From Podochytrium sp. JEL0797 (Eukaryota; Chytridiomycota; Chytridiomycetes; Chytridiales; Chytriomycetaceae), in contig JADGJG010000009.1 of assembly GCA_027596195.1 (NCBI GenBank), positions 1-64,000 of the forward strand: a stretch of 64,000 nucleotides of DNA, read 5' to 3'. Of this stretch, positions 1 to 64,000 are shown piece after piece. Positions within the stretch are counted from its first letter, which is position 1, and each line of letters starts with the position of its first letter. The notes under the pieces were generated by a model that saw only the letters and a program-made list of their open reading frames with translations, was not told where the DNA came from and did not search any database. A program made the translations under genes and the position numbers.

Positions 1-818
1 CCCCGTGGCTGGGGCGTTTTTGTTCTTGAATGTGCCGACAAATGAACCCCTTGAATCATTGAACGACAATTCCCTGAAATGTAAGCAAAATTGATGTCTT
101 GATCGAAATCAATACCTTAAATTAAATGACGGTCCCATTCTCGAACAAAAGCCACCATATGTTGCTCAAGAACGCGGCCAACAGCGTGTAAAGCAACTTC
201 ACGTTATGGAAGTCCAACAACAAATCGAAAGCTCAGAAGGGTGTCCAGAGCAGCAGCGCACGCTCATCGGCCAGGTCTGGATGGGATTTCTGGGGGTCTG
301 AGAACCAAATTTTACAAGTCGGTGTTAAATGGAAAGAAAACGGTCTCCTTTTTATTCAATGTACAGACGACCAAGTCCTCTTCGAGTGGTTTGGGATGTT
401 CCTGAAGCACCAAAACTACCAAGTCGACTTGAGCCGGATTTACACGAAGGGGCTCTGTGAAATTCGAAGAATAAACGGGAACTGGAAAGATTTATACTAC
501 CCCGCGAAACAGCCAAATGGGAAGATGTTTCCAGCTTGATGCACAAATCCCGATGTTGCGCAATAAACAAAATCCCGTTGACGCACGCAAGGCCCAAGTA
601 CCAACTACTTTGATTCCGGCACCGGAAGATCAAAGGCAACTACAACATCGACTCCACTTCAACTTTCAAAAACACGACTCAGGCCCACCTCCACTATTCG
701 CATTCGTGACTGCGCTTAGGGTACACACGTTACGCGTTCTGTCAATCTTACAGGACTTGAAAGTGGCAACTCCTTGGCAAAGCGAAGTTGTTTTGATTCG
801 GACAAAAAACACATTGAA
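1..818. other. Gene-free stretch with decayed protein-like relic
   Basis: I see no intact gene upstream of NSE1. Positions 41-135 form an AT-rich block that recurs, diverged, at 5021-5121. On the plus strand, about 193-540 can be read as one open frame of roughly 115 codons with a protein-like composition (tracts such as WDFWGSENQ and FEWFGMFLKHQNYQVDL). It is preceded in the same frame by a stop at about 190, with more protein-like sequence before that stop. No start codon fits and I recognise no family. It looks like the remains of a repeated or mobile gene rather than a working one. The NSE1 promoter must lie in the last part of this interval. Confidence 0.4.
41..135 (+). repeat. Dispersed repeat, copy A
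   Basis: A block of about 95 bp matching 5021-5121 in the same orientation, with substitutions and small indels. Shared stretches include CCTTGAA/CCTGAAA, TTGAACGNCAATTCC and AATCAATANCTTAAATTA. The two copies bracket NSE1 and the Sld3-like gene. A short further match (TTCCTGAA...CAAGGTCGAC type) follows each copy, so the original unit was longer. Confidence 0.5.
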
Positions 819-2037
819 ATGGCACGGCGACGGGGCAACACTAGTTCTGACTCTGACTCTGGCGACGACGAAGGACGCGGTGAGTGTTTCACGGACACTC
901 TTTCAGTGCCTGACTTTGCGGCCACGTTCGTGTCTCTGCTTCTCGGGGCGCACGGCGGCGTGGCGACCACGGGTCAAATCGAGCGACTGCTCAAGTTCGC
1001 GACGCCTCGCGGCGATGGCGCCATTGACACCCCGCGCAGCGTCGCGCTCCTCAACGAAGCCCTCGCTCACGTCGACCTTTCGCTGTCTTCTCTTGCGCAT
1101 CCAAAAACAGGCGAAAAGACATTCGCCCTCGTCAACACGCACAGCGACGACGCCGCTCAACTCGCGACAACTTTCTCCGCGAACGAGATCGCCTTCGTCA
1201 AGCGCATCATATACAAAATCATGACCACTGAAGACGACGTCTTTTCAATCTCAACGGGTGATGCACTGCGCGAGTCGAGTGTCGCGAAAGTGTCCGTGAC
1301 AGAGACAGAGAACCTGTTGGATCGCATTGTCGACATGGGCTGGCTGGATATTACGTGAGCGAATGCCACTCCTGCCTTGACCATGATCACCCGACTGACG
1401 AAAGCCAAAAAAAACAACAACCAGCAACGGATGGATCTCCCTTAGCATGCGCGCCCTCATGGAACTCAAAACCTATCTGCGCGAAGAATTCGAAGACTAC
1501 GTACAGTACTGCTCGGTCTGCAAAGAAATGGTCACCACACATGTGAGTCTGTTCATTTTGGTTTTCGTGTCCCCTGTATTGACTCAACTTTCGCATCAGT
1601 ACGAACGATGCTCCGACGGCGCCTGTCCCGGCCGACTCCACAAATTTTGCGCTGGCCGATACTTTGGCGTCAACGCCCGCAAGTGTCCGCATGAAGGATG
1701 CGGTGCCAATTGGGAGGGAATCACGCCCGCTCCAAACTCGCAGAATCGAGGAAGTGGTTCTCGAGTGGTTAACAAGAAGCGGCGGAAGGTCGATCAAGGG
1801 TTCTTTGATAAGAGAAAGAAGCGGGCTTCGGGTGCTGGATCGGGTTCGGAGGAAGAGGAGGAAGGGGATTTGGAAGGGTTTGTTGTTGGGGATGACGATG
1901 ACGAAGAAGAAGAGGCGACTCAGCAGCCGCGTGAGCAAGAGGAGGAAGAAGAAGAAGAGGAAGAGGAGGAGGTGCCGTTGGTGCACAAGGGCAAAAAGAG
2001 ACAGCAGCAACGCATCGAGGATTCTGACGAGGATTGA
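819..2037 (+). CDS. NSE1: NSE1-like SMC5/6 complex RING subunit
   Basis: NSE1 is a subunit of the SMC5/6 DNA-repair complex, where it pairs with the MAGE-like NSE3 and carries a variant RING with ubiquitin-ligase activity. The N-terminal winged-helix part (residues ~25-180) has the family hallmark FALVNTHSDDAAQLATTFS followed by a helix reading NEIAFVKRII. After two introns (1355-1445 and 1543-1599, both GTGAGC/GTGAGT...AG with frame preserved) comes the zinc module: CSVC, a Cys after the second intron, then HKFC and CPHEGC. The tail from ~2030 backwards is strongly acidic (Glu/Asp runs) with a basic patch, longer than usual. I chose ATG at 819; the same frame is open further upstream but without ATG. 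A short SDSDS-rich N-terminus precedes the conserved part. Confidence 0.85.
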
Positions 2038-2131
2038 TTGTTTTTTTAGTACCCCTGAAGCTAGAGAAAAGAATATTTGTGTGATTGTTTGTTGGATTGT
2101 GAAGTGGAGATGAGATTTTTTTTGTTCGAAA

Positions 2132-2923
2132 ATGGACCTCCGGACGCTCTTCACGGCTGCCGTCTTCCACACCACACCGCCAACACCCGCCGAGAGTCCC
2201 GATGCTGTGCTGGTGAGTATCTGGTTTGCTGTGTGTGTGGTGTGGTTCCCCCTAGGAACACTCTCGTTGCCATTGGCGAGTCACTCACTCAATCCAACTC
2301 ACCTCTCATTCCACAGCCACACTTTGCCAAAACGATCCAATCCCTCTCGACCCCGAGTCCCACTATCGGAGAGGTGATCCCTTTTGTTTTGTTGCGACAA
2401 ATTCACCTTGTCCGACCGTCAGCGAGAGCGAGAGGGCCTCATTTCCCTTGCTTCTCTCCCTTCGGACGCGAATGTCTTATCCCACCCCTTCACTTCCTTT
2501 TTTCCCTCTCATCCCGCTTTCTAACCCCCCTGCCCCGTTTTTTGCAACAGACCACCCCACCACCTGACCTCACAACCCTCACAACCCCCTTCCTCACCCC
2601 CTTCCCCTCCATCGAACTCAAATACACAACCACCCTCCCCTCCGAAATGCACGCGCGCGGGTGGTGGAGCCTCGCCAACGCTCCTGATTTGCGCGACGAC
2701 GCGGCGGTGGGTGAGATTCTCGGAGGAAATGAGCCGCCCGCGGGTGTATCCGGGGAGGAGTGGGGAAGGTTGTGGAGGTGGCGGTGTAGTGTTTTTGTTG
2801 GGGTTGGGGTGGAGTGTGCAGGGGAGAAGGCGCGGACACGGGCGGTGGATCAGATGGTCAAGAGGATGATGATGACGTTGAAGATGATGGAGTAATATGC
2901 TTTTATCTTTTGTTGCGGTGGAA

Positions 2924-2962
<39 letters not shown>

Positions 2963-4825
2963 CTGACTGTCCTTTTTGAACTGTTGCAGAGCTCAACTGA
3001 TTCTCCTCGTGTTGCTCGAATGCCTCCGCGTGCATAAATTGAACCCGAATACCGTCACACTCCCAGACCTCCACCATTTCCCCACGCGTGACCCCACCGC
3101 GGCCTCAGACCCCGACTCAGACCCCGAGTCCATCTCCCTCGCGTCACGATACTCGAAACGCAAACGGTCCACGCGTTCGAAAAAGAAGAAGGCCAAAATC
3201 GAGGAAACGCCCATGACGCCGACGCAACGCGTGAAGGTTTACCGGGAGGCATTGGAGAACGTGTTTGATCGATGTGTGATTTGGGATTCGTTGTTTTTCC
3301 AAGGGTTTGGGGAAAGTTTTGTGGGGCAGGAGGAGGAGGAGGGGGGGGAAGCGTGTGGGGTGCAGTTTCGGGGTTTTATGGTGGATTGTGTTGCTGAGTA
3401 GTTGAGTATTCCCATTTTTGTTTTTGGTCCCAGGCTTTTTTTGACACGACATGCACTGTCACTAGCTTCCACCCCGACATCCCCCACATTGTCGAATCCC
3501 TGTTTTCTAAAACGGGAATCCGTCTCCCACCACGCGCGACGACACCCATCCTCCCCGCAACATCTCCCTCTCGTCGCCCCGCCACCTCGCAAAAACCCAA
3601 AACCCCCGGCCGCGGGGTCGCCGCGTCAAAACGAAAACGCGCCCCCATCTCCTCTTCACTCCCGCCCGCTTCTTCCTCCTCATCCCACTCGTCTTCGATA
3701 TTAAGGAGAATGTCGCGCGCGTCGTCTTTGCTTCAACTCACCGCCCCACCCCTCACAAACACACCACCCCTCCTCCTCCCCCCCTCCCAAACCCACTCCG
3801 AACCAGGAGGCATCACCCTCCGTTCCCGTCCACGTACCAACTCGATTCCTACGGACCCACCTTCCTCCGCCTCCTCCTCAACAGGCGGCTTCTCCGCAGC
3901 CTCCATCGCACTCGCGACAAAAGGGTCCCGCACGTTGCGATCGAGTCTCGCGAATTTGGCGTCTCGAGTCGTCACGGCCACGAAACCCGCTGATGCCGTT
4001 TCGGCGGGAGAAAAGGCGCGACGGGTGTTGATGAGACGGATGGATAGTCTTCAGCAGGAGGAGAGTGGGTCCAGCCTGCTGGACAAGCGGAGTAGTACTG
4101 GTGCGGCGGGGGTGAACCCGAAGCGTGGCACACGCGAAGAAAAGGATCGGATCCTGAAAGCGAGGGAGGAGAAACTCGTGAAGGCGAGTCAGTTGATGAC
4201 GAAGCGGATGGGGAGTGGGAGTGGAGTGTTGTTGGGGGGTCCTTTGCAAGTAGCGGGTGGGGCGGTGGTTGGGTTGGTTGGGGCGCGGAAGGGGAGGGGA
4301 GCCGGGATGATGGTGGGCAAGAGTCCTGGGAAGGATAAGTTGAGGAGGGATTTGAAGTTGACGGAGCGGTTGAGGGGGCCTGATGTTTTGTTGAAACGTG
4401 AGTTGTTTTTTATGTTTTTTGTTTCTGATTCGCGTCATTTCTTTGCAGCAGGACGGACCAGCAACGAAAACAACCCCCAAGACCCAACCCCACCCGTCTC
4501 CACTGACCCCCCTTCGGATCTCCCGCCGTCCTCCCCAATCCCAAAAACCCCAACCACAACCCGCCGCCGCCGCGTCGCCGAACTCTCCCTCCCACTCCTC
4601 CGATCAGGCCGAAACCTCCTCGCCGAATTCCGTAACGCGAATTGGGACGAAATCGAGCAAAGCTGCGCCACCACCACGCAGCAGCAGGAGGATGAGTTTT
4701 TCGTTTCCGATAGTCCGATTAAAAATAGCGTGCATGAGCGGCCCGTGGTGAAGTTGAAGGTGCGGAGTGCGAAAAAGAGGCAGGCTGTGAGGATGTTGGA
4801 TATGGATTCTTTGTTTGATGATTGA
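2132..4825 (+). CDS. SLD3: Sld3-like DNA replication initiation regulator
   Basis: Sld3 (Treslin relative) loads Cdc45 on the MCM helicase after CDK phosphorylation. The call rests on a core spliced across the 2892-2989 intron, giving EAQLILLVLLECLRVHKL, the usual opening of the Sld3/Treslin domain, followed by a linker, then ENVFDRCVIWDSL and a helix reading HPDIPHIVESLFSK. The rest is low-complexity, Ser/Pro/Arg-rich, with a basic C-terminus ending in MLDMDSLFDD. Proposed exons: 2132-2212, 2317-2373, 2551-2891, 2990-3397, 3466-4397, 4449-4825. The 3398-3465 boundary is the weakest: an acceptor at 3433 is also possible. SP and TP sites in the tail fit CDK control. The family is so divergent that another replication or chromatin factor cannot be excluded. 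Confidence 0.6.
2892..2989 (+). repeat. Intron carrying a (GT)n microsatellite
   Basis: This intron of the Sld3-like gene holds an uninterrupted GT dinucleotide run of about 34 bp (roughly 2927-2960) between its donor GTAATA and acceptor TTGCAG. Confidence 0.8.
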
Positions 4826-5020
4826 GTGAAGGGGTGGGGGGGAGACAAACGAATAATAATAAGAAGGGTGCTGTATCGTGTTTTTTTTTGCTTTCCATTT
4901 TCAAAGCTCCCGCGTTCTCCAATTTTCTCGAGTTGCGCGGGGGGCTCCAAAGTGAAATACCTCTGGATACACACTATTCATTCCTTCTAAAAACCAGGGT
5001 ATATTTACAGTGTTGAGTAG

Positions 5021-5121
5021 AAAAGTGAAACCCCTGAAAACGTTGAACGCCAATTCCATGAAATACAACTAAAAAATTGGAGTCGCGCTTATAATCAATA
5101 TCTTAAATTATAGAACGTTCC
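5021..5121 (+). repeat. Dispersed repeat, copy B
   Basis: Diverged direct copy of 41-135. Downstream, about 5220-5310, a second patch resembles the protein-like relic at 330-450 (for example TTCCTGAAACTCCCACTAGT against TTCCTGAAGCACCAAAACTA), so both the AT-rich block and part of a former coding region were shared. Confidence 0.5.
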
Positions 5122-5576
5122 TCGAGTCTCAAGTCCAACCCCACAGACCCAGAATCCGGACGAACTCATCCAGCAGTTCAACGACCCCGCCGAAGTCTGC
5201 GATCTCTAAATGTATAAAGGACCACGTTCTGTTTTTGAACAAAATGCGAAACCCGTCATTGCTCATTCCTGAAACTCCCACTAGTACCAAGGTCGACATT
5301 GGAGATTGTCAAACTTCCCCCAACAAGCGATTGTGACAAGCCTCGCCAGAATGGCTTGTTTTCTTCTGAGGCAGGTGCTCTGCAGGGAATGTTGTCTTTG
5401 TCATCTCTCTGGGTTCAAGTTGGAGTTCTTCCCTCATCTCAAGTTCATCTGACCCATTTGTGACAGGAGGCTGTGAATGAATCATTTTGTCATGCCTCTT
5501 CACTTGTGTTCAGCTGCTGGTTTCCTATTTGAGCAAGTGGTTTTCTGTTGCCCTCTCCTTCGAAAAAGATTATATA

Positions 5577-5910
5577 TTTTTCCCTGTGTATTGCTTCTTC
5601 GAAGGTGAGGGCTCTTTATGTTGTGTTGTGTTGTGTTGTGTTGTGGCTGATTGTTCTGGTCTGTTTGTACTGTTGGTCAGGTTGTTATTGCTGTTCCATT
5701 GCTTTGCCACTTGTCTGAATCACCGTATTGATTTGATTCTTCTTGCTATAAGGTTTTTGATTTGGTTTAATTTTATGCTTGAATTCTTGTTAAAAGAATA
5801 TGTCTTTTTCCCTGTGTATTGCTTCTTTGAAGGTTGTTATTGCTGTTCTGTTGCTTTGTCACTTGTCTGAATCGCTGTATTGACTCAATTCTTCTTGCTA
5901 TAAGGTTGTT
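5577..5910 (+). repeat. Local imperfect direct repeat
   Basis: Two elements occur twice in the same order. Element x (TTTTTCCCTGTGTATTGCTT start) is at about 5577-5606 and 5803-5833. Element y (GTTGTTATTGCTGTT start, about 77 bp) is at about 5681-5757 and 5833-5910. In the second copy x runs straight into y; in the first they are separated by about 75 bp that include a TTGTG pentamer run. Confidence 0.75.
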
Positions 5911-7179
5911 TCCTCTGTGTTTGCCCTCTGAACACTCTATTGCTCTTGCCTGCTTCAAGTCGCCTCTTTTGAGCCTCGTCTTCTCCACTGTCAACTAGTC
6001 GTCAGAACCAACGACCAGCTACCAAATACTCGTAACGGGAGAATCTGTGGAATCTACTTCTCTGTGTAACACGATGGAAGCCTCTCCAACCCTAAAATTG
6101 TGAAGCGGCTACTTCCATACACCCAATGAGGGAAATATTGCCAATGGCTTTGAGGATGGAGGGTGGGTATACGCTGATTCCTCCACTGGCCGAGCCTGCG
6201 AAATTCATCCTGTTTTCGATCAATGGAAACCCTGGACAATTACAAGCTGTGTGGGTTATTTCCCAACCTTGCTCGCAAAACCCCAGAGATGGTGCATATA
6301 GTCGGCATGCAGAGTTCCTGATCACAGGAGAGGTGGTCAGGAACTCTACTTGGAGCTCAACCATGACGAATTCGTTTGTTGGTAAATCTTCCCTCATTTT
6401 GACCAACAAACAGGAATAGGAGGCTTCATGGTTAGCAAATGTTTCTGCTTTCTCACGGGCAGCTGTCTCCGCTCTCTCTTGAAAGATTTTCGTCAGTTTG
6501 GCTGGCAAGAGAGTGAATCTTGGTTATCTAGAGCCCTGACGCTAGGTACTGTTGGCTTTAGTACGCGATGTTGAGTCTGTGCCGCATTGCGTCTTGTTGA
6601 ACGGCGTGGTGAAGCGATAAGCCATGGCTGTTGATTTCTGGGTAGTTTTGTGCAAGAAATATTCTCGGGGGAGGGGGGGGGGGCTTTTTCGTGTTTCGAG
6701 CTGCAAATCCCCCCAATCCCCCCTCAAGTCGCGTATTTTTGCTTCTTTAATTCTTTCTCCGAGATTGCCAATCGAGGCACATGACCTGTGTCTGCTTCGA
6801 GGTACCTGTTATTTGTTAGTATATTCGCGAAAATGTTTATTCATTCTGATTTAGCAGCTGTGTCTAATTTGCTTTTGATATTTTGGCTTCTGATCGGTGA
6901 GCCAGACTGCTTTATTCGTTGCCGTCAAAATTCTACTCGACGCGTCAACGTGGCGCGTTCATTAATATTGAATGATACGTATTCGTGTGTATGTGCAACG
7001 TAATCGGACGGCCACAACTTCCAACTTTCGAGGTAGGCCACGGCAGACCGTGTTGCAAGTGGCCCGGGGATCAAGCCTGGGAATCTAAGCAAATTGAAAA
7101 GAACACTAGCCACAGTTTTCATGCATAAAACCTTGTCATATTATTACTGGAAAGAACCACACAAAAAACCCAAATTATT

Positions 7180-10100
7180 CTATTTGGTACTGCTAGCACT
7201 GCTCCCCGCACTCCCAGGTCTCGTTGTCTTCTTGATTCTCCCAGCCCCAGTTATGGGTCCTACAGATGCACGCGGCATTTCAAATGACGGAATTGCAACT
7301 GCCACTGATGCACGAGAGGCCTCTTTCTTGATGGACCCACCAGCGGTGGGTGCGAGGCTCCTGCGTGGCTGTGAGGGGATTGCGGAGCCATTGGACGGGG
7401 GTGCAGGTGGCAAAGACACAGACACTAAAAACGAATACGGAGTTAAAAGGGTGAAGTTTTTCAAATCGAAATACGCAGTCGTACTGTTCATGTTGGTTGT
7501 GGAAACATGCACCGAGGATCCCACACCACTTCTGTCGGTGGTTTGGCGCGAATGAGGAGCTCCCTGTGACCTTGGTGCAACTCCTCCAAACGAGGCTCCC
7601 AAGACAGACGACGATCGCGAGGATGTGCGAGATTGAATTCCTGCTGGCTTGGACATGCGGCTGGGTCCTCGCCCTCCGTTCGAAGACGTGTCACTTCCGT
7701 CGTTTGAACCAGCTCTCGAGGCCACACGCGACAAAGGTCTCGATGGAGGTGCCAAGTTTTTCTACAGAATGGCGGTCAAAAAATTACTCAGAAAAGAACA
7801 CCCCCCTCAGAAAAATCGCACCTGCGTATACAAATCCATCACTTTCATTGTTATCTCGGGATGCTGATCCATAATCCTCGAAATCTCCGTCTGCACCAAA
7901 TTCCCCAAATCCTTACACTCGCGGATCCTGAAATCCAACTCCTCCACGGACTCGACCCCTTCACTTTTGCCCGCTCCGCCTGATCCTTGCCGCAGAAGTT
8001 TTGCTGCTCGAATCGCTGACTTGTAGGCGCGATCGCGTTTGGCCTCTTGCTCGCGAATCTCCTTGTCCATGGTGGATAGTTTGGTTTCAATGATGCCCAA
8101 GGCTTGGAGGCGAGAGGATTCGTCCGAGGAAATGGACGCGGATGTGCGTTCGAGGGATTGCAGGTTTTGTTGGAGGGTTTGGATATCTTGGCGTTTGGCT
8201 TTGTAGCGCTCCATTACAGTGCGGTATTGCTGCGAGAAGGATAAACGACAAGATGAGTAAAAACCAATATTGGGCAATGAAAAAAGCTCACTTGTTCCAG
8301 CAGCTCCTTGTGCTGTACATCCGAGGCATTCAGTTCGGCCTTGTACAAACTGCATCACCAAAAAATAAGCGCGTCAACCAATGGGATTAATCGAACAGGG
8401 GAAATAACTCAACTTCAAGCGATACCCTTCGTTGCGGTCATTCATCAACTTTAGTGTGTTCTCCAAAGCCTTGATCTCCTTCTCGGCCTTCCGAATCTTG
8501 GCATCCAACTCATCCCCTTCCCTCTGTAACTCCTCCCTCTGCTGACTCGCCTGAATCACATAAAAAGCCTGACTGTGCTCCTCTTCTCCTTCCTCAGGCG
8601 CAAACTGCGTCATCAAAATCTCATACCGCCTCCTCAACTTCTCGACTCTCCCGACACGATCCCGGAGCTCCGAATTGGCTGAATGTCTCTCCTCTTCGGC
8701 GTTTTTTACTTGCACGCGCAGCATATCGGTATGAATGTGAATCTCTTTGGTGCGTTCCTCGAGGGCCAGGTGTAGAGAGATTTGGCGATGTTCGAGGGAA
8801 AACACTTCGTCCGCGCGCGCGTGCAGGAATCCGCGGAGTTTGCGGAGTTCGAGGCGAAGAATGTTTTCTTCAACCATGAGCTCTTCCTTTTCTTTGATTT
8901 TGACAGAGAGTTGGTTGCCCTAAACCAAAACCCTTAGTGGAAATTCTCAATTAAAATCCCATGTTATGGGTTTTACCGCGCTTTCCGTGTATAAATTGAG
9001 TTCATCGATACTCTCAGTAATCGAATCGCGCTCCTTTTGCAAATTCTCCATCTTGCGTTTCGATTGTCGCAAATCCTCTTGCGATTTCTTGAGCTGCGCG
9101 TTGATGAGGTTGAATTTTTTGGTCAGGTCTTCAAGCTGAAGGTTCAGTTCTTCAATCTTTTTCATGAGAATGTCTTTTTCTTCGTCAGTGCGGTCTCCCT
9201 AGTGAATTTAGGTACGTTAAATTTCTTTGAGTTCAGTGGCGGCGGTTACCTGAGCGCGACGGACTTTTCTCTCCAACTGCTGGATCTGGAACTCCTGAGC
9301 ATAGAGCAGCGCTTGCTGTTTGAGGGCATCTTGATCCAATCTAGCAGTCAAATCAGCAATTAAAAACAAATTGGTGGGAAAGGAAAGCTAATCCACTCAC
9401 TTGTGGATCGTCGAATTGAGATTCTTCAGCGTCGCCTCGCTTCCCGTGATTTCTGCGGTAAGGTTTTTCTCTTCTTGGCGCAGACGAAAGAGTTCTTGAG
9501 TGCGCTTGAATTCTGAAAGAAGGGTCCAGGTTGTGAGCGGAATTTCCAAACACCGCGAAAAGGAAAGCACAAACGTTGTTCGCGCAACACTTTGACTTCC
9601 TTGTCGAGCGCCTTGTTTCTTGCTTCTTCATTATGCAAGATGTCTTGCAGCTATTAAAATTCACCGGGTTGAGTGTCGGACAAAGATGGGACTCGTGTGA
9701 AAGCGTACCTCAGCCGCCTTGGCTTCCATCGACATGGTATCTCCCATCATGCGTGTGAGTTTTTCTTTCATGGCGTTTCGGTTCGCCATCTCGGTTTGCA
9801 GAATGTGTTGTTTATCGTGTAAGTTGTCTTTGAGATTTGAGACTTCGTTTTTGCGGTTCGAGAGGTCGGTGGAAGCTGGAGCAGTGTTGAAAATTAAGTA
9901 TTCGCACTATCTGAGATTGTGTGCGTACTTTTGGTCAATGTAGATCGAAGGACTTCGACGTCGTCTTGGAATTGGCTGAAATTCGCTACCGCGTCGCTGT
10001 GTTCCATTCTGTAGAATATCATTCGCTCTTTCAATTAAAAAACTGTTGATAATGAAATGTATTCAACACTAACCGGAATTTGCTCACGGTGCGATCGCAG

Positions 10101-11280
10101 ATTGCGATTCTCTTTTCTGTGTCAGAGTTGTTGGACAATTGCATGTCCAAAAAGGCTTGCTTCTCGTTGATGATTTTTCCCTTTTCAACGAGCTCTTCCT
10201 ATATTTTCCATTGAGTTCAGTGCTTTGCGTGGTTGTGAGCCCCGAGACAAGTGGAATGGTACGCAAAACCTTTGTCATTTGATACTTCTCCTGCAGCTCA
10301 AGAATCTCATCATCTCGCTTCTGCATTGTTGTGATGGCGTTCTCCCACTGTTGAATTAGGTCCTGTCGCTCGATATGCAACCGTTTGAACGAATCTGTGG
10401 TTTTGTCCAATTCGATTTGCGCGACTTGAGTTTCGGTGACCTACGAGACAAGGAATTCTCAATACGCGTCCTCTCGCCAAAATCGAAAAACAAAGCTCAA
10501 ACCTCAGTGCTCAACACAGCCTTCTTCTTGTTCACTTCCTGCATTAGCTTTTCAATCGCCAAACTCAACTCTTTGATGCGCGAGTCGTCCTCTTTGGTAT
10601 ACTTCAAGAGCGCGAAATTGTCTTCTTCCTTCTCAGCCTGCACGCGCAGCCATTCGTCGAGCTCCTCCTTCTCCATTTTCAGCTCCCCGCGAATCGAGTC
10701 GATTTTCTCGTTTCCGCGGTAGATGTTGTTTTGAATCGTGTTGAGCTGTGTTTTCGAAGATCCATGCGCTTTAAAAATCAGGTATGCAATTTCGGTTGGT
10801 TTTTCTTACGTGATCGGTCGTGTCCGAAATCTCCTTTTCCGTCCGTCTAATCTCCAACACGAGTCTCCCGCTCTCACGGTCCGCAAGCTGTTTGAAGTGG
10901 TCTTCGGTTTCAATTTGACGCGTTTTGGCATCGTGGAGGGCCTATGTGTTTGAGAAGAGAGATTTGAGTTTTCAAAAACTCGAATTCCCAAAAATCTATT
11001 TACCTGCGTCTGTTTCAATTCTTGTTGAACGTTTTTCAAATGTCGTTTCATGGCATCGCCGCGTGAAGAGTTGTCATCGAGGAGCGAGAGGAGGGAGTTG
11101 AGTTTGGTTTCTTTATGTTGGATCTAAACAACCCCAAGCAATTTGATCAAAAATCAGACGCGAATGAATATGCACGAAGAATCACGGCATTACTTGGTTT
11201 GCAATCTCCTTATTTTGCGTGTTGGCGAATGGCGGCAACGAGTGAATGTGCGTGTTGTCGGCCGCGTTTGAACTGAGCAT
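7180..11280 (-). CDS. CCDC39: CCDC39, ciliary 96-nm axonemal ruler subunit
   Basis: CCDC39 with CCDC40 forms the molecular ruler that sets the 96-nm repeat of motile cilia and places inner dynein arms and the dynein regulatory complex. The product is almost wholly coiled coil, spread over a dozen or more short exons, about 900-1000 residues, matching the family length. Diagnostic tracts are [16 protein letters not shown] near the N-terminus, [19 protein letters not shown] in the first third, [38 protein letters not shown] and [20 protein letters not shown], all in the order seen in animals and algae. The C-terminal exons are Ser/Arg/Gly-rich with a Ser-rich end ([10 protein letters not shown]), as in other CCDC39 proteins. 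ATG at 11278-11280 opens MLSSNAADN. Several exon edges are estimated, and the last large exon may contain an unrecognised intron. Confidence 0.93.
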
Positions 11281-11489
11281 CTTTGTCGAGTCGTATTGGT
11301 TAAATCGCGTTTGTTCTTGATATTTTGGAGCTTTTGAGGCTATTGGGCGTGAGGAATGACGTTCGCAACGTGATTCCGGAATCGGACTGTTTGATTTCGT
11401 GACAATTTGTCACGCACCCCCCTTTCAAAATTCAATATATTTTAATACTATTCCCAATCATTCTATCCAAGCAAATTCATCCCATTTCA

Positions 11490-13538
11490 TCACCACGACG
11501 GATTCACATCGTCCCATGCGTTCTCAAGAGCAGCTGCCCCATTCGCCTTGGCCTTGTTGAACTGCTCCCACGAATCCATCCCACTGGCCCCCGCTTCAGC
11601 TCCTTTTCCAGTCATCGAATCCCTCAAGGCCGCCAAATCGGCAGGAAGCGGGCGCCCGCGCAACGCATTCGCCACTGAAGGATGCAGATCGTCGTCTGAA
11701 TCTTCATACTCGGCCGGATCGTGTGATTGAATCGGTTGGATCGCAGTTGGGTTGCTGGTATTGAGTTGGTGTGTGCTGCCGTCGAAAATTTCCTCGTTGT
11801 TTTCAAACATCATTTCCGAGTCGATTCGTTTGGGATCCGGTCGTGTCGGGGATGCGATGAGTTCGGATGAGATGGAAGACCTAGGGGAGGCTTCGGTGAT
11901 GGGGGCAGGGGTCACGGCGAGTGAGGTGATCAGATCGTGCCAGAAAACAGTGCTGTCATCGGTGTTGGATTTGATCTGTGGGTGTAGCGAAATTAATTCC
12001 AAAACAAGTTGAGAGCATAAAACGCCCGTTACCGTGACTTTGTCCTTGAACATTCCACCCGTCGTGCTTTTGACAGTAAACTCCTTTCCTTCCCTCCCGT
12101 TGTCCAACGTCATAATGCACTCGGGGAGGTACAGGCTGAACTCGGCGTCACCCAATTTGAAATGACCCACGTCAATCGTGCTCCCAACTTCCACAATCGT
12201 GTCCTTCTTTTCTTCCGCAAATCCGTGCAAGAAGCCCGAGACCGTGAGCACATAATGCGAAGCCTTGTACCCTTTGCTTCTCAGGATTCCCGGAATATTC
12301 CGCAGCATGGTTCCTTCCTTCACAAACTGACACCTCGAGTGATCCATTCCCTCGTATTTGACGTTCCTCGCCACAACTTCAGCCGCAAGACCCTTTTCGA
12401 GACTGTCGGGGTCCACTAGGTTGGTTTTGTTTCGAACCAAGAATAACTGCCAGTCTTGATCGGGATCTAACGCCTCCAGTGCTCGAAGGAGCGCGATTCC
12501 TGGGTCGTTGGCGGGAGCTCCCTTGCTGAGTCGACGCGAAAAGTAAGAATTCAGCGTGGGTTTTAGGAGCTGGATCACGACTTTTTCGAAGACGAGGATA
12601 CGGGATTGCTGATTCACGAGGTTTTTGAGGGTACTAGGGAACTGATCGCGGAGGGTGTGGATGAACCGCTGAAGAACTGGGTGTTTGCGAGATTGAGAAA
12701 GCCATATCAAGACAAGAAACTTCATCTTTGCTCACCCAAGTTGGCAATCCATGGATCTCTTGGGACATCCTTTGGGATATTGCTCAGTTTTGCCTTGTTC
12801 ATGACGCCCTCAGCATCTCCACCCAACAGAATCTTTTGCCGTTCGAGACTCAGGCGCAGCGCCTTCGTGAGCTTCACGTAGGTTTCTCTGTTGTCGTTGA
12901 GCGTCTTGTCGAGTTCCACCCACTCCTTGTCCGCATCAATAGACTTGGAGACAATCTCCTTGAACAGGTCCCGCAGGTTCGGCAGCATCTCGTTTTCGAT
13001 AAAGGTGGCATTGGCAGCATGATCACCCGCGCGATGGTTCTGGGCCTCAATCAAGCCCTTTACAAACTTTTGCATCGTTTCGTCGGATTCAAAGACGGGC
13101 TCGTTGTTGAGGATGATTGGAGTCGCAAAAGTTTTGACTTGGCCCTGGAGGTTCGCAGCCACGCGCTTTTCTTCTGCGAGGATCGATTCGAAATACAGAA
13201 CGTAGCGACGCACAAGCTCGGCCCATCCCTTGAGGCGGTCGAGGTAGATCTGCAAGCGTAAGCTCGAATGAGATTTTACAGGAAGCGATATGAGAACGGA
13301 ACGGAGCTCGAACGAGGCCAGGCACAAATCAACAGGCTCCAGCCGTGGGTTTGATCCTTGCAGAGGGAATGGGACGAACCTTTGTGCCAGAGATTGGGAT
13401 CAAGCCGACTTTGGTCGGGTCGACCAGTGCTCGTTTGCGGGCAGGGAAAAGCTCGTCTTTGGAAAGCCTCGGGCGGGGAGTTTCGCCAGACAGCTGTGGA
13501 GTTCCCTCGCGGTCGGGCGAGGCAAGCGGAGTCGACAT
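11490..13538 (-). CDS. SLM1/2-like F-BAR and PH domain protein
   Basis: SLM proteins bind PI(4,5)P2 at the plasma membrane and act downstream of TORC2, at eisosomes and in actin control. Exon 1 (13538 back to about 13380) encodes a Pro/Ser-rich N-terminus. A second coding block (from about 13254) begins IYLDRLKGWAELVRRYVLYF and continues as a helical F-BAR region. The PH domain starts around QFVKEGTMLRNIPGILRSKG and holds YVLTVSGFLHGF and FSLYLPECIM, a pattern typical of SLM PH domains. The tail is acidic and Pro/Ser-rich (YEDSDDDLHPSVANALRG) and ends DVNPSW. A 57-bp intron (11976-12032) inside the PH domain is a multiple of three and stop-free, so unspliced mRNA would still be translatable. 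Orthology to SLM1 rather than another F-BAR/PH protein is likely but not proven. Confidence 0.7.
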
Positions 13539-13571
13539 TCTTGTGATTTTCTCGAAAATGAATGCGAATAT

Positions 13572-14942
13572 TTATTTCTTCTTTGGTGTCGCCTTGCCGC
13601 CCTTTTTGTCTTTCTTTCCCTTCTTGGCTGGCTTTGCACTCGCCTGTGAAGATAATTAAACTGCGCGTTCGTCTGAAAAGTAAACCAACTCACCTTTCGA
13701 AGGTTCAGCGTGCGCCTCCACCACCGCTGAATCCTGGTCCCTGCCGCAATTCTGGCATTCTCGACTCTCTTTTCTTCCGCCTCGCGCGCTTTTTGTGCTC
13801 TGTCCTCTTCCACAATCTTTTCAAGCTCCTCATACGCAGAAACAAGCTCTTCGAACTTGTCCAAGTCCGCTGTCCGCTTCTGCTTCAGATTTTCCAGCTC
13901 ATTCGATTTGGCCTCCGTATCTTCTTCATATTTGGTCATCCATTCCTGAATCTGGGTTTCAAGCGCCTTCTTCTGACGCGTCAAGAAGTCCACAATCTGC
14001 TGACAAGCGCGCTGTTCAAGCTGGATGCTCTTGTGCTTCACTGCCTTTTCTTCCACCAGCTCAACCTCGTGTGTTTGGCATCTCTGTCTCACGCTATTCT
14101 CGTGTGCTTTCGTTTCCTTTTTGATGTATTTTTGCTCGGAATTCGTGAGACGGTTGATTTCTTGGATCGTGTCCTTGAGTTGCTGAATCACTTGGTTTCG
14201 ATCGTTGATTTCTTCCTCCAGCAGTTTGCGTTCGTTGGTGAGTTCCTTCTGCAGTCCGCGTTGGAGTTCCGACGCTTCTTTCTCTCTGAAGTTCAAAGTT
14301 TAGTCAAGCAGAGCCTACAAGCTACCCAAACGAATGTATTCTAGACATATTACCTATTGATGGTGTTTTGTAGTGTGTTTTTCTTCTTCTTTTCCTCTTC
14401 GACCGCGTTCGCCAAACTATCGAATCGATATTCGCGAAGCTCTCGAATGCTTTTACTAATCAGAGCCTGCAGACTGCTTTGTTCATTCTGAATCTTGATC
14501 AAATTTTGGGACACGCTTGGGTGGGACTTGAGGTTTTTCGACAACGCTGTAAAGTAGTAGCGTGATCAGTGTTTGAAAAACAGCAACAACAGAATCTTCC
14601 GATATACCGTGAGTGCTTTGCTGGAGCTCGTTCGTGACATCGTTGATTGCCAGCTGATTCTCTTTGAACTTTGTCTTATTGGGCAGGGATTTGAGCTTCT
14701 CTTGATCCACAACGAGATCTTGGAATCGTGTTTCGAGTGTCCGTTGATCGCGCAAGATGCGCGTGATTTCTTCGCCCAACTGGCGAGTGAAAGATTACCG
14801 TGTTGCCCTCAGTTAGTTTCGTTCAAACTAACGGCAGTCAACGAACCGGCTTCGTGTCTCCTTTCACTACATCTTGAGAGATATCTCCCAAGACTGCGAG
14901 CTGCTCTAACGCGTCCTCGAAGATGGCGATGTAACATTGCAT
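13572..14942 (-). CDS. IQCG: IQCG/DRC9, nexin-dynein regulatory complex subunit
   Basis: DRC9 (IQCG) belongs to the nexin-dynein regulatory complex that links outer doublets and tunes ciliary bending; its IQ motif binds calmodulin. The N-terminal exon encodes FEDALEQLAVLGDIS, followed after an intron by LGEEITRILRDQRTLETRF. The middle is coiled coil and includes EWMTKYEEDTEAKSNELENL. The IQ segment reads AGTRIQRWWRRTLNLRK, and a last small exon gives a Lys/Gly-rich tail (KKGKKDKKGGKATPKKK), as in animal and algal DRC9. I estimate about 365 residues. ATG at 14942 gives MQCYIAIFED; an upstream coding exon near 15063 (IDRFEELTQR, no ATG) is possible, so the true start may lie further out. Confidence 0.88.
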
Positions 14943-15251
14943 TTTTGAAAAATTTGTCACCAGCGGCAACACCATGCATGCACCCATTTGAAGAATCAAC
15001 AGGGAAATTTCCGGTTTTCACGCATGATACCCTCTGAGTTAGCTCCTCGAACCGATCAATCACCTTGTTGTCGTGAAGCTTCAGTCACCCGCCTGCCCCC
15101 GGTTCTTTCGAACATTGGCAACCGATTTCTCCCACACATCACTCCGAATTGACTTCGAATTTGCTACATCGCTTCCTTCCACCTCTCCCTTCGAGCTGTC
15201 CACAATCCACTTGCGCATTTCGCAAATCCGCCAAAAAACTTGTCTCCAAAA
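14943..15251. other. Divergent intergenic region
   Basis: About 310 bp between the outward-facing DRC9 and capping-enzyme genes. It contains a minus-strand patch (15030-15063) that could be an extra DRC9 exon, judged only from the reading IDRFEELTQR followed by GTATCA. Otherwise nothing distinctive is visible. Confidence 0.4.
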
Positions 15252-16586
15252 ATGCTGCCTTCGATACCTGGGATTCCCGTCGAGGGCCAGCAGCTCTCGG
15301 ACCTCCGCACTCACATGGCGCGGCTCTTTGGACAGGAAGTCTCTGACCGGCGGTTGGTTCTCCTTGCGTTGCTGTCAACCTGTGCTGACTCCTCTGCCAG
15401 TGAGCCCCGCTTTCCCGGCGCACAGCCCATCTCGTTCAACTCGAGCCACCTGCAGCTGCTCGAGGAAGAAAACTTCTTTGTCAGCGAGAAAGCCGACGGC
15501 ATCCGATGTCTGCTGATTGCTACGAGGAACCCGCAGACAGGGCAATACGAAACCTTCCTCGTCGACCGCAAGAACTCGTATTACAAAATCAACGTGCCCC
15601 TGCCAAAGCCGGATAACATTCACGAATTCCAGAGAGACACGGTGTTGGATGGCGAGCTGGTTCTCGACATCGACAAGGGTGTGGTGAGTTAGCGCTTGAA
15701 AATATGCGTCCTTGCTCGCTTTGCCTCGATTTCTCACGGCTTCGGAATTGCAGCAAATCCTCTGGTTCCTGCTGTTCGATTGCATGGTGTCCATGGGCCA
15801 GAGTTTGATTGACAAGCCGTTCACCAAGCGGCTTGGACGGCTTAAGGAGCATGTCATCCGGCCATACAAGCAGTTATACCGCGAAGACCCACACTACGCG
15901 CGGAATTTGCCATTCAGGTAAGACCTGGTGGCTCGTGGAATCGAAAACGGAATGTGGGGGTAATCGGACATGTTTTGACTTTTTCACCCATCCGCTCGCG
16001 CAGATTAGATATCAAACCTCTCGAATTAGCCTACCATGTCGGGAAAGTGTTCGAACAGATTCCGCATTTGAAGCACAAGAACGACGGCGTCATTTTCACC
16101 TCCTCTGTCGCTCCATACGCGATCGGAACCTGTCAAAAGATGCTGAAATGGAAACCGAGCGAGGAAAACACGGTTGATTTCTTTCTGGAGGGGCCCGATG
16201 CCGAAGGCAAATATGTGTTGAAGTTGTGGCACGGAAGAGATGGGCATCAATACTTTGGGCCGTTCACGCCGGACGAGAAGTTGGGAGAAGAGTGAGTCTT
16301 GTCGCGTTTTACGTTTCTGTTCAGTGTATTGATTGGCGTTTCTTGTCACAGATGGTACTATAACCCTCCGCCGCATGGATCTATTATTGAGTGTCGGTAT
16401 GACCCAAACTGGCCCGGATCGTGGCGATTCAGTCGCTTCCGTGACGACAAGGAGAATGCGAACCACATCAGTGTGTACCGTAGCATCATGGATTCTATTG
16501 CCGACAACGTGGACCAGGAGGCAATAGTGTCCCATGCAGGAGCGATTCGCGATCAATGGAAGCTGAGAAATGAGCAATCTCATTGA
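15252..16586 (+). CDS. CEG1: mRNA guanylyltransferase (capping enzyme)
   Basis: This enzyme transfers GMP from GTP to the 5' diphosphate end of nascent mRNA through a covalent Lys-GMP intermediate. The nucleotidyl-transferase motif I is EKADGIR, the Lys being the GMP acceptor. Further signatures are the preceding [18 protein letters not shown] (motif III), [13 protein letters not shown] (motif V) and [14 protein letters not shown] (motif VI/OB fold). There is no RNA triphosphatase domain, as expected for fungi, where the triphosphatase is separate. Introns are 15353-15400, about 15684-15753, about 15919-16003 and about 16292-16351. The first is 48 bp, a multiple of three and stop-free. ATG 15252 is preferred over an upstream TTG in the same frame. 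The gene lies head-to-head with DRC9. Confidence 0.93.
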
Positions 16587-16642
16587 ATAAAGCGTTATTC
16601 AATCTTTTCGAAATTGTCAGTTTTTTTTTGAGATTTCCACCG

Positions 16643-17569
16643 ATGAGCCTGATGTACCAACCGCAGCAGACGATGATCAATCAGGGACCACCCCCTCCCG
16701 CGCCCCAGTTTGACAACGTGATGATGGGAATCGGATTTCTCGCGTCCGTGTGCTTTAGCCCTCCAATCGCTGCGATTGGCCTTTGCTGCGCGCCATTTGA
16801 AGACACGGTTTTTCGCGCCAGTTATTCGAGAGGAGTCTCGGCGGGTTTCACGTTGTGGGGAATCATTGTGATTGCACTTGCGTTCGTCTATCAAAATGAC
16901 GTGTGTGTGCCTACTTACTCGCTACTTTATTCCACGGATCCCACGTCCCTCTGCAACTCTGCATGCTCGCTTTACCTCTACTTTCTGATCCCAATCGGAG
17001 TCGTCAGTCTGATCATTGGACTCAGCATGTTCCGCAACAGCTTGTACATTTTGAACACGCCGTCGCGACGCGTTCAAAACCAAACCACGATCGTGATGAT
17101 TCCGGGACAGCCATACCAACAAATGAGTGCCCCACAGGGATACGTCCAGCAAGGATATAATTCGTCCCAACTAGGATATCCTCAGCAACAGCAGGGATAC
17201 CCGTCACGTCCGAATTCGCAACAAGGATACCAACCCCCTCCCCAACAAGGATACCAGCCACCTCCAAATCCCCAGCAAGGATATGCACAATCCCCACAAC
17301 AAGGATATCCACAGCCCGCGCAACAAGGATACCAGCCACAAGGATACGCACAATCTCCACAACAAGGATTCCCCCTGCAACAAGGGTACGCACCCAGACT
17401 CAGCTTGGAGAGCCTCGCGCTGCAAATTCAAGTTCCAAGACTCTTGGAGGTGAAAGGAGGAATGGATGAAGTCATGATGTCTGACCATCAGCAGCTGCAT
17501 GATAGGTATGGCATCACGAGTGATGAGTATATGAGACTCAAAACGTACAAAAAGTCAATTGGGCAATGA
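16643..17569 (+). CDS. Unrecognised multi-pass membrane protein, array member 1
   Basis: First and most divergent member of a five-gene tandem array; I recognise no known family. Residues ~25-50 ([20 protein letters not shown]), ~68-90 and ~115-140 look like three membrane spans. The loop before the third is Cys-containing ([10 protein letters not shown]). A long tail follows, made of Gln-Gln-Gly-Tyr-Pro-type repeats (about 14 QGY units), typical of flexible or phase-separating segments. The last ~57 residues form a different, well-structured module ([13 protein letters not shown] ... DRYGIT ... YKKSIGQ) shared almost unchanged with members 2 and 3. No intron is visible, unlike most neighbours. 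ATG 16643 lies only 56 bp after the capping-enzyme stop; an open frame extends further 5' without ATG. Confidence 0.8.
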
Positions 17570-17685
17570 GCGACAGCGGAGGATGTTTAAAGGGTAGATG
17601 GATCGGCGTTATTTCTTTCCTTTTCTCTTTCGCATCAATCAAATCTTCTTGTGCATTTTCGCGTGTTTTGAAATTTGTCACGAAA

Positions 17686-18537
17686 ATGTATGGAGGTTTC
17701 ACCCCAGCCGGCGGGGGCGGTGTACCGTTCGACGCAAATCCAACCGCTCCAGTCAATCCTCCAGAGTTTGATTTATCCATCCTGACAATGGGCTTATTCG
17801 CATCAATCTGTTTCACGCCATATTTGGCATCCATCGGCCTCTGTGTTGCTGATCGAGCAAACGTGATTTTTCGCGCTTCTTACAGCCGTGGCGTTGGAAT
17901 CGGTTTCTGCATCTATGGAGGCGCCATCATTGCTCTCACTGTTTACCTGAAAACATACGTTTGCCTCCCGCTGTGCATGGACAACCTGAATACGACATCG
18001 ACAAGCTACTATTCCGAAAGTAGCTTTTACGCGTACAACAGCTTTAACAGCTTCAATTACGAAGAAAACCTCAGCTACTGCGAAACATCCTGTTCATTAT
18101 GTTATCTGTCGTTTCCCTTCGCGATTATCGGGATTATCGTCGGATTCGCCATGATCAAACGCAGCAAGGTGATTCTGAACGGGACCGTTCGGCCAATAAT
18201 GATCCAGGTTGCAGCCAATTATCCGCCTGGAGCTATCGGATATCGACAACAGCATCGTCGCGCTCGGTTTGCTCAGAGACACGAGTTTCGCACGGCATCT
18301 CCGTACGCGTTTGCCGGGCCACCGAATCAACAGCCACCACCGACTTCGCCTTATGCACCTCGTAGGTTGAGTTTGGAGAGTCTCGCTCTTCAGATTCAGG
18401 TTCCCAAGCTGTTGGATGTGAAAGGGGGGATGAATGAAGTCATGATGTCGGATCACGAGCAGTTGCGTGATCGGTATGGAATAACTAATGAAGAGTTTAT
18501 GAGGATCAAGGCGTATAAAAAATCTATTGGGCAGTAA
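17686..18537 (+). CDS. Unrecognised multi-pass membrane protein, array member 2
   Basis: An intronless 283-residue member. The N-terminus (MYGGFTPAGGGGVPFDANP) leads into three likely membrane spans (about residues 33-57, 73-92 and 143-165). Between spans 2 and 3 is a loop rich in Tyr, Ser and Asn with Cys on both sides (YVCLPLC and CETSCSLC), possibly disulfide-bonded outside the cytosol. The QGY repeats of member 1 are replaced by a shorter Pro/Gln/Tyr/Ala region, followed by the same C-terminal module. Its first ~255 coding bases differ from member 3 at only about five sites, then the two diverge abruptly. The short leader TTTGTCACGAAAATG before the ATG is also copied in the array. Confidence 0.85.
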   Translation: MYGGFTPAGGGGVPFDANPTAPVNPPEFDLSILTMGLFASICFTPYLASIGLCVADRANVIFRASYSRGVGIGFCIYGGAIIALTVYLKTYVCLPLCMDNLNTTSTSYYSESSFYAYNSFNSFNYEENLSYCETSCSLCYLSFPFAIIGIIVGFAMIKRSKVILNGTVRPIMIQVAANYPPGAIGYRQQHRRARFAQRHEFRTASPYAFAGPPNQQPPPTSPYAPRRLSLESLALQIQVPKLLDVKGGMNEVMMSDHEQLRDRYGITNEEFMRIKAYKKSIGQ

Positions 18538-18654
18538 ACGGCAGCGGAGGGTGGATGTGTTTAGCGCTATTTCTTTCCTTTCCCTTTACTAAGTAATCTT
18601 ATCGTTTCTCGCGTGCACGCATTTTAGGCGGGGTTTTGAAATTGTCACGAAAAT

Positions 18655-19413
18655 ATGTATGGAGGTTTCACCCCAGCCGGCGCGGGCGGTGTACCGTTCG
18701 ACGCAAATCCAATCGCTCCAGTCAATCCTCCAGAGTTTGATTTATCCATCCTGACAATGGGCTTATTCGCATCAATCTGTTTCACGCCATATTTGGCATC
18801 CATCGGCCTCTGTGTTGCTGATCGAGCAAACGTGATTTTTCGCGCTTCTTACAGCCGTGGCGTTGGAATCGGTTTCTGCATATATGGAGGCGCCATCCTT
18901 GCTCTCACCTCGTATCTGAAATCATATGTCTGCGTCCCGATGTGCATGGACAGCATGAACACGACATCGTCCCGTTACTACACGTACAATAGCTTCGAAT
19001 ACGCATACAACAGCAGCTACTGCGAATCATCCTGCTCATTATGTTATCTGTCGTTTCCGTTCGCGATTGTCGGGATTATCGTCGGATTCGCCATGATCAA
19101 ACGCAGCAAGATCATTCTGAACGGGTCTGTTCGGCCAATGATCCAGGTGACGGCGAGATATGCTCCTCCATACGCGTTTGCCGCGCCACCGTATCAACAG
19201 CCGTCATATCCACCACCGACTTCGCCTTATGCGTCTCGCAGATTGAGTTTGGAGAGTCTTGCACTGCAGATTCAGGTTCCGAAGCTGTTGGACGTGAGAG
19301 GGGGGATTGATGAAGTGATGGTGTTGGATCACCAGCAGTTGCGCGATCGGTATGGGATAACGAATGAAGAGTATATGAGGATCAAGGCGTATAAGAAATC
19401 AATTGGGCAGTGA
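18655..19413 (+). CDS. Unrecognised multi-pass membrane protein, array member 3
   Basis: An intronless 252-residue member with the same plan as member 2: Gly/Pro-rich start, three likely spans, Tyr/Ser-rich Cys-flanked loop (shorter here), Pro/Tyr linker (PPYQQPSYPPPTSPY) and the C-terminal module ending YMRIKAYKKSIGQ. In the module it differs from member 2 at a handful of positions (GGIDEVMVLDHQQL here, GGMNEVMMSDHEQL there). The upstream leader is again close to TTGTCACGAAAAT. A poly-G tract of about 14 follows the stop (about 19422-19436). Confidence 0.85.
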   Translation: MYGGFTPAGAGGVPFDANPIAPVNPPEFDLSILTMGLFASICFTPYLASIGLCVADRANVIFRASYSRGVGIGFCIYGGAILALTSYLKSYVCVPMCMDSMNTTSSRYYTYNSFEYAYNSSYCESSCSLCYLSFPFAIVGIIVGFAMIKRSKIILNGSVRPMIQVTARYAPPYAFAAPPYQQPSYPPPTSPYASRRLSLESLALQIQVPKLLDVRGGIDEVMVLDHQQLRDRYGITNEEYMRIKAYKKSIGQ

Positions 19414-19508
19414 ACGATAGTGGGGGGGGGGGGGGGTTTCTGGATTTGGTCGGCGCGTCGCCGAAGTAATCAAATTCTTTTGTTGGGAGTTGAAAATTTG
19501 TCACGAAA

Positions 19509-20111
19509 ATGCCGTTCGACGCAGATCCGATCGATCCAGTCATTCCACTACAGTTCGATCTATTGATCCTGGCGATAGGCTTGCTCGTGTCTATTTTCTT
19601 CACACCATGTTTGGCGTCTATCGGCCTCTTCGTGGCGGATCGAGCGCTCCTCGTTTTTCGCGCGTCGTACAGTCGTGGCGTTGGAATCGGCTTCTGCATT
19701 AGCGGAGTAGGCATCATTGCTCTTACCGTCTCCCTCAAACTATTTATTTGTCTCCCAATGTGCTCGGAGAGTTATTACTCGGGCAGCAGTTTCGGATCAC
19801 TACCCCTCAACAGCTCCAATACTAACGGCTCCACTCCTATCGCGAAAAATAACATCGCCAACGACGAAACCCTCAGCTCCTGCGATGCATCCTGTTCATT
19901 GTATTATTTGGGGTTCCTTTTCGCAATTATCTCTTTTATAGCTGGAGTCGTGATGATCAAACGCAGCAAGGTGATTCTCACCGGGTCTGTTTGGCCAATG
20001 AGCCAGGGAGCAGCCGGCCATGGTGTCGGATCACGAAAAGTTGCGTGATCGGTATGGGATAACAAAGGAGAATATAGGATTAGGGCGTACAAAAAATCAA
20101 TTGGGCAGTGA
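19509..20111 (+). pseudogene. Array member 4, C-terminally decayed
   Basis: The open frame (19509-20048, 179 residues) starts at MPFDADPIDPVIP, lacking the Gly-rich leader of members 2 and 3, keeps the three spans and the Cys-flanked loop, then ends in an unrelated tail after VILTGSVWPMSQG. Immediately downstream and in another frame, 20024-20111 still reads SDHEKLRDRYGIT and then the degraded end of the C-terminal module. A deletion removed the linker and the front of the module and shifted the frame. The truncated product could still be made as a membrane protein without the module, so pseudogene status is an inference. Confidence 0.7.
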
Positions 20112-20215
20112 ACGATAGCGGAGGATGGATTTGGTCGGCGCTATTTCTTTTTTTCTTTCGCTTGTCGCCGAAGTAATCAATTTATAACTTATGTTTCGGA
20201 AAAAATTGTCACGCA

Positions 20216-20692
20216 ATGCCGTTCGACGCAGATCCGATCGCTCCAGTTATTCCACTAGACTTCGATGCATTGATCCTAGTAATGGGCCTGCTCGCGTCTA
20301 TTTGCTTCACCCCTTACTTGGCGTCCATCGGCCTCTTCGTGGCGGATCGAGCACTCCTCGTCTTTCGCGCGTCCTACAGTCGTGGCGTTGGAATCGGCTT
20401 CTGCATTAACGGATTAGGCTGCATTCTTCTTACCCTCTATCTCAAAATCCATTGTATCCTAATGTGCTCGGAAACTTCATATTCGGACAGCAGTTCCAGA
20501 TCTCTGTCGCTCAACGGCTCCGATATCATACCCGATAACTACTTCAATTACGAGGAAGATCGAAGCTCCTGAGATGCTTGTTCATTGTATTATATCGGGT
20601 TCCTTTTCACTATTATCGCATTTATCATTGGAGTGGTGATGATTAAACGAAGCAGCGTGATTCTAAACGGGTCCGTTCGGCCAATGAGATAA
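20216..20692 (+). pseudogene. Array member 5, interrupted by a TGA
   Basis: The frame opens at MPFDADPIAPVIP and runs through two spans to 20572, where a TGA replaces the TGC (Cys) found at this position in member 4. The same frame then continues without further stops through DACSLYYIGFLFTII and VILNGSVRPM to a TAA at 20690-20692. Behind it a short segment (about 20668-20730) is duplicated, and a few codons recalling MMSDYEQL remain near 20740-20760. The linker and most of the C-terminal module are gone. This is the most decayed member of the array. Confidence 0.8.
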
Positions 20693-20879
20693 ATATGAAA
20701 GGGTCTGTTCGGCCAATGAGATAGATATCAGCCAGTTATGATGTCGGATTATGAGCAGTTGCAGATTGGTAGATTACGAATAAAAAATAAAAGAAGGGCA
20801 GTAAAATATTCTTGATAACTTTACTTTCAAAGAGAAGGAGAAAAAAAATAGGGATAACGCGTCGGAAGCCATGTGATTT

Positions 20880-21931
20880 TTATTTTTTCTGCGGACTGAG
20901 AATGCCTTCGAGTTGAGTCTATCATTTGAAAAGGGGCGGAATAAGCGGCTTAGTACAACCATTGCCTCGAATCTAAACATGTGGTTTTACCTTGAGTTGG
21001 ACATTTGTTTTCTTCAAGAAGGCGATTTCTTCCGTGTGTTTTCTCTCCTCCATGGCCCTTCTCTCACTCTCCCTCTTTTCAATCGCCTCGCATTTTGCCT
21101 TCAATTCGAGAACACTTTGTTCAAGTTGACGCTTCTCTTCTTCCAATTCCCTGATCTGCAAAAACCGATCGAAACGCGATCAGCTTTCTGCCGAAGAACG
21201 ACAAAAAAAATAATCACGAACCCGGTTATCCATATCCGATTTCCCTTGCTCCGCTTGAAGCGCTTTTCTCATTCCAAACGCGACAGAACTCTCGTACAAG
21301 GTTTGATACGCTGCAATCGACATTCTGATTTCATCGCGCACGCGGAGGAGGAGTAAGCCACGTTCTTGACACGAGATGGTGACTTGACGAATGAGTTCAT
21401 CTTTTTATAAAATGGATGAGCGTTTTAGACTTGACCGAAAGACAAGGAGGTGCGGGCTCACCAAACGTTTGAATGTACAGTTCACGACGCACAGGACAGA
21501 TTCCCGTTTCTCTCGCTTGTCTCTTTTGAAGCATGTGGTCCAACTGTTCCTGGAGGTTGATGACGTCCAAACGCGTGGCGGGTGTGCTCGAGACACGTTG
21601 AACCCACAACTGTCCGCTTTCGTCCCATTCTCTAAGGAATACGCGTTATTTTTGAATAACCATGATTCAATCAAGTTTCCAGTAAAAAACGCGCGAACCT
21701 GGGCGGCAAAATCGAGTTCAAAATATCCTCCGTCTGCGTCGGGGTCTTGGCTCTCGATTTATCATCGACTGGCGGCAACTTTTTGGCTCCTCCAGCTCCT
21801 GCTGCAATGTTCGCGAGGGGTGGTTTCCCCGATTTATCGCCCACGACAGCCTGCGTTTTGATGTTTCCGTCGGTTCGCGACACGAGGACCGGGTTGTCAT
21901 ATCGCACGAGGGATTGCGAGGGTGTGATCAT
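20880..21931 (-). CDS. DNALI1: DNALI1/p28, axonemal inner-arm dynein light (intermediate) chain
   Basis: p28 is the light chain of several single-headed inner dynein arms in motile cilia. The N-terminal exon reads MITPSQSLVRYDNPVLVSR and ends EDILNSILPPR. The next exons give WVQRVSSTPATRLDV and QARETGICPVRRELY, and the C-terminal coiled coil has KCEAIEKRESERRAMEE followed by a final exon ending LEGILSPQKK. The succession, spacing and total length (about 255 residues) match the family throughout. The last intron runs from about 20918 to 20987 (GTAAAACC...ATAG). ATG at 21929-21931 is unambiguous. It lies tail-to-tail with the membrane-protein array and upstream of STPG2 on the same strand. Confidence 0.95.
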
Positions 21932-22192
21932 TTCTTTTTTGAATAGGTGGTGTTGGGGGCTCCAGAATCAAGAGAGTTGGGATGAACGTGTGGGTGATGG
22001 CTGTGGCGAAACGCGATCAGGTGGGCAAATAAAAATTGTCAGTTAATTTTTTTCCAACGCGGTCACCTTACAAAAACGAATAAGAAGAAAAAGCACAAAT
22101 AATATGAAAAGCAGAGGCTTTGGAAGCAAAATAAAAAACTAAGGGTCGTGTCCCCCCCCCCCCCCAACATCACAGCCTCAAATGCCCGAAAT

Positions 22193-24818
22193 TCAATCAT
22201 TCCACTCGCGCATCGTGATGTTGAACGTCTTTTTTATCAGTCCATTGTCGTAATCGTGCGTAAGGTAGGCATCGGGTCCAGGAACGGGCTCGGCTCGGTC
22301 GTCGAACCGCATTTTCTGGCACCCAAAGCAAGTCAGTTCGAAACGGGAGAATTGGGCTCAAAGGCATTTTTTACCGAGCTCAAGAATGCACCGTGTTGAT
22401 GTTGCAGTGATTTCTTTTGGTGTTGCGGGGACACGTCGTCTGAGAAACAAACATTAGCTGCAATGAATACACACGGTAGGGAAAACTGGGGCCTACATTC
22501 TCCAGGACCCGGAACATTTTGTGGAGCTAAACAAACAGAACAGAGAAACATTACCTATTAGCGGGCATAGAAAACCTAAGGGTCACTTACGTGGGAACAG
22601 CTCTCTCGTCATTTGACTCGTCAACATACTCTGCTTTTCAATGCGTCCCTTCGTTTTGAGATTCTCGAACGCGTTCCCGATTTCATAGGCTCCAGGAGGT
22701 GGAAGCCCTGTACGTCCCCCAAACCAAAAATAAAAAACAAAGGCGTTAGAATATTGTATTGCAATACACAAAATTCGCTGCAAACTGACCATCCGTATCC
22801 TGGTCAAACTTGTGAAACCGCGCCGTCTGAGATCCAAACACAGGCACTCTGACTCGATTCGGATCCATACTAGCACCGCCACCTCCCAATCCGGTGGGTT
22901 GCACGAAAATAATTGGTTTCTTGCGTTGCTTGAGCGGGGAGGCTGGCGTGTTTTTGCGCGACGCGAGACCCGTGTGGATGTTGCCGCTTCGCTTGCTCGT
23001 GTTGTTGGATGTGGAGGGTGGGGCTGGCGGGATGTTGGAGATGTCGTATTGGCCGGGTCCTGTTGAAGATGAAAAGAGAAGGTTTGGTTAGGGGGAATGG
23101 AGGATTAATGGGGCGTCGCGATGACCTGGGACTTTGGGCTGGTGAAGGCAGCAGGGTTAATTTACACATGCTTACAGCCAAAGAACGGGGAAGCCACTCA
23201 ACTGCTCTCGGCTGCACGAATCGAGCACTAATGGACCCAAACGCCTTGGGCCTCGACCCACCCGGCGTCATCAGCCTCACGCGTCGCTCACTCAAACTCA
23301 TGGTTTCAAACGAAGCGAGCTCATACGATCCCGGAGCCGGGAGCTGTCTGCTTCGGTCTTCTGAAGTGCTGTCGAACCGGTTTGTCGTGGATCCGAAGGG
23401 TTGCGGTCGGAAGGCTGGGGGTTTGTTTATGGTAGCGAATTCGGGGTAGTAAGCACCCGGGGCGGGAGTTTTCATCAAGTCAGGGGTTGTGTAGTTGGTG
23501 GCGGCCATGTGGTTTGAGGAGCTTCCGAAGGCGGGGACGTTTGCGCCTGGGAGGCGCGGGTTGCGCACTTGGGCTTTGAAATCGTATGCGCCGGGACCTA
23601 GAGAGGGAGAAGTCAATACAGCAATAACTTGGAATCAAATGGGTCTATTTTGCCTGGAATAGCCTGAAGAAGTCGTTTAGAGAAATTAACAAAACTCAAA
23701 AAAATACCCTTTTCAACGCGTCTGTTACAATCTCGTCCGTCAGACGAACACAAGGAGCCAACGTCATGACAGCAGGCCCATTCCCATACTCTCTTGCTCG
23801 TAGCAACTTTTCCGCAAACGACACATCATAAACGCCCGGCCCAGGACCTTCCGTAATCTTGAACTTGAGCCCCTTCTTCTCCTTCGCGAACCGATACCCA
23901 TTGTTTTCATGCTTGTTCTTTTCCACAAACGACGTGACGAAATTGTACGCGGGACCCGGGTCCGTATTCTTTTTGGGCGGACTGCGGGGCACGAGTTCAC
24001 CCGTGTCGTTCTCTTGGTACCCGAACGCTGAATTTTTGACGGGAATACTCGGCGGTACGTATTTGCGCCGCCATACAATCGCTGGTTTCTTTGCTGAAGG
24101 CGGTGGCGCGCGTTTCGGAATCATCAGTTTGGTTGCCTTTTTGAGCTTGCCTGTCTCTCCGCCGGTAGCGGCGTCTCCACCGTGGACGGAATCGAGTTTT
24201 CCAAGCCCTTCCATGGGTGCGCTTTCGTGGCTCAAAAAGTCCACAACACCCTCCCCATCCGCAGCCACTGCGATTCCATTTCCGTCCTTCCCATCCCCCA
24301 CCGGCGACGAAGACGTGATGGTCTGGAACGTAATCCCCTCCACCAACTTGCCATGATCCATTCCCTTCTTGTACCGCCCTTCCTCTCCCGCGAGTAACGA
24401 GCCCTTCTTTTTTTTCATGGACGAAGGCAGACTGTACGTGTTGGGACTCGGGGTGTTGGATACAATGTCTTTGAACCGGATGGCACGCGACTTTCCAAAC
24501 AGGGAGGCTTTTTCGGTGTTGTGGACCACGAAGGGCTGGAGGGGTGGGTCGTAGGCTCCTGGAGAGGGTCCATGGATGACGGTTTCTTCAAAGTAGGAAA
24601 CGCGTGGGGCGAGACTGGCGAAGGGGGCGTAGCTGGGTTTTCCGTGGTGGGTTAGAGTGGGCACGTAGCGCTGGAGAGAATATCCAGTACCCGTTTTCGC
24701 CCAGGGTCTTTCCGGCAATTAGCGTAGCTTCGTCGGCCGTGTAACAGCCTGGACCCAGATTTGGGTTCGCGTGGTCAGCATCTGGCGTGAGAAACTTTCG
24801 CGGTGCACGGCTGTACAT
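22193..24818 (-). CDS. STPG2: STPG2-like sperm-tail PG-rich repeat protein
   Basis: STPGR proteins bind inside or along ciliary doublet microtubules. The start MYSRAPRKFLTPD with LGPGCY shortly after closely resembles vertebrate STPG2 (MYDRAPR...VGPGSY). PG-rich units recur along the protein: GPSPGAYD, NTPSPNTYSLP, GPGPGVYDV, GPGAYDF, TPAPGAYYP, LPAPGSYEL, PGQYDI, PPPGAYEI, VPGPGEY and VPGPDAYL, ending FNITMREWND. An apparent frame change near 24680 is resolved by an intron with donor GTACTG and acceptor GCCAG and a CTCTAAC branch-like site. Two later junctions fit only weak donors (GTGTTC, GTTCTT), so those exon edges need RNA evidence. ATG 24818 lies 47 bp from the POP4 start on the other strand. 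Confidence 0.82.
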
Positions 24819-24865
24819 TTTTGGGTGTCGATGAAAATCTTTTTTGTTTTTGGCCTTGAACAGAA

Positions 24866-25839
24866 ATGGCGACCCCCCCCCCTCTTCCCACCACAGCCAC
24901 GACTGGCAAAGCTGTGCCTCTCGAAAGCACGCTGTATGCGCCACTTAGTAGTACTTTCGCCACTTCGACTTCTGACAGCGCCGCCTTTGCGCCCAAAGAC
25001 CTCTTCCTTGCTCCCTCTGCGCCAGGCAGCGTGGCTTCTGGCTTCAAGGCCCTCGCCACGTACGACGACAAGCTGAAAGGCAGACAGGCGCACTTGGACA
25101 ACCCCGTCAAAGACGCCGGGCTTCGCGAGGCCGCGCGCAGAGAGCGCAACCAAAAGACAAAAGGAATGATCGGAAAGCGCCCACGGAGGAAGAAGCTGCT
25201 GACGCGCAAAGAGAAGGACGAGTTGGGCGACGTCGGCGCGAAGGCCTTGGGAAAGACGGCGAATCTGACGTGAGTGTTGGCGTGGAATCTGGCGTGTTTT
25301 GCTCACCCCGTTTCACAGCTACGCAATGTTCATTCCGCTGCACAAGCTGTGGCGGCAGTACATGACTGAACTCTTTTCAGACACTCCGAACGCCCAGTAC
25401 AGCTCAGAGGCGAGTCTGATCAAGATTCTGAAGGCGGATTTCCACGGCTCCGTATTCACTGGTGCGTGAACGTGCTTCTCACCTGTCTGTATTACCGCGT
25501 ATGCTCATGATTCTATCTTTCTCCACTGGTAGTCACCCATTCGAAATGCAAACACAACATTGGAGTCTCCGGAATCATGATCAAAGAAACAGAAAACATG
25601 TTTTACATCATGACGCGAGAAAATGAAGTGAAAGGTTAGCCGATTTTGCGAAAGGATTGTCGTTGTTCTGCTAACTCGAAACAACGCGTGATTGTTTAGG
25701 AATCCCCAAAAACAAATCCAACTTTGCCTTTGCATACGACTCGCAACTCTTCACCCTCTATGGCTGCAACCTGAAAGGAACCGCCTCGGATCGCGTGACA
25801 AAGAAGCTTCGCTGGAAAAACACGATTGAAATCGTATAA
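24866..25839 (+). CDS. POP4: RNase P/MRP protein subunit POP4 (p29)
   Basis: POP4 binds the catalytic RNA of RNase P (tRNA 5' processing) and RNase MRP (rRNA processing) in the nucleolus. An Ala/Ser/Pro N-terminus is followed by a basic stretch (KRPRRKKLLTRKEKDEL), then after an intron (25270-25318) YAMFIPLHKLWRQYM. The Sm-like p29 fold follows: DFHGSVFTVTHSKCKHNIGV, SGIMIKETENMFYI, IPKNKSNFAFAYD and YGCNLKGTASDRVTKKLRWK. These are the expected conserved blocks. There are four exons. The stop is 14 bp from the convergent next gene, so 3' UTRs must overlap. It shares a very short divergent promoter with STPG2. Confidence 0.92.
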
Positions 25840-25853
25840 ATAAAGTGCAATGT

Positions 25854-26462
25854 TTATGAATTAATCGCTGCCCGCATACACAGCCACGGCAATTGATACA
25901 CCAGCACATGCCACACCGAATGCAACCAAGCGTATCCCGAAACCCCTGTGACTCTCGCCTCCTTCACGACCCGCACTTCCCCCAACATCGCACACCCTAT
26001 GGCAAGGGGAAGTACCCAACACGTGGCAGGTGTGGATATAACAGTCCACAAAACGGGGAACCCGCACTCTACTACCACGCTGATCAAAGCCGCGAGAGAC
26101 AAAACGCGGTCAATAATGAGCCATTGCGATTCTTCGGCGTGGTGTGCGGGTACTCCGCCGAAGGAGGCCACGAGAGCAGGTGGAAGCAGGTGGTGGCCGT
26201 GCATTCCGGGGTGGTTTCGATACGTTGTTTCCGTGTGGTGGTATGCGGCGGAGGCTGTCATGGACAAGAGGAGGGTTGTGGCGATGCCAATGAATTGGGG
26301 GTGCCGGAAGCCGAAGATGATGGGGTTAAGGGCCGCGAAGTTGGTGATGGTAAGGAGGAGGTTGTTTGCGGAAACGCTGGTGGGTTGTTGCGGCATGGGC
26401 GAGGTTGTGGGTGATGGCGGCGGTGGGATTGGGAGCACAGGAGTTTCGAGTGTGGATTCCAT
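25854..26462 (-). CDS. CREST-like seven-pass membrane protein
   Basis: An intronless 202-residue membrane protein. A Pro-rich N-terminus (PVLPIPPPPSPTTSP) precedes several hydrophobic spans. The placing of Ser/His residues recalls the CREST superfamily of membrane hydrolases and receptors (alkaline ceramidases, PAQR, TMEM8): SAAYHHTE at the end of one span, an Asp in WLIIDRVLSLAAL, and HSVWHVLVY in the last span, suggesting a metal site from Asp/Ser/His. That assignment is by motif pattern only, and the substrate is unknown. ATG 26460-26462 was chosen; the same frame is open well upstream but reads as low-complexity. It converges on POP4. Confidence 0.55.
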   Translation of the reverse strand: MESTLETPVLPIPPPPSPTTSPMPQQPTSVSANNLLLTITNFAALNPIIFGFRHPQFIGIATTLLLSMTASAAYHHTETTYRNHPGMHGHHLLPPALVASFGGVPAHHAEESQWLIIDRVLSLAALISVVVECGFPVLWTVISTPATCWVLPLAIGCAMLGEVRVVKEARVTGVSGYAWLHSVWHVLVYQLPWLCMRAAINS

Positions 26463-26900
26463 CGCCCGGTTTCGAAAATCACTTTCCCTGGCGACAACGC
26501 GTCTGGATCGGCAGACGTCCCTCCTAAAACTGATTAGTATCGATAAGTTGGTGCCAACAAAGTTGGCGAGAGCTGGATGTGGGGGTTGAAAGGAGAGGCA
26601 GGGAAAGGATTGAAATGGAAGAGACCAACCAACAGAGCTCTTGTGGGTGAAGGTAAAGAAGGTAAGAGCACGTGACGAAGCAGGAGAGGAAAGTGGGTAG
26701 TGCGGCAATCTCCAGTTTTGATGAGATCAAAATGGAAAATTCGAGCATTTTGATACCTCTTGCATGGGTTGCCAAATTAATCTATGGAGATCCATTTTTG
26801 ATCTCTGGTCAGTCAAAACAAAAAAAATATAAATAGCGCGCCGTTTCCCCTCCCAACATTCTCACATTCAAACAACTCCCATCCAACCCATTGATCAGAA
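26463..26900. other. Divergent intergenic region before lectin 1
   Basis: About 440 bp between the CREST-like gene and lectin 1. Near the lectin side are the TATA box and initiator-like block described separately. No other element or ORF is convincing. Confidence 0.6.
26828..26862 (+). promoter_or_regulatory. TATA box and conserved core promoter of lectin 1
   Basis: TATAAATA at 26828-26835, about 70 bp before the ATG, is followed by GCGCGCCGTTTCCCCTCCCA. Nearly the same block occurs 50-60 bp before lectin 2, and both genes share TTGATCAGAA just before the ATG. Confidence 0.75.
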
Positions 26901-27458
26901 ATGATCCTTTCCAACGTTCTCGCTCTCGGCCTCGGCCTTCTCGCGGTCCCCAACGCAGTCAACGCGATCGCGGGAGTACCAGCAGACTACACCTCGTTTC
27001 AAATGCAATCGAAAGGAAGCAGCAGCAACGTTGTCGACTTGCCCTGGGGACAGGGCCAAGGCACCCAACTTATCATGTGGGGGGCCAACAACGGCGAGAA
27101 TCAACGGTGGATGTACGTCCAAGACACGGGGAGCTTGCACAATATGCAAAACAAAATGTGCTTGGATGTGTTTGGTTTCAACTATTCGAATGGGGCGAAT
27201 GTGGTGGTTTGGCCGTGTAATGGGTATGTCAACCAGAGCTGGCGGTTTGAAACCATCAATTGGAGCCCGGGTGGCCGGTGGTACTTTATCCGCGCGACTG
27301 GTAATCCCAAGTATTGCTTGGCCAACTTGAATGGAAGCGGGAAAGGAGCCCGTGTTGGTTTGATGGAATGTGGCGTCAACAGTGATACATACTGGTCCCT
27401 TGAGAGATACGGACCGGTGGAGGGATGGGGAGGTGGTGCTAATGGCAACTTGGGTTGA
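26901..27458 (+). CDS. Secreted R-type (ricin-B-like) beta-trefoil lectin 1
   Basis: A 185-residue protein with a signal peptide (residues 1-22, hydrophobic, ending near VNAIA) and a carbohydrate-binding domain with Gln-x-Trp hallmarks: NQRWMY, NQSWRF and DTYWSLE. Two Cys pairs typical of the fold are visible around KMCLDVFGFN/VWPCNG and KYCLANLNG/LMECG. No enzymatic chain is attached, so it is a stand-alone lectin module and not a toxin in itself. It probably acts outside the cell, in adhesion or carbohydrate binding; the ligand is unknown. It ends in a Gly-rich tail (GWGGGANGNLG). There is no intron. Lectin 2 (28190) is a close tandem copy. Confidence 0.88.
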   Translation: MILSNVLALGLGLLAVPNAVNAIAGVPADYTSFQMQSKGSSSNVVDLPWGQGQGTQLIMWGANNGENQRWMYVQDTGSLHNMQNKMCLDVFGFNYSNGANVVVWPCNGYVNQSWRFETINWSPGGRWYFIRATGNPKYCLANLNGSGKGARVGLMECGVNSDTYWSLERYGPVEGWGGGANGNLG

Positions 27459-28189
27459 GGGGGGATGAAGGAGTTGGTGGATGGGTTTCTTCTTTTCTCT
27501 TCTCATTTCTTTTCTATTTTTTGGATTTGTGCTTTGACGTGAGAAAAACATGGTGTTATATAGTCACTTTTAATGGTGATATAAAGTTGTCAATTTTTGG
27601 ACAAGAAAAGTGAGAAACTGGCTTGGGCGCATGCCTGCCATGAACACATAGTTGCAATACTATTTTATCCGGTAAACTAGCCAATGCATTTCATAAATAT
27701 GTAGAAACTGGGAAACACGGTGCGTATTGGTTGGGGTTTTTTTTTGTGGGTGAGGTCGGGCAAGGTGCACATCGACCTTGTCAAAAGAACCGATTTCGAA
27801 GTTCAATTTGATGAATCAGCAGGTTAAGCGTTTGAAAACCCTTAATTTTTCTCAATAATGCTCTATGAGGTCTGGGAATAGGGAGGAAAGAGGCAAACAA
27901 GATATTGAACCCTTGAGGGGGATGAGGGGAGAGAGAAGAGAAGCCTTATTGAAGTGGCGAAATTTAAGGGCTGGGTGGAGAATTGTGGATCAATGGAATC
28001 TTCGAACCTGTTGATACCACCCAGCAAAGCGTTGGAAGTGAGTGGCGACCGCTGAGGGTTGTTTTTTAATCACCGGGCTTGCCACCTCGATGCTTGGAGA
28101 TCGATTTCTCGCTCCACTCAAAAGAAAGGGATAAATAGCGCGCCATTTCCCCTCCCAACATTCAACAACCCATCCACCCATTGATCAGA
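27459..28189. other. Intergenic region between lectins
   Basis: About 730 bp without a supportable gene. It holds the 3' end of lectin 1, AT-rich sequence and, at its end, the copied core promoter of lectin 2. Confidence 0.6.
28130..28161 (+). promoter_or_regulatory. Core promoter of lectin 2, copy of lectin 1 promoter
   Basis: GATAAATAGCGCGCCATTTC followed by CCCTCCCAACATTC matches the lectin 1 promoter except for a weakened TATA (GATAAATA for TATAAATA) and one base in the GC block. Confidence 0.72.
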
Positions 28190-28777
28190 ATGATCCTTGC
28201 CAACGCTCTCGCTCTCGCCTTTGGCCTTCTCGTGGTCCCCAACGCAGTCAACGCGATCGCAGGAGTACCAGCCGACTACTCGTCGTTCGTGCTTCAATCG
28301 AGAGGAAGCAGCAGCAACGTCCTCGACTTGCCATGGGGACAGGGCCAAGGCACCCAAGTCCAGATGTGGGGAGCGAATCACGGGTGGAATCAAGAGTGGC
28401 TGTATGTCCAAGAGACGGGAAGCTTGCACAACATGCAAAACAACATGTGCTTGGACGTATTTGGCTTCAACTATTCGAACGGGGCGAATGTGGTTGTTTG
28501 GCCATGCAATGGGTATGCCAACCAGGTTTGGCGTTTTGAAACTATCAATTGGAGCCCGGCCGGCACTTGGTATATTATACGCGCAGGCAATTCCAAGTAT
28601 TGCTTGGCCAATTTGAATGGAAGCGGTCAAGGAGCTCGTGTTGGTTTGATGGAATGTGGCGGGAACCGTGATACGTACTGGTCGCTTGAGAATTATGGAC
28701 CGGCGGACGGTACAGGGGATGGTGGGAATGGCAAGGTTGAGTGTTTCAACGGAAAATGCTGGGTGAATCCGATCTGA
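28190..28777 (+). CDS. Secreted R-type (ricin-B-like) beta-trefoil lectin 2
   Basis: A tandem paralogue of the gene at 26901: same signal peptide pattern (MILANALALAFGLLVVPNAV), the same trefoil motifs (NQEWLY, NQVWRF, DTYWSLE) and the same Cys pattern. It carries an added C-terminal tail with two more Cys (VECFNGKCWVNPI) that lectin 1 lacks, which might form a disulfide loop. Differences cluster in surface-exposed parts of the first lobe. It has no intron. Confidence 0.88.
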   Translation: MILANALALAFGLLVVPNAVNAIAGVPADYSSFVLQSRGSSSNVLDLPWGQGQGTQVQMWGANHGWNQEWLYVQETGSLHNMQNNMCLDVFGFNYSNGANVVVWPCNGYANQVWRFETINWSPAGTWYIIRAGNSKYCLANLNGSGQGARVGLMECGGNRDTYWSLENYGPADGTGDGGNGKVECFNGKCWVNPI

Positions 28778-29149
28778 AGTGACTGCATGATCAGGTATTG
28801 GGCAATGTGGGAGTGACCGGGTGTGCTCTTCTTCTTCTCGTTTCATTTTCCTAGTTATAATGTTGGGAATGGAACGCGAATAAATAGAACGACTTTTCGA
28901 ATGAACATATTGAGATTTAAATAGATGGCCACACTCTCCCAAATTTCCATCCTCCAAAAAGGCACCTCACATGCTGTTTAGTTTGCTGCATACAATTAAT
29001 CTGATGTACTCTCTTTAATGGAACCGCGTCAGAGGAAAGTGGGTGGCAAGGGTGATTTCGACAAGAACTCGGTTTGAAGATTCTTCACCGATTCTCGACG
29101 GACGCGTTGCCATTCAATGAAATTTAGATTTGGAGTGATCAAATGTGGA
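28778..29149. other. Intergenic region
   Basis: About 370 bp between lectin 2 and the broken LRR gene. I see no ORF or RNA structure I can support. Confidence 0.6.
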
Positions 29150-29860
29150 GTTTGATTCAACCAGCAGCTTCAAATCCGAACGACGATATCATCGCGAAAC
29201 TCAAACGAACACATCAAGTCGAGATTGCCCTCCAAGCGGCATGTTTCTAGATTCTCCAAATCTCTTCATTCCACAGGCACCTCACCGAACAACTTGTTGC
29301 AGATTCTCTAAATTACCCAATTCTACAGGCACTTCACCAACCAGTTTGTTACCACTCAAACTGATGTACTCCAACTGCGCAAGTCCACCAAGCTCATGAG
29401 GGATAGAACCAGTCAAGTTGCATGATTCCAGAGACAAAATTAGGATATTTGATAGTTTTCCAAGCGTGGGAGGAATTGTTCCAGAAAGGCCAGGGGGTTG
29501 TCAAGATTCAACCCTTGTAGTTGGCAAAGGCCTCCCCACTCGGACGGGACTGAGCCCATCACGTTGGTCTTGAAGATGCAGAGTTGTTTGAGTTTCTTGA
29601 GCAGTCCCAGTTGCGGCGGCAAAGGTCCCGAGAGTTCTCGATTGTCTGACAGATTGAAGTGTTCCAAACTGACCAACGCACTCAGCTCGGGAGGAATCTC
29701 TCCAGAGATTTGGTTTGAAAGCAACCAAAGATCTTTCAAGCACCGAAGGTTGGCAATACTCTGTGGAATCGCGCCAGTGAGTTGATTTTTGCTCAAATTC
29801 AACTCTTGGAGACCGTTGAATCTCTTTGTGAACCGCGTCAAGCGCAATTCATACAAGTTC
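29150..29860 (-). pseudogene. Broken plant-type leucine-rich-repeat gene
   Basis: Reading 29860 downwards, LRRs of the LxxLxxLxLSxNxLxGxIP type are clear: LQELNLSKNQLTGAIPQSI, LKDLWLLSNQISGEIPPEL, LEHFNLSDNRELSGPLPPQL. Near 29500 the frame must shift by one for the pattern to go on (LSGTIPPTLGKLSNILILSL, LTGSIPHELGGLAQLEYISL). Near 29300 a second shift is needed, followed by an in-frame stop in PVE*RDLENLE. No ATG fits the first repeat. With two frameshifts, a stop and no start, it is best called a relic. It lies immediately downstream of the GST-fold gene. Introns hiding the breaks are less likely, because no good splice sites surround them. Confidence 0.75.
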
Positions 29861-29901
29861 TGTTCAAGTTCTATTCTAAACCGCGATTCACTTCCTCAAT
29901 A

Positions 29902-31433
29902 TCAATTGGACTTCTCACCAACGCGTCCCTCTTTCCCCCCACCCTCCCTCCTCTCCTTCTCCTCCTCCGCCAACTCCACACGATCCCTCTGCGTCAACTC
30001 AAATTTCCCCCGCACCATAAACAACACCTGTTTCACTTTGTGACTCCACACCGGATTGGGCGCCACGAAATGCATGTACCCGAGCACCAGCATGCCTGTT
30101 TGGAAAATGAGAAACAGGATCGCGGGTTGGAGGGTGGTGGTGAGGTAGCTGCGGTAGAGGACGCAGGCCCAGATGAGGACATAGGCGAAGCTGAAGGTGA
30201 GAATGTAGTTGGAGAGGGGGCGGCCGTTGTTGAGGGACCACCACGGGTTGTTTTCTGAGAATCAAAAGGGGGTTGGTTTGAGAAAATTGTGGCGGTGCGA
30301 GGAAGCGCGAAACCTCACCTTTGCTATACTTGGATGGAAAGCTTCTATACCCATCCGGGTGAGTCTTGTACACCCTCTCCTTACGATACATGGCAAGCGC
30401 GTGTTTCCCCGCCACACTCTGTCTCAACTTGTCCACGTTTTCCTTCACACCCACCGGAATCTCTTTCAAACACGGACCCGAGAATCCAAACCCTGTCCCT
30501 ACGGTTTCTCCATCATCATCCGCGTTCAGGAAGAGTACAAACGCGGCATGCGACGCGAATGCAATGTCGGCGGCTGTGAAACTCTTGGAGGCAATGTACT
30601 TTCCGTCGTGACGCGCAAGGTCTTGTTCGACTTGTTCAAACACTTGGTTCACAACCTCCCATGCGGTCGTGACGCTGTGTGCGGAGAGGGAGAACCACCA
30701 CGACATCAAGGGTTTGAGGATCGGCCAGGAAGTTTCGAGGAGTGCGCGGTGGGTTGCGAGGTGGGTTGAGGTGAGGAGGTATTTCTGGGTGAGGTGAGGG
30801 GAGGAGAGGAGGGTGTGGAGGAGAATGGTCGTGGCTGCTGGGGCGAGACGCGTTCCATAGGATTGTTGGAGGACGAGGGCGTGCGGTTCCGAATAGACTT
30901 TGAGGGAGGTGTTGAATGAATGGGCGTAGAGGAACATGAAGATGTCGGAGGTGGAGCGTTTGTAGACCTGTGTTTTTTTTGGGTTTTGGACGTGGAGTGG
31001 GGTTGAATGGAAGGAATTGTCGGCAGGCGCGCGTAGAGGGGGAACAAAACAAATACCTCGTTTTTGTAGTTGATAAAAATGGGGACTTGCGTTTGCTGCT
31101 TGTGGGGCATGGGGTCCGAGTGTTCAAGGGCGGCGCTGAAATGCAGCGGCCAAGGATACGCGTATTCTACGAACGGGACGCCATGGCGAGTCAGGGCCCA
31201 ACGGACTTCTTCACACAGAGGATCCTGCACAACCGAAATAAAAGATTATTCTTTTGCAATTTCGGCCGATCAGAGGATGGCAGGAAACGAACCCAAGGAA
31301 TGGTGATGAGTTTTGCTTTAGGAAGACCCGCTTCTTTTGGTGCTTGCGGCGCGTTCTTTTCGTCGTCATCCGAGTCACCGGATTTGAAATTGTCCCATTT
31401 GTTTTTGGGCAAGGAGCTGGAGGACGAAGACAT
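29902..31433 (-). CDS. GST-fold protein with C-terminal membrane anchor
   Basis: The N-terminus is Ser-rich and disordered (MSSSSSSLPKNKWDNF). After a short intron the thioredoxin-like half follows (DPLCEEVRWALTRHGVPFVEYAYPW, cis-Pro region QVPIFINYKNE). The all-helical half contains YIASKSFTAADIAFASHAAF, the usual late GST-C signature. The final exon adds two hydrophobic stretches (NYILTFSFAYVLIWACVLY and LQPAILFLIFQTGMLVLGYM) and a highly charged Glu/Arg/Lys tail. Membrane-anchored GST-fold proteins of this plan recall metaxin or FAXC relatives, but glutathione use is not shown. There are four exons. ATG 31433 faces the start of the APSES gene 67 bp away. Confidence 0.6.
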
Positions 31434-31499
31434 GAAGGATGTTCCAGGCGGTTCTTGGATGAGCCAAACAAAAAATCCGTTCCAAAAAACGGAGAAAAA

Positions 31500-34479
31500 A
31501 TGCATAACGCAGCACAGGCACCTGCAGACACACCCCGCGACACGGCATCAGGTATGTATATTTATTTGTGTTAAAGGAAAGCAAGAAGCGCCGAAAAAGG
31601 GGCGGCACACAACAAGGGGGGCTCTTTTTTTTTTTTTTTACTAATCACACCTTGTGTGCAGCACCTCGATCGCGGACAGCGTCTGTGATTTCCATCTCGT
31701 CAGACGAAGGGGATGCAGGAGCGGGCGACACGGGCGACTTTGACGAAGCGTTCCTGGACTCGGCCGTGGGGAACCTGCCGCCGCCGCAAACGCCCTTTGC
31801 CGCCCCGCCAGTGCCTGTCATCTATGGCGCAGTGTATTCGGGGATCCCGGGTGCGTTTCTATATCTGTGTTTATTTCCCCTTCTTCTGCTTATCTTCCAT
31901 TTCACATTCCCCTTTCTGTCGTATCCATCTCCACAACACTTCCAGTCTTTGAAATGATGTGCAACGGCACCGCACTGATGCGCAGGCGTTCAGACTCGTA
32001 CCTCAACCTCACTCAGATCCTTAAGGTCGTTTGCTTCGACAAGAACAAGCGAGCCGCAGTGCTCGATGCCGTGGCCAATGCGGATCGCCAGTGCGAGAAG
32101 ATCCAAGGAGGTTATGGCAAATACCAGGTGTGTAATTCTTATATGTTTTGTCTTTCTTAACGCCTTGTTTTGTTGACGCGTTTTTGTTTTCCTTCAAGGG
32201 CACCTGGCTGCCCATGCCCCGCGCGCTTCAGATTGCCACGCGCTTCCACGCCGCTGCGATCCTCAAACCGCTGATTGAATTCCAGCCTCCGCGCCAGCAA
32301 ACCACTCCCGTCATCTCCACAATCACCCCTTCTGGAAACGCACCTCGCATCCAAACATCCAACATTGTTCTTCAACAGCGCCAGCAGCAGCAGCAGAGAC
32401 AAGCCGCGACTGCCACCCAACCCGCGAGACAACAACAGCAACCTCAACCTCCTCCCCCTGCCAAAGCAACCCCTCCCCTTCCCGCCAAACAGCGCCCCAA
32501 ACGCGGTGCCCGCCCACGCGACTTTATCGAAGAAGACTCCTCCGAAGAATCCGACTTTGAAAGCGACGCGTCCGCCACCTCCTCAGAAGAAGACGCGAAT
32601 CCCAGCACCACCACAGCCGCGAATACCACAGCCTCAGTCCCCGCATCCACATCCTCCCGCCCCGCCACCCGCACAACCAAACGTCTCCGCACAACCGTCG
32701 AAGACTCAGACCCCGACGAAGTCGCCTCCACTCACTCCACCGCCACTCCCCACCCCGGCGCATCCACCCAACACCTCCTACACCACCTCTCCCCAGCCCA
32801 ACACCTCATCGAAAAACAACGCCAAATCCTCCTCGCCATCTTCACAACCCCCGGCGACCGCACCTCCGTCCCAGACTTTCTCGTCACCCCTTCCCCCGCT
32901 TCCACCGCTGCCCCGAAAGACCTCCAAATCGACGACGCGGGCCACACGTGTCTCCACTGGGCCGCGACACTCGCACGTGTTCCTCTCGTGGAAGCACTCA
33001 TCAAATCCAACACATGCACGGCCACGTTCGTGAACCATCTCGGTGAATCAGCGCTCATCCGGGCCGTGTTGTCGGCCAACAACAGTGACGCGCAGTCGTT
33101 CCGAAAACTCGTCAAAGCCCTAGGCCCGAAATGCCTCATCCTCCGAGACGCAAAGCAACGCACAGCCCTACACCACGCATGCTTAGGATTCGGCGTGCGC
33201 GGGCACGCAACCGCAGCGCGATACTATTTGGAGAGTTTGTGTCAGTTTTTGAAGCAGAATTCGGGGTTGGAAGGAATCAAAGGGTTGTTGGATGCGAGGG
33301 ATGGGAATGGGGATACGGCTGTGAATGTGGCGGCACGGTTGGGGGCACGGACGGCTGTGGAGGTGTTGGTGGAGGCTGGGGCGGATTGTGGGGTCAGGAA
33401 TTTGGCGGGGTTGAGGCCTGTGGATTTTGGGATGGAGGATTTGGTGGGGAGGAAGGGGAAGGGGGTCATGGGGGGGAAAGGGGTGGGGACGGGTGGTGGT
33501 GGGGTGGTGGAACCGGTGGTGGTGCCTGTGGGTGTTTTGGGAGCTGAATCGGATGCTTTGTTGAAAAAGGCTAATGAGATGACGCAAGGTTTGTACCTCC
33601 TGTTTTTGGTTTCGTTCTCATTTCCTTTCATGTTGATTGATTTCGTTTGCAGAAATCCAAACTCTCCTCCAAACCCTCACCTCGAGCTTCTCCACCGAAA
33701 TCCTCTCCCACCAAACGCGACTCACGTCCCACACAACCACCCTCGACACCCTCACCAAAGAACTCGCCCACCTCAGCCGCGTGAACCAAACCCTACGGAA
33801 CCAAATTGCCCGGTTCCCCGACCTCGCCGTCAAACTGCACGCCGTCGAAGCCACGCTGAAGGAGGAGGTGGAGAAGAAGGCGGAGGCTGCGCGGGAAGCA
33901 ATGGAGCGCGATTTGCGGAATGCGGTTGGTGTTGAGGAAGGTGGGGTGGAGAAGCTGGAGGGGGGTGGGGATACCGAGATGCAAGAGGGGGGCCAGCCAA
34001 CCTCCTCTGATAATGCTGCCACCGCTGCTGTCGCTGCTGCAACACAACCCACCGCTACCGACTCCGAATCGGAACGAAAACAAACCCTCGCAAATCAAAT
34101 CCGTGTCCTCGAAACGCACCTCACGAAAAAGGAACGCGACAACGCACAAGTGCAGCACGACCTTGCCGCGTTGCGCGCCGAAGATGCCGTGACGGAATCC
34201 AACTATCGAAAAATCATTGGAATGTGTTGTCAACTCGAGTTGGAGCAGATTGATGCGAATATGTTGGGGGTGTTGTTGGCAGCAGTGGAGAGTGATGATA
34301 GTGGGGCTGGAGAGGGTGCGGGGTCCTCGGGGGCGGGTGTGGCTAGTGTTAATGGTGGTGGTGGTGGGGTGGAGGAAGGGAATGCGGGGCATCCCATGAT
34401 GATGGATGAAAGTGCTTTGTCGACGAATGAGATGTTGGATGGGTTGTTGTTCAAGGCCACGTCCTTGTCATCGGTGTGA
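31500..34479 (+). CDS. APSES/KilA-N and ankyrin transcription factor (Mbp1/Swi4 type)
   Basis: Such factors are the DNA-binding subunits of MBF/SBF, which drive G1/S genes by binding ACGCGT or CRCGAAA boxes. Several short exons lead to the APSES domain: VYSGIPVFEMMCNGTALMRR, DSYLNLTQILKVV, YGKYQGTWLPMPRALQIA. A Gln/Pro-rich, acidic Ser-rich linker follows, then ankyrin repeats (HTCLHWAATLARVPLVEALI, RTALHHACLGFG, NGDTAVNVAARLG) and a C-terminal coiled coil (EIQTLLQTLTSSF onward). The order APSES, ankyrin, coiled coil is that of Mbp1, Swi4 and Res1/2. Whether it is the Mbp1 or Swi4 orthologue cannot be told. The 34 kb end is Gly/Ala-rich. The gene shares a short divergent promoter with the GST-fold gene. 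Confidence 0.9.
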
Positions 34480-34616
34480 TTGAGGCTACTTATTTTTGCA
34501 GAATATGCGCGAACTAAAGGCAAAACAAATAAACTATTATTGGGGTGAGTCCCAAGCAGAATGTGTTTGGGAGTGCGATTTCGCAACTCAGAAAAAAAAC
34601 ATCACCCATTCTCTGC

Positions 34617-35479
34617 ATGGCCATCAAATTGGACTTTTCCCCACTGGACCAGTCGTGAGTTGCCTCGCCTCACATTCTCAGACTCCATTCCAGCTCCGTC
34701 CTATTCGCTCTATTCAATCGACGATCCCGTGACTGACCCTGCAACTGTTTTCTATTCAAACCCACAGCTCCCAGGCAACCGCAGCGGCCCTGGACCCGAA
34801 AGGATTCTCATTCGCCAGCGACTTTAGCAAAACCAAACAGAGCAAGGTTGACTTTCGAGCGTTTGTGCTTGAACTTCCCCCAAAGTGACTGACTGTGTTT
34901 GATTTGCAGAAAGAACCAACCGAACAAGAACAAGCCGCGATCGATGCCAACATGGCCAACCTGAAACTCAAGGTGTGTTGTCATCCTCTCTTTTCTCCCG
35001 CTTGTTGCAATCGCTTTGTAAACACCCCGCCCTCGCAGAAATCTTGGGAAACCGCCATCGCACCACTCAAACAGGTCCCCATGCAAGGATTCATGCTCTA
35101 CATGTCTGGAAACTCGGTGCAGATCTATTCTATCATGGTGACGGTCATGCTGTTTATGAATTCGAGCAACGCGATTTTGAACACACAGCTTGGTGAGCGC
35201 GTGAATTCTTTTTCATAGCCAGAATTCTGAACTAACGCTTTGCGGTACACAGCATTCAAACGATTCGAAACCGTCGCGTCCGACAAAAAACCCGCATCGG
35301 CAAACTACAACCTCGTTCTCCCCAAGATTGTCTACATTCTGGCACAATGCGTGTTGATTGGCTTGGGAGTGTACAAGTGCAGCGCGATGGGGCTGTTGCC
35401 GACTTCTCATAGTGATTGGTTGTCTTTCTTAGAGGCCAAGAGTGTTTTGGAGTATTCTTCTGGTGGGGTTGTGATGTAA
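34617..35479 (+). CDS. EMC4: ER membrane protein complex subunit 4
   Basis: EMC4 is a membrane subunit of the EMC insertase in the ER, which inserts tail-anchored and multipass proteins. There are at least five small exons. The start is MAIKLDFSPLDQS, then SFASDFSKTKQSK, and the conserved core APLKQVPMQGFMLYMSGNSV with an adjoining hydrophobic span. A second span (PKIVYILAQCVLIGLGVYKC) leads to MGLLPTSHSDWLSFLE and the C-terminal LEYSSGGVVM, matching the family end FSGGG. Length (about 185 residues) is normal. The gap to the preceding APSES stop is only 137 bp. Confidence 0.94.
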
Positions 35480-35634
35480 AAGAAAAAAAATACGCGGCGT
35501 TCGGTAAGGGGAGGGAGAATAAATCCATGCAAGCGCGCAACGCGGGACGGTGGAGTTGAATGCGCGGGGGAACCGTCGTTCCACAGTTTTTTTCGTTTTT
35601 CGATGCATCGCTGGGCAATTTTTCCAAACGAGTG

Positions 35635-37778
35635 ATGACCGACCAAACTGCCCCTGCGCTGCCAGCCACGGGTGAGCCCCCTCCCGACCCGACCTCACCG
35701 CACCACCCACCGAAATAAAATCCGCCCTCTCCATTCCCGCTGGACCCGCCCCCCTCCCACCCCCCCTTCCAAAGTTATTTTTTTTATTCACCTGACCAAA
35801 AAAAAATCGGCTATGACACAGACGGCGACGAATTCGCCTTCCTCTTCAACTGCGACGCCTGCGCCAAAGACATCACCCACGTCGTCAAGATCTCATGCAC
35901 AGTCTGCAAAGGAACGGATGGGGAGCCGTTGGACTTGTGTATCCCGTGCTTTGTGAGTGGGGTCGAGGTGAAGGAACACAGGCGGGATCACGATTATATG
36001 ATTGTGGTATGTTCCTGTTTTTTTGATCGTATTTCCTTATTCGTGTTCGGTCTACTGGTTTATTACGCTGGTGTTGGAATATGCGTGTTCTTATTATTCC
36101 TTTTTGGGGTCGCGTTTTTCAGGAGGGACTCGACTGGCCCCTCCTTGAACCCACATGGACGGCGAATGAAGAACTCTTGCTTGTGGATGGAATCAAGCTG
36201 TATGGAATCGGGTATGTCTGGTGCTGGAAGCTGTCCGGAAACGGAAACAAAACAAAAACAACGCGCTCAAAACTCTTTTTTTTAGAAACTGGGATCAAGT
36301 GACCACACATATTGGAACTAAAACAAAGGAGGAAGTCGATTCGCATTATCGAACTTATTTCTGTGCGTCGGAGGATTGGCCGATACCTGTGAGTTTGAGG
36401 GGCGGGGCTTTTATTTTTTGTGAGGCATGGCGAAGAAACTCACTACGTTTTCTTCGTTCTCTTCAAAAGAACATGTCGGCCGTGTTTGATAAAACAACTT
36501 CGCGACGGTACACTGTACGGGATCAAAATCCACCTCTGCGAAAACCGGAACGAGTAAGTGACGAGACGGAGAGGGGGTTCGCTTATTTTGTGCTTGTATT
36601 CACACCACTCCCTTCTTAGTCATGCGCGAGTGGACCCACGAACCATGAAATTCAGGGATACATGCCCGGACGAGAAGAATTTGAACACGAGTTTGAGCAG
36701 GACGCTGAAATTCCCATCAAGGATATTGTGTTTGAAGACGATGAATGCCCTGAGGAGATTGGTGAGCTTTTGAAAGCGCGTTTTTTCCAATCTCCATCCG
36801 CAACGAAATTCGATTATTTAACCCCCCCCCCCCCCCAAACCAACGCGCAGCACTAAAATGCGCCATGCTCAATATTTACAATATTGCCCTCGACCGACGC
36901 ACGGAACGCAAAAAATTTGTTCGCGACCGCCACCTCACGCACGATTTCCGCCGCGTCCAGGCGCAAGAAAAGAAACGGACCAAGGAAGACCGGGACTTGA
37001 TGAACCGGATTCGCGTGTTTGCGAAATTGCAGACGGCGTCTGATTTTGAGGAGTTTGCTTTGGGGTTGTCTCGTGAGTCTCCTTCTTTCGTTATTTTTGG
37101 CTTGTTTTTTTTTCAAGTGCTGAGGCGTCGCTTTTTTGATGATGTAGGGGAACAGCGGTTACGACAGCGGATTTCAGAGTTGCAAGAGTTTCGAAGGATG
37201 GGTGTCACGACGTTTGCACAAGCGACTGAATATTCGCGAGAAAAGCACAACCGGGTAAGTGTTTTTGTTTTAGGTCTTGCGTGCGACCAACGCGTCACCT
37301 TTCTTTCTCCGTGTCTTTTCCTGACTCAAATCCCCACTTCCGCCTCCTCCCCTTCAAACAGGCACAATACAAAGCAGCCGGCCTCAAAAACCCCAACCGC
37401 CCACCCCCCATACGCAATCCCACCTCCTCCCGCTTCAACTCCACCACCTCCACCACCCCCGCACCCACCGCCGCGACCCCACCTTCGGGACCCCCTTACA
37501 ACCCCGTCCCCGGCCGCAAAACATACACCCCACTTGACATCTCCGGCGCAGACGGGTACGACCTCCTCCTCCCGAACGAGCAACAACTCTGCACGAATAT
37601 CCGGATCCTCCCACGCGCGTATTTGGTGATTAAAGAGCGGTTGTTGAAGTTTTATGCCGAGAGTGGGGGTCTGACGCGGAAAGAGGCGAGGGCGTTGATT
37701 CGGATTGATGTGCACAAGACGCAGCAGATTTATGATTTGTTTGTGATTAATGGGTGGGTGCAGTTTGCAGGGTTGTAG
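35635..37778 (+). CDS. ADA2: ADA2, SAGA/ADA coactivator subunit
   Basis: ADA2 anchors and stimulates the Gcn5 histone acetyltransferase in SAGA and ADA. After a small first exon comes a ZZ zinc finger ([29 protein letters not shown]), then a SANT domain ([40 protein letters not shown]), a middle region with [17 protein letters not shown] and [20 protein letters not shown], and a C-terminal SWIRM domain ([39 protein letters not shown]). All four blocks are in the expected order. There are eight or more exons. One intron contains a poly-C tract (about 36823-36837) just before its acceptor. Confidence 0.95.
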
Positions 37779-37997
37779 AATGTGATTGATTTTGGATCAA
37801 GAGAATCCTGTTTTTTTTTTTGGCTTTTCCTGATTACGAATATACTTCTCCTCGGCTCTTTTGCAATTTATAAGTATCATTAAAAAATATGGTTATGATA
37901 TAAAGGGCCTCTGTGACCTCCAGGTGAGGGAATAGGGCCCCCCAACGACTTGCAGTTGACAAAAAAAAAACTCGGACAAAACAAATTCGCGCTTGTC

Positions 37998-40414
37998 ATG
38001 GCCGACACGAGTTTTGACAGCTGGGGTAAACAACGCACAATCCTTTGCATTCAACCGATGCTGAGAATATACCCCCGATTCCCTTGGATCCTTAGACGCC
38101 AGCCCCTCCTCGGAGCCGACAAAACAAACCAAACCGAAACAGAAGGGCACGACTGTTCTCAAAAAGGCGCTCACGAATGCCACGCAGAAGCCAAAGAAAC
38201 CCACTGCTGTCGCTGCACCTGCTGCAGAGCCTGTTGCGACAGGGAAGCGGAACCGCTCGAAACCGGCAGAGTATTGGGCCTTGCCTGCGAAATCATCGGG
38301 GGTCGCTGCCGCGTCGGAGGAGGACGAACAGCAGCACAAGAAAGTGAAAGTCGCCGATGCGAAGAAGTCGGTTGAGGCCAATGCGAAGAAGGCGTCGGGT
38401 GCGGCCAAAGGGAAGAAGAACCAGGTGGCGGTCATCGTTGTTTCGGAAGACGAGAACGAACAAGAGAAGGAATCGGAGGAAGAGGAAGTGTCTGTGGTTG
38501 TGGAGACGAAGGCGAAAGGAAAGGGCGCGGCGAGAAAGAACAGTGTGGGTGCCGGGAAGGGAAAGGGGAAGGAAAAGGACGAGTCGCCGGTTGTTGCGAA
38601 ACCAGCAGCCAGCAAGAAGAAGGAAACTGTGCCTGTCAAAGCGAAAAAGACGCCTGTCGCGCGTGTTGTGAAGGAAAAGGAACCGGTGCCGGTCGAGCTT
38701 TCTGAAGCGAAAGAGGACAGCGACGAGGACGCGATGGGAGACATCAGCAAGGATCAAGTGGAGGAAAGTGATGAGGAGGAGGAACCGATGGTTGTGACTC
38801 CTGTCGCTGCAGTTGTGAAGGCTTCCGTCGCGTCGAAAAAGACTGCAACCAAACCACCCGCCGCGGCGGCGGCTGCACCCATACACCACCACCGCGCTCT
38901 TCCAGCCATCCCTGCACCCGTTTCAGTCCCCATTCACGCGTTACCAACGGATTCGGAAGAAGTGCAGGTATAGTTTGACAAGCTGCTCCATTCTTTTCTT
39001 TTGAAAATTAACTCAACTACAAACCCAGGCGCTCAGAAAAACAATCCAACATATGCAACTCCGCCTCGCCGAAATCGACAATCTGCGTGAAACCGTTCCC
39101 GAACAACTCCTCAACGAATTCAAAGCCACCGCCAACGCGCGATTCGAGAGTAAGAAATACACCCCTCTCTCCCTCCCCATTCGTACTCGGTACCCCATAT
39201 TCACCCCCTGTCTTGCACCCAGGCTTCGAACGCAAAATTACCGACTACAAAACGCGCTACACAACCACCAAACAACTCCTCACCACCTCCGAAACCACCA
39301 CCACGACTCTCCGAACCGACCTCGAAACCTGCCGCGCGCAACTCGCGACTCTCCAAAAATCTGCTGCTGCCGCCGTTGACACGAAATCCCTCGAACAGCA
39401 ACACGCGAAACAAATGAACGCATGCAAGAAGCATTGGAAAGAGAAAGTGGAGGCGTTGGAACGCGAGTGTGCTGGTGCAAAGGAGGAGCGGGATGCGTTG
39501 CGGGGGGAGGTGGAGGAAGGGAAGCGGGAGGTGGATGGGGTGCGCAGGGAGTTGGAGGATGTAAAAAAGAAGTTTATGCTGGAACGTGGGGAGGTGGAGA
39601 GGGCTGAGAAGGAGGTTGAGGAGAAGGGGAAGAGGGTTGAAGAGGTGGAGAAGGCGAATAAGGCGTTGGTGGCAGAAGGTATGGACCCCTTGTCAACCCC
39701 TTTAGGCTCTTTCTTTTTGGGTCTTTCTTTTGAACTAAAGTGGCTTTTGTTGCAGTCAACGCTGTCAAGGCCAAATTAACGTCCTTGGAGCAACGCAGTG
39801 TTCAAGAAACAGACAACCGCTCAGCCCAGCCGGACAGATACACGCAAACACTTGAACGCATGGTGCGAATGTATGAGGAGCTCACGCAATGCAAAATTCA
39901 ATCGGTGGATGAAACGCGTGCCGAAATCGATTCGGACGATGAAGAGGACGAGGAACAAGTGGAGCAGCAGATGCAGGATGAGATTGACAAGGCGAGACGC
40001 AGGAGCGTGAGGCGTCAGTCTGTGGGGAAAAGTGCGATAGCTGCTCCGTTGGTGTCCAAGATGGAGGATGTGTTGGAGCATCGGTGTTCGTATGAAGGGA
40101 CACAAGGAGGTGAGTCGGGGGTTCTCATTCTGGTGTGGGTCCTGCGTTGGTTGGCTCGTGATTGGAATATCGGTCTAAAAACAATCTCGTTCAACACAGC
40201 GATCGTATTCTCGCTCACAGTGCCCAAAGTGCAAACGGAAACATCCAGCCCCAGCATTCTGTACACTCTGCACCTCGCCAAAGACGAAACAGGTGCAACG
40301 ATCGAGGAGGAAGACGAAGTGCTGCCCGAGTTTTTGAACGGCGAAATGACGTTCCCACGCGATCAGTTGGGAGCATTTTTCCGCAAGACGTGTGAATGGT
40401 TGTTTCAAGTTTAA
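37998..40414 (+). CDS. CSM1: Csm1/Pcs1-like chromosome segregation (monopolin) protein
   Basis: Csm1/Pcs1 forms V-shaped dimers that crosslink kinetochores and nucleolar rDNA to prevent merotelic attachment. Exon 1 is short (MADTSFDSWG). A long Lys/Ala/Glu-rich region with alternating acidic and basic patches follows, then coiled coil in several exons (ALRKTIQHMQLRLAEIDN onwards) and a globular C-terminal domain. The last ~70 residues (AIVFSLTVPKVQ, YTLHLAKDE, EVLPEFLNGEMTFPRDQLGA, FFRKTCEWLF) match the Csm1/Pcs1 C-terminal pattern of an acidic linker, LP.F...E.tFP and a final helix. The N-terminal part is longer and more charged than in yeast. The call depends mainly on the C-terminal domain. 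Confidence 0.68.
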
Positions 40415-40789
40415 GCGGGGTTTTGGGGGTCTGATTTTGGATTTTCGTGGGTGTGTTGGTGTTGGTGTGATAATTTCAAATAATCGAACATCGTTGTGTG
40501 TGTTGTTTCGGGTATTGCATCGCAAAACGCAAAAATCGAGGTGGGTTTTCTGTTTGGCTCGGTGGTTGACAGGACGCCTTCGGCACTGTCCCTCTTCGAT
40601 GTGGGATGCGTGGATGCAGCGGGGATGATGCCTTTATTTGATGCGATGCAGTGGTTAAGGCACTTGACCTTCCTAGCGGCACTCTGGACATCCCTCTTAC
40701 CTCCCTAAACCCTCCCTAGCACTCCCTAGCACTCCCTAGCACACTCCCCTAGAAAGACTCCCTAACACACCAGCACACCCCTAGAAACC
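40415..40789. other. Intergenic region with decamer repeats
   Basis: About 375 bp between the Csm1-like gene and NST1. Toward NST1, 40701-40770 carries tandem CTCCCTAGCA units (three near-perfect, with degenerate flanks such as CTCCCTAAAC and CTCCCTAACA), probably in the NST1 promoter or 5' UTR. Confidence 0.65.
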
Positions 40790-43700
40790 ATGAAGAAAAA
40801 GAGCGGCTGCACCTGCGGCCACGCCACGACGCACCAGGCAGCAGCGCCCAAAGAGAACCACCACCACGGCCACCACCACCACCACCACCACAAAAAGAAT
40901 CCGACTCCTACTGCCCCCGCAAAGGATGCCTCAGCGCTGCCCTCGCAGGACGTGTGGTACAAGAGCGACCACGAGGAGAAGCAGCGCATCAAGGAGTTCT
41001 GGCTGCGTCTCGCCGAGGACGACCGCAGGGCCTTGGTCAAGCAGGAGAAGGAGGCTGTCATGCGCAAAATCAAGGATCAGCAGAAACACACTTGTTCGTG
41101 TCCAACCTGCGGGAAGAAGAAGTGAGTATTTCGCATTCACTCAATGCAGTGCATCCGTAGTAGTAGTGCCATGCATCCATAGTAGTACCGTGCGTAGTGA
41201 TGCAGAACGTGTCCCCGCCAAAGGGCGATTGGATCGAGCCGGCCGATCCGATCCGCTCCTCACCATATCGAATCATTTATGAATCTCCTTGTGAGCGAAA
41301 CCGTCCAATGCCGAGTCCGCCGTCTCAATCCAAACGATCGCATTCCAACGGATGCAACGATTGCTCTCGAACAAACGGAACGGACGTTTCAGTGTCAAAA
41401 CACCCCGCATCTCCCCCGCCGAAATCTCCAAAATCATCATGTCGATCGTATGAGCGCTTCTCTTTGCCATCAAATCGCAACTCCCCATGAGCGGCGAGCA
41501 AACCATCCTCTCCCCTTGGCTCGATTGAGAGCGGGAAAATTTTCCCCAGTCCCAGGACCAAACCCCCAATCCATTCGTCTCCGGCGTCAAAAGAATCTAA
41601 CCCACTTGTTTCCTTTCCTACCAGAACTCTGATTGAAGAAGAGCTCGAACTCTTGTATGACGCCTATTACGAGGAACTCGAAACATTTGCGCAGAGTCAA
41701 TCCAACCCGTCAAACAACCCGTCGGGAAATCCGCCGATTGTGAGGAACAGCAATAATCCGTATTCAAGAGGTTTGTACTGGCCGGAAATCTTGATTACTT
41801 TTTCCATTACGAATCCTCGCTAAAACAGAGTGCCCCCTTTCCCCCGTAAAATCACCGCCCCCACAACTTAAGTTATCGAACCGCCTCAACCGCATTACTG
41901 TTCGAGCCATCGTGACCCTGCGAAACAGCAATACGACGATTCCTGCGACGATCCCACACACAACCATCACCGGCACGCGCAACCGAATACCAACAGTCAA
42001 CACAATGGCACACACGCACATTCGCAGCCGCCTGTGGCGCCGAAGCGTAGTATTTTTGAGTTTGGAAGCGGATTGACTGTCAAAGGTATTGTGGCCGTTG
42101 GGGCTTTTGTGGCGGGGTTCTCTATTTATCCCACCGTTTCATTTTCTAACTCCATCAAACCCTCCTTCCCAACCAACCAAAAAATCACTCCCCGTTCCTC
42201 TCCCAACTCCAACCTTCAAACCCCCGACAAAACACAAAAAAGAAGACGGAGGCATCCTCACGGTCGCCGAAGACTTTCTCAAAAACGACGGCCGCAAATT
42301 CCTCGACCTCATGGACCAACTCGCGGAACGTAAAATCCGGCTCCTCGAGGAAGACGCGGATCCGCAAAACAACATGACGGTCGCGCAGCAGCAGCAGCAG
42401 TTTCAGCAGCAGCAGCATCAACAACAGCATCAACAGCATCATGCGGCGGCGGTTGCGGCTGCTGCTGCTGTGAAGCCGCAGCAACAGCAGGCGGGTGGTG
42501 CGGCTGGGGAGCCGGGGGTGGAGGGGGGTGGGACTAGGAGTGGGGTTCCGCCTGGGACTGAGGAGGGGCAGGAGGAGTGGGAGGAGGATGAAGAGGAGTT
42601 GGAGGATGAGGAGTATGATGAGGAGGAAGGTGTGTTGGTGTTTTGGTGGTTGTTTCGGGAAGGGGGGTTTGGAGTGAATTTACTCAATTTTTTTCACCTT
42701 GACTCGCACACACAGAAGAGTACGACGATGAGGATGGTGAAGAAGATCTCGATGATGAAGAATACGATGAGGAAGAAGAGGAGGAAGAAGACGACGAAGT
42801 GAGTGTTTGTTGTTGCTTGTTGGGGGCGCTTACTCATTTTTTTTTTGTTCGCGAATCAAAGGACATTCTGACTGAAGAGCAGCGGATGGAAGAAGGTCGT
42901 CGCATGTTCCAAAAATTCGCTGCCAGGATGTTTGAGGAACGCGTGTTGACGGCGTACAGAGAAAAGGTGCACCCCCCTTCCCTATCGTGTATCCCGCACA
43001 ATCAAAATTCTCACCTGTTTTCCATTCACAGGTTGCCTACGAACGTCAGAATCGATTGCTCCTCGAGCTCGAGGAGGAAGAGAAACTGAAGGATCAGAAG
43101 GAGGAAGCCAAGCAAAAGCTCAAGGAGAAGAAGAAGGCGCAGAAAAAGTGAGTTTTCTGCTTCCTCTCTTTTTTTTGCTCTTTTTGGCGTCGCGTGTTGT
43201 GAATTTTTTTTTACGATCGGAACTCACGCGATTATCGCCACTTTTTTTTCAGAGCGGCCAAGGAGGAAAAAGAAAAGGAGAGGCTGGAGAAGGAGCGCGA
43301 ACGGCAAGCTGAGGAGGAAGCTTTGAGGGTGCAAAAGGAAAAGAAGGCTGCCGAAGATCGGTAAGACGCCAAAAACACCCTTATCATTTTGCCTGTTCCT
43401 TACCCCCTTTTTCCCCCCAGTGCCAAACGAGAAGCCGAACGTTCTAAAAAGGAAGCCGAACGCCTCAAAAAGGAAGAATCCGAACGCCAACGCCGCGAAC
43501 TCGAACGACGCAAAAAGGAAGACGACATTCGGAAACAAAAGGAAGCCGAGGAACGCAAACTCAAGATTCGCGAGGAAACGGAACGCGTGGAACGTGAGAA
43601 CCGCGAACGCAAGGAACGCGAGAAGGAGGCGGCACGTGTGCGGCATCAGAAGGCGCGTGAAGAGGCGGAGGCGCGGGCACGTGCTGTTGAGGAGGAGGAG

Positions 43701-45676
43701 GAGCAGTTGAAGATTGCGCATGAGAAGGAGATGGAGGCGTTGGCCAAGGCGGCGATGGCGGCGGCGGCTGCGGCGGCTCCCAAGTCCGTGGTGTCACCTC
43801 TTTCGCCGTCGAGTTTGGTGCGCAAGCAGTTGGCTATGATGGGGTTGAATGATTCCGTGACGGGGATTCACGCGCAGCATCAGCAGCAACAGCCCATGTA
43901 CGCACCTCAGCAGCCCATGCACCCACACCACCATCACCAGCAGTACCCTGTGCACCCGCCCAAACTGTCTGTTCCGCCTGGAATCATGCCCAACGGAATG
44001 ATGGTGTCCCCGAAACCCAACGGTGACTCCCCTGGGCTCCCGCAAATGTCCAACTTTGGATGGAACCCGAGCATGGGTGGATACAACCACAATGGGCAGT
44101 TGATGACGCAGCAGCCGATGCAGCAGCAACAGCAACCGCAGCCTGTGCGAGGGTCTCCGTTTGTTGGAAGCGGGGTTGCAGGGGGGGGTCCAACTCCTCC
44201 GCTCTCTGCCATTTCTCCCGAGTTGGATCTGGTCGCGCCTCTTGGCGTGCACTTGAACCGACAGGGGTCGTCGACCGCGATGAAGGGAATGAGTGGACGA
44301 CAAGCACCGATTGGGCGGCCTTCTTCGTTGTCGATTTCTTCATTGGATGGGTTGGGAGGCAGCGGTGGTGGTGGTGTCAGTGCGGGGTCGACGGCGAGTC
44401 CCATCTTGACGACTCCGCTCGGGGATCACTTTTCAGGGAGTTCGGGGGCGAATGTGGTGGTTGGGTTGAACCAGTTTGGTCAGTTTTCGGCCGTGAATAC
44501 GGGGGGGTTGACCAACAGTCTGTTGAAGAAGGCGAGCAATGCTTCGAGTACGGCGTCTTCGTCGTTTGAGAATATTGCGGCGTTTGGGGACTCTTTTGGT
44601 AATGGTCGCAGTGGTGTGGAGGCTTCTGTGTCGTCGAGTTCTTCGGCGGGGTCGTCGTCGTTGTTGGGCAATGTCAAGTCTTCTGCGTTGAAGAACGAGT
44701 TTGGGATTGGACAGCAACAGCAGCAGCAACGTATGCAGCAGCAGCCTCCGCAGCAAATGCAACAGCAGGGGCAGCAACGGATGCAGCAACCGATTCCTCA
44801 GCAGATGCAGCAGCAGGGGTACGGTGGTATGAATTCGTTGGGTGGGCTTCTGTTGGATTTTGGGGGCGCGTATGGTGGGGAACAGCAGCAGCAGCGGATG
44901 ATGGTGTGTGCTATTTCGCGTTTGTGCGTGTGTGCTGATGCGTGTGTTTCTTAGCATCAACAGCATTTGCAACAGCAGCAACATCTCGAACAGCACCAGT
45001 TCTTGATGCGGCAGCAAGAGCAACATCGCCAAAACAATGCGATGCAGCAGCATCAACAGAACCAGCAGCAGCAGTTCACCAACATGCGCAACGGGTCTGA
45101 CTCGTTGAAGGGGTTGTCGTTTGATTGGGAACCTGGTTCGTCTGTTGTTGTTTTTCGCGTTTCTCCACTTACTCACGCGTGCCGTTTTTTTGTGTTGCAG
45201 AAGTGGACACGGTCAAGCTCCAATCACATTTCACAAACAACTCGTCGAACCCAACCTCCACCAACAACTCCCTCCACTCTTCCTTGTACGAAGACTTCAA
45301 CGGTTTCACGGACCGATCGCAGTTTGCGCCTCAACAGCAACAGCAGCAACAACCTTCCCACTCTCTCAACCCGCAACTCCAACGCACTCTGAACCACCTT
45401 TCTCCACCGATCCAACAGTCTTCCCCCGTTTCGTCTGTGATGGGGCTTTTTGACAATCCGAAGGGATTCCAACAACAGCAGCAGCAGCTGGCGCCGGTCG
45501 GTGCGCGCGGTGGCAACTTCATGTCGCAGCAGCAGCTCAATCAACAGCAGCAACAGCAGCAGCATGCGTTCCATCACCACCATCCGCAAGGGTTCGGGGT
45601 GATTGGGCAACCTCCTCCCGTTGTGCAGAGTTCTCAACTGTTTCCTCCGCAGGGACAAGCTTCCTGGTCGAGTTGA
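40790..45676 (+). CDS. NST1: NST1-like stress-response scaffold
   Basis: NST1 is a large fungal protein linked to salt tolerance and P-bodies. The N-terminus has His-rich (HHHHHHH) and Cys motifs ([15 protein letters not shown]), then after a ~500 bp intron [18 protein letters not shown]. The next hallmark exons read [11 protein letters not shown] and [20 protein letters not shown], a very acidic stretch, [20 protein letters not shown], and the long Glu/Lys/Arg coiled coil ([20 protein letters not shown]). The C-terminal third is Gln/Pro/Gly/Ser-rich with many CAG/CAA runs. The order of modules matches NST1 throughout. There are about ten or more exons, and some internal edges are uncertain. 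Confidence 0.88.
41122..41627 (+). other. Unusually long NST1 intron with open frames
   Basis: About 506 bp between GTGAGTATTTCG and TTTCCTACCAG, five to eight times longer than most introns here. It is open in several frames, including a minus-strand frame of 105 codons (41273-41590) that lacks an ATG at its front. A GTAGTAGTGCCATGCATCC-like motif is repeated near 41155-41190. It could be a normal long intron, hold an unnoticed exon, or contain an insertion relic. Confidence 0.45.
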
Positions 45677-45991
45677 GTATTCTTTTTTTTGTTTTTGGAT
45701 TTGACGCGTTTTTTCGTGGTGGCTGACGTATTTTTTTTTAGATTTTTAACTTTCTTGGGGTTTCTTATTTTTTGCTGTTTCTTCTTCCTATTTTTGTTTT
45801 CTTGTGTGTTTTTCCTCTTTTGTATTTTGTTTTAGTTATAAAGGTTCTTCTTTGTTTCTTAATGTGGCGAAAGAATGTAAAATGTGTAAATCCTATTTAT
45901 TCTTCCTTCTAACTTTCTAAAGAAGGAAATGAAACGAAACATGTGACAAAGTTCTTGTTTTGATTTTGTGGAGCGATTTGTCAGATTTTTC
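45677..45991. other. T-rich convergent 3' region
   Basis: About 315 bp between the convergent NST1 and cell-surface protein genes. It is T-rich on the plus strand, with no ORF. Confidence 0.6.
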
Positions 45992-46333
45992 TCAAAACAG
46001 AAACGCGATCGCCACCACCATTGCAGCCGAGACACCCTTTGCAACAGACCCAGACGTCACGTACAAGTTGCCCGTCGTCGTCGGGGGCACGTAAGCAGCA
46101 CTTGTAGAAGTAGCCGGGACCGTTGGAGCGCTCGTGGTGGGGGGGACGTATCCGGGTGGCATGGAGGAGGCGGGGGGCACGACAGAAGAGCCAGCGGGGA
46201 CACTTGCGGAGGCCGCAGGGACGGCGGGGCTGGTGGCGCTTCCGGCGGGGACGACGACGGATGTAGCGGTGTTTTGGGCCTGGGCGGTGAAGGCGAGGGC
46301 GGCGAGGACGAGGGTTTGCTTGGAGAAGAGCAT
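45992..46333 (-). CDS. Small Ser/Thr/Pro-rich GPI-anchored cell-surface protein
   Basis: A 113-residue intronless protein. A signal peptide (MLFSKQTLVLAALAFTAQAQ) precedes a mature part made almost only of Ala, Ser, Thr, Pro and Val, a good substrate for O-mannosylation (VPAGSATSPAVPAASASVPA). A C-terminal hydrophobic tail (VSAAMVVAIAFLF) follows a small-residue site (TSGS), typical of GPI attachment. It is likely a wall or surface protein of unknown role. Its upstream region (beyond 46333) carries the repeat and ACGCGT cluster. Confidence 0.75.
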   Translation of the reverse strand: MLFSKQTLVLAALAFTAQAQNTATSVVVPAGSATSPAVPAASASVPAGSSVVPPASSMPPGYVPPTTSAPTVPATSTSAAYVPPTTTGNLYVTSGSVAKGVSAAMVVAIAFLF

Positions 46334-47122
46334 TTTTTGGATAGATTCTGGTTGGCGGTGGTGGTGGTGGATAATGGTTTGTTAGTTGATCGACATTTTT
46401 GGCCAGTCTTGGCACGAAGGGGGGGTGGGGGATAGATATGTATCGCTGCGATCGCGATAGTTTGTGATGGACGCGTGTAGGTGATGGGATCACACGCAGG
46501 TGTATGTCGTGCTGAAGCACGAGTGTTGGAGGTGGTGGTGTCTGACCGATCTTCACGCGTCTGATGGGATGTAGATCTGTATCGCTGCGATCCGATTGGA
46601 CGCGTCGGTCGACGCGATCGCGGGTCGAGGGGTCATCGAGTTGAAGCACGCGTGGTGGTATTTGGAAGGTGTGAATCGGGTAGTAAGGTACTGACTAACC
46701 TGAGGTGTTTTGGAGGTGTTTTTTTTGTGGTTGTGCCAAAAAACAAAAAATTGTCACAAAGGAGAAAAAAAACGTGAAAACAGATTTGGAACTCCGCTGC
46801 TGCCCAGACGTGGGACAATGACAATATGTGTTTTGTTGTTCAGTTGTTGCTAATCAACGAGAAGAAGTTCATATATTCATAAACGCGTTTTGACGACTGA
46901 AAATATCTCTCTGGGTTGCGCAGGAAGCGAATCGTTGACGCGTCGAGCCAGGTGTGAAATGCGAGCATCCGTTTGCTTTTCGCATAGAGGCGAGGCAACA
47001 CGAAATGATAAGAGGACAAAAAATGAAATATGTAATAATATGTAATTTTTCCTTTCTCCTTTTCTCCCATTCCCTGCATCACTACAGCACAGAACCACTT
47101 CTCCTTTTCTCCGATACTCGAT
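46334..47122. other. Long intergenic region with upstream repeats
   Basis: About 790 bp between the two small secreted-protein genes, both read leftward. 46428-46660 holds a degenerate direct repeat with four ACGCGT boxes. A minus-strand frame at 46840-47139 is open for about 99 codons but has no family look and no clear ATG; I leave it uncalled. Confidence 0.55.
46428..46660. promoter_or_regulatory. Degenerate tandem repeat with four ACGCGT boxes
   Basis: Two units of about 115 bp each share GTATCGCTGCGATC near the start and TGAAGCACG followed by GTGGTGGT near the end. ACGCGT (the MCB site of MBF-type APSES factors) occurs at 46471-46476, 46555-46560, 46600-46605 and 46648-46653. The block lies about 95-330 bp upstream of the surface-protein start at 46333. 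ACGCG is common in this genome, so function is only suggested. Confidence 0.5.
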
Positions 47123-47516
47123 TCACTGCAGCACAGCACAAATAACGGGAAACGCGGAAATCTGTAATCAAAATGAAATCAAAAAAAAACGTAAAAACAG
47201 TAAAGGAAACGTCTTACCACGGCTTGAGAGACCTTGGCTTCCCCAGAAGAGCACTGGGAAGCTATACATGCATTTGCTGTCCCGAGAAGTGACTGTGCGT
47301 TCGAGCAGGCCGAGTGAAGATCCGATGTCGTTGGAAGGGTCGTAACACCAGTCGCGCTAGAAAGACAGCTTTGCGTACATTCCGGCAAGGTTCCGAGTGC
47401 ATTTAGGACGGTTTGAAGCGCGTTGGCGGCGTTGATGGCTTGAGGAGCTTGAACGGGGCTTGACCATGAAACTTGGGCAGCACAAACGAGAAAGGGGAGC
47501 ACGATAAAAGACTTCA
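47123..47516 (-). CDS. Small secreted Cys-rich protein, CFEM-like
   Basis: A signal peptide (MKSFIVLPFLVCAAQVSWSS) precedes a mature region with LPECTQSCLSSA, DLHSACSNAQSLL and ACIASQCSSGEAK, resembling the opening of fungal CFEM domains (x-C-x3-C ... D..C ... C..xC). After an intron (about 47157-47216, GTAAGACG...TTACAG) the model ends ISAFPVICAVLQ at 47123, giving six mature Cys where CFEM normally has eight. Without splicing the frame ends just past the donor (stop 47179). CFEM proteins act in heme uptake or at the cell surface; this one is only CFEM-like. Confidence 0.5.
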
Positions 47517-47745
47517 TAATTGAATGGATTTGAAGTGTTTCTGTTTGAAGTTCGTCGCGTTTTTGTGGCTCGGGCGGGACTTGAATGTCGAAAACTGACC
47601 CGCAGCCGTCCCACAATCCCGCTTCAATTTCCCGCCACCGCGCATGGATGAGTCAGGAAGGAAGAGGAATTGCTTTTGTTTTAAATAGAAATTCATGGTG
47701 AAGAAAGGAGTCACCTCTGTTCCAAAAATAACCTTCCCAAAAAGT

Positions 47746-47750
47746 ATAAG
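47746..47750 (+). promoter_or_regulatory. TATA-like box of repeat-exon gene 1
   Basis: AAAGTATAAGAA, with TATAA at 47746-47750, lies about 56 bp before the ATG, similar to the spacing in the paralogue at 52087. Confidence 0.5.
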
Positions 47751-47805
47751 AAGCGAGACCCACCGCCCTCCACAAGTTACAAAACTCACACAACCAACAA
47801 CCAAA

Positions 47806-49642
47806 ATGGGAAAACCAAAGTCCAACAATTCCACCGTCAGTGCCGTTCAGCAGAACATGCAGAACATGCCGGCTGCAAATGCCAAGATGGCCATGAACAA
47901 AGTGAGTGCTGACACTTCATTTCTGTTTATAGTACAATGTTTCAACTTCATTCACCTCATGTTTAGCCAATGGCTCCTGCTGCCAAGCCGCAATCACGTC
48001 CTCAAACCCCTGCGCCAGCCGCTCCACTTCAACAGAAGGCTGCTCAAGCAAAGCCCCAAACTCCAACGCAACAGAAATCTGTCCAAGCGAAGCCCCAAAC
48101 TCCTGTGCAGCAAAATTCTGCTGCCATGAAGCCTGTGACGCCGATGCAAAATTTTAAGCGCATGAACCCGCAAGCAAAAGCTCAACTTGTGAGTCTTTTT
48201 ATTCTCCTTCGCGCTGCCGCCATGTGAAAAGCTTACGTTTTGGTTCAACAGGTTCAAGCAAACGCTACACTTCAACAGTTGGCTGCCCAAATGAAGTCCC
48301 AAATCCCAATGCAACAGAAACCGGTCCAAGCAAAGGCCCAAACTCCTACGCAGCAGAAGTCTGCTCCAACGAAGCCAGAGACGCCGATGCAAAACTTTAA
48401 GCGCATGAACCCACAAGCACGTGCTCTACTTGTGAGTTTTTTTCTGCTTCGCGCTACGACCACGTGCAAAAGCTTACGTTTTGTTTCAACAGGTTCAGGC
48501 AAACACTCCACCTGCCGCACTTCAACAGATGGCTGTCCAAATGAAGCCCCCAACCCCAATGCAACAGAAATCTGTTCAAGCGAAGCCCCAAACTCCTACG
48601 CAGCAGAAGTCGGCTCCAATGAACCCAGAGACGCCGATGCAAATTTTTAAGCGCATGAACCCGCAAGCAAAAGCTCACCTTGTGAGTCTTTTTATTCTGC
48701 TTCGCGCTGCCGCCATGTGCAAAGCTTACGTTTTGATTCAACAGGTTCAGGCAAACAAGGTATGTGAATCCACAATCATCTTCTCTTAACACCAAACAAC
48801 AGGCTTCTGCTCCTCAACAGGAGGCTGTTCCAATTAAGGGGAGACACATGCAACGCGCCACTTCTGCCAAGAAGTATGACTTGGTGAGTGCAACGACACC
48901 ATCTTCCCGTGCCCCAAATCTGACCACACATTCCTGGCAGGGACCTGGATACGAAATTCACATGATGCCAACCATGTTCCAAGAACCAGCCTCTTGGACC
49001 AATGGTCAGGTTCCATCTCAAGCGCCTCGCCGTCTGAACAAGCAACCGTCGTTCCAGCAAGCGACTCCCAAGCAGATGAGCAAGCAAAACTCATTCCAAG
49101 CGGTCGCGGCAGTACCTCCCAGACAAATGAGCAAGCAGACCTCGACTGTTTCGCAAAAGCAGCTCAGCAAGCAAAACTCGTTCAACAATGCCTCCACTGC
49201 TGGGGCCGCTGAGGTCTTCAACTTGCAATTCCTCTTCCCAGAGAACGCCAAGTTTGCCACTTGTGCTCCAGTTCCACCCAAACGCATTGTGGGTCCTCAG
49301 AAAATGAACCCTATGCAGCCAATGCAGCAGATGGCAATGCCAGCCAAGCCAATTCAGCAGAGATCCATGACGCCGGTGCAACAAAAGGGTGCTTTGGCCA
49401 AGCCACAAACGCCAGTGCAACAAGCCAAGCCCCAGACTCCTTTGCAACAAAGAATGCAAGCAGCCAGACCCATGACTCCAATGAAGGCGGCAGAGTCTTC
49501 CCAAATTGAAGATTGTCTCCTGAGCATGTTTTCAGAGCCCAAAGGATGGGCGACCATGGCTCCAACTTCCCCAAAGCGCCTATCTACGAGCCCAATCAAG
49601 GGATCCGTCAAGCAGCAGCCATCATCCCCAAAGAAGAAGTGA
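47806..49642 (+). CDS. Unrecognised low-complexity protein with triplicated exon, paralogue 1
   Basis: I recognise no family. Exons: 47806-47901, 47967-48188, 48252-48431, 48493-48681, a 15-nt microexon 48745-48759 (VQANK), 48803-48883, 48941-49642; all junctions are phase 0. Exons 2-4 are copies of one ~60-residue unit rich in Gln, Lys, Pro and Ala (PMQQK, VQAKPQTPTQQKS, ending MQNFKRMNPQAKA). Later exons carry QRATSAKKYDL, then GPGYEIHMMPTMFQEPASWT, shared with the gene at 52087, and MSKQNSF-type, Lys/Gln-rich repeats with SPKR/SPIK basic motifs at the end. The introns between the repeated exons are copies too. The product is probably disordered, basic and multivalent. The location is unknown; no signal peptide or membrane span is seen. 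Confidence 0.8.
48189..48744 (+). repeat. Exon-plus-intron unit copied in tandem
   Basis: The introns at 48189-48251 (63 bp), 48432-48492 (61 bp) and 48682-48744 (63 bp) are near-identical: the first and third differ at only three of 63 positions by my reading. The exons between them (180 and 189 nt, and the end of exon 2) repeat as well. The unit is about 240-250 bp. Confidence 0.88.
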
Positions 49643-49775
49643 GCGCGTCGAAAGAAATGGAAATTTGGTGTTTTCTCCCTCCTTTTCAGTCGTGCTCGTT
49701 TATTTCGGAGGGGTTTGAATAAAGTTGTTTGATTTGTAGTTTATTGTGTACACATCAAAAAAAAAGTACATGAGT

Positions 49776-51138
49776 TTACTTGAACTCGAAGTTCTTCACT
49801 GCCGGGTAAGTCGGGCCGCTCTGCTGAATAACCTCAGAGGCAACGTACTGACCAGCTCTAACACACTCCTCCACATCCTTGCCCAACACGTATCCAGCCA
49901 AGTAACCACCAGCGAAAGCATCACCAGCACCGTTCGTGTCCACAATCTTGGAGATGGCAACTTCCACAACGGGGTACTTGGTCACAACTCCGTCAATGGC
50001 AACAATGGTCGCGTCGCTTCCTTGCGTGATGACGACAGTGCGCTTGCGGGAAGCGTTCTCCTTGGGGAGTTGGGACAAGTGGGCAGCAATTTCGCCAATG
50101 TCCTTGATCTCGAGGCCGTGGGATTCGGCGTATGCAGCCGCCTCGGACTCGTTACCAAACAGCAAGTCCCAGTAGGGTGCCAAGTCATCGACAGGGCCCT
50201 TGAAGAACTGGGGAATGAAGGGGGCCGACAAGTTCATGGCGAAAATTTTGTTGGTTTCGGCCGCGTGCTTGGCGAGGATGTTGGCAGACTCGGTGGACAC
50301 GGTCAAAAAGAATCCTCCGACGTAGATGTACTTGGCGTTCTCGACAGCGGCCCAGATTGGCTTGGACTGCAAGTGGGTGGCCTTGTACGTGTTGGCCGCC
50401 TGGAGATCGGTGACAAGGGATCTGTCCTGGCCAGTGATCAAAACACCACAGATACCGGTAGGGAGCGACTCGTCCACCATGTACTCGGTGCGAAGGCCAT
50501 CAGCAGCGGCAACTAAATTGTGAATTAGAGATGTTTCGACGAAGTTCCCTCTCGATCCCCTTACCCTCTCTCAAACGGTCCGCGTTCGCGTCTTTTCCAA
50601 CGGCACCAACGTAAACCGTCGACTTGGCCGGGAGCAGCCACTGGGCACCACGAAGAGTGTTCTGGGCAGCACCTCCGGCACCGTAGGTAACGTTGAACTT
50701 CTCAACAAGTTCAGCATAGAGGGGCTTGTGTTTGTCCTCGGCAAGAATGGCGTCGTTGGCCTTCAGCTCGTACTTGGCGAGGAGTTCGGCATTGACCTTG
50801 GCAGAGATGTCGAGCAACGGGTTCTCGATTCCAAACAGGGTGAATTCTGCAAGCAGAGATGGCAATTTAGAATCGGCGAAAAACAGGTTGTCTTCGCACG
50901 CATTTGCTGTCCATTCGAGCGCCCAAATATGCAATACTGGAAGCTTATGTTCGCCTTGCGAGCTTCCGGATCGTCATTGCCCACGGACCCGGAATGTCGC
51001 TCGGTTGGCTGACAGTTTACCTTGCACCAAACTCTCGGAGGAGCAAGCCTTCTTGATCGGAGTCTGAGTGACTTCCTGGGGTTCGCTGCTCTCCTCGGCG
51101 TTGCGCTTGCTGGACTGGGTGTTTTTACCTTGGGTCAT
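49776..51138 (-). CDS. ADO1: Adenosine kinase
   Basis: Adenosine kinase phosphorylates adenosine to AMP and clears the adenosine made by the methyl cycle. The PfkB-family fold is clear: EFTLFGIENPLLDIS, NVTYGAGGAAQNTLRGAQWL (substrate loop), VYVGAVGKDANADRL, YIYVGGFFLTVS, FAMNLSAPFI, and the catalytic DTNGAGDAFAGG near the end with its conserved Asp. Introns: about 50848-51020 (172 bp) and about 50514-50566. The first exon encodes an extra N-terminal segment of about 40 residues (SSKRNAEESSEPQEVTQTP then IKKACSSESL) with two basic clusters, not usual in fungal enzymes. ATG at 51138. Confidence 0.94.
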
Positions 51139-52086
51139 TGCGGAAGGGAGAGTGGTTTTCGACACAATTTTTGGGGTTCAGAAAAAACAAAAAATCGGCA
51201 GATGTGCAGAAAAGCTGATGCAAGAAAAAGGAGTCTCTGCCTGGAGCACACCCAAACTGGCATATCAGATACCAAATCCAGAAATCCACACACACGGATC
51301 ATTTTTGCATTCGTTGCAAATATTGGATCCAATATGTTCCAACCGCGTTTCCGTTCGCAAATAATGCAAGGCCACGCGTCATGGTGCAAAGGATGCGGTG
51401 ATGGGGCTCGTTTCAGGCAAGATGTTGATGTTCGCAGAGTGCTTTTGTGCGAGGAGTTGGGTTTAGAGAGATTGGGCGTGCATGGACACGAGAGCGGCTT
51501 TGGAAAATTTGAGCAGAGATGCGAGGCGAGAGGATGGCTGGAAGAATCAGCAGGCGTCAAGGTCGGCAGCCAAACAAGGCCCTGAATTTTGCTTCCCAAC
51601 AAGGTTAAATCCGGCTTCGTGTGCCAGCTAGAGGAAGAGAAGACCGAGGAGTCGATGGCGTTGTTTCTGGCCAGTTTTGATGCGCTGCAGCAGCTGTGGC
51701 CACACAGACAGTCAGACCGTGGATAGTGGAATGCAGGCGCGAAGAGGAGCAGCGGCGCGTGTTCGCGCGGAGGGCTCTGCGGTTTGCGCCACGTTCTGCG
51801 GGATGCGGAAGCAACCCCACGCCAAGGCGGCGATGAGTGCCGCAGCGGCAAACAAAGGCTGCCTGTCGGACTTCTTTTCTTTTCCTTTTTTTCATAACAA
51901 AGAAACTAAGAATAAGTTGTCCGAGAATCCGAAGTCCCCTATTTTTGGAACGACAATGATGACATCAAAATCACTTTCCGCGCCCCCGACTCTCCCGAAA
52001 CCTCCGTTCTAAAAATATCGCCAAGAAAACCGTATATAAAGCCAAGCCATGTTCCCAACCCCCCCTCATCGAAAACCCGTTTGAAA
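51139..52086. other. Divergent 950 bp intergenic region
   Basis: This lies between ADK (leftward) and repeat-exon gene 2 (rightward). A minus-strand frame (51135-51851) is open for about 238 codons but reads as low-complexity (Ser/Pro/Cys/Leu) with no domain and overlaps the ADK start, so I do not call it. Near the right end is a TATA box. No repeat copy of the neighbouring exons is seen. Confidence 0.55.
52033..52040 (+). promoter_or_regulatory. TATA box of repeat-exon gene 2
   Basis: TATATAAA at 52033-52040, about 47 bp before the ATG at 52087. Confidence 0.6.
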
Positions 52087-54228
52087 ATGACTCGCAAGAC
52101 TGCAAACCAAAATGCCTCCGGCAATGCCACCGTTTCTGGAATCCAACAATCGCACACTGCCAATGTTCAGGCTGCCAAGAATGTCGCCTCTCCAAAGCCA
52201 CAGATGGCCGCTGCGAAATCTCCCTCGAAGCCATCGACTCCTGCACCAAAGAGTAATGTTGCGGCTGCCATGACGTCCAAGGTATTCTCCATCATGAAAC
52301 GCGGCGCTCGCCATTCATCATTTCTTCCCATATCAGCCTGCTACTCCTCAAGCACAAAAAGTTCAGGCGGCTCCAATGATGAAGGTTTGAAACAAGCTAT
52401 AATATTCAATCGACCATCAGTAAACAATTTCCTTTCGACAGCCTGCCTCTCCGCAAAAGACTCAAGTGGTCCCAGCCAAGGCTCAGACCACATCGAAGGT
52501 TGGCTTTCACGTCATTGCACATTCGAACTAAAATATGATTCCCGAACAGCCTTCGACTCCCCAAAAAATGTCTCACGCCTCTCCAATCATGTCACAACCA
52601 ATTCAGCGCGCCGCTTCTGCCAAAAAGTTTGATTTGGTAACGCAGAGTTTCTTTCGAGAACATTTGCATTTTCTAAATTTAGCGCGCAACAGGGAATCAG
52701 ATATGAAGTCTTCTGCCAGCCAAAATGGTTCCAAGAGCCCGAATCATGGACCAAAAACCAAACTATTTGTTACGTCCGCCGTGCTCCTGCAGCCCCCAAG
52801 CAATTGAACAAACAGCCATCATTCAAGGCCGCGACTCCAGTTGCCAGCAAACCAGCTACCCCAGCTCCCAAGGCACAACCCAACGTCAAAGGTGCCAAAG
52901 TTGCCCCTGCCACCTCCATCAAAGGAAAATCTGCAGTCAAATTGAACTCCCGCAACCAAAGACAACTCATTTTGAGACCCAAACTGGAGCTCGTCGTTTA
53001 CACCCCCTTATGGATTCAAGTCTACCACTGGGCGTACCTGAAACAACACCCGGAGGTGGCTCAGCGCTTCAAGAAACAGCAGCAGTCACGCGGCCGTTCT
53101 GCGGACAAGTTCAACCGGAATCAGAGGCTCGAGCAGCAAAAGCAGAGAGTTGTTGACCAACGCAAACCCAACGATAGACAGCAGCCAGTGACTCCCAAGC
53201 AGCAGATTTCTCGCCAGGCGTCTGCTATTTCGGCGGCCAAGTCTCCGGCACCCATGTCGCGTCAACAGTCTGGTACCGCAAAGTCCCCGGCTCTTTTGTC
53301 GCGTCAACAGTCGGCTGTTGCACCCAAGTCCCCGGCACCCATGTCGCGTCAGCAATCTGGTGCCGTTCCCAAGTCTCCAGCTCCTGTGTCCCGTCAGCAA
53401 TCTGGCATGAAGCAGACGAGCAAGCCGAACAGCCCCGCCAAGAAAAACGCGTCCGCTCCCGCCGACTGGCAAAACGCCATCTGGGCAGACTTCTACACTC
53501 CCAAACACCACGCATATGAAACCAAAACCCACATCTCAGCTCCTCCCCAGCCCATGGCCAACAAAAACAAACCCACAGTGAACGCCAAGCAACCCAACAA
53601 CAGCTTGAAGTCCAAGATCCCACCACCAAAGTCGGCCAAATCTCCTGAAATCTTCTCCTTCGTCAAGGCCACGACCCAGTCGGGTGCGTCCTCTGCCGCC
53701 CACAGTCGACAAACCTCGACCCAAGCGGTGCGCGTTTCGACCCCGGCTCCATTTAAGAAGCAAGCGTCTGCCTCCAGCCCCGTCGGAAACACCCCCGACG
53801 TGTTTGCCTTGTACATGGACCGCTCCCCAGTTTCCTCCAAGCCAACGAGTCGTCAAGCTTCCGCCAAGCCAACGACCCCAAGCCAAAAATACGCCGCCAT
53901 GAAATCCGCCAAGCCCAAGGCCGCCCCATACATGAACCTCAACAAACCCATTCCGCGTGAGATGTCCAACGCGTCTTCCGAGGGAAGCGACACGGCTGCC
54001 ATCAAGTTGTTCAACGACGCCAACGAGCGTGGAATCCAGATGCAGCCCATGTCGAAGCAGCAGTTGTTGCAGCAGCAGAAACAGCGTAAGGCAAAGCAAG
54101 GCAAGAAGCAAGCTAAGCAAGCCAAGCCGGCTGCTGCAGGAAACTCGTGGTTCACTCCAGCGGGGATTGCTGTTGCTTCGGCGATTGTCGCTATCGGTGG
54201 TGTCGGAATTAGTAATATGATGGGATGA
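52087..54228 (+). CDS. Unrecognised low-complexity tail-anchored protein, paralogue 2
   Basis: A paralogue of the gene at 47806. Exons: 52087-52281, 52337-52384 (48 nt), 52442-52498 (57 nt), 52550-52636 (87 nt), 52693-54228, all phase 0. The three short exons each begin with Pro-Ala/Ser-Thr/Ser-Pro-Gln, as if copied from one another. Shared with paralogue 1 are QRAASAKKFDL at an exon end, then GIRYEVFCQPKWFQEPESWT and LNKQPSF. The last exon holds a globular-looking patch (ELVVYTPLWIQVYHWAYLKQ), SPAPMSRQQSG-type repeats (five or so, with Lys-Ser-Pro sites) and a C-terminal hydrophobic helix (AGIAVASAIVAIGGVGISN), which suggests tail anchoring in a membrane. Confidence 0.8.
53259..53409 (+). 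repeat. Tandem Ser/Arg/Gln repeat in paralogue 2
   Basis: About five units of roughly 33-36 bp encoding SPAPMSRQQSG with variants (SPALLSRQQSA, SPAPVSRQQSG). Each has an Arg-Gln-Gln-Ser and a Lys-Ser-Pro site, good candidates for phosphorylation. Confidence 0.75.
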
Positions 54229-54799
54229 GTGCGATACATGACGGAATAGTTTCATTGTTTGTTATGTTTAAAATAAAATAATAGTCGACTTTTATAGAGT
54301 TTATTAACTTTGGCGCTGGCCAGCAGCCGCAGTCAATTTTCAGTTTGTCAGTTTCGCAGTGAGTGGACTCTAAGGAGGACTTTAGTTTTTTATTATTGAG
54401 CGAGCTAGTTAGAATATGCTGGACAAGGCATTCAGGCACCCAAACATGAACCCGGCGCAGTCTGTGCTTATTGCACCGCAACCTCGCATTCTTGATGGGT
54501 GATGCAAAATTCTTTAGGGACTTTAAAAAATAGCTGGATCCCTTTTGGTGGGAGACAACCCGAGCGCCTTGGTGAATGGAGAACGCGTGTCGAAATTGCG
54601 AGAAAACGAGACGCGGAGTGTCGGGTGGTTGTCTCCTTTGGGAGAAGGGTGCCAAGGAGTTGGTTCTTTTTTGTAAAAACGCGTTCCATCCCAAAAGATT
54701 CCTCGCAGTCGCGTTCACAAGAATGGCAGGTGAAACGCCTGGACTGCCTGCCACCCTCTCGGAGGCAATCAGTAAAGACGGTAAGTAATTTTAATTTAT
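54229..54799. other. Intergenic region with orphan first-exon-like ORF
   Basis: About 570 bp between paralogue 2 and methionine synthase reductase. At 54723 a plus-strand ATG opens MAGETPGLPATLSEAISKDG, followed by a perfect donor GTAAGT that points into the antisense of the next gene. No downstream exon is recognisable. It may be chance or the stump of a truncated gene. Confidence 0.4.
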
Positions 54800-57165
54800 T
54801 CAGCTCCAAATTTCCTTCAAATATCTTTCGTCCGACGTCAGCTTTTTCAAATACGCCTTGATTTCCTTCTCCCCACCCTCAAACCTACCCGGCCCCGCAC
54901 AGATCCTGCCAACCGCAGCATGCACATCCCTCGCCATCTCCACCCCGCCACACACATACAATCTCCCCCCAGCATCCAAAACGCGCCACACATCCTCGCC
55001 CTTCTCCTCCACAGCTTCCTGAACATACTTGACCCCCCCTTCCTCGCGACTCAACACCTCCACGAACCGCGTCAACACACCCTGTTGCAAATACGCGTCC
55101 AACTCGGTTCCATAAATCCGATCCCCGTCGCTCAAATCCGCGAACCGTCGACCATGCAGCAACAGGGTCGTTCCAACCTTCTTGCCCGCCTGCTGCGCCT
55201 CGGCCCGGACTTGCAGGAAACTCAGGAACGGTGTGATCCCCGTTCCAGCCGCCACGAGCACGATATCCACGGCAGGATCTGCGGGGGGTGCAAACACCAC
55301 GTTTGGTTTCGGGAATACGGGGACGAGTGTGTCTTTGGCTCCGGTTAGGACGAGACGTTCGAGGTACGTGCTGCAGAGTCCGACGACGGGTTGTTTTGTC
55401 ACGGGGTTTTCGTATTCGACAATGTTGAAGGCCACGCTGATGGTGGTTCCGGAGATGCGCGAGATGGAGTAGAAGCGGGGTTGCAGTCGAGTCAGGTTTT
55501 CGAGAAGGCGGTTCAGTGGAAGTTTGTCGACACTTGGGAATGTGGCGAGGAGCGAAGCAAGGGAGGGCGTGCTTTGCTTGAGAGTTTTGAACAGCGCGGC
55601 GCCTGGAAAGCATAATTAAACAGATCAATACCAACGAATAAGAATGCAAGATGGTGAGCAGGTAGAAAAACAAACCAGCAGTTGACGTCAAGTGCAGCAA
55701 AACAGCCCGCTCAGATTCCTCCGTCGCATACTCCGCCATCACCCTCAACAGCGGCTTCCTCAACGGTGGGTTAATATCCAAAAAGTATCGGAACGCCTCA
55801 TACGCAGTATACGCAACATCCGTCACAAACGGCAACCCTACAATTCCAAAAAATTAATCCAACCGCTCAAACTGACAAAAACCAAAGTACAACTCACCTC
55901 CAATCCCCGTCTCCCCATTCGCCAACCCCACATCCAACACCCTTGCCGCATCCACACCCAACCGCTTCAACAACGGCAAGACACACTCATCCGGATTCGG
56001 GGCCACAATCCCAATCACTCCACCCGCCGGAGGCTGTTTCCACCGCATCCCCGCGATATCAAACGTGACCTCCAACACCTTCTTGAGCGCCTTGGCACCC
56101 GTGAGGTACCGATGCCCCACGACTTTGGCACCAAACGGGTGAACCGCGGAGTATTCGAACGGGTCCATGATGGGGTCGGAGGGTTGGTGGAAGAGGTGGA
56201 AGAGGCTCTTTTGGGAAGTTGAAGTTTCGCGAGGAGGGGTGGTGGAGGAATACGAAACAGTGAGGTATTCGGTGGGAATCATGGTGGCGCCTACGACGTC
56301 TTCTGATTTTGATGGCACGGTGGTTGTGTCGAGCGGGAACTTGAATGGCACGTAGTAGGCGGGCGTGTCGACGTCCATTGGTTCTGAGACCGTTTCGGCG
56401 ACGGTGGATGCGGTAGCAGTTTCTGTGTCGAGTTTCGGCTTCTGCAATTGCGAAATTTCACGATCAGCAAAATGCATTCGCTAGCGATTGGGTTAAAACG
56501 GGGAATTCACCTTTGCCAGGATCGACGAAGCCGGTAGTGCAGCCTTGTTGGCAAACGCGTTCGCCTTGTCCTGGTCGCAGCGCACAAGCGACGGAAGAAT
56601 TCCCCACAGTTTCGCCATCCACGGATCAATCACGGCCTCGAGTCTGTTACCACACAACTATCAGCAACTGCATCCCACAAAACCAAACACAAAAAAGCAA
56701 TCACCCTGTAGCATCATCCGCCAACCCTTTCGGCAAGAAGGTCGTGGCCCCCAACTCAATCAGCCTCCGCTCAATCCGCTTCCCCGTCTGGCAAAAGTTG
56801 GAATAGTTTGTATCTCCCAGCGCAAGCACAGTAAACTGCTTTCCCTTGAAGGCAGCCTCGAGCTCGTCCTTCTTTCCGCGGCGGGTCCATCGAAAGAACT
56901 TGGTTGTGTTGTCCGGGAAATCACCGTCACCCGTTGTCGAAATGATGATGACGAGGACGCTGGCTGCGTTCCATTCGACCTGGGTTTATTCCTATCAGTT
57001 ATCAGAGTTATCCCACGCTGTGATCACCTTCTCAAAGTCGTCGAGGACAGCCACGTGCGACTCGAATCCTCGCGAGAGCGCCTCCTCGTGTGTATGTTTG
57101 GCAATCGACTCAGCGTTGCCTGTTTGTGATCCATAGAGAACTTGCACTTTCTCTAGTTGCGTCAT
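54800..57165 (-). CDS. MTRR: Methionine synthase reductase
   Basis: MTRR reactivates cobalamin-dependent methionine synthase by reductive methylation, passing electrons from NADPH through FAD and FMN. The FMN domain opens MTQLEKVQVLYGSQTGNAES and has IISTTGDGDFPDNTTKFF and LGDTNYSNFCQTGKRIERRL, with the MTRR-type double-Thr instead of the usual cytochrome P450 reductase pattern. A variable linker follows, then the FAD/connecting domain (NPPLRKPLLRVMAEYAT, RLQPRFYSISR with FAD-binding Arg-x-Tyr-Ser) and the NADPH domain (VAAGTGITPFLSFLQVRAEA, YVCGGVEMARDVHAAV). The very end, RYLKEIWS, matches MTRR closely (terminal Trp-Ser). There are seven or so exons. It implies that the organism uses vitamin B12. 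Confidence 0.85.
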
Positions 57166-57356
57166 TTTTGGCTTTTGTTTTTTTCGATTCGAATCCCCAA
57201 ATTTTGGAAATCAAAAGCGGCGGATTCGCGGCGAATCGATCACCCCAAAAGATGGACGAGAGGCTTGACCACACTTAAATAATCGACACAATCAAAAGTG
57301 AACGCGTTTCTCTTCATGAGTCCATCGCCGTTTATTTATTCCCAAAAAAACATCCC

Positions 57357-60300
57357 TCATTTCCCTGGAAACAACTCCCCCTTCAACCCCGGATACACTT
57401 TATCAATATGCTGCCACGTGATCCCCCACAAGTTGGGTTCCACCTCCTGGGCAGGCTCTCCATTCACACCTGTTTCAACGCTCGCACTCGGCTGAAACAC
57501 TTTCTGCGTCGACATGACGAGAAGCATGTTCTTGAGCGACTCCAACACACCTTCCGACTTAAAAAACCAACAATCAGCAAACCGAATCTCCAGATTAAAT
57601 ATACACAAAACAAAGAACTCACCACAAACTCGGACCCCCCCGCATTCACATACCGATCCATATAATCCAACACCTTCATCCAAACAGCACCCAACTCCTT
57701 GTACCGCACCAACCGATTCACATACTGCAACCAAATCTTGCACAACAACGCCGCAACACGCATCCGCGTTTCATCCATTCCAGCGGCCGGGTAATCCGTT
57801 TCAGGTTTCAGCAATTGCTCAAGCAGTGGGAATAACACGCTTTCGAAACAGTCAACGCCCGTTTCGAGTGTGGATGTAGTGGTCGCGTCGATTTCGCCCG
57901 TGGTTGGGTTCGGTTTCGCGAGCATGACGGTGGTTTCGAGTTCGGGGGACAGGAGGCAGCGTTGGAGGAGGGTGAGACTGGTTTGGCGGATTTCGCGGCC
58001 GGGGTTGTAGCATTGTTGGGCAAAGCCCGAGAGGAGTGGGAGCCAGAATTCGAACCAGACTAATGGAAAAACGCTTGATTTAGCCCGATAAAAAGAAGAA
58101 CAAACAATATTCAACACGCTCACTTCTCTCGCGTCCAATCCCCGCATTCAAAACCAACCCCGGAACTCTCGCATTCAACGAAAACAATTTCTCCAACGCC
58201 TTCAACGCCCGATCCGTCGCCGCTTGAACATGAAGACTACCCACACACAAACACAGACACAAAACCAAGTTAAAAACCGCTCATCGAAACAAAAAAAAAC
58301 CAAACAAACCTCTTCCCCGACCCCCTCGGACTCATCCTCCCATCAGGCGACCCCGCCTCCACCCCTCCCCCCGCATTCCAAATCACACCCCCCGCCGAAG
58401 TCGCAAAACTCAACAACAAATCCACACAATCCCCAAACCGCTCCAAATCCAACGCACTCGCCTCCCCCTCACTCACCAAAATACAAGCCGCCTCCAAACT
58501 GAACCGCGACGCGTCTATGTGCATCGATGTTCCACTCAACAGGTGCACCACGTTGTCCCAGTCTGGGTACCGTACGAGAAGTGTCGGGTCCGTTTTGATG
58601 AGTTGAACGAGCCCGGACATGAGTTGTTCGGCAACGATGGGGAGGATGTCGGCGGGGAGGGTTGTAAGGAGGTGGATGGATTCAAAGACTTGGGGGAGCA
58701 TGTCGTCTTTGTGGACCATGCGGATTAAAAGGCGTAATAGGCCGACGACGGTTCGTTCCAGTAAGGCGGGTTGTTCTACAGCAGCACCGCCTTGTCCTAG
58801 AATACGGACAATCAACTCAAACGCGACTGGCCACACGACTTGCAACCGGTCGCGGTTGTGGAACGTGATGTTGACAATGAGTTCGAGATAGAACGCGATC
58901 GAGAGCGAGAAGTTTGGATTTTTGGGGAGACTCGTTGAAGCTGCGGTGGGGGTCGTTGGGGAGAGGGGTGCCTTTTCGGAAGCGGAGGAGGTCGAGTTGG
59001 TTCGGTTGGCTGGGAAGAAACTCGATTCGTCCGAGGACCGGTGATGCGACGTTTTTGGGGCCGCAAAACAGGCTTGCGTAATCACGCTGAGGAGGTATTG
59101 GAGGGACGCTTCTTCGAGGAATCTAACACACAACAATGTCAGCGCTACATCAAAGAGCCATCAAAACACAAACCGCGTCTCCAAAAACATCTCCTCCACC
59201 CGACACAACGCCACACACTCAATCGCCTTCCGCTCCGCCTCCACCTCCTCCCCCGTCGGAGGCTGCTCAAAGTCCTCATCCCCACCTCCCAAACTCAACA
59301 ACTGCGTCAACGAGAAAAACAGTCCACCCCCCGACGTTTCCTTTTTGGGCGCCGGTTCCGTCTGTTTGACCACCAACCGCGGAATCGCCGCGTTGCGTCG
59401 GATAAAGTTGTCGGCAGTAAGCATCCCGACGGGGAGGAACGAGTGCAAAAAGAGGTTTCCAAGGATTTCGACAATCTAAAAATACAATTAGTTCACAGGA
59501 AACAAAACAAAATCAAACTCACATTCTTCCACCCAGCCCGCACCGTATTCCCATACTCCGCCGCCAAATGAAACATCAATACACACGCAACCCGACCTTT
59601 ATAATTCCTTCCAAACTCGACCGCCCACGCATCCACACGCGCAGCACCTTCGTTCTCCAAAGACGACTCGTCGAGTTTGCGTTCGGGCGGCAGTTTGGCA
59701 TAATCCTTCAACAGCCCCGTCGTTTTGGATAAGGAAATAATAATGTTGTCAAGCACGTCCGTGAGGTGGTACGTGTTGGCGATGGATGCGCATTGGTGGA
59801 ACCCAACAACGGCTTTTTGGAGTGTGAGGGAGTCTTCGGAACTGTCGAAAGCTGAAAGCGAAATAGATCAGTTCCCACCCCAACCATACACTCCGCAAAA
59901 ACAAAAAAACATACCGTAAGAAATCGCAGCAACCACCGGCGCACAAACCGCCTCAAACATATCCCTACCAAACTCCCCCCTCGGAGCCCTCATTGCGACC
60001 CTCTTACTCCCCTCCACGCGTTTCATCACCTCTTTCCACGCATACCCAAATCCGAGATCCCCCTCATGTTCCTCCGGCATCACAATCTCATTCGTCCGAA
60101 TCGCATCATACATGGCCCGTAAATACTCAGGATCAAAGTCCTTCCCATTATTACAACCCCGATTATTCCGCTGGAAATCTTCGGGCGTCATTCGACGCCG
60201 GACTTGGGGGTTGTGTTGGTCCGTGTTGAGGAGGATGATGGAAAAGGCGAGAACGAATCCGGCGGATTGGTCCGCGAGGTTGTGGTCGTGTGAATCTTCC

Positions 60301-63300
60301 ATGGCGCGGAAGTAGCCTTCGGCAAAGTTTTCAACGACGCGTTCGATTTGTTGGGCTTCGCCTGGGAGGCGGAAGGATTCGAGGAGGAGGCGGAGTCCTT
60401 CGTCCAATCGTTTCTGAAGCTCTTGTTTAGCACCCCTTCTCAGCACAGAAAAAGCTCCACAGTACGACTCACCCCCTTAAAATCATACAACTTGATAAAC
60501 TCCTTCAAAATCTCTTCATTCCCGCGTTTCGCAATATACTCCCCAATCAACTTCTTATTCACATCCGGCGTGGTCTTCAAATACGCCGCCACGCTCGCCG
60601 CGTCCGCCACAGGGGCCGGCAAAAGCGCGTGTTCTTGCAGGAACCGGATCCCGTCTTTAGGGTTCGCGTTGAATCGCATTGCGGATTCGGAGAGGAGTCG
60701 TTTTCGGCGTTTGACGGCGAGGAGTTGCTGGGGCGTTGGTTCTTGGTAGTCGTGGGAGTTGGGGGTGGGGGTGGTGGGTTCGGGGATTGTGGATTTGCGG
60801 TCGGAAATGTGGCGGAGGAGGAGCATGAGGCCGTCGACGCATTGGATTTGGTGGTTGATCATGGTGACGGGGCCACCGGGGGTAGCGTCGGGGAAAGCAT
60901 GCTAAAGCGATATTAACAAAAAACATGAGGTTTTGCGCTAGACAACTCATGCCACGCTATTTTGGTTCTCACCTTGCACAAAAACCGCACAACCTCCTCA
61001 TACAAATTCCCTTGACACCCATCATCCCCATCGAAATTGACCCACAACTCCGTAAAGAACCCCGGGATTCGACAACACTGCACCATCGTCTCCAACAGCA
61101 ATTCCCTCACTTCCGCCACAAGCACGTTGCGTCCCGCCACGTTACTATATCCCTGCTGTTGCGTGGAACTGCTGTTGTTGGTCGTGGAGCTGCGGAGCGA
61201 AGCGGCAGAGGAGGGACGCGTGCGTTCATCTCCGGGGGTGGTGGAAGTGGAGGAGTCCTTGGGCGTGTCGTTCACGTCCCAACTCACGACGCCCGTGTCG
61301 ACTTTGGTCATGATCCAGTCGAGGAAGAATTCGAATTGGAATTTGAGGTAGTGGCGGGATGTGTGGAAGAGGGAGGAAAGGACGCGGAGGGTGAGGGTCA
61401 GAAGAGTCATGTTGTTGGAGGTGGGTGGAGAGTTGTACGTCATGTTTGTGTTTTGGAGGAGCTATAGTTTGGTGGTTTTTTGGTCAAAATGTGAACACCC
61501 CACAAACGAGAATAAACAATCAAAAACACGGCATATACCTGAAACAAATACTTGATCAACTCATTCACAACCAAATCCTTCACCCCAACCGCCATCTTCT
61601 CTTCATCCGTTAAAACCGCACCACTCCCCTTCGCCTTCCTCTCCGCCTCCACCTCATACCCCCACCCAATCCATTTTCCCAACGACCCCCCGCCAACTTC
61701 AACCCCGACATTCAACAACGTCAACGCAATCAACCGATGCGCTGTGTCCGTGTGACTCCTGTTGCGTGGATCCATGAGCGTCACGAGGACGCGAATGAGT
61801 TCGAGGATCGCGGGGAGTCCGAAGGGTGTCAAGACGCGGTGGTGAGATTGTTGAAGTGTGGGAGACTCAGCTCGCGTTGTTGGTGCTGTTGGTTCCGTTG
61901 GAGCAGCGGAAGGAAGCTGGCTCTTCACGGCATTGTCCTCGCCCTCCTGCACGACCACAGAATTTTGCTTCTCCAACAACGGCTGTCGATCACTTTCGGC
62001 AGCTGCTGCCGCGTCAAAAGACGCGGCAGTGGGAGACACAGTTGTGGTGGTGACAGCATGGTTTTCGTCCAACGTCCGCGGCGGTTTGGGGTCTTCGACT
62101 TCATCGTCCCCAGCGGCAGCAATAACTCCACCGACTTTGATTTCCAACTCTCCATTGCTGTTATTCGCGTCATGGATCCCTCCGACACTAATCATTTCGG
62201 GTTCATGGTGGTTGTGGTGGTGGGATCCGGATGCGGGGTCCGCGAGAGAGATCATCGGCGCAACGATTGCGTCGGGGGTCGGAGTGGGGCTAGGGGCGGT
62301 GAAGGGTGTTGGGGTTGGGGTGGGTTTGCGGTTGTGGTTGCTGTGGTTGGCGGCTCGTAGTCGGTCCGTGTGTTCTTTGGCTTTCATAATTTGGGCGAGA
62401 CGCTCAAAGAGAGCTTGGGTGAGTACGATGAGGGTTTGTTCGGCGGCTCGTTTGAGCAGTTCTATAAGGCGAGGCAAGGAAAAGGTGAGCAAGCGGTTTC
62501 GATCAATCCGATTCCGAGCTCATTTACCACTGACGCGGCCCTGGAAACACATGCCAAAAGCGGTTTCGACCATCTCGCAGATGGCCTTGTCGTCGAGGGT
62601 CTTTTGACCCGCCTCACTCAGGACCGTCACGCGAATCAGCCTCAAAATGCGGGTCAGGACGATTTCGTCAGAAACTGCGTCGGTGGCTTCGAATTTGCAG
62701 TTGGCGACCGTGTGGGTCAGCACGGACATTGCGTGGGGCAGGGACGGGTGGTTGGGGTCTGGCGCGTGGAAGGTGAGTAAATTGGCGAGGATGTCAACGT
62801 GAGGGATTCTTACCCAGGACTCTGTACTTGATGAACTTTTCGACTGCATTCAGGGCCGTGGCAGTGATGGGGCCAGTGGTGTCGCCGCTCTTGATGACAG
62901 CGAGGAAAGGATCGAGAAGGACGATGGGATCGAGATCGCGGAGGTCTTGTAAAGTACGAGATGGGATGAGAATGCATAGCATGAGATGGAATGAGATTCG
63001 ATCAAAGAGAGTAGGCTACCTTGTACCGTGGCCATCCTCGCTTTGAGATTGGCAAAACTTGAAAGCAAAAGTGGCTCGTTTTGCAGCCCAGGCAAAGACT
63101 GCGGCGCGTCTTGAAGAAGGGCAGCGAGGCGTGAATTGGAAGCCAAGACTTTGTCTTCAAACAACGGCGACGTGGCTTCGTCGCGGCGCCTTCTTTCGCC
63201 GCCGCCTTCGGAGGAGTCGCCAGAAGAAAGAAGCCCCCACCGCGCATTGCGCCGCATCACACAAACAACGGCGCCTACTTCACCAAACACGACGTGTTGC

Positions 63301-63341
63301 CATCGCACTTCAGCGTGGCCTTTGCTTCGATAGTTGTCCAT
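57357..63341 (-). CDS. GBF1: GBF1/GEA-type large Arf guanine-nucleotide exchange factor
   Basis: These Sec7-domain factors activate Arf1 at the cis-Golgi for COPI coat formation and are brefeldin A targets. The N-terminus has VFGEVGAVVCVMRRNARW, then DLRDLDPIVLLDPFLAVIKS and DTTGPITATALNAVEKFIKY, the usual DCB start. Further on come the HUS region and the Sec7 domain (about 60000-60700): NPKDGIRFLQEHALLP, FRLPGEAQQIERVVENFAEG (with the catalytic glutamate finger), IILLNTDQHNPQVRRRMTPE, FQRNNRGCNNGKDFDPEYL. HDS helices fill the rest, ending VYPGLKGELFPGK. About 15-20 exons; the total is estimated at 1,500-1,700 residues. ATG 63341 lies 46 bp from the NIF3 start. Confidence 0.92.
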
Positions 63342-63387
63342 TTGGGACAAGGTGTTTGGTAATGTGTTTTTTTTTTGTTCCAGTCCC

Positions 63388-64000
63388 ATGTCCCTCGCAC
63401 AGCCCCTCCTCGCGCGCGTCTCCACCGCCCTTTTCACCAACATGGCCCCAGCCGCATTCGCTGAATCCTGGGACAACGTGGGCCTCCTCCTCGAAGCCCC
63501 GCTTCCCCGTCCACACGCCAACAAGGTCTTTCTGACCATCGACCTGTCGCTCGAAACCGTCCACGAAGCAATCAGCGACCCCAAAGTGGGTGTAATTGTG
63601 GCCTACCACCCACCCATCTTCTCATCCATGAAGCGTCTGACCCTCGCTGACGTGAAGCAAAAAATCATTCTCCTCTGCGCTGCCCACGGCATCTCCGTCC
63701 TCTCGCCCCACACGTCCCTCGACTCGTGTAAAGGAGGCATCAACGACTGGCTCGCCACGGGTCTCCCCCAAAACACGACAAAACCCATCCTCCCCTTCGA
63801 CTCTTCGCGTGCCCAAATCGCCGCAGATCTCGGAATGACCCCCGAAACTGCTGGAATTGGCCGTCTCGCGACCCTCGCTGAACCCGCGTCTCTCGACGAC
63901 ATTGTGACCCGCATCAAATCCCATTTGAATCTCCCCCACGTGAGACTCGCGACGCCTTCCTCCTCTGAGAGCCCGCGCATGATTCGAACAATTGCCATTT
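63388..64000 (+). CDS. NIF3: NIF3-like protein, 5' part, cut by window edge
   Basis: NIF3 proteins form toroidal hexamers with a di-metal site and resemble GTP cyclohydrolase I type 2; their cellular role is unclear. Visible parts are the start MSLAQPLLARVSTALFTNM, the hallmark AFAESWDNVGLLLE, VFLTIDLSLETVHEA, VIVAYHPPIFSSMKRLTL (metal-binding HP) and ISVLSPHTSLDSCKGGINDW (second metal motif H-T-x-x-D). The frame is open to the window end with no stop, so about 204 residues are present and the C-terminal half is missing. The gene shares a divergent promoter of about 46 bp with GBF1. Confidence 0.93.
   Translation, partial: MSLAQPLLARVSTALFTNMAPAAFAESWDNVGLLLEAPLPRPHANKVFLTIDLSLETVHEAISDPKVGVIVAYHPPIFSSMKRLTLADVKQKIILLCAAHGISVLSPHTSLDSCKGGINDWLATGLPQNTTKPILPFDSSRAQIAADLGMTPETAGIGRLATLAEPASLDDIVTRIKSHLNLPHVRLATPSSSESPRMIRTIAI

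Follow-up and report, generated by a model that had tools for sequence, protein, structure and literature searches.

Introduction

The internal duplication of the Arabidopsis gene TOUCH3, which is said to have been described by Knowles and McLysaght in 2006, is one of the closest parallels to the locus reported here. The tandem internal duplications of TOUCH3 are described as having taken in a whole existing intron and the exon sequence that flanks it on either side (PMC4974935, PMC2395259). One of these sources also describes how tandem duplication within a gene raises the intron number through introns that are newly made from exon sequence (PMC4974935). In Cryptococcus, the gene CNN00420 contains several near-identical introns, some of them identical, in a repetitive region for which unequal crossing over, conversion or slippage has been invoked; there the gain was checked by resequencing strains, among which the copy number differs (PMC2395259). 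The LRR genes of Tetrahymena carry 90-bp exon/intron arrays in phase 2, a feature of thousands of genes with 1 to 51 such exons per gene (PMC6564038). No paper was returned when full texts on Chytridiomycota were searched for ‘exon duplication’, which says little, and none of eight papers found to mention Podochytrium names JEL0797.

Here we describe an array of three tandem exon-plus-intron units in Podochytrium sp. JEL0797, an aquatic chytrid fungus (Chytridiales, Chytriomycetaceae). The array lies in a gene that we call gene A, inside a window of 64,000 nucleotides (the whole stretch of DNA that was analysed) that forms part of a 118,455-bp contig in a 24.4-Mb assembly. The best explanation of the whole, to which we assign a probability of about 0.85, is that a segment that began midway through one exon and ended in the next, with one complete intron in between, was tandemly duplicated and multiplied to three.

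Results

Structure of the array in gene A

Three units of 285, 241 and 252 bp lie in tandem at 47967-48759 on the forward strand (Table 1). A repeat search placed 249-nt copies at 48015, 48258 and 48508, with ungapped identities to the first copy of 100, 68 and 88%; TRF reported 48025-48757 (period 250, 3.0 copies, score 1024); and self-BLAST aligned 48020-48505 with 48263-48757 at 83% identity and an E value of 3e-146, which places the repeat far beyond chance. Across the repeat search, TRF, self-BLAST and an alignment of the units, the head-to-tail homology of the copies spans both exon and intron. The first three of these analyses confirm the three-copy exon-plus-intron array that the original prediction had reported; its description of the repeated unit as exons 2-4 with their introns is right as to the three copies, but the 5′ sequence of exon 2 lies outside the unit.

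Exons 2, 3 and 4 comprise 74, 60 and 63 codons, and the introns directly 3′ of them 63, 61 and 63 nt; each of these introns has the donor GTGAGT, a branch-like CTTAC and the acceptor CAACAG. The seven-exon model of gene A translates to 494 amino acids with no internal stop. Since the lengths of all seven exons are divisible by three, all six introns are in phase 0, so the phase-0 junctions claimed at the outset are borne out. The same properties keep the frame when a unit is added: each copy contributes 60-63 residues, in line with the figure of about 60 proposed earlier. Judged from sequence alone, the array introns retain their splice signals and the gene retains its frame. The three introns are homologous to one another, and a search of the organism's own assembly with intron 4 gave three matches at E values up to 1, all of them in the array. 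These observations support the view that the units are a tandem duplication that carried an existing intron with it, as had been predicted, and each copy is predicted to be spliced.

Three other derivations found no support. Origin of the array introns from intron 1 was considered, and in shuffle comparisons every intron pair outside the array stayed at or above 0.05; derivation of the end of exon 2 from that of exon 1 gave 0.148 for the exon tails in shuffles. Nor does the locus resemble intron creation from a duplicated AGGT exon segment: the unit alignment pairs intron with intron and exon with exon.

Table 1. Parts of the gene A model and of the array within it
Feature	Coordinates	Strand	Basis
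Exon 1 of gene A, 32 codons, outside array	47806..47901	+	Model; N-termini of P0002, P0003 and P0004 match
Intron 1, 65 nt, unlike array introns	47902..47966	+	Model, shuffle comparison
Exon 2: 5′ stretch of its own, followed by the coding portion of unit 1, starting around 48018-48027	47967..48188	+	Model, unit alignment
Intron 2 (unit 1 intron), 63 nt, in-frame TGA	48189..48251	+	Model
Exon 3 (unit 2 coding part), 60 codons, VQAN start	48252..48431	+	Model, unit alignment
Intron 3 (unit 2 intron), 61 nt, frameshift if kept	48432..48492	+	Model; removed in P0001 too
Exon 4 (unit 3 coding part), 63 codons, VQAN start	48493..48681	+	Model, unit alignment
Intron 4 (unit 3 intron), 63 nt, open frame, coding in deposited protein	48682..48744	+	Model, assembly search
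Exon 5, 15-nt VQANK, putative ancestral exon; first 12 nt probably copied into units 2 and 3	48745..48759	+	Model; inference
Intron 5, 43 nt	48760..48802	+	Model; removed in P0001 too
Exon 6, 27 codons, resembles exon 4 of gene B	48803..48883	+	Model
Intron 6, 57 nt	48884..48940	+	Model; removed in P0001 too
Exon 7, including stop codon	48941..49642	+	Model

Divergence and history of the copies

Over 162 shared exon sites, 29 differences separate units 1 and 2, 22 separate units 1 and 3, and 21 separate units 2 and 3 (13-18%). In gap-free columns of the introns, the corresponding counts are 8 of 60, 3 of 63 and 6 of 60 (5-13%), and the pairs that involve unit 2 have indels in addition. The value of 3 of 63 exactly reproduces the one that accompanied the original prediction; its phrase of almost no change in the introns suits that pair, but not pairs 1-2 and 2-3. 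A Nei-Gojobori-type count gave dS values of 0.37, 0.27 and 0.24 for pairs 1-2, 1-3 and 2-3, each derived from 34-35 synonymous sites, and dN values of 0.17, 0.12 and 0.12. With exon copies, introns and synonymous sites (dS 0.24-0.37) this far apart, to call the amplification recent was an overstatement, and divergence of such a size does not look like strain-level change.

Exon and intron differences were not significantly different from each other in any pair (p = 0.54 for 1-2, 0.06 for 1-3 and 0.65 for 2-3). A comparison of dS with intron distance had suggested that the introns are more conserved than silent exon sites; this idea was dropped, as 5 of 17 fourfold sites and 8 of 60 intron sites were variable, a difference that is not significant (Fisher p = 0.15). 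As for the order of descent, the odd copy tends to be unit 1 in the first 110 columns and unit 2 in the rest (permutation p = 0.037, in one post hoc test): the 5′ exon part tends to join units 2 and 3, and the last 100 bp join units 1 and 3, so the history of the copies is not clean. We take this as only a hint that units 1 and 3 may have undergone exchange or conversion.

Probable breakpoints and the VQANK exon

The original prediction had noted that the VQANK exon matches the first codons of the unit, and so it does: its first 12 nt are identical to the start of exon 4 and match that of exon 3 with one mismatch. VQAN stands at the start of exon 5 and of the second and third units, whereas the first unit does not begin with it; exon 2 has a 5′ part of its own, and its homology to the other units starts at or slightly before LQQ. 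This distribution points to a duplication whose 3′ end fell inside exon 5, and the most fitting reading of VQANK is that of an ancestral exon lying downstream, not of a truncated copy. The proposal that it is a truncated fourth copy or its scar, that is, the remnant of a fourth unit shortened by deletion, draws on the fact that VQANK begins as units 2 and 3 do. However, such a remnant would demand an additional deletion that stopped at a functional donor, whereas a tandem duplication ending within an existing small exon yields the same pattern with no deletion at all; it is for this reason that we prefer an ancestral exon that was entered by the 3′ end of the duplication. The K|[A/P]S[A/T]PQ junction behind VQANK is moreover found in the model of a neighbouring paralogue, gene B, which suggests that this exon end is old. 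A fourth-unit remnant is on these grounds unlikely.

Intron 4 and the deposited protein

A protein from this locus has been deposited (P0001; hypothetical protein HDU98_011709, Podochytrium sp. JEL0797, 396 residues), and it is rebuilt exactly by joining 48291-48431, 48493-48759, 48803-48883 and 48941-49642. It starts inside the array at an internal Met, omitting exons 1 and 2 and with them the conserved N-terminus; it excises introns 3, 5 and 6, but reads intron 4 as 21 coding residues, VSLFILLRAAAMCKAYVLIQQ. If this reading were correct, intron 4 would be coding, always or in some transcripts, and the third unit would run through to VQANK. The 63 nt of the intron are indeed open in frame, and AlphaFold2, run on P0001 with a four-sequence alignment, returned a mean pLDDT of 53.0, with 238 of the 396 residues below 50, and one long confident helix (residues 104-137, pLDDT block means 92-97) that consists of the 21 residues of intron 4 plus 6-7 on each side.

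Against coding use, intron 4 is identical at 60 of 63 positions to intron 2, which bears a stop, and homologous to intron 3, which shifts the frame; none of the three has lost its donor, branch-like motif or acceptor. The stop-forming base occurs in copy 1 only, copies 2 and 3 having another base in common, and hence the open frame of copy 3 is no change of its own. The intron 4 peptide is also more hydrophobic than the protein (V/I/L/F/C/Y/W at 11 of 21 positions vs 13%), although such residues number up to 9 in a 21-residue window of the protein. Structure prediction often gives a hydrophobic stretch a confident helix. A further point is that P0001, with its internal Met start, does not include the conserved N-terminus. 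We judge that the treatment of intron 4 in P0001 is an annotation error, and that a coding role for this intron is improbable.

A related scenario, which we regard as very unlikely, is that a copied intron is in the course of becoming coding. Copies 1 and 2 must be spliced (because of the stop and the frameshift, respectively), while copy 3, being open, would be partly retained and would place a hydrophobic helix in a disordered protein; retention, together with skipping of the frame-neutral exon copies, would then give rise to several protein lengths.

The two weakest alternatives can be dealt with briefly. Short arrays are open to mis-assembly, and the original prediction had raised this concern, but the copies differ at 21-29 of 162 exon sites, with indels of their own in each, and divergence on this scale in exons and introns speaks for diverged copies and not for one sequence repeated by the assembler; the concern is largely answered, and a single unit written three times is hardly credible. 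Three similar short introns within one gene might also bring to mind an introner-like mobile element that inserted at three corresponding sites; this is rejected as highly improbable, since the exon parts are homologous too and intron 4 has no match elsewhere in its own 24.4-Mb assembly.

Relatives of gene A and gene B

Two protein searches, each scoring among the 7996 candidates with the most shared words, matched at least five proteins besides P0001. Three of these, P0002 (Siphonaria sp. JEL0065), P0003 (Obelidium mucronatum) and P0004 (Chytriomyces hyalinus), have the N-terminus and KP.TP-type repeats in common with gene A; at the protein level, and among the matches listed, the FKRMNPQA...VQAN unit is absent from all three. 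This makes the unit a probable peculiarity of the Podochytrium line, though it may have been lost in other lines. Elsewhere in these proteins, the segment AKKYDLGPGYE stands before FNLQFLF in Podochytrium (48803-49642) and after it in P0002 and P0003, and a (M/L)F.EP..W-like motif, compared by eye between 48803-49642 and P0002, P0003 and P0004, recurs several times per protein.

Gene B (52087-54228, forward strand) has a 640-aa model, and P0005 (Siphonaria) and P0006 (Entophlyctis) resemble it by eye. P0002 and P0005 come from Siphonaria contigs of equal length and may be linked there as genes A and B are here. The K|[A/P]S[A/T]PQ and DL|G junctions are common to the gene A and gene B models, suggesting that an older exon frame was already in place when the array arose within it; the flanking exons of the two genes are alike at 1 in 1001 shuffles, the minimum possible. 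Less confidence can be placed in the gene B model: the donors in it are less regular, and a branch-like motif of the kind sought is missing from two of the four introns. Its short phase-0 exons begin PATPQ, PASPQ and PSTPQ, and the intervening introns are unlike each other; these exons may be an older version of the exon-unit multiplication proposed for gene A. TRF also found a 42-45-bp coding repeat in its last exon. Pfam gave no family for P0001-P0003 or for gene B at 52699-54228.

Q, P, A and K abound in the modelled gene A protein, which has 64 K/R vs 12 D/E residues. Eleven of its 18 [S/T]P sites have K or R closely after them, and exons 2, 3 and 4 hold 4, 2 and 4 such sites. From this composition we would guess at a disordered, basic substrate of proline-directed kinases.

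Repeats in the surroundings

The wider sample comprised 258,455 bp: the window and 20 further stretches, 6 of them on the same contig. TRF found two arrays with a period of at least 60 in it, namely that of gene A and, just past the window, a 222-bp tandem array of 2.8 copies (L007:121-741; 64121-64741 of the same contig). The two best frames of the latter stretch contain 5 and 6 stops, and no exon-intron pattern was seen on reading its DNA. Self-BLAST of the sample gave 36 rows of local direct repeats. Besides the gene A array, we inspected the DNA of L007 and L020 and the ORF lists of L020, L021 and L026, and counted frames for 13 stretches, the array included; because introns were inspected in these few stretches, the sample does not amount to a count of intron-bearing duplications. 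WSC-domain repeats on the reverse strand of L020 (2333-3040) each appear to consist of one exon and an intron, so units of this make-up are not unique to gene A.

Two further repeats lie in the window itself. DNA self-comparison revealed a tandem cluster of paralogues at 17395-20688, one member of which (17605-18534) has no Pfam match, and at 26819-28741 there are two tandem copies with 83% identical DNA, the first encoding a ricin-B-type lectin domain.

Discussion

We envisage that the starting gene encoded a low-complexity, probably disordered chytrid protein, and that the segment first duplicated would have begun midway along exon 2, taken in one whole phase-0 intron and ended after the first four codons of small exon 5. 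A second step, for which unequal crossing over or slippage between units is the most likely mechanism, though a conjectural one, would then have raised the number of units to three. Each duplication would create a chimeric exon, in which the VQAN codons that open the small exon are fused to the latter part of exon 2. It would also copy the intron, with donor, branch-like motif and acceptor all included, thereby adding one complete intron per copy; the original VQANK would be left at the end of the array. For the protein, an extra copy would mean 60-63 more residues, with their [S/T]P sites and positive charge.

Coming from a chytrid lineage that has received little study, the locus is a small and clean illustration of how a gene can gain introns and protein length together. 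Such a joint rise occurs when the endpoints of a duplication fall within phase-0 exons, and the copies here are alike enough to reveal the breakpoints. Arrays of this type can also mislead gene prediction: the deposited protein is without the first two exons and appears to contain an intron.

When the array is set beside the systems with which we began, TOUCH3 is alike in that an existing intron was copied whole with flanking exon parts; TOUCH3 is a plant gene, likened here by description only. This separates the Podochytrium array from the duplications in which new introns were made from exon sequence (PMC4974935): here an existing intron appears to have been copied whole. With CNN00420 it shares a fungal gene and the expansion of an intron-bearing repeat, but whereas some CNN00420 introns are identical, the Podochytrium copies have diverged, and they come from one assembly. 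The Tetrahymena LRR arrays likewise consist of a tandemly multiplied exon-plus-intron unit with a single intron phase throughout; that phase is 2, in thousands of genes, compared with phase 0 and three units in the one gene found here. The array is a good new example of a process already known from other organisms.
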